Shown here piece by piece: positions 1 to 28,286 of a stretch of 28,286 bases of DNA. How positions within the stretch are numbered: the stretch's first letter is position 1; each line of letters opens with the position of its first letter. The notes under the pieces were generated by a model that saw nothing but the letters and a program-made list of their open reading frames with translations, did no database searches and was not told where the DNA came from. Source of the DNA: Priapulus caudatus (lineage: Eukaryota; Priapulida; Priapulimorpha; Priapulimorphida; Priapulidae); the NCBI RefSeq assembly GCF_000485595.1, contig NW_014577243.1:182022-210307 (forward strand). The letters run 5' to 3'. The translations under genes and the position numbers were made by a program.

Positions 1-138
<138 letters not shown>

Positions 139-2580
139 TACTCGGAGCTATATATTGCCGTCGCGACGCATAGTTACCAGGGTCGAACACGCCTAGGTCT
201 TCCTGTCGTATGTCGGTGGGAACGAAACCACAGATGTCGTTACGAGCTACCTGGGGTTGACGACAGAGCCCGTCGAGCTTGCCGAGCGGTGTCCATATCG
301 TATTCTCGGGGCATTGCCTATAGAAAGACGAAATTTACGTGTGGCCACGTGCATGACAGAGATGTGGTGAGTAAGAGCGTCACCGCGTACACACGTCGGC
401 GTGCCGTCATAACATCGCATTTGTAAAATGAGTCGGTGTCCCTGGTAACACTCTCGCTTGTGTGGTGTGTATGCAAGCAACTAAGTATGTAGTAAATCAA
501 CAGGGTCCAGCTTGTCCCGACAAGTTGTTACACGTGAATCTTCTATCGGTAAGACACAGTCATAGACCCGGCCGTCTGGTCTAAGATACTACAATTATAT
601 AATAACTACAAAATAAGTTGCATCGTCGCTTACTTGAGTATGGGCCAGCCGTTGTCGCACTGGTAGTAGCTTTGACAGTTGGTCGGGTCAGCGACATATG
701 TGGCGCTGTCAAAGCGATAGTCGCACGTGTCCGCGATATTTGTCGGTATTCCAAATCGTTTCTTTATCGACTTAGCCGAGACTATGTGGGATCAGAATGG
801 AATGCGTAGTTTGTAGCACAAATACTTCTGCGAGAACTCGTCAGATCGAATTAAATCGCAGAAATCATAAACTTATTGGTCTTGCGAATCACACAATGTC
901 ACTCGTTGTATCACTATAATGGGGCTCTGATCCGGATAATAACATCACGTGACTGTAATACATCATGATTTCGGCGCTGCTTCAACATATTCAAATATAA
1001 ACATAATATCCAACGGTAGTAACATAATGCGATATGCGACACGTTTTGATTACGTATTGATTATACTAGGTTCATTTACAGCTCAATCGAAAAGATTTCG
1101 AGTGGAAAAATCAAATAAAAAGTACATATGTTAAAAACACTGCCGCCAAAAACTTTAAAACTTTGTCTCTAACTTCCTATATGTTTCGGTAACGAAATAC
1201 ACGTACTATTGCCAATTAACATAATTCGCTTACCGGTATAACTGCTAATTAGCAATGCAAGAACTACCGCACATAAACAGCGCTTACCACCTGCTACCAA
1301 GAACAATACGACGATCCACCTCATGCCGTCTAACGTGTTCTTCACCCCGAATGCTTGATACGACGACGAGAGTGGCTGACGGAGCAGCTAGCGCGGCTGT
1401 GTCGAATCGGTATACTGTGCATCTGCTGAGGAGATATGTCACCCGTATATAGGCAGGACAAAGCACTGCCGGCCTGATGCGCACGTGCGCGCCCTGTTCT
1501 TGTTAGCGCAATTCACAATATGTCCATTCATTTGATATACGTCGATCTTCGTCGTTAGTCTGAATAGCGGCGGCGCATCAATCAATTGGCCTATTTTCTT
1601 CCATGCATAGCAATGGATGGCATTCCCCTGCTAAGTAATTGGTTTTCGTTTGCAAAAACCAACTTGTCAAGCCTAAACACGCAATATAGGTGAAAAGATC
1701 GACGCGAACTATGTGATTATTCATGCGTTCATGACCAGTTGAATCTATGTTGATGAAAAAGCGACGAACGTCTGACACAGTAAACTTAGACCGCGACGCC
1801 ATATCTAGAATCTCTTACACTCGGCTATAATTACGAAAACGTCACAATTCATCTTGTCCATTGCTTACTGAGCCTAGTAGTTACTGTATCCATCAGATGG
1901 TTTGTGTTATATCTCCTTTCCTTTTACCCTTCTTACTACCCTTAGCCTTAGATTCATAGTAGATCCATACCGCTCCTACGTAAGGAGACCGAGCTCCGTT
2001 ACACTAGTGCAGCTGCTGCGTGTTGAATAGATGCGCCACAACCCGATCGTTAATCATGTGAGTTAACGCTAGAGGTATGCGGTTTACATCAAATTGACCG
2101 GCAAATTAGGGAGTATAAAGAAGGGACCTACGCATGAAAAGTACACAGAAACACTAATTGTATTTTTATACATTTTATTTTGTACAAATAACACACAAAT
2201 ATACTATTTGCTGGTGCTTGAAATTCTTGACGTAGTCATAAACGTATAAATATTTATTGCCTGCTGCTAATGAAAATTTCCTGCTATGTCGTACTGCCAC
2301 CTAGCCTAAACACTTTCTCGCCCCGTTGGCCACCACGATCAAAAGATGCCGCGAAAGAGGGCTTGAACTAGTTAGTGATCGATGACAATATATAATGTCT
2401 GATTAAAACATAATTATAGTACAAAACATTCTGAATGTGATAGAAAAGTTATAACTAATATAAACATATTCTGGTTAATTTTTGTTGTTGTACAGTGGAT
2501 CTAATGGCAACGTAAATTAATACGTCATGGAATTCCCAATGAAAGCCAGAATACACATAGATTAGTTATACCCGCTGTAA
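139..2580. other. Unique AT-rich stretch, no gene recognised
   Basis: Open frames here are at most about 77 codons and resemble no protein I know. Two weak splice-like signals stand out: a GTGAGTAAG donor-like string near 366, and a long pyrimidine tract ending in CTTAG at 1945. The latter is followed by a 27-codon open frame to a TAG at 2028-2030. Neither has a convincing partner. Intergenic or intronic sequence is the best description. Confidence 0.5.
669..715. repeat. Perfect 10-bp hairpin with 27-nt loop
   Basis: GCTTTGACAG at 669-678 is exactly complementary to CTGTCAAAGC at 706-715. A GTCGCAC heptamer lies on both sides (near 654 and 719), which could be a remnant duplication of a small foldback insertion, but the match is short and may be chance. 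Confidence 0.5.
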
Positions 2581-2666
2581 CGTTTGCGTGTTTTCTATTG
2601 CGTATATAGTTGTGTTTTGTAACGTGCGTATTGTCTGTGTGCTTGGTTGCTTACGTGCATTTGTGC

Positions 2667-2912
<246 letters not shown>

Positions 2913-3573
2913 CTGCTGCGTGTTATGTGCTGTAGGCCTACTGTGTTTTCGTTTGAATAGCAAGGAAAACTAATTTGGGCCGCCGTTTGTATGTCAAGTA
3001 AAAGTATAGCCTGCAGCAATGTGACAAATATAAGCAACGTACTCAAATCACTGCCATTCTACGCACGCACACTCACTGACCATCATCATAAGTAACACGA
3101 AGTCTAGGCAGTGATACGGACTTCGCAACTACGAAACGGAAGGTTTCCACGTATTGCGGGATGGCTTATGGTAAATATTCGTTTTAAATTTGCAATAAAT
3201 GAACTGCTTTTCGGACTACCGTGTTGGCTTTATGTGAAAGTTAATTACAGTATCGCGTGTGCTCAATTGTGTCATGATACAGTTTGTCTTCGCCGTGGGC
3301 TTGAACTTGCGGTTCTTATATCGATGGATAGATATATAGTTCCCGAGTGTAACATGAATGCAACTTAAAAAGTTATATTACATTGCTATCTCAAAGCTAG
3401 CGTTCGCCGTTTTATTGTGTGTTTATTCAGTTGAACAATGCATAGTAAGTTACGCCTATAGATAACTCGTACACACGTACGAGAACGTAACGTGTCTGTT
3501 GACTAAATTGTGGCGATATCATGATAATTTTTTTCTCAAATGTACAAACGAACAAATTTCTTTTCCGTCATAG
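2913..3573. other. Unique AT-rich stretch, no gene recognised
   Basis: An 85-codon open frame at 3111-3368 (+) has no recognisable motif and no good splice boundaries. A short CTCGTAC/GTACGAG palindrome lies near 3467-3484. The last bases form the pyrimidine tract of the acceptor used for the candidate exon that follows. Confidence 0.5.
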
Positions 3574-3841
3574 CTGGTGAGGCAGAAGCAAACCACGAGC
3601 AATCCGAGTTCCGAATCACGGCAATTCGCGAGTCAGTTCTGGGTTGCGTCGGCCCAGGAGACGATATCGGCGGCCTTTTTGCATTTGTAACGGTTCCATC
3701 TCTGCCCACTAGTGGCGCTGGCGATGGCGACAGTGACGACTGGTTTCGGTCAGTGATATGGAGGCACATAGTCGACATCGTAAGAAACGGATTGTTACTT
3801 GCAACGGACCGGCTTATCGACCTGATAGCAGAGTTAGCTAG
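3574..3841 (+). CDS. Candidate internal coding exon, unknown protein
   Basis: This 268-bp segment lies between a good acceptor (pyrimidine-rich TTTCTTTTCCGTCATAG ending at 3573) and a GTAACC donor at 3842. One frame is open throughout, giving 88 full codons plus two partial ones, and its first in-frame stop (TAA) is created by the donor intron bases themselves. The frame is rich in RNY-type codons. The peptide has an acidic Gly/Asp/Ser stretch (GAGDGDSDDW) followed by an amphipathic segment beginning DWFRSVIWRHIVDIVRNG and rich in Leu, Ile and Asp, which could be a helix. I do not recognise a family. The opposite strand is also open but has no matching splice sites. Missing neighbouring exons in the window are the main weakness; a chance open frame remains possible. 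Confidence 0.35.
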
Positions 3842-3998
3842 GTAACCCGGCAAGTGGATCACGCTCGCTCTCATCATTCTGCGGTTCTACAAAAGCTCGC
3901 GATTGTGCAGTGCACAAAGGATGTGCAAAAGTAGGACTGCGTGAACGGTTGAATAGCCTCCGGCGTGGTGGGAAATGATGCGCCTGACAAGACAATGA

Positions 3999-4078
3999 AT
4001 ATATATGTATATATGGATATATATATATATATTGTGTGTGCACACACACACACACACACACGACACGCACGCACGCAC

Positions 4079-4135
<57 letters not shown>

Positions 4136-4176
4136 GTGTGTGTGTCTGCGTGCGTGCGTGCGTGTGTGCGCGCGCT
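3999..4176. repeat. Compound (AT)n-(CA)n-(GT)n-(TGCG)n microsatellite
   Basis: AT repeats (about 3999-4032) pass into CA repeats (4039-4061 and 4081-4131), then into GT (4132-4145) and TGCG units. The CA-to-GT switch at 4131/4132 makes a large inverted repeat able to extrude as a cruciform. Short reading frames of Cys-Val, Thr-His or Tyr-Ile repeats across it are artefacts. Confidence 0.96.
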
Positions 4177-4930
4177 AAATAGCTATTTGTCCCTTCGTTC
4201 TAATCTAATGAGCTATGGTTTTCTTGTTTGTACTTCTCATGATACTAAGTAGCCAAAAAACTTTTATAAACATCTTTTTCCTTCCTTCTTCGATGACAAT
4301 TTAGCTTTTTTTGTAAATGTATAAATATAAATGTGTATTGGGGCCGAATCTAAATGGGTATCTTCGCCATTCCGATATTCGTTTCTTATATTCATCATTA
4401 ATCGTTTGCATTTATAGTCTCCTGTTTGTATTATTCATGCAGCTATCTGAATGTTTACGTGCTGCTACCTATTTATAAGAACCAGAAAATAAACATAATC
4501 TATTGGATCATCGTCTATAAATTATCTCGTGTTCCTCAATCGTAATTTTATAATTCTGGTATTGTATATATAGTAAGTCCTACAATGGTTTTATTTAAAA
4601 GGCGGTGCCTCGCTCTCTTTTCGCTCTTTTTCTTTCTCCCTCGCCATTTCTATAATCTCCTCTTCTATTAATCTTTCAGCGTATAGGCAAAGTTTTTAAT
4701 AACCGTCATGTGCTTTTACGTTGAGTGTGACTGTAGGTGGGATTGCATGCGCTGATAGACGCGTGACTGTAGTAGCACTTCCGTCGCGAGAGAGTCCAGA
4801 CCCTATGTGCATGGCAGGCTTGTGGCGCAGCTTGCTATTAAAACCCAACGACTTCGTTACGATGCTCTCTAATGGACTGCATAAAGGTGGCACAAGTCGG
4901 TGGCGTGTTTGTTTTTGATTATCGGAATTG
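4177..4930. other. AT-rich stretch with a long pyrimidine tract
   Basis: No gene recognised. A strongly pyrimidine-rich tract at about 4605-4679 ends in ATTAATCTTTCAG and looks like a U2-type 3' splice site. All three downstream frames close within about 15 codons, so no exon is called. Confidence 0.45.
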
Positions 4931-5202
4931 AGAAAATGCAGCCGCGCCGCTTTTGTACGTGTGTCGCGCTCGCGGAAAGCGTATTGAAATGCATGCGCAC
5001 CGCCAGCGTCGGCGAGCGGGGGACTGCGGCCCGCCGAAAGGCAAACCAGCTTCCCCCAGATTTATGTGTTGACACACGCGCGGCGTGTTTGCCTATGCAG
5101 ATCTATGCCGTCGCGGGCCGGCCGCGAGAAGCAGCGATGGACGCCGCGTTGTTTTCTCGCACGGCGGCGCTTGACGCGCTCTGAGCGGGGTGCTGGGCAG
5201 CA

Positions 5203-5236
<34 letters not shown>

Positions 5237-5300
5237 CTGACTCTCACCGCCTCCGCGGCCTGGGCACCCGCTGCGCGCGTAATGCAGTGGCACGATGCGT
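4931..5300. promoter_or_regulatory. CpG-rich GC-rich block, possible CpG island
   Basis: This block is visibly richer in G+C and CpG than its surroundings, with runs such as CGCCAGCGTCGGCGAGCGGG and GCGGGCCGGCCGCGAG. It includes the CAG tract described separately. Frames crossing it (for example 112 codons from 5066) contain a polyalanine run driven only by the CAG repeat and show no domain. It could be a promoter or 5' UTR; no TATA box or clear start supports this. Confidence 0.3.
5205..5234. repeat. (CAG)10 trinucleotide tract
   Basis: Ten uninterrupted CAG units. Depending on frame and strand it would encode Gln, Ala, Ser, Leu or Cys runs, but no frame around it is convincingly coding. 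Confidence 0.95.
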
Positions 5301-5553
5301 ATGGGGCACAAGCTCGATCGTGTGTGTATGTTAATGTCTGTTTTCGTGTTATGGAGATTTTAAAATGCGCGCGCGCGTCTTGGTTTGAGGTCTGGCGAGA
5401 GTGAACGGCGGGTGAGAGTGTGGGCCTATTTTGATTCGCGTGATTATCCTAATGGAGTCCGAACAGTTGGCTAATGCTTGCGATTGCGTATCGCCGGTAG
5501 CTCTTGTTTGTTTATGTATGCAAAACGGATTTGTGCTGCTTGTTAGTTTTCTC

Positions 5554-5598
5554 ATCGTCGGGCTTTCATGATTCTTGCCGGGGACTTAGCCCGACGAT
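5554..5598. repeat. Perfect 11-bp inverted repeat
   Basis: ATCGTCGGGCT at 5554-5564 pairs perfectly with AGCCCGACGAT at 5588-5598 around a 23-nt loop. It may be a small foldback insertion or an RNA hairpin; no target-site duplication is obvious. Confidence 0.7.
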
Positions 5599-5599
5599 T

Positions 5600-7215
5600 G
5601 TACCAAGAAGTGCCCTCTGTGAGGCAGGCTCTGTTTTACCAGTGGATTAGAGCACGACTCTACAAAGCCTTTCATTTACACTCGTAGGCTTTAGTCGGCC
5701 GCTGGACTGCGGTATAGGTTTAACTTAAGTAGCGAAAGCTTGCAGACATGTAACGCTTCGATGAGAGGTGTTCTATGGCTTTGTTTGCCAACGATTAGGA
5801 AGAAATTACGCCGTTACCATAGCTATGTTTGAGCAGTAGGTTTTAATGACTCGTAGGTATATTGTGCGCATCTCACTACAAAATGTAATACCACCAATGA
5901 ATTCTGACGGATTTCTCATCATTTCGACGTAGTTGATGGTGAAATGCGTATAGATCGACCGCATCGTATGTGTCGGTGTTTTAGGTCAGAAACAGCATTC
6001 ATACGAGCATTAGTGGCCAGCGCTATGGCCCGTCCAGTGCGACTAGTTTCCTGGGGCGAATACCGATAGTTCGGATGCGCGATGGAAAGCACGAAGACGT
6101 GCACAAACGTCGATTTCGGTGCTGCACTTCTCTGTTTGCTTGTCTTTGCCGGCTAGCTCTATTTTCTCTTCCCGCGTGCAAAGCGAAGATGTGAGAGCTT
6201 GGCTGATAATGGCAGCGAGTGGCCGCTCGCTGAATTGTGGTCATCGTTTGCGTTACTGATTCAACCTTCCTGTCATTTTAAAACAAAACACGCCAATTGG
6301 TTCGCACTGTTGATGTTGCGTATCATTTCCCCGTTTGTTGGCATTCCTCTGGTCACTTTCAACAAAAGCTTTGTTTGGCGGGGCCGGCTTTTCAGTGCAC
6401 TTGATGTCCTGCCTATAAAAACAAAGCGCTAAGATAAAAGGAAGGCAGGGGGCTGCTGTGCTGAAGAGGTCAGTCACCAAAAAAAAGATGTGCCTCGCAC
6501 GTGGAGCTTTAAGCCCTACGATAACTTCTGTCTTTGTCCATTTTTCAGGCGCATACTTTTAACTACTTCAGACAATCGAGGGAGACTTGTGTGAATGATA
6601 ACTGACCTGTAATCTCATGATGAACGCATATTTGTGTCCTGTAAATAGCAGGGCTGATTTTTATAGCTTTTTTTTCATTTCGGAGAGGATGCTTAATTGT
6701 GTTAGTGTCAGTTAATGTAAATTTAGCCTACTTATGGGGCCAACGTTATCTGCATGATGCTTATAATGCCATGTTAAGCTTAGTTCTCTTGTCATGGCAG
6801 AGTCTTTGCTGCATCAATTATCAATTATAAAAAATATTATGAAGTATTTTTCCGACTGGTTTTTAAGAAATTTGTAATTAAATAAAATAATTCGTATTTT
6901 ATCACTTTATATGAGCTGGACTGCTTGAGCACCGGCTTATGTCATTATATGTGATATATTATTGTGTTATTATTAGGGGTATATTCACTATATTGCAAAA
7001 AACGTCATTTTTATGTTGAAACAAATGAAGTAGGCCATATTGGCATTCCTTATAATTCGCCGTGTGCATATGTCATCACTTGCCGAAGCTGGAAGTGAAA
7101 CTTGGCGTTCTGTGTGAAAATGGAGTGTCATATACAGGATCTCTGGTCACAGAGCATACCTAGCTCAGATGATATTTATCACATTACCTGATTGATGTAT
7201 AGACACAGAAGTTAG
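5600..7215. other. Unique stretch, no gene recognised
   Basis: A weak promoter-like grouping lies at 6280-6480: a CCAAT-type element (GCCAATTGG near 6290), CCTATAAAAACAAA at about 6411 and a TCAGT initiator-like string near 6470, but the spacing of the last two is too long for a standard core promoter. A good acceptor-like string (GTCTTTGTCCATTTTTCAG) ends at about 6549, with 18 open codons after it. The part from about 6600 to 7000 is very AT-rich. I see no supported gene. Confidence 0.4.
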
Positions 7216-7218
7216 CTA

Positions 7219-7274
7219 GCACACACACACACGCACACGCACACGCGCACGCACACACGCACACACACACACAT
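7219..7274. repeat. (CA)n/(CG) microsatellite
   Basis: A short CA repeat with frequent CG substitutions (CACACGCACACG pattern), a smaller relative of the larger arrays in the window. Confidence 0.95.
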
Positions 7275-8483
7275 GGTGACGGCTCTGTTGTCTGTAGGAA
7301 ATATAGACTCATCGGTATTCAGCGATACATAATGGTTTGGACAACGTTATCTGACTGTACATTTTTATCCGACATATAATTAATGAGCTAGGTTGCCTAT
7401 AGATTTGATTTGTTTATTGATTCAACGCATGCTTGCATTGCGTTGAAACGAGTATATTCATTCATACTGAGTTTCCTCTGGTAATATCTCGTAAAGGAAA
7501 TGTCTCTTGTTCGCAGATGAAAATTCCCAGAGATTAGTCATATGCATTAGCTATATCTCGCGTTTAATGTGTACTAGTGCACACCGCTGCCTATAAAGAA
7601 TTGTCGCTGGACGGGACACGTTGTGGCGAGAGCCTGATAAAGCAGTGCGGCTTAGGGTCAGCTACCATGCGGTCAGCGAGTCAGGCGCTGCGCATTCGAC
7701 CGAGCCGAGCCCACGTGAATCACCCCGGCATCTACCCATCTAGCTCCCACTCTCAGCTATTAATGTAGCTCGAGTCTGTAACGAGCTCTAAATATGTTGC
7801 TTCGTAACCACTATTAATGTGGTAAATTGGTGGAATGGATGCGAAATATGAATAGGAACTTGCGCACCGAACAGTGTATTCAACACGTTATTTACACTAT
7901 GATCTTTTTCGTTGGGGCGTCTGTGGGTATGATCGCCTGCACGTATAATCTTGGCCCACACCAACCCAAAATGTGCATTATATACATCATATAACACATA
8001 TTGTAAAATCATTTTCCGCATAGTGTGTGCATCACCACGTGGTGCTGTATAGAGTACGTGTATATAACAGAGATTCTGCTCGTAGAGTGCATTCGCACAG
8101 GAATGTGTAGAGGTTCGTATGTCTGTATACCACGTGAAAACTATTCCTACGTACTATTCGCAAGAGTAGTCAATAATTTACAACAAAGGATTATGTGCAT
8201 GAATTTGATGCACATCGTCCGATGTTTCCGTTTGACTGCACACGTTATCTGCCGTGTGACGCAGTGTGCGTTTCAGCTGTTATATACTGACGTTGATAGG
8301 CATTTTCGTTTCTAGCTAGTATATAGTATGGGATATTCCCAGCTTGCCTACAGTTTTGTTATTCCACAATTGTAATATGTGAAATCGCGCACAGCCGACG
8401 GTACAGTCCACGACTCTGATTATCGTACTGATAGTATAATCGTAGTTAATAATTTGTTAGTATGACATTAATTTTTTTTTGCT
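7275..8483. other. Unique AT-rich stretch, no gene recognised
   Basis: Open frames reach 96 codons (8025-8315, +) but look compositionally random, with many Cys, Tyr and Ile residues and no motif. A short ATGTGCAT/ATGCACAT inverted repeat lies near 8193-8216. Nothing else is supported. Confidence 0.45.
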
Positions 8484-8732
8484 GTGTTTGCGCGTTTCGA
8501 GGTCAGGCAAAGCGAGCACCTGCGGTGCTTGCCCAGCTGGGGGGTCCGGGGCATCCCCCTTCGCAATATCTTTGAAAAAATGGAGCAATTTTGTGCATTC
8601 GAAGCTATTCTGAACACGTTGTATGAGACTCTTGAATCTCTTTTTCAAGTTGTCAAAAGGAACAATTCAAATAAACTTCGACAAATTTCTGTGTGGCGGC
8701 TGAGAATTTGAGCGAGGCGTCCCGCCTCGCTC
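8484..8732. mobile_element. Hairpin-ended interspersed repeat remnant (probable)
   Basis: A roughly 250-bp segment unlike its AT-rich flanks, with hairpins at both ends. On the left is AGCGAGCACC/GGTGCTTGC with a 3-nt loop, immediately followed by a G-run/C-run hairpin (GGGGGGTCCGGGGCATCCCCC region). On the right is a perfect 10-bp hairpin, GAGCGAGGCG (8710-8719) with CGCCTCGCTC (8723-8732). The layout of G-rich hairpin, then an A-rich stretch, then a GC hairpin resembles short interspersed repeats seen in several marine invertebrate genomes, but that is from memory and I cannot name the family. The 75-codon frame inside has no known domain. Boundaries are approximate; no target duplication was found. 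Confidence 0.4.
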
Positions 8733-8847
8733 GTGTCTATGCAGGCGAAACACTGGCTATGGGAGTATGGCGCGTGTATTCTTGAAATTAGTCTTAATCA
8801 CGTTGTAAATCTCACCGCTAACCTAGTCGTGTATTTATCCTATGCAG

Positions 8848-8950
8848 GATAGAGTCGGACGAAGTGGTAGAGAACGAGTTAAACAGACGAGGAGTCCAGA
8901 TCAAGGAGGAGAAGAACTGCAGCATACAGTAGTCGGTGGCTTCTCTATAG
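8848..8950 (+). other. Candidate exon between consensus splice sites
   Basis: A 103-bp segment with an acceptor-like TTTATCCTATGCAG ending at 8847 and a strong GTGAGT donor at 8951. One frame (starting GAT) is open throughout and encodes a hydrophilic Arg/Gly/Glu-rich peptide. A second frame gives a charged peptide (ESDEVVENELNRRGVQIKEE) but stops before the donor. No family is recognised. The telomeric-repeat element at 8997 would lie in the following intron, only 46 bp from the donor. It may be part of a long non-coding RNA or UTR. Confidence 0.3.
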
Positions 8951-8996
8951 GTGAGTTCATCCACATTCATTCTATGCTAACATTGATTTCAGTAAC

Positions 8997-9303
8997 GCTG
9001 ATAGGGTCTATGTCCCCCAGGGTACTGCCGGAACGTAGCCTGGGTACGGTCCGTTATACCGGAACGTACCCTGGTACTATATATCTAATATGCCGGACCG
9101 TACCTCACCTACTCCACTAACGAGTCTAGTGATCGCCTACTCCCTAACCCTAACCCTAACTCTAACCCTATAACCCTAACCCTAACCTTAACCCTAATCC
9201 TAACCCTAACCATATCAAATAGTGACCCGGGTACGTTCCGGTATACCGGAGCGTACCCAGGGTACGTTCCGGCAGTACCCTGGGGGACATAGACCCTATG
9301 AGC
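8997..9303. mobile_element. Non-autonomous TIR element carrying telomeric repeats (element A)
   Basis: A 307-bp element with 75-bp terminal inverted repeats, 8997-9071 and 9229-9303, identical at 71 of 75 positions. The ends begin GCTGATAGGGTCTATGTCCC on the left and, read inward from the right, GCTCATAGGGTCTATGTCCC. It is flanked by an exact 9-bp target-site duplication, TTCAGTAAC, at 8988-8996 and 9304-9312. Each arm contains a nested near-palindrome built on GGTACGTTCCGG and its complement around CCGGTATACCGG, and a further GCCGGACCGTACC copy lies inside the left arm. The core holds a degenerate CCCTAA array. There is no coding capacity, so it is a MITE or foldback element that needs a transposase from elsewhere. 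A 9-bp duplication is typical of Mutator-like and also compatible with Merlin-like transposases; the assignment is inference. The high arm identity argues for fairly recent insertion. Confidence 0.93.
9142..9211 (-). repeat. Interstitial telomeric repeat (TTAGGG on minus strand)
   Basis: About 70 bp of CCCTAA units, mostly intact, with single-base variants (CTCTAA, CCTTAA, CCCTAT, TCCTAA). It lies wholly inside element A. The variants suggest age or copying from a subtelomeric, already degenerate source. Confidence 0.95.
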
Positions 9304-9422
9304 TTCAGTAACAGAGCGGTATCGCCTGTCATCTACAGTCCCTTGCACCGATCATCCTATTGGTGGTGAACGACAACTTCAGATTAGTTGCTGTTTCTAC
9401 CTGTGAGCAATAAAGTAGACTT

Positions 9423-9762
9423 GGCGAAAATCTGGTATTTTCGTCGAAAACCGACTCGAGATCACTGTTTACTGTGACTGTCTCTCGCTTTGAGATAACT
9501 TCGGGAAACCTCGCGTGTTTCCGTCAATGATTGACAAATCAAATGAATGACGTCTGTTATTGATTGCCATAGTGATGACCTCCACCTGTGCCCACCTCAC
9601 GCTGGATGTATAGTAAACTTTGTAGTACTGACGTAATGAGTCAACGCTACCATGGCGCTACACAGCGGCGACCGGAAGCAATACACTGGCCACAAAGCGA
9701 GAGACAGTCACAGCAAACAGTGATCTCGAGTCGGTTTTCGGCGAAAATACCAGATTTTCACC
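9423..9762. mobile_element. Non-autonomous element with 67-bp terminal inverted repeats
   Basis: Arms 9426-9492 and 9693-9759 are inverted copies identical at 65 of 67 positions; two more G bases outside each arm may belong to it (GGCGAAAATCTGG and GGTGAAAATCTGG). The interior of about 200 bp has no coding capacity (it reads as ordinary mixed sequence with small hairpins such as GGAAAC/GTTTCC). No convincing target-site duplication was found beside either end, so the true ends may lie further out or the flanks have been lost. The near identity of the arms suggests a young insertion or gene conversion between arms. The superfamily is unknown; the arms are unrelated to those of element A, 120 bp upstream. 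Confidence 0.85.
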
Positions 9763-9980
9763 GCTCATTATCTCAGCGTATGGGCATCGTAGGGACATGC
9801 GGTTTGTTTTATATTAACAAGGTAGGACATCTGATCAATAATACAGCAAAGAATCGTCAAAATAAAACGGACAACGTTTCTTAATTCGACTAATACTGCA
9901 ACATGGTTTCAGCATTTCACCGTTGTACGCTCTCCTTCTTTATACGCTCTTGATATAGTGTAGCCCCGTTATAACGCGAT

Positions 9981-10027
9981 TATATATATATATATACTAT
10001 ATAATATATAGTATATTATCACACATG

Positions 10028-10079
<52 letters not shown>

Positions 10080-10107
10080 GTCACGTGTGTATGTATATAT
10101 ATGATAA
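9981..10107. repeat. (TA)n tract with self-complementary segments
   Basis: Several TA runs, including one of about 20 units around 10029-10067, with a TATACTATAT/ATATAGTATA palindrome near 9992-10016 and TATG variants. It is prone to cruciform extrusion and length change. Confidence 0.93.
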
Positions 10108-10600
10108 GTCAATTGTGTGGCCGATGGTGTGGCGGTTGAACGATACAGGGTTTCGTTTGACTAAAATATGGTTGTATTAAAGTTATTGAGACAATGCCAC
10201 GGAGAACGATGTGTGTGTGTGTGTGTGTGTATGCCACAAGTGACATCGTAGATAACATTGAACGCCATCCGTATAGAGAGCCGCGCGTCGATTCGCTTGC
10301 GGTGATATCAGTAGGCTGCGTGCGTCGTTCTCGCTCTCTCGTCGGGCGACTCAGAAGTGCTCTAACAGTAAGGGTTGTATACCGGAGAAGAATGCATCGT
10401 CTCGGGTACGACTTAATCCGCGGCAACAGTCGGCGGGCCTTCCATACAAAATATTTGCGTGCCTTTTGCAAGCGAGTCGCGAAAGTCGTATTGTCTCAAG
10501 TTGCGAGAGCCGCGTCGTCGGCCAAACAGCGGGGAGTGCAGTCGCAATCATGCCGACTGGCTAAATGGCCACCGCTCAGTGATGTTGTTCCAACAGTGTG
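10108..10600. other. Unique stretch with short (GT)n; no gene recognised
   Basis: A 152-codon open frame (10194-10652, +) covers this stretch. It begins in a 12-unit GT repeat (10209-10231) that gives a Cys-Val run, then continues as an Arg/Ser-rich sequence without known domains. The antisense strand is also open for up to 120 codons, typical of GC-richer random sequence. I do not call it a gene, though an exon within 10250-10650 cannot be excluded. Confidence 0.4.
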
Positions 10601-10860
10601 TGCTCACCGGCTAGATCACAGCCTCACGGCCGCGAATGCCGTCGTAGTCTAATGTCTGCGCTCGGCCGCCATTGTTTGTCGCCCGGGTGCTCGCGGGGTG
10701 CCGCCATTGCAGTCATTGTGGCGCGCTGCCGCACGGCCACGTCGCACGCTTGATTGTTAGCGCGTAAGCCCGCAGTGTGAGCGTAGTACTGCTGCCCGCA
10801 TACCCGCCCGCCCCGCGCGCGCACTCGCCCCGCTACCGCAAGTAATTGCTCGTCGTAAGC
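10601..10860. promoter_or_regulatory. CpG-island-like promoter candidate with paired YY1-type motifs
   Basis: The most GC- and CpG-rich unique block of the window, with GCCCGGGTGCTCGCGGGGTG and CGCCCGCCCCGCGCGCGCAC stretches. Two copies of GCCGCCATTG lie at 10665-10674 and 10700-10709, 35 bp apart in the same orientation. The reverse complement contains ATGGCGGC, the YY1-type element common near animal transcription and translation starts. On the minus strand the frame after these ATGs is short (about 30 codons). There is no TATA box, as expected for such promoters. Function is inferred from composition and motif only. Confidence 0.4.
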
Positions 10861-11215
10861 GGCACTGTTGGCTGCGTTTTGGGTGTGCAGCTTATCGCGG
10901 CATATTCATGGCTTTTTGCGCGCGCGAGCCGTAATCCTGTCATTGGGTTGGAATTAAGAAGATGACTACCGTCCTTTATGGTGGGCGTCGAGTCATTTCC
11001 ACCCGCCCTCAGCGGCCAAGTAAATCAAATTGTCGTTTTTGTTTGGCCGATGTCGAGCAAGTCGCAGATCGACGAAGCCTCAGCCGTAATCTTGGTCTGT
11101 AATTCGGCGAAATTGGCCAACAAGATTTTGTAACCACAGATTGACAAACCGGCGCGACTTGACTGGAGTTTGTAAGCTGCTTGCTAGCGCGACAGTAACA
11201 CTAAAAAGTGTTGAA
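10861..11215. promoter_or_regulatory. Possible regulatory sequence beside the CpG-rich block
   Basis: Complex, non-repetitive sequence downstream of the CpG-rich block. It contains an octamer/POU-like ATATTCAT near 10903, CGTAAT at 10930-10935 and 11085-11090, TCATTGG and ATTGACAAA strings of the SOX type. These are short motifs and common by chance. The call rests on location and texture and is weak. Confidence 0.2.
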
Positions 11216-11955
11216 GCCTGACGCGTTTACGTGTCGATCGGTGGTCGTTGCTGGTTGGGCTGTAGTCTACTGTTATACGAGCTGTGTATATTGCTCTCGG
11301 ATATAGGATGAGTTTATTGCTTCTTGAGAAAAAAAACCTTTGTAACATTTTAGAAGGGTTTCTTAGTCATGGGCTCGTTAAAAATGTGTTTCGCTAATAC
11401 ACTCTGTTTGGCTTACAATAGCTGCTTATCTGTTTCACGACTAAGTTATAGTTTGCTTAGCTGAGAAGTAGTGATATTAGTATGAAGCTTGCAAGTGATG
11501 ACAGCAGAGGGTAAAGGGAATTGTCACAACGATGGAATTTTCCAAAATATCTTACGCATATTTTTATGATATCGAAAACGATGCTTTAGTTTGTGAACTT
11601 TTACCTTCATTAATTTCATTATTCCTTTATAAATGTTTTTAGACTTCTGTTATATTTCCGCGATGCTATATTTTATGTCGATAATATTTTTTCTATAGTA
11701 TATTTACTTGAAATAACTCACAGTAAATACACTGAAATAAATTACAGTAGATATCATCAAACACATAATTTATATGAAAATCATGCCTTGTTTAATAATG
11801 TTTAGATTTAGTTGTGTCGAGATTTGTTGACTAAAATTTTTACACCATGTTGTCAAAGTAACCGAACAAACTGATGCAGTACATTGTTGAGGAAATGTTA
11901 GTTGGTAGCTAATAGTAACTCTTCATTTTATTCGTTCCTTTTAAATTAGTGAAAT
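11216..11955. other. AT-rich stretch, no gene recognised
   Basis: Mostly A/T-rich between 11300 and 11950, without open frames of note, repeats or convincing splice sites. I see nothing functional. Confidence 0.5.
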
Positions 11956-11956
11956 G

Positions 11957-12018
11957 CGCACGAATGCACACGCAGACGCGCACGCGTGTGTTCGTACGTG
12001 CGTTCGTGTGCGTATATG

Positions 12019-12103
<85 letters not shown>

Positions 12104-12230
12104 GTGCGCATGCGCGTGTATATGTGTGTATGTGCGCGCGCGTGTGTGTGTTTCTGTGTACGTGTATGTGTATGTGCGTGTGCGTGCGTGCGTGTGTGTG
12201 TGCGTGTGCGTAGACTTGTGCGCGCGTGTG
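11957..12230. repeat. Large (GT)n/(TGCG)n microsatellite
   Basis: Begins as degenerate CACG/CGTG sequence, has a pure GT core (about 12028-12067), then TGCG tetranucleotides (12068-12104) and mixed GTGTAT/GCGC units. Element B is inserted at its right edge, and the 9-bp duplication flanking B is itself microsatellite-like. Frames of Cys-Val-Arg or Thr-His-Ala repeats are artefacts. Confidence 0.96.
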
Positions 12231-12236
12231 CGGGTG

Positions 12237-12475
12237 GCGAAATTTTTTTTCCCACGAGAGTTCCGGACCCACCACAGATAGTGTTTTGTAATATATGGTG
12301 TCTATATAAGACGAACCTGGTTGGATTATAGTTAGTGTTAGGGTTAGGGTTCGGGTTAGGTTTAGGGTTAGGGTTAGGGTGTGTAAATTTTACATTGTTG
12401 CTTCGAGGAAGTCGAGTGAAATGGAGTGCGCTGATTGGCTGGGGTCCGGAACTCTCGTGGGAAAAAAAATTTCGC
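12237..12475. mobile_element. Non-autonomous TIR element carrying telomeric repeats (element B)
   Basis: A 239-bp element with perfect 34-bp terminal inverted repeats, 12237-12270 and 12442-12475. The outer ends read GCGAAATTTTTTTTCCCACG in both inward directions. An exact 9-bp target-site duplication, GTGCGGGTG, lies at 12228-12236 and 12476-12484. The core contains a TTAGGG array and otherwise no coding capacity. Its arms are unrelated to those of element A except for the first two bases (GC), yet size class, duplication length and the telomeric core are the same. The 34/34 arm identity, including an 8-T run, points to a recent insertion into the edge of the microsatellite. It must be moved by a transposase encoded elsewhere; Mutator-like or Merlin-like is inferred from duplication length only. 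Confidence 0.93.
12332..12382 (+). repeat. Interstitial telomeric repeat (TTAGGG)
   Basis: About eight TTAGGG units with a few variants (TTAGTG, TTCGGG, TTTAGGG), entirely inside element B. The G-rich strand is on plus, opposite to the array in element A. Confidence 0.95.
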
Positions 12476-12484
12476 GTGCGGGTG

Positions 12485-13138
12485 AGCGTGCATGTTCAGA
12501 GAAGGGCGCGCATGTGCCATCGAGTCTGCGTACAAAACTGGGTACCCGCGTGTGCCTATGTGTGTGCACGTATTTAGCGTTTCGTGGGGGTGGGAGTGTG
12601 TTGTGGTGATCAAGCGTCCATCTGTGATAAGGGCTATTGTTGCGATCTCTGTGCCATATTTCATGCAGTTCGAGCGATACCGATGTTGAAAGATTTTGGG
12701 ATGGCTTTTCTCACTGTTTGGTCGGCTAAGCAGGCCTAATCTGAGAGCTTACCATATTTCAATAATGGTGTCTTGGGAGATTTCGTGCACGTTTGCCTGT
12801 TGAATGGGAGGTAGGCGACAGGTACTTAAAGCGTTATCGGATCAGTTAGTGCTTAGCCGCCGCTGACTGTAGTGCCCGGCTGTCGTAGCGGTTCTCTAAT
12901 TAGAGAGTAAGGGCCGCCCACGAGATAAAGAGTTACTCCCCTGTGAGCAGTTTCGGTTGCCCTCTCTATTTTCGGTTGCCTTGCGCTGCAGGTTTTCCGC
13001 TAGTGTGCCTGAATGCTGAAGCCATGGTGTGAGGTACGCGTTCACTTGTCTACGTAACGACTTACGGGGCAAAGTAAGCACGTGAATAATATGCTAATAA
13101 TAATTATTTTTTCGCAATTTATACTCGCATGTACCACA
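12485..13138. other. Unique stretch, no gene recognised
   Basis: Moderately GC-balanced sequence with short open frames only. A TCTCTAATTAGAGA palindrome near 12893-12906 contains a homeodomain-type TAATTA core. Nothing else is supported. Confidence 0.45.
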
Positions 13139-13219
13139 CATCTGCAGACACGCGCGCACGCACGCACGAACACACACACACACACGAACGCACACGCTCG
13201 CAGCGACCGGCGCGCGCGC
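13139..13219. repeat. Degenerate (CA)n/(CG)n microsatellite
   Basis: CACA, CGCG and CACG units mixed with GAACG interruptions, ending in a GCGCGCGC run near 13210-13218 just before the CTG-rich minisatellite. Confidence 0.9.
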
Positions 13220-14434
13220 TGTTTTAGCTCGTGCTGTGCTGCATGCAACGTGTTTTAGCTTCGCTGCTGCTGACCGTTGTTTTTCGCTGCTGTGCTGCCG
13301 GTGTATTATAGCTCGCTGCTGTCTGCCGTGTTTTAGCTCGCTGTGCTTGCCGTGTTTATAAGCTCGTGCTGCTGGCCGGTTTTAGTCGCTGTGCTTGCTG
13401 CCGTGGTTTAGCACGCGCTGCTGCTGCGTGTTTTAGCCTCGCTGTCTGGTGCCTGCCGTGGGTTAGTTCGCTGCTGCTGATGCGATGTTTTTGTAGCTCG
13501 CTGCTGCTCCGCGCCGTCGTTATTAGCTCGCTCGCTGATGCCGATGTTTTGAGTTCGCTGCTGCTGCGCCGTGTTTAATAGCTCGCTGCTGATGCCGTGT
13601 TTTTAGTTCGCTGCTGCTGCCGCCGGCTAAGTTTTAGCTCCGCTGCTGCGCGGTTCGCGTTTTAGTTCGCTGCGCTGCTGCGTGTTTCTTTTGCTGCTGC
13701 TGCCCCGTGTTTAGTCGCTGCTTGCCGCTGCCGTGTTTTAGCTCGCTGCTGGCTGATGCCGTGTTTAGTCGCTGCCGCTGCTGCCCGGGTTTTGTTTGCC
13801 TGCTGCTGCGCCGCTGTTTAGCTCGTGCTGCTGCTGCCGTGTTTAGTTCGCTGCTGCTGCTGCTTGCCAGTGTTTTTGTTCGCTTGCTGCTTGATTGCCG
13901 TTTGTTTTAGCTCGCTGCTGCTCCGCCGTGTTTTAGCTCGCTGCTTGCCGCCGTCGTGTTTTGTCGCTGCCGCCTGCTGCGTGTGTTTAGTTGCTGCTGC
14001 TGCTGCCGTGTTTTAGCTCGCTGCTGCCGCCGTCGTGTTTTAGTTCGCTGCCGCTGCTGCCGTGTTTTAGTTCGCTGCTGCTGCTGCCGTGTTTTAGTTT
14101 TGCTGCCGTGCTGCCGTGTTTTAGTTTTTGCTGTGTCGCTGCCTGTGTTTTAGTTCGCTGCTGCCGCCGTGTTTTAGCTCGCTGCTGCTGCCGCCGTGTT
14201 TTAGCTCGCTGCTGCCGCCGTGTTTTAGCTCGCTGCTGCTGCCGCCGTGTTTTAGCTCGCTGCTGCTGCTGCTGTGTTTTAGCTCGCTGCTGCTGCCGCC
14301 GTGTTTTAGCTCGCTGCTGCTGCCGTGTTTTAGCTCGCTGCTGCTGCTGCCGTGTTTTAGCTCGCTGCTGCTGCTGCCGTGTTTTAGCTCGCGCTGCTGC
14401 CGTGTTTTAGTTCGCTGCTGCTTCCGCGGTGTTT
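13220..14434. repeat. CTG-rich minisatellite, 21-27-bp units, degraded on the left
   Basis: Tandem units of the form GTGTTTTAGCTCGCTGCTGC followed by one to three more CTG/CCG triplets, roughly 50 copies. From about 13990 to 14390 units are clean, mostly 24 or 27 bp, differing by whole triplets. Left of about 13990 the same unit is recognisable, but nearly every copy has single-base insertions and deletions (for example GCCTCGCTGTCTGGTGCC). Long frames on either strand (Ser-Leu-Cys or Glu-Leu-Lys-His-Gly-Ser repeats) follow from the triplet-length units and are not evidence of a gene. CTG slippage inside each unit explains the length variation. Confidence 0.95.
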
Positions 14435-14470
14435 TATGCAACAGCATCCGCCATTGTCATTGTTAGAAGG

Positions 14471-14630
14471 GGCAGCATCCCCGCTCGTTACTATCGTCGC
14501 AGTTGCAAGCGACAACAACGCACCGTATCGCTGTCGTCATGGTTACAATGGACGGCATGCCCGCTCGATACTATCGTCGTCTTTACAAGCGGCAGCATCT
14601 CAGTACGTCGCTATCGTTGCTTGTCGACGT
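14471..14630. repeat. Four diverged 40-bp tandem units
   Basis: Units at 14471-14510, 14511-14550, 14551-14590 and 14591-14630 align end to end around a CGCTCGNTACTATCGTCG-like core. Units 1 and 3 are closest (CCCGCTCGTTACTATCGTCG versus CCCGCTCGATACTATCGTCG); units 2 and 4 are more diverged. The unit length is not a multiple of three, so frames crossing it shift from unit to unit. Confidence 0.75.
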
Positions 14631-15840
14631 GTGTGCTGCGCTTGACGGCCGACATCACACTCATGGCAGGCTCAGACGGCCGGCTGAAACAAGCGGGGCG
14701 GTTGCCATAGTAATTTAGAAAAGAACTAGCCGGTTGGGTAACAGTTTCGAGTAGCGAGCCATTATTTCGCCATAATCCCATAATGAGTAGGGCCGGGAAA
14801 AGCAGCTTAGCTGTGCTCATGATTAAAGGTCGGCATTGGCCAGCATGTGTCGGCACACTGGACCCTAGTCGCGCCCTACAAATTACAGTAACCATAAAGT
14901 AACAAAGTCTGTAAAGCTGTTTGACTCCGCGCAGTAAGTAAAACATCTCGCCGGTATAGAAAGGGCTATTGGTTGCTAATCACCTACTGATTAGCGGAAT
15001 ACAGTATTACCGCCGCTTCTGTTTCATGATCACCCAGTCCTACTGGCTATAGACGAGTATATACGTCTACTGAGAATATTACCTTATGCTTTATGACCTT
15101 ATTTGCGCCCGATGTGGGTACGAAATGATTTCTGTCGTAATTCTTGACGATGTGTTGACGATGTAAAACTGATATGTGATTTTAAATAATTGCATGATCA
15201 ATTCTGCATAACTTTAGCAATCTGCCTTCGCGTATAATATAATGAGGAAATTCTGCTTCTGCGGGAATGATTTTTATACAATAATAAAAGTTATGTTCGC
15301 TTATATGAGTTAATTACAACTTAGGCTAGCAGATGCGCAGGTGACCGTGGGAAGGGAAGGCAGACACCTATTGCAAGCCAACACTCGCCATTGGTGCCAG
15401 AAACGTAGCTAGAGTGGGAAGGGGGAAGCATATGTCACGTCTCCTGTTACCTAATTGCAGCACTTATCTGACATCCTAGCCATAACTGCCGTAGGAGGTC
15501 ATGCCTGGTCATTATCTTAACCGACTTTTACAGGTCAGACTCTATTGTTGTATTATTATGTCGTCTCCTTGGCGTTTGTCTTGCGTATTGCACAAAGGGG
15601 AACCCTACTATGACTTAAGCATGTCTGCTGCTATTCTTGTCTGGGGATTGTCTCGTACGCAGACTACGCAGCTACTGTTTACGTAGTATGGCACCTGGAC
15701 TTTGTTGTCCTTTCTTAATTAAATTGGATTTTCTAGCTTTACGTTATCGTACGTTATTGCATAATCTATGTGTGAATCTGATCGTAGTTATGCTAGTCCG
15801 TGTAATTTGAAAAAGACAGTGTAGATAGAGATATATGTTG
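14631..15840. other. Unique stretch, no gene recognised
   Basis: Open frames reach 111 codons on minus (14611-14946) without recognisable domains. A GCTAATCA/TGATTAGC hairpin (5-nt loop) lies near 14974-14994. A GTAAGT donor-like string is at about 14933. From 15060 to 15320 the sequence is AT-rich. Nothing more is supported. Confidence 0.45.
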
Positions 15841-16000
15841 ATAGATCGAGAAATTTAGCTTAGGGTAGAAGTCAAGAGGAGACGGGGCACATGAAACAAG
15901 AGAAAATAGTTACGGGAAAGAAGGCGATGAAGGAGGGGAAACTATGAGCGCTGCGAGCGTGAGAAAGAGAGAAAGAGAGAGAGAAGGGGGGAGAGCAATA
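15840..16000 (+). repeat. Purine-rich tract with GA repeats
   Basis: About 160 bp in which the plus strand is mostly A and G, ending in GAGAAAGAGAGAAAGAGAGA runs (15960-15985) and GGGGGGAGAG. Such tracts can form triplexes and often serve as pyrimidine tracts on the opposite strand. Confidence 0.8.
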
Positions 16001-16063
16001 CAGCGGAATCCATCCATATCTTTATAGTTTCGCTTTTATGTCGCTATCCTAATATACCAAATA

Positions 16064-16453
16064 TCATATTATGCTTTCTAGGTCCTCGATCTGGAAAATT
16101 ATTCCGGATGTGAACGTACTGCCGTAGCTTATCTCTGTCGTGAAGCGTCCCCCATTACTCGGCAGTGAATCTACGTATACGGGTTTGCGTCTCCGTGCGT
16201 GACAACAGTCAGTACGCACCGGTCCCATATGCCACCTCATTTCTGTGTCACTTTCCCATGGCCTGCTACTGATTTTATCTAAATTAAGTCGGGCGCATTT
16301 ACCTGCTGAGATAAGCCCGGCCTGGCTACCGGAGACAAAGGCAGAGCGTGCACCTGATCCCATCTCAGATGAGACGCACATCAATTCTCTGCATGACGAG
16401 CGCGCGCTATTGACGCGCGCAGTCGCTGCGCCAGGTCGCCGCCAGGTCTGCAC
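16064..16453 (-). other. 129-codon open frame, doubtful gene
   Basis: The longest non-repetitive frame on this strand. Its last third reads like ordinary protein (for example SYGSTFTSGIIFQIEDLESI at the C terminus), while the first part is Arg/Ser/Ala-rich. No domain, signal peptide or membrane segment is seen. On minus there is a good donor-like CAG|GTAAATG inside the frame near 16303, so it could instead be an exon ending there. Codon pattern is only weakly periodic. The plus strand is also open for 106 codons. I treat it as a possible exon or chance frame. Confidence 0.2.
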
Positions 16454-16841
16454 ACGCTGTCTCCTCCAGCTCGCGTCGAGTTATAGTACGCGCGTTTGTC
16501 GTAGCTTGCTTTCAATTTGTAGCACCGCTAGCGCTGTCGTAGTAGGCGATTGTTCGTCGGTTTAAGGAGCCTCGACGCTAAACTCATTAAGCGCGTTGCT
16601 GAAAATTGCGCCACGTATCATTTCAGTTTTCCTCAAATTTACCTGACTGACGTGCAGCTCCATTTCTTTTTCATCGCATTTTTTGTAATGGTTGTTAACA
16701 TAATTTAGAAGTGTAGTGTTTCCTCAGAATCGTGTCACTGACCCTGAGAATGTATTCAATAATACTTTGGATCGCTACACTACCTATGCTTTCCCCCACC
16801 ATGCCAGCGAAGAGACGTAGTCCTACACTGTCAATGACCTG

Positions 16842-17110
16842 CCGCCTCGGCAATGGCACATGCTTCCATAGATGTCATCGCCTACCATGTCCGCATAGAC
16901 ACCTACTTCAATACTTGCCATTTTCTACCATGTCAACAAGGACACCTGTTTTAGTACTTACCATTATCTACCATGTCAACAAGGACACCTGTTTTAGTAC
17001 TTACCATTACTACGTGTACTATAATAGCAAGGGTACCTGCTTCAATACTGACCGTAACCTACAATGCCCGCGAGGACATGCATGCGCACCCTCCATGCTG
17101 ATCGTTCCCT
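16842..17110. repeat. 43-bp tandem repeat, about five to six units
   Basis: Units start at 16885, 16928 and 16971, exactly 43 bp apart, around CCATGTCAACAAGGACACC followed by TGTTTTAGTACTTACCATTA. Units 16928 and 16971 are nearly identical; outer units (from about 16842, and from 17014 to about 17110) are more diverged and less regular. The 155-codon frame (16732-17199, +) crosses the array, but 43 is not divisible by three, so the peptide does not repeat as a coding repeat would. Confidence 0.85.
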
Positions 17111-17327
17111 ACAATACCAGCAGGGAACAACTGTGGTCATCATATCCCATGCACCTATTAACATGTATGATCTCTGCTACCACATCAATCCAGTCGTAAT
17201 TAAAAAATAGTCGTCTTTAAAAACGAGGAAACTGAAGTCATGATACATGCATTTCTGTAGTATTGGGCCGCAGTAAGTCCCCGAAAAACAGGCTCCATGT
17301 AAACGCACGATATGTGATTAGGGCCTA

Positions 17328-17398
17328 AATCAGGAGTGAATAATAATAGAATTATTATAATTTTATTAGATTAATAATATTATTATTCACTCCTGATT
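17328..17398. repeat. 71-bp foldback with perfect 21-bp arms
   Basis: Arms 17328-17348 and 17378-17398 are perfect inverted copies (AATCAGGAGTGAATAATAAT plus one more A). The 29-bp loop is AT-rich and partly self-complementary, so the stem may extend further. It looks like a tiny MITE or the core of one; no duplication longer than two bases is visible at its ends. Confidence 0.85.
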
Positions 17399-17472
17399 AT
17401 ATATTAAATCGTACCTTATTTTACCGCCAACCCCCAGTGTGGCTACGGGTACCTGGTCACATACACGGTTAC

Positions 17473-17551
17473 CTGTCTCCATTATATCTGCTAGAATGCT
17501 ATAGTGGTATTGATTAGATGTGCAGACTGCGCTAGACGGTGCCTTATCATG
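17473..17551 (-). other. Candidate small exon on the minus strand
   Basis: Reading the minus strand, a good pyrimidine tract and acceptor (CTCGCACTGTCTGCTTCACAG) precedes 17551 and a CAG|GTAACC donor follows 17473. The 79-bp segment is open in the frame HDKAPSSAVCTSNQYHYSIL continuing to ADIMET. The frame also stays open on both sides, so it could be part of a longer chance frame (17387-17647). No family is recognised. Another minus frame of 83 codons (17641-17892) lies just upstream. Confidence 0.2.
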
Positions 17552-17899
17552 CTGTGAAGCAGACAGTGCGAGATCAGATGCGGATGAAGTTACACCCAGC
17601 AGCACGGCCGGTGTAAAGTTCGGCCCTCTGCGACCGACTATTAACAAGTGCAGTAATTACTAAATAGCGCAGCCACCTGCAGTTTCGCGGTAGCTGCGAT
17701 AGATAATATCTCAAGTGAAAGAATCATACGATAATCGATGTGTAGGCGCGGACAGCTGAGTCTGTATGTGCCAGCATGGTCACAGAGCAAACAGTCAGGC
17801 GCGAAGGTGTTGGATGGCATTCGTACGGGCGCGCATGTCGCTAACAGGTTCGCGCAGATAGCATCAGTGCAAGGTGTGATAGGGTTTGACATAACTGCA

Positions 17900-18549
17900 G
17901 ACAGTTAGTGTGGGGCGTGTGTCGGTCATCTCATGTGTCTAGCGGATCAGTCTTATATATAGCATTACATATAGCATTATATAGTATTATGTGTGTAGTC
18001 TTATCAATGTGTTCGTATGTTTGCAGATGAGCAAATTAATAACATTAATAACATAATTACTTCGTTTATTTCACGTCTGGGGAATATTTACAGTGATCCG
18101 CACTATAAGAATTTATTATGATGATAACCAAGTTAAATCAATAGACAAATAATATTAACTTATGCTGTAATTATCGGTTTAGTAAATTTAATTATTTAAT
18201 TATTTCTTTGTGCTCACAACAGAAATAACGATACGTAAACATCAGGAATATAGTAGAATACGTGCCTGCTCTGAGCTGCCTGTTTTCCTTGCCCTGAATT
18301 TAATAAACTCGATGTCTGCTTAGATATGCTGCAAAAATGGTACTCTCCATCTGTAAGTAGGTAGTGAATATAAAAGGCGTCTGTAAAAGTGTGTTCGTTT
18401 ACCGTTTATTCTATAGACACCGTACCTAATACTATTTATGCATGAAACACTGCTGCGCATGGGCGACTGAGGGCGTGGTGAGGAAGGTAGACAAGGGGGG
18501 AGAAATAGTTTTTGACATGTAGAGTAAGGCATAATACTGTCTGCGTGTA
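17900..18549. other. AT-rich stretch, no gene recognised
   Basis: Contains imperfect ATATAGCATTA repeats around 17957-17990 and AT-rich sequence to 18240. A CTGTAAGTAG donor-like string is at about 18350. No gene is supported. Confidence 0.45.
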
Positions 18550-18585
<36 letters not shown>

Positions 18586-18592
18586 TGTGTGT
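18550..18592. repeat. (TGCG)n microsatellite
   Basis: About ten TGCG tetranucleotides, an array without a long pure GT partner, unlike most others in the window. Confidence 0.95.
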
Positions 18593-18731
18593 ACATGTCT
18601 AACAGCACGACTGCCGTGTCAGTGAAAATGATATTTTATAGCGTCCAGCCGTATACACTCGACCAACTAAAAACTAGTTTTAGCTTGCGTTTATTTTTCT
18701 GGATGAGTCATGCGTTCATATATGCATGTAT

Positions 18732-19000
18732 AGGCTGCAATAGAAGACCCGCGTGTGTGCTTGTCTTCTCTGTAGCGGCTCCTGCAAGAGAAGACCCGCG
18801 TGTGTGCTTGTCTTCTCTATAGCGGCTCCTGCAATAGAAGACCCGCGTGCGTGGTTGTCTTCTCTGTAGCACCTCCTGCAAGAGAAGACCCTCATGCGTG
18901 CTTGTCTTCTCTGTAGCACCTCCTGCAAGAGAAGACCCTCATGCGTGCTTGTCTTCTCTGTAGCAGCTCCTGCAATAGAAGACCCGCGTGCGTGATTGTG
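18732..19000. repeat. 47-bp tandem repeat in which every unit encodes a hairpin
   Basis: AGAAGACCC recurs at 18742, 18789, 18836, 18883, 18930 and 18977, exactly 47 bp apart, giving about five and a half units. Each unit carries a 7 to 9-bp inverted repeat (AGAGAAGAC ... GTCTTCTCT) around a 14-nt loop, joined by a GTAGC(A/G)(G/C)CTCCTGCAA linker. Two unit subtypes exist: loops with CCGCGTGYGTG and loops with CCTCATGCGTG. The two CCTCATGCGTG copies (18883 and 18930) are adjacent and nearly identical, showing local duplication. The length is not divisible by three, so the 104-codon minus frame over it is incidental. Confidence 0.92.
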
Positions 19001-19190
19001 TTCACGCGAGTTGCTGTCGCTGCGCAGCATGATGCAGCGTCATATACCGTATGATGCGGGCAGGCACGTAGCAACTGGATGCGTCCACACTTTCCGTCTC
19101 TATACTGTTCGTCATTTCTGCCCCGCGTATTGTTTCACATCTTCGACATAAATTTTGTTGCATCGTCATTGGAACCTGCTGATGCGGCGC

Positions 19191-19238
19191 ATGGCGGCAG
19201 TTATGGCGGATTTGCCGTGGTGGCGGGTTCTGCTGCAG
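19191..19238 (+). CDS. Candidate first coding exon, unknown protein
   Basis: ATG at 19191 is in a GGCGCATGGCGG context, the ATGGCGGC form typical of many animal first exons. It is followed by 16 codons (MAAVMADLPWWRVLLQ) ending exactly at a CAG|GTGAAG donor at 19239. Upstream lies a CATTGG (inverted CCAAT) near 19168, and the surrounding 100 bp is richer in G+C than its flanks. Without splicing, the frame would run about 15 more codons to a TAG. I do not recognise the peptide and no matching second exon is identified in the window, so a chance combination is possible. Confidence 0.25.
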
Positions 19239-19469
19239 GTGAAGCCGGTTAAGCCCCCTTTGGTCATGTTGTTTCGACTATAGCCGGATTAGGCATGGTA
19301 ACACGGCGTAAGCACGTGTGAGAGAGAGTGCACGCCGCTGTTATTGCAGTGCTCGGCTGCTGCATGCACTACCTGTCGCATAATATGCAGCTAAAACACT
19401 ATTTGTTCTTATTTTTCCCTCGTCAAAGATGAATCCCATTACTGGCTTACTGTGCCCGGATTAACGCGG

Positions 19470-19473
19470 GCGC

Positions 19474-19504
<31 letters not shown>

Positions 19505-19507
19505 TGT
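19470..19507. repeat. (GC)n-(GT)n tract, strong Z-DNA candidate
   Basis: About nine GC dinucleotides run directly into about ten GT dinucleotides, 38 bp of strict purine-pyrimidine alternation. This is the most favourable Z-forming sequence in the window. Confidence 0.95.
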
Positions 19508-19509
19508 TT

Positions 19510-20210
19510 CCTTCCTTTCCATTGTGCTTCGTGCATCTATTGCTCACGGGCAAACACCTAAACAAATGCTATGCCTGCATGCCCTCCATGACATTGTTTT
19601 AGAGTCCCTTTACTTAAAGCGCTCTGTTAAAGGAGACTAGTCGTGTTCGGATGCGAATCGTGTTAGTGTTTTCGTTCCGTCGTATTGTTTTTCCGCACTG
19701 TAAACTGTGAGGTTTCAAGTTCGGTCAGTACTTGTTAGAATAGTCGCCATGATTGTGTAATGCGGTGTTAAAAACATCACAATCAATCGAGTGGATCTTG
19801 TTGCATCGCTTTGATTATCGCATTTAGGTGTTGGCACTAAAGTGTTTTAAATTTCAATGAACTGGAATTGATTTTTATGTTGCGTACACATAATCGAGAG
19901 TAAATAGTAGTATAGTAAAAGAGAGTATTAGGATAAACTGAAAATTAGGTAAACTGACGATCGCATTATTTTCGCTAGGAAATAATTGACGGGGATTGTA
20001 TAAATATTCCTTAGTAACACTTGCACTTTTAATGAAAAACTCGTCATTAGCATTATTCTTGTTGACTTAACGAAACAATCGTTCAGAAAACAGCCTGTTA
20101 TCTTGTTTTCACGATGTGTGGCATCATTAAAATCGTCAAAGATATCCAATAATAATTCAACAACGACGGCGCGATTTTTTTCATCTAATAAGCGACCACA
20201 TTCTCTAATA
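19510..20210. other. AT-rich stretch, no gene recognised
   Basis: A GATTGTG/CACAATC inverted repeat lies near 19752-19785. Otherwise short frames only and no supported gene. Confidence 0.45.
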
Positions 20211-20213
20211 CAT

Positions 20214-20588
20214 AAATTTGATATGGTATATTTAACTGGTGCGGGTCAGGCGCGCGCCAAATTTTTGCAGTGTTTACACGCTATCCCGCTCCAAATACGC
20301 GCTGGCCCGCACCAATTTGGCCCCGCAAATGAAGGAGGGCCAGGCCCAGGATAAGTTATCCCGCACCAAGCTGTGTCTGTACGCAACACGCGGGCCAGAT
20401 CCGCTGCTAAATCGCAATACGCATACGCATAGCGTTATTTAGGTCACGTAATCACGTAATTGCACAATTGCTGTCTGTGGGGTGTCGTGGCGAGCTGAAT
20501 TGAAAACTGATGACTCATTTAATGTAGGATCAAATTTGCAGTCTACGCTACGATTTGGCGCGCGCCAGTTTGATACCATATCAAATTT
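20214..20588. mobile_element. Foldback element with interrupted terminal inverted repeats
   Basis: The left arm (20214-20262) and right arm (20553-20588) share AAATTTGATATGGTAT and GGCGCGCGCCAAAT in inverted orientation; the left arm carries about 13 extra bases between these blocks. GGCGCGCGCC is itself a perfect palindrome. The interior holds further partial inverted copies (GGTGCGGGTCAGGCGCG versus CGCGCTGGCCCGCACC) and a recurring AAATTTGCAGT string at both ends. No transposase frame is present and no clear target-site duplication is seen. Best read as an old non-autonomous DNA element of unknown superfamily. Confidence 0.65.
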
Positions 20589-20589
20589 T

Positions 20590-21450
20590 GCAGTCTGTAC
20601 GGGGTATAAGTAATTCCGCCTCTCATTGGCTGCAATTCTGGTATCTTCTCCGAATTAGTACGCTATTCTCCTGCCGTAATATTTGTCCCAAGTTTTTCCG
20701 TAACATGTCTCCTTATTTTCTGAGTCTATCTATTCTATGTTCTGTCGTTCTGAGTCCCCGGTTACACGTGTGACACAGTCACCGTGTACTACTAGGCGGC
20801 AAGTGCGGCAATTGCAGCAAGTATTGTCCGTAACTGCCGGATAATAGGCCAACGTAGTGTCGTAAATCACGTCTAATGGACTCCCCATGGTTGATGAAGT
20901 TGTATTCTAAGCAGCTGTTAACGTGGCTCATGCCTAGCTTGCGTGTTGTCTGTCTTCTCAAGCTCTCTGACTTTGAAACACCCGGAGGTCATCTTCCGCC
21001 GTAATACCCTGAAAATTATGTAGAATGATAGAATGTGCAACTCGTCACGCAGTTCATGTTCTGGGTTTTGATCCGACTATATTATGGTCATAATTATGAC
21101 AATATGCGTGCGTCGCTCGCGTTTAATTGTTCCATGTAGCGAATTCTATTCATTTAGGGAATGTCTACTAATAGTTGTAGACGATGATGGACAGTTTCAC
21201 GAAGCTAGCGTTAATAGCAGCGCGAGTATGTACTATCATTATTATTTTATTATTTTATTATTAACTTTGCCGTGTCTTTGTCTGTCGTGTAGGATGAAAC
21301 TCGCATTTTTTTGGGTTGGCTGAAATATGGTTAACAATGAATTTGTAATGTGAAAATATAATGTATGAGTTAAACATAGTGGTAATTCAGGATTGGTTTG
21401 TTGTTTTAAACCTGACCCTGCACTTTTGCTACATCTAGACTTGTCTGGTA
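20590..21450. other. Unique stretch, no gene recognised
   Basis: Short frames only (up to 79 codons). A TTATTATTTTATTATTTTATTATTA-type AT repeat is at about 21236-21262. Nothing else is supported. Confidence 0.45.
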
Positions 21451-21540
21451 TGTGCGTGGCTGTGTGCGTGCTTGCGTGCTTGCGTGCGTGGCTGCGTGCG
21501 TGCGTGCGTGTGATGGTGGGTGGGTGGATGCATGCATGCA
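21451..21540. repeat. Degenerate (TGCG)n with GGTGGGTGG and GCAT ends
   Basis: TGCG/TGCT tetranucleotides to about 21511, then GGTGGGTGGGTGG (short G-rich run) and four GCAT units. It is more degenerate than the other TGCG arrays. Confidence 0.85.
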
Positions 21541-21888
21541 ATTTCACTCACTGTTTGTTGGATGTTTTTAAATACCAACAACTTGCGCATGACGACATAC
21601 AGCATAAAATGGGTGTTTCTGTAGGTCGCCGTGTCTGATACCTTTTGTTGGGCATAAATTAAGTAGATGTGGTCAGAGCAGGTGAATTAGGCTGTCACTT
21701 TAAATGTGTATTCACTGCGTGGCTGCGAGCAAAATTGCCTGTTTACTTTACAGTGCGGATCCAGTTCACAGACGTCGTGTAGCGAGGTTACGTAATCTTC
21801 TAGCTTGAAGACGAATTTCAAACCCTCTATTTGAGCGCGACGATTGGTTTAGCGTGTCATAAAGTACGGATTTTCAGTAACGAGGTTA
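21541..21888. other. Unique stretch, nothing recognised
   Basis: No open frame, repeat or signal worth naming; AT-rich intergenic or intronic sequence leading to the inverted-repeat element. Confidence 0.45.
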
Positions 21889-22611
21889 TGGAAATAGAAA
21901 GATTTTAGTGCACAGGAGATGAGGATTGGGCGTGATTATTATGTAAATGCATCACGAGATACGTGATGCATTTGAGGCACATGAGTCTACAGCATCACTT
22001 GAGGTTATATATATATATAATATATTTAATCAACGTGCTATTCTGTTTTGTTTGCGCTGCATCATCTGGTTGCGATGATGAAGGCGATTAGCTGTTATTT
22101 AGCAAAAAGTTATGCAACTATTCCGAAGCAATTGCGATATAGCCTCGTACCGAACAAGCTAGTAAATCTTGATGCCACACGCGGACGAAATTAGGCTTGA
22201 TTCTTGTTACTTCTTCTGCTGTACAGTGTGCTTTTGTTACATTATGTTACGTTACCTTACGTATGTTGTTTGGTTAAGTTATGTTGTACTATTATTTGTA
22301 GACGAGCATTTGTGATGAGTTAATTTTAAGTCTAATTGCCGTTGTGCTTTATATGAACTTGGTCTCACTCTACATAACAGGCTGTTTTGCGGAGGGACAG
22401 ACTAACTCGGTATACGTGCTATCAAGAGTAGATAATAACAATTATCTACTCTTGGTGCTATGTGATATATGCTACAGTGTGTCGTATACTGCTACATATG
22501 TCTGTCTATGTGGCAGAATAGTTGGTTGCCAGTCTACGTATCTCGTGATGCATTTACATAATAATCACGCCCAATCATCATCTCATGTGCTCTCAAATCT
22601 TTATATTTCCA
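21889..22611. mobile_element. 723-bp element with 76-bp inverted repeats
   Basis: Arms 21889-21964 and 22536-22611 are equal-length inverted copies with about six or seven mismatches, nearly all in the outer half; the inner 40 bp or so (from GATTGGGCGTGATTATTATG inward) are identical. The left arm runs into a perfect palindrome AAATGCATCACG/CGTGATGCATTT with a 5-nt loop, so the arm partly repeats itself inverted. The interior contains an AT run (about 22005-22030) and the 14-bp hairpin described next. A 92-codon frame inside (22344-22622) shows no transposase motif and runs into the right arm. No target duplication was found. Non-autonomous DNA transposon is the best guess. Confidence 0.8.
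22423..22454. repeat. Perfect 14-bp hairpin with 4-nt loop
   Basis: CAAGAGTAGATAAT pairs perfectly with ATTATCTACTCTTG around AACA. It lies inside the 723-bp inverted-repeat element and could be a nested small insertion or a structural part of it. Confidence 0.85.
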
Positions 22612-23139
22612 CAACAAGATAAGTGATAAGTTTAAAGATTTGTGAACAATTAGAATTTTCAATTGACACATTTTGAACAAATTTGAATTGAATTTTCTCG
22701 CAGTTCTGATGCCGAATATAGTTGCTCGCTGTGATGCGTTCGTTGGTGGTCGTGCGGCTGTATATAGCACCTGTTTCAGCAGTTTGGTATTTTCCGGTAG
22801 ACCTCCATAGACGAATCATTGTACTGTAGAGTAGCAAACGCCCTCAGATCTTCGTGGTTTTGTAGTCACTTGTTAGCATTTCATGCGGGATTGACGAGAC
22901 GCGTGTATGGTGATGTGATACGCAGTCATTTCTGCCACAGATGCCCGTGGCTTGACTGCTGTCTGAAGAGCGTGCTTGCTTGTTACGCGGGCCCTCCCTC
23001 TGTACTGGTGTTGTTTAATTTATTGTATACAGACGTTCGGCGTCTTTTTGATAATCAACCGCGAGTGGCGCGCGTGTGTGCGTACGATCACAGTTGGCCG
23101 GTTCATTGAGAACTAATTCTTGCTTTATTTTGCTCCCAG
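22612..23139. other. Unique stretch, no gene recognised
   Basis: A 96-codon frame at 22819-23109 (+) has no known motif. The last 25 bases form a strong polypyrimidine acceptor for the next feature. Confidence 0.4.
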
Positions 23140-23271
23140 AGCCCATCTCGTCAAGTAGGACTACTTGCCGAGCCAGTTGGTGCTCTTGTGTTTTATTATG
23201 TTACCCAATTCAAGTGGGGATCAGTGTCAGTTGTATGCCGACCCCCGGCCTCCGTTAGGCTCGGCCGGTGA
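23140..23271 (+). CDS. Candidate terminal coding exon, unknown protein
   Basis: A textbook acceptor (TTCTTGCTTTATTTTGCTCCCAG) ends at 23139. In the first frame after it 43 codons are open to a TGA at 23269-23271. The peptide (QVGLLAEPVGALVFYYVTQF, then a basic C terminus) looks protein-like but is not recognised. A second frame from the same acceptor is also open for about 38 codons. A third, overlapping frame starting within this segment runs to 23431 (88 codons from an internal ATG) but is closed by a TAG just after the acceptor. The signal is the acceptor; the coding frame is uncertain. Confidence 0.25.
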   Translation, partial: SPSRQVGLLAEPVGALVFYYVTQFKWGSVSVVCRPPASVRLGR

Positions 23272-23505
23272 CTTGAAAGCTAATGATACATTGTGTGGTC
23301 CTTTGTGCGCACTTCCCGTGCTGGCTGGATCAGCACCATTCAAGTACGGGCCAGAAATTAAGCACTTTTTAGGCACAGGACAAAACAACGGAGCGGCGCA
23401 TGCCCACGGGAATAGCGATGGCGGGCAGTAACAGCTCATTATGGGATACGAAAAAAGCTAATTAGCGGCGTGTCAGCAGCTATTATCACTTGACAACTGA
23501 AGAGA

Positions 23506-23576
23506 ATTAGATTTATCACAGTTTATGCGTGTTTATCGGGACGCTGTGGGGAAGTCAAAACTGCGATAAACCTAAT
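23506..23576. repeat. 71-bp foldback with 19-bp arms
   Basis: Arms 23506-23524 and 23558-23576 match at 17 of 19 positions. Both mismatches are A on the left against G on the right when aligned, one of them turning a CG into CA, as CpG decay would. No flanking duplication is visible. Confidence 0.6.
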
Positions 23577-24209
23577 GCGATGTACACCAAAATGTTTATG
23601 TATTTTTTCTCTTTCTCATTCCCAGGGGAAAGTTTGCAAGCAAGGTGTTTACATTCAGGAGTAGCTCGCATTATGGAGAACCTGGATTACAACACTGGAC
23701 GTCGAGGAGCCACATATATATAGAGCGTAAAGCACCGGCAACGTAACAGTATAATAACGACAACTGCTTCTATGTGCGATACTTTCGGTGGATGTGGCCA
23801 TAACAGAAACGCATTAGGCCGCACAGAAGGAAAAATACGCGTATAAACACGAGAATGGAATGTGAAGTGGCTAAATAGGATAAGTAGCCGAACGGTTGTG
23901 ATTTGGATTGTGAAATAACTACAGTTAATTCTGTCGCTTATACGTGCACTTTCGCCAATTCCAGCTATTTGCTTCAGCAAAAATATGGCCAGTGTACTGT
24001 TGTTGACAAAATATGTTTGTGCTTGGTAGTATGTGTCTTAGAGACGCGTACGAAATTATAATGGGGGTTTCCAACAATGCAGATGAACGCATAAAACAGT
24101 TGTATAAAGACATATTGTACGCCACGACGTGCGTTACTCGTGGCAGTTCGCTTTAAAGATGTGTGAACTCGTTAGTTCATTGTTATATAGCGTCACATAG
24201 CACTCACTG
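23577..24209. other. Unique stretch, no gene recognised
   Basis: A 97-codon minus frame (23687-23980) and shorter plus frames show no domains. No repeat or convincing splice pair is visible. Confidence 0.45.
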
Positions 24210-24515
24210 GTAGCGGTAGCGGTAGCGGCAACAGGAGCATTCACGACAGCAGCGACAGCATGCAGTAGCAGTAACAGCGTCAGCAGCAGCAGTAGCAGCA
24301 GTAGCAGCAGTAACAGCGTCAGCAGCAGCAGTAGCAGCAGTAGCAGCGTCAGCAGCAGCAGTAACAGCGTCAGCAGCAGCAGTAACAGCGTCAGCAGCAG
24401 CAGTAACAGCATCAGCAGTAGTAACAGCGTCAGCAGCAGCAGTAACAGCGTCAGCAGCAGTAGTAACAGCGTCAGCAGCAGCAGTAACAGCATCAGCAGT
24501 AGCAGTAGCAGTTAG
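24210..24515. repeat. Trinucleotide-based array (GTAGCGG, then 21-bp AGC/AGT/AAC units)
   Basis: Starts with three GGTAGC-type units, then builds 18 to 21-bp units of AGC, AGT and AAC triplets separated by GTC or ATC (CAGCAGCAGTAACAGCGTCA pattern), ending near 24515. All lengths are multiples of three, so minus-strand frames of Leu-Thr or Ala-Asp-Val repeats stay open for over 100 codons. This follows from the repeat and gives no sign of a gene. Confidence 0.95.
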
Positions 24516-25268
24516 CAAGGAATAGTGTATAGATATATATAACGTCCGTCAGTACGAGGAGCAGCCAGCAGCTACCGGGGTTTTCTGCTTCACAGTAAAT
24601 GCCGCCATCAGTAGCAGCAGATTACAAGCCTAACTGATGTATAACCTAGCGTATGTAGCAGTCACCACTAGTAGCTGCAGTTGGCAATGATTACTGGCGT
24701 TTAGACCGTATGTAGCATTTATTAACAGCATCACAAGCTAGCACTCCCATTTATTTTAAAGAAGTCCATTCAGTTAGCTATGGTTGTGTCGTATTTTTAG
24801 CGAGACTTATGTGAATATATACGTTCATCTGAGACATACGGCAATTCTAGCTTTCTGAGTCGGCTCAGCCTGAGGGATAAGTGTATAATATATTGATGCA
24901 TGGATTTGTCAAATCAAATTTCCAGTCAAATATTTTAGATTGCAACAGAATCGTGATTAAATTAAAGCGTGGTTTGTGTTGTACGTATTGAATGACAGGG
25001 AGGACTTTGTTTGTTGGAAACACGCAGGACGTACGTACTGTTTAATCGCATGGCTACAAATGCTTGTTATTGAATTAGTATAACCGGAATTACGTTCGTT
25101 ATGGTTTGCAACATATATTCTGCACGAAATACTGTAAAATATTCTTCCCCGTGTACATGCAATTGTCAACTTTGCTGTTATTACGAATGTCAGGCTTAAC
25201 GAGCGTCTCTCCTATCGATAACTATCGACACAGTGTCGATTTAAGACGGAATGCTGCGGCTATGACAT
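24516..25268. other. Unique stretch with scattered GTAGCAG remnants
   Basis: CAGTAGCAG-like fragments continue sparsely to about 24690, suggesting the neighbouring array was once longer. The rest is AT-rich and has no supported gene. A small ATCGACAC/GTGTCGAT palindrome is at about 25224-25240. Confidence 0.45.
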
Positions 25269-25371
25269 TGTGCTCGTCTATAAACACCTATGTATAAATA
25301 AATTAAAGCTGCTCGGTCAATGTGCTCGTCTATAAACACCTATGTATGAATATATTAAAGCTGCTCGGTCA
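25269..25371. repeat. 52-bp tandem duplication
   Basis: 25269-25320 and 25321-25371 share TGTGCTCGTCTATAAACACC and a second block ATTAAAGCTGCTCGGTCA, with a few differences between them (TATAAATAAA versus TATGAATATA). Both contain a TATAAA string. A recent simple duplication. Confidence 0.92.
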
Positions 25372-25914
25372 TACATATTACTCGCGGCTGCAGTCGAGGT
25401 TGGTGGCTTGCGCTGCTCTGCTCAACTCCTATAATCTGTGCACGCGCCACGCACATACGCGCCGACGAAAATGAATTACCATATTTCCGTTACCATTATT
25501 GTCCGATTCTGCCGCTCGCTAATTGCCCGGTGTCGCGTGCAGGTTGACAAGGTGCGCCAATCTTGGGGCCATCTGGCGGGGGCCGCTCCGCCCAGGTGGT
25601 TTGCCCATCCCCGTAAATGCGCGGCACCGGTAAAACGAGATTATCAAAACGAAAATTGATTAGCACTAGAAGCTTTTGTTCGCAGACACCTTGATTGCTA
25701 ATCACTAAGGTGGGGGATGGTGCGAACGCACTGCGTCCCGACGTGGGGTCGTACGAAGCGTGCCTAGAGTAGAAGTCGTCCGACATCTGTGCTCGGGTTC
25801 GAGGCAGGCGGTTAGCGTATTATGGCTTTATTATTTGGCTGAACAAAATATGATGTAGATACTGTTCTAATAAGGATATGATGGTCGCCTGTGTGTGACC
25901 TATGCTAGGCGGTG
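25372..25914. other. Unique stretch with a GC-rich patch, no gene recognised
   Basis: The GC-rich patch at 25530-25640 lies in a 73-codon plus frame and a 96-codon minus frame (25496-25786). A GTCGCGTGCAG acceptor-like string is at about 25542, and GATTAGCA/TGCTAATC copies lie near 25659 and 25696. No family is recognised in either frame; a short exon in the patch is possible but unproven. Confidence 0.35.
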
Positions 25915-26112
25915 GAGATAAGAATTGGTCGAGGGAGAAGGAGAGGGCCCGAAAGTGCCAGACACAGAAATGGAGAGACATAGAGGGAGACAAAGTCAGA
26001 GGGGGAGGCGCGAACGAAAGGGAGAGACAAGGCGAGAAGGGAAGCGTGAACAAGAGAGAAGCGAAGGGAGAGGGAGAGAAAGCGAGCGCGCGAAAGAGAT
26101 AGATAGGTAGAT
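25915..26112 (+). repeat. Long purine-rich tract (GGGAGA/GAAAG type)
   Basis: Nearly 200 bp in which the plus strand is overwhelmingly A and G, with GGAGAAGGAGAGGG, GGAGAGACAAGG and AGGGAGAGGGAGAGAAAGCG stretches, ending in short GATA repeats. Frames here give only Arg/Glu/Gly-rich low-complexity peptides. Confidence 0.88.
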
Positions 26113-26459
26113 AAAGAGGTTGGGGGGATATCGTGTAGGATTATCTTCTCAAATCTCTATTAGTATTCATGAGTCATCGATGCGAATTTTAATGTTACTC
26201 CGTTGTGCGTTTTCGATTATGGAAGATGTCGTGTAACCTGTGTCTCTATCATTGTCCGCTGGTGTCCACTCAGCTGGTCATTTTAGCTGTCATTTGTTTG
26301 GGGGCGCAGTGGATTAGGACCGTTGTCAGGGCTGTCTTTATCTGTTTGTCACGGTAGCCCATCCCCGAATAGAGCTGCGCCTGATAACATTCATTCACGC
26401 CGGTCATTGAAATTTGCCCGAATTTGAATGAGAATGCCGTATACATCTGCGTGCGAATT
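26113..26459. other. Unique stretch, nothing recognised
   Basis: Complex non-repetitive sequence without open frames of note; possibly part of the regulatory-looking region that follows. Confidence 0.4.
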
Positions 26460-27200
26460 CCACCGTAATTGTTCTTGCCTTTGTCGCTAATTCCTTTCGA
26501 AAGTGGCCTTTAAAATGGTTCACGGACCGAAGAATGGCGGATGCGTAATGGCCATCTTGTTTACCCCACCTTTAGCTGCGCGACTGACTTGTTGGCCGTA
26601 CACAGGGCTTACAGGCCGTTGGGATAAACTATTGTGCCCCCACAACTCTCTCGTGTTCCATCTTGTGTTGATGTGCAAATGAGCCCCGATGCCGATGACA
26701 TTGGCGCTGATTGGCACCCTTTTCTCTCGATCGTGGAGTTCGCGGAGTTAGTTGTACATTAATCTGAATGTTGTGAAATGTTTCGCGTCTCAGCTAGTTC
26801 GCGCCATTCATCCGTAATGGATTTTGGCCGCCTTTTCGCGTAATTGGGCGTCGCCTGATCAGTAGCGAAGTAGAAGAAGTTCACCGTGGCGTAATGCTGT
26901 GTGTTGTTGACCAGCGGCTGTAAATTCTCCGGCTGGCGTCGTTACGGTGGTAACTTTTGCTGATTTGTAGTAATTCATGTGATGCGCGGCGTACACACTA
27001 TGGAAACTGCCTGCCTGCTCAGCCGCCCACCCTATCATGCCTCAGCTGCACAATGAATTGAATAGTCAGGTTGCGCTTACAGAAAACGCGTTTGTATTTT
27101 TCGGGTCAGGTCGTTGTGTTTTAGATGTACAGTGTTTTAATTATTTATATTGTAAGCGAATGAGTTAACGTGCGGTTTTGCCTGGTAGCCCGTAATCTGG
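26460..27200 (+). promoter_or_regulatory. Possible enhancer with a cluster of CGTAAT motifs
   Basis: CGTAAT occurs six times, all on plus, at 26464, 26544, 26813, 26839, 26890 and 27191; about 0.2 would be expected on one strand in this length under equal base use. Three are followed by G or TTG and all carry the TAAT core bound by homeodomains. The region also has a TGTTTAC forkhead-type string near 26559, an octamer-like TGCAAATGAG near 26673 and repeated GGCCGCC/GGCGGAT strings. It lacks repeats and long frames and is more GC-balanced than its surroundings. Regulatory function is inference. Confidence 0.3.
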
Positions 27201-27506
27201 TAATCCCGTCTATTCTGGCGTCGTTATTATCGCGATGGGAATACCGTTGTGCATCTTGTAGCAAACCTCGTGTGGTTTTGCTGTTGCTACAGTTAGATTT
27301 TTCGGAATAGCGTCTTGAATTTACGACTTTTCGCGTCATCTGTGCCAGTACGTTGCGAGAAAACGCGGGCAACGCGGTTGTGATTGCGTTTCTTGAAATT
27401 GCAATGAGTAATCTGACATTTCGATATTTCACATGCCGTTCGTCGAGACACGTGTTTTTTTCTGAGTAAGTCTAGATCGGCCTGTGCGTGGGAAGTGCGC
27501 GAGTAT
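27201..27506. other. Unique stretch, no gene recognised
   Basis: Covered by a 95-codon minus frame (27145-27432) of Arg/Ser/Thr-rich, random-looking sequence. No other signal. Confidence 0.45.
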
Positions 27507-27515
27507 GTATTGGTT

Positions 27516-27603
27516 TAGCTCTAGAACTATAGCCCTTCGCTCTGCCTCAGGCAGAGCATAGGCACAGCCTGTGGCAGCGCGAAGAGCTATCGTTCTAGAG
27601 CTA
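27516..27603. mobile_element. 88-bp palindromic MITE with 9-bp target duplication (element C)
   Basis: The whole 88-bp element is one imperfect palindrome: reading inward from both ends, 37 of 44 positions match, starting with an identical TAGCTCTAGAAC. An exact 9-bp direct repeat, GTATTGGTT, flanks it at 27507-27515 and 27604-27612. It has no coding capacity and would fold into a single long hairpin. The duplication length is the same as for elements A and B, so the same class of transposase may have moved it, but its ends differ from theirs and it has no telomeric core. Confidence 0.85.
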
Positions 27604-27612
27604 GTATTGGTT

Positions 27613-27787
27613 GTGACCACCGTCATACATCCGTGTTCATTCGATGGCGAGTTTATAGGCACGTGTCTCACTCCCTCGAATCCTGAACTCTGTAAGGGGT
27701 TTGTACTGTGGGGTTTAGTATGCACAGTGTGATACGCATTTACGATATGAATATGGCTCCGTATAGACTATAGAGGCTGTGAAATAA
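27613..27787. other. Unique spacer, nothing recognised
   Basis: Short unique sequence between element C and an ACGC microsatellite. Confidence 0.4.
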
Positions 27788-27832
27788 CACAACACACGCA
27801 CGCACGCACGCACGCACGCACAACACACACAT
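27788..27832. repeat. (ACGC)n microsatellite with CA ends
   Basis: About six ACGC units between short ACAC runs, the complement of the TGCG arrays elsewhere. Confidence 0.94.
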
Positions 27833-28141
27833 ACCCCTAATAGTCTAATAGATGTCGTCATCGGCAGGTACATTTATTTAGTTGTTTACACGAGCGAAAT
27901 GGATAAAGGCTGCTTAATACCAATGTAATGTCTCTGTATTGTCCGTGTGATTTTAAAGCCCGAGTCGGAATGTTGTATATTTCGTTTATTTTATCTAATA
28001 TCATTACAGCTGACGTCACTTTATTTTAATTGCATAATCGGCTACCATTAGGGTCTGTAGTAAATTGTTCGTGTAAATATGCGTTGACTCAGAACAGCGT
28101 ACACATGTATGATTCGTAAAGTTGTTCACGTGTCGTTTAAT
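27833..28141. other. AT-rich spacer, nothing recognised
   Basis: No open frame, hairpin or splice pair of note. Confidence 0.45.
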
Positions 28142-28204
28142 CGTGCGTGCGTGCGTGCGTGTGCGCGTGTGCGTGTACGTGTACGTGTACGTATGTATGT
28201 ATGT

Positions 28205-28277
<73 letters not shown>

Positions 28278-28286
28278 TGCGTGCGT
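28142..28286. repeat. (TGCG)n-(GTAC/GTAT)n-(GT)n-(TGCG)n compound microsatellite
   Basis: TGCG units, then GTACGTGTACGT and GTATGTAT units, a pure GT core of about 21 units (28214-28258) and a second TGCG run that continues off the window edge. Confidence 0.97.

What the first reader, a model, noticed from the sequence alone, without database searches (positions are those of the whole stretch)
8988..12484. Two unrelated-ended MITEs both package telomeric repeats and both make 9-bp target duplications
Element A (8997-9303) and element B (12237-12475) are about 3 kb apart. Each has inverted ends, an exact 9-bp flanking duplication and a core of TTAGGG/CCCTAA repeats, yet their arms (75 bp and 34 bp) show no similarity beyond the first two bases. 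The same architecture twice with different ends suggests either convergent capture of telomeric DNA by one transposase class, or an old family whose arms are replaced while the telomeric core is kept. It would mean interstitial telomeric sequence in this genome spreads by transposition, not only by telomerase repair or fusion. The telomeric core might have a role, for example as a telomere-protein binding site affecting target choice, silencing or excision.
Basis: partly seen in the sequence, partly recalled or inferred. Interest (0 to 1): 0.9.

Follow-up and report, generated by a model that had tools for sequence, protein, structure and literature searches.

The report
Two mobile elements carrying telomere repeats
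Two neighbouring, sequence-unrelated miniature transposons in a eukaryotic genome each carry a short block of chromosome-end (TTAGGG) repeats between their inverted ends, which suggests that such repeats can be moved around a genome by cut-and-paste transposition, although other copies could not be looked for here.

Summary
Element A (8997-9303) has 79-nt inverted arms (74 of 79 paired); element B (12237-12475) has 34-nt arms (34 of 34). Each is flanked flush by an exact 9-bp duplication and encloses a degenerate TTAGGG/CCCTAA tract of 70 or 50 nt. No inverted repeat with such flanks arose in 20 simulated windows. The tracts are the only telomeric arrays in the window; 0 of 17 telomeric tracts from viral contigs lay in an inverted repeat. 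A third element (27516-27603) has the 9-bp signature but no telomeric core, so the core is not a fixed companion of that signature.

Best reading: two different non-autonomous TIR families, probably Mutator-class (inferred from duplication length alone), each carrying a telomeric core as cargo. B's tract is degenerate while its arms and duplication are perfect, which weakly favours transport over addition on site (P about 0.05-0.07). Later insertion of telomeric repeats into resident elements is not excluded. No role of the core is shown. Other copies, an autonomous partner, the host and its telomere repeat could not be determined, because the genome search did not complete (19 attempts). A new variant of a known kind (tandem-repeat-carrying MITE).

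The parts
8988..8996 (.). Element A left target-site duplication TTCAGTAAC
   Evidence: exact match to 9304-9312, flush with the arm
8997..9075 (+). Element A left inverted arm, 79 nt, begins GCTGATAGGG
   Evidence: 74 of 79 positions pair with 9225-9303
9142..9211 (+). Element A telomeric core, degenerate (CCCTAA)n
   Evidence: TRF 11.3 copies, 84% matches; 67 matches, 3 mismatches and a 4-nt gap against a perfect hexamer array
9225..9303 (-). Element A right inverted arm
9304..9312 (.). Element A right target-site duplication TTCAGTAAC
12228..12236 (.). Element B left target-site duplication GTGCGGGTG
12237..12270 (+). Element B left inverted arm, 34 nt, begins GCGAAATTTT
   Evidence: 34 of 34 positions pair with 12442-12475
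12331..12380 (+). Element B telomeric core, degenerate (TTAGGG)n
   Evidence: TRF 8.3 copies, 88% matches; 47 of 50 match a perfect hexamer array
12442..12475 (-). Element B right inverted arm
12476..12484 (.). Element B right target-site duplication GTGCGGGTG
27507..27612 (.). Comparison element D: 88-bp inverted-repeat element 27516-27603 with 37-nt arms and an exact 9-bp duplication GTATTGGTT, no telomeric core

Best explanation
A and B are single insertions of two different non-autonomous TIR DNA transposon families (MITE-sized: 307 and 239 bp). Each was moved by a transposase supplied in trans that makes a 9-bp staggered cut, most likely of the Mutator (MULE) class. In the ancestor of each family the interior of a larger element was lost and telomeric DNA was put in its place. 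This could happen by template-switching gap repair after excision or fork stalling, or by telomerase acting on the broken interior. From then on the telomeric block travelled as passive cargo. SHOWN: inverted arms, flush exact 9-bp duplications, enclosed telomere-type tracts, no detectable likeness between the arms. INFERRED: mobility and transposase class, that the core was present before insertion at these two sites, and how the core was acquired. The confidence given is for 'two unrelated mobile families, each with the telomeric core as travelling cargo'; the capture route and the MULE assignment are less certain.
For: TIRs plus flush exact 9-bp duplications, absent from 20 simulated windows. 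Of 35 TRF arrays (merged by hand), 3 lie inside the five inverted-repeat elements, and two of those three are the only telomeric ones; random placement puts both telomeric tracts inside 9-bp-duplication elements with probability 0.00027, or inside any of the five with 0.0024 (post hoc). 0 of 17 telomeric tracts from viral contigs lie within an inverted repeat by the same script, against 2 of 2 here (several of the 17 have less than 1.5 kb of held flank on one side). B's arms (0 of 34 pairs differ) and duplication (0 of 9 differ) are intact while its tract departs from the hexamer at 3 of 50 positions. If the tract had been perfect on insertion and changes fell evenly, all three falling in the tract has P 0.073 (arms only) or 0.048 (arms plus duplications), so the tract was probably degenerate before B inserted. 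Precedent: Pack-TIR capture of host DNA in animals by gap filling and template switching, with the 9-10-bp-duplication element FB4 judged there to be more likely a MULE (PMC8277862, passages); Tm1, a Mutator/Foldback family with mostly 9-bp duplications and MITE-like members (PMC3169594, passages); tandem repeats carried inside MITEs (PMC9659126 and PMC12628747, passages).
Against: No second copy of either arm was found in anything that answered (translated-frame searches), so repetitiveness, and with it mobility of a family, is unproven. No transposase: 0 of 30 translated ORFs reached a Pfam cut-off. Element D has the 9-bp signature and no telomeric core. The age argument from B is weak, and for A the arms (5 of 79 pairs differ) and the tract (3 of 70 plus a 4-nt gap) are about equally diverged. 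It is assumed, not shown, that TTAGGG is this host's telomere repeat.
Confidence: 0.58

Rival explanations
1. Telomeric repeats were inserted later into two resident MITEs: the long hairpin-forming palindromes broke, and the breaks were healed with telomeric repeats (telomerase or captured telomeric fragments), as described for short interstitial telomeric sequences in mammals. The tracts then did not transpose.
For: [quoted passage not shown] A and B fold as strong hairpins (z -15.3 and -9.8), so they are plausible break sites (inference). A's tract and arms are about equally diverged.
Against: It needs two independent events 3 kb apart in two unrelated elements. B's tract looks older than B's insertion (P 0.05-0.07).
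Confidence: 0.22
2. The cores are ordinary microsatellite growth inside the elements: a chance GGGTTA-like seed expanded by slippage, as with other tandem repeats in MITEs, and has nothing to do with telomeres or telomerase.
For: MITEs with hitchhiking or internally grown tandem repeats are known (reviews PMC9659126, PMC12628747, passages). The window is rich in tandem arrays (51 TRF rows). The host's telomere repeat is not known.
Against: Two unrelated families would have to hit the same hexamer independently, and no other TTAGGG array was found in the window.
Confidence: 0.12
3. The telomeric core is a kept, working part (for example a telomere-protein binding site or a G-quadruplex former that affects targeting, silencing or replication of the element), and arms are exchanged around it.
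For: The same core in two elements with unrelated arms. In the predicted fold of A the tract is left unpaired in the loop.
Against: Only two elements; both cores are degenerate (67 of 70 plus a gap, and 47 of 50, matching); element D has none; on the + strand A reads CCCTAA and B reads TTAGGG. The arms show no likeness.
Confidence: 0.06

Closest known systems
Mutator/Foldback-class non-autonomous elements (Tm1 of Meloidogyne; FB4 Pack-MULE of Drosophila; Mutator-like MITEs of pineapple)
   Same: Inverted ends, 8-10-bp (often 9-bp) duplications, non-autonomous or MITE-like members; FB4 carries host DNA (PMC3169594, PMC8277862, PMC8449440; passages)
   Different: No sequence comparison with them was made; a telomeric core is not mentioned in the passages read ('telomer' occurs 0 times in PMC3169594); Tm1 has tandem repeats in its arms, A and B have them in the centre
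MITEs or MITE-like elements that carry tandem repeats: (GTCY)n of Lepidoptera, miDNA4 of Xenopus, Pearl-type elements of bivalves
   Same: Short elements with inverted repeats at or near the ends and a tandem array in the interior (PMC9659126, PMC12628747, PMC7492417; passages)
   Different: Those arrays are not telomeric in the passages read; Pearl is now classed as a non-autonomous Helentron (PMC7492417), a kind not expected to have TIRs with a 9-bp duplication (recalled)
Short interstitial telomeric sequences made at double-strand breaks, incl. TERC-linked tracts
   Same: Short TTAGGG tracts at internal sites; some have flanking duplications (6 of 130 rodent and 4 of 25 primate loci in a table of PMC2246262)
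   Different: Here the duplications border inverted arms and lie about 90-145 nt away from the tract, not at its edges; in vertebrates the authors judged transposons not to have spread TERC-linked tracts (PMC8537989)

Membership tests
MITE (non-autonomous TIR element) | Terminal inverted repeats | tested here: met
   A 74 of 79, B 34 of 34 positions paired
MITE (non-autonomous TIR element) | Exact target-site duplication flush with the ends | tested here: met
   9-bp on both; none in 20 simulated windows
MITE (non-autonomous TIR element) | Short, no transposase gene | tested here: met
   307 and 239 bp; of the ORFs overlapping them one for each (8827-9117 +, 12377-12748 -) was scanned against Pfam, no match
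MITE (non-autonomous TIR element) | Many copies in the genome | not testable with these tools
   The genome search did not answer in 19 attempts; exact arm strings absent from viral contigs and, for A, from prokaryotic contigs
Mutator-like element (MULE) | Duplication of about 9 bp | tested here: met
   9 bp on A, B and D; not exclusive: Merlin-type elements also reach 9 (recalled)
Mutator-like element (MULE) | Ends or transposase homologous to a MULE | not testable with these tools
   no autonomous partner could be searched for in the genome; no transposase domain in 30 of 67 window ORFs of 90 aa or more
Pack-TIR / Pack-MULE | Host DNA between the inverted ends | tested here: inconclusive
   a telomere-type tract is there, but its source cannot be traced and the host telomere repeat is unknown
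Double-strand-break interstitial telomeric sequence | Tract inserted directly at the break, with any flank change at the tract's own edges | tested here: inconclusive
   the 9-bp duplications border the arms, not the tract, but a later insertion of the tract alone inside an element cannot be excluded without copies
Foldback element | Long arms built of tandem repeats | tested here: not met
   A's arms each hold CCGGAACGT twice (element positions 32 and 63; mirrored at 237 and 268) but TRF lists no tandem array in the arms of A or B; in B no non-telomeric 9-mer occurred three or more times, both strands counted

The most novel reading that the evidence does not exclude
In this genome several unrelated cut-and-paste transposon families have independently replaced their interiors with telomeric DNA, because telomerase or telomere fragments heal breaks inside excising elements. 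Through these elements interstitial telomeric sequence spreads by transposition, and the elements could also act as dispersed seeds for telomerase-independent telomere copying.
Probability: 0.27. Interest if true: 0.75.

Novelty: new variant of a known kind. Interest (0 to 1): 0.5.

Why it matters
Interstitial telomeric sequences are commonly read as remnants of chromosome rearrangement or of telomerase action at breaks. If a sizeable share of them are the cores of small transposons, that reading needs a check for inverted ends and 9-bp duplications at each tract. [quoted passage not shown] Mobile telomeric tracts would also bear on telomerase-independent telomere maintenance: in C. elegans telomerase mutants, neighbouring internal tracts and the unique DNA between them can be copied onto telomeres (PMC9071541, passages). 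A and B happen to be oriented with their G-rich strands pointing outward from the segment between them; that orientation has a chance of about one in four and is no evidence of function.

Tried and rejected
Host genome: the genome search was tried 19 times and never answered, so copy number, family consensus, autonomous partner and empty haplotypes are untested. Prokaryotic genome contigs: one A-arm string gave 0; B was not tried there. Translated frames across parts of A and across B against the protein collection, in the hope of catching spurious ORFs on related contigs: 0 hits at E up to 0.1 (1, 81 and 323 candidates). Literal arm strings in papers: 0 papers. Rfam at gathering scores and tRNA: nothing. 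Pfam: of the 67 stop-to-stop frames of 90 aa or more, 30 were scanned, chosen by eye to avoid low complexity; one weak match far below its cut-off (14.9 against 25 bits). The host could therefore not be named; the microsatellite load and lack of recognisable genes suggest only 'eukaryote', probably animal (inference).

Rejected: chance inverted repeats. No evidence found for homology of arms A and B. Considered and not adopted: Pearl/Helentron membership (recalled features, with the description in PMC7492417). Literature precedents for telomeric cores in TIR elements were sought; none of the listed titles or of the passages read describes one. These cover open-licence PMC papers only, and some lists were capped (15 of 83 papers listed, 15 of 23). 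A 2013 paper on tandem-repeat MITEs in Donax was not held, and the GTCY-MITE paper was seen only as a reference.

Papers: passages only were read of PMC6410037, PMC6947457, PMC9659126, PMC12628747, PMC7492417, PMC2246262, PMC8277862, PMC8537989, PMC9498494, PMC8449440, PMC9071541 and PMC3169594. All others were seen as search listings. Statements on Merlin, on Helentron ends and on the usual features of MULEs are recalled.
Full report
Observation. The window holds two compact inverted-repeat units with flush, exact 9-bp duplications and a telomere-type tract inside. A spans 8997-9303 with 79-nt arms (74 of 79 paired) and TTCAGTAAC on both sides. B spans 12237-12475 with 34-nt arms (34 of 34 paired) and GTGCGGGTG on both sides. 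The tracts are 9142-9211 (CCCTAA, 67 matches with 3 mismatches and a 4-nt gap against a perfect array) and 12331-12380 (TTAGGG, 47 of 50). They are the only such tracts found in the window.

More than chance. In 20 windows simulated by a first-order Markov chain from the real one, the best inverted repeat scored 16 and none of score 14 or more had a 9-bp flanking duplication. The real window, after low-complexity arms were dropped, has 12 repeats of score 14 or more, three of them with flush 9-bp duplications: 64 (A), 34 (B) and 25 (D, 27516-27603). If tracts of 70 and 50 nt were dropped at random, both would fall inside the three 9-bp elements in 0.027% of trials and inside any of five inverted-repeat elements in 0.24%. 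This is post hoc, since the elements were noticed because of their tracts. As an outside yardstick, the 17 stretches of viral contigs with four exact TTAGGG units were fetched, and 0 of 17 lay inside an inverted repeat of score 14 or more within 1.5 kb, against 2 of 2 here with the same script. Viral contigs are not the host genome and some have short held flanks, so this is a rough control only.

Surroundings. Between A and B lies another inverted-repeat element (9423-9762, 70-nt arms, no duplication found), and at 21885-22615 a 731-bp one with 80-nt arms and no duplication found. Element D (27516-27603) has the 9-bp duplication GTATTGGTT and no telomeric repeats. No pair of arm families aligned so well that 10 or fewer of 200 shuffles reached the score. 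No gene was recognised: 30 of 67 stop-to-stop frames of 90 aa or more were scanned against Pfam without a match above cut-off, and Rfam and tRNA scans are empty.

How it most likely works. The anatomy is that of non-autonomous DNA transposons moved in trans by a transposase with a 9-bp stagger. Duplication length points to the Mutator class, as argued in print for FB4 (PMC8277862) and reported for the Mutator/Foldback family Tm1 (PMC3169594), but no sequence test of that was possible. A's arms hold the motif CCGGAACGT twice each, a candidate transposase site (inference). Both elements fold into strong hairpins; in A the telomeric tract is left unpaired in the loop, in B the tract is partly paired. 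B's arms and duplication are perfect while its tract is not. If the tract had been perfect on insertion, all three changes falling in it would have a chance of 0.073 with arms alone, or 0.048 with the duplications added. That favours, weakly, a tract that was already degenerate when B jumped, i.e. cargo. For A the divergence of arms and tract is similar and decides nothing. How a transposon could pick up telomeric DNA is inferred: gap filling and template switching are the published routes for host DNA in animal TIR elements (PMC8277862), and telomeric repeats are known to be inserted at breaks (PMC2246262). An excision break or a hairpin-induced break inside an element would join the two.

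Rivals. Later healing of breaks inside two resident elements is the main one; [quoted passage not shown] Slippage growth from a chance seed, and a kept functional core, are less likely. Only the other copies of A and B can decide.

What could not be done. The genome search tool did not answer in 19 attempts, the whole genome was not available as a file, and no exact arm string matched in viral contigs or, for A, in prokaryotic contigs. Translated-frame searches of the protein collection gave nothing. Hence repetitiveness, the autonomous partner, empty sites in other haplotypes and the host itself are unknown, and that TTAGGG is the host's telomere repeat is an assumption.

Known or new. Tandem-repeat-carrying MITEs and 9-bp-duplication Mutator/Foldback elements are known kinds. 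Telomeric cores in such elements did not appear in the listings or passages, which cover open-licence papers only and in part capped lists; [quoted passage not shown] I therefore file it as a new variant of a known kind, of moderate interest now and high interest if genome-wide counts confirm it.

Noticed in passing
27507-27612: An 88-bp inverted-repeat element (37-nt arms) with an exact 9-bp duplication GTATTGGTT and no telomeric core; a third element with a 9-bp duplication in 28 kb.
   Followed up: partly
9423-9762: A further inverted-repeat element between A and B: 70-nt arms beginning GG(C/T)GAAAATCTGG, 340 bp, no target duplication found.
   Followed up: partly
21885-22615: A 731-bp inverted-repeat element with 80-nt arms and no duplication found. 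The 9-mer duplicated around A (TTCAGTAAC) also occurs at 21873-21881, just before its left end; probably coincidence.
   Followed up: partly
12020-12208: Element B sits just downstream of a long GT/GTGC-rich microsatellite and its duplication GTGCGGGTG looks like part of it; Mutator-like MITEs that target TA microsatellites are described in pineapple (PMC8449440, passages).
   Followed up: no
13249-14434: A 1.2-kb variable minisatellite with a 27/54-bp unit rich in GCTGCTGC.
   Followed up: no
18735-19003 and 16882-17013: Minisatellites with 47-bp (5.7 copies, 91% matches) and 43-bp (3.1 copies, 87% matches) units.
   Followed up: no
25269-25371: A nearly perfect tandem duplication of 52 bp (96% matches, two copies).
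   Followed up: no
9142-9211 and 12331-12380: The two telomeric tracts have their G-rich strands pointing outward from the 3.1-kb segment between them, like the two ends of a small chromosome; about one chance in four.
   Followed up: no
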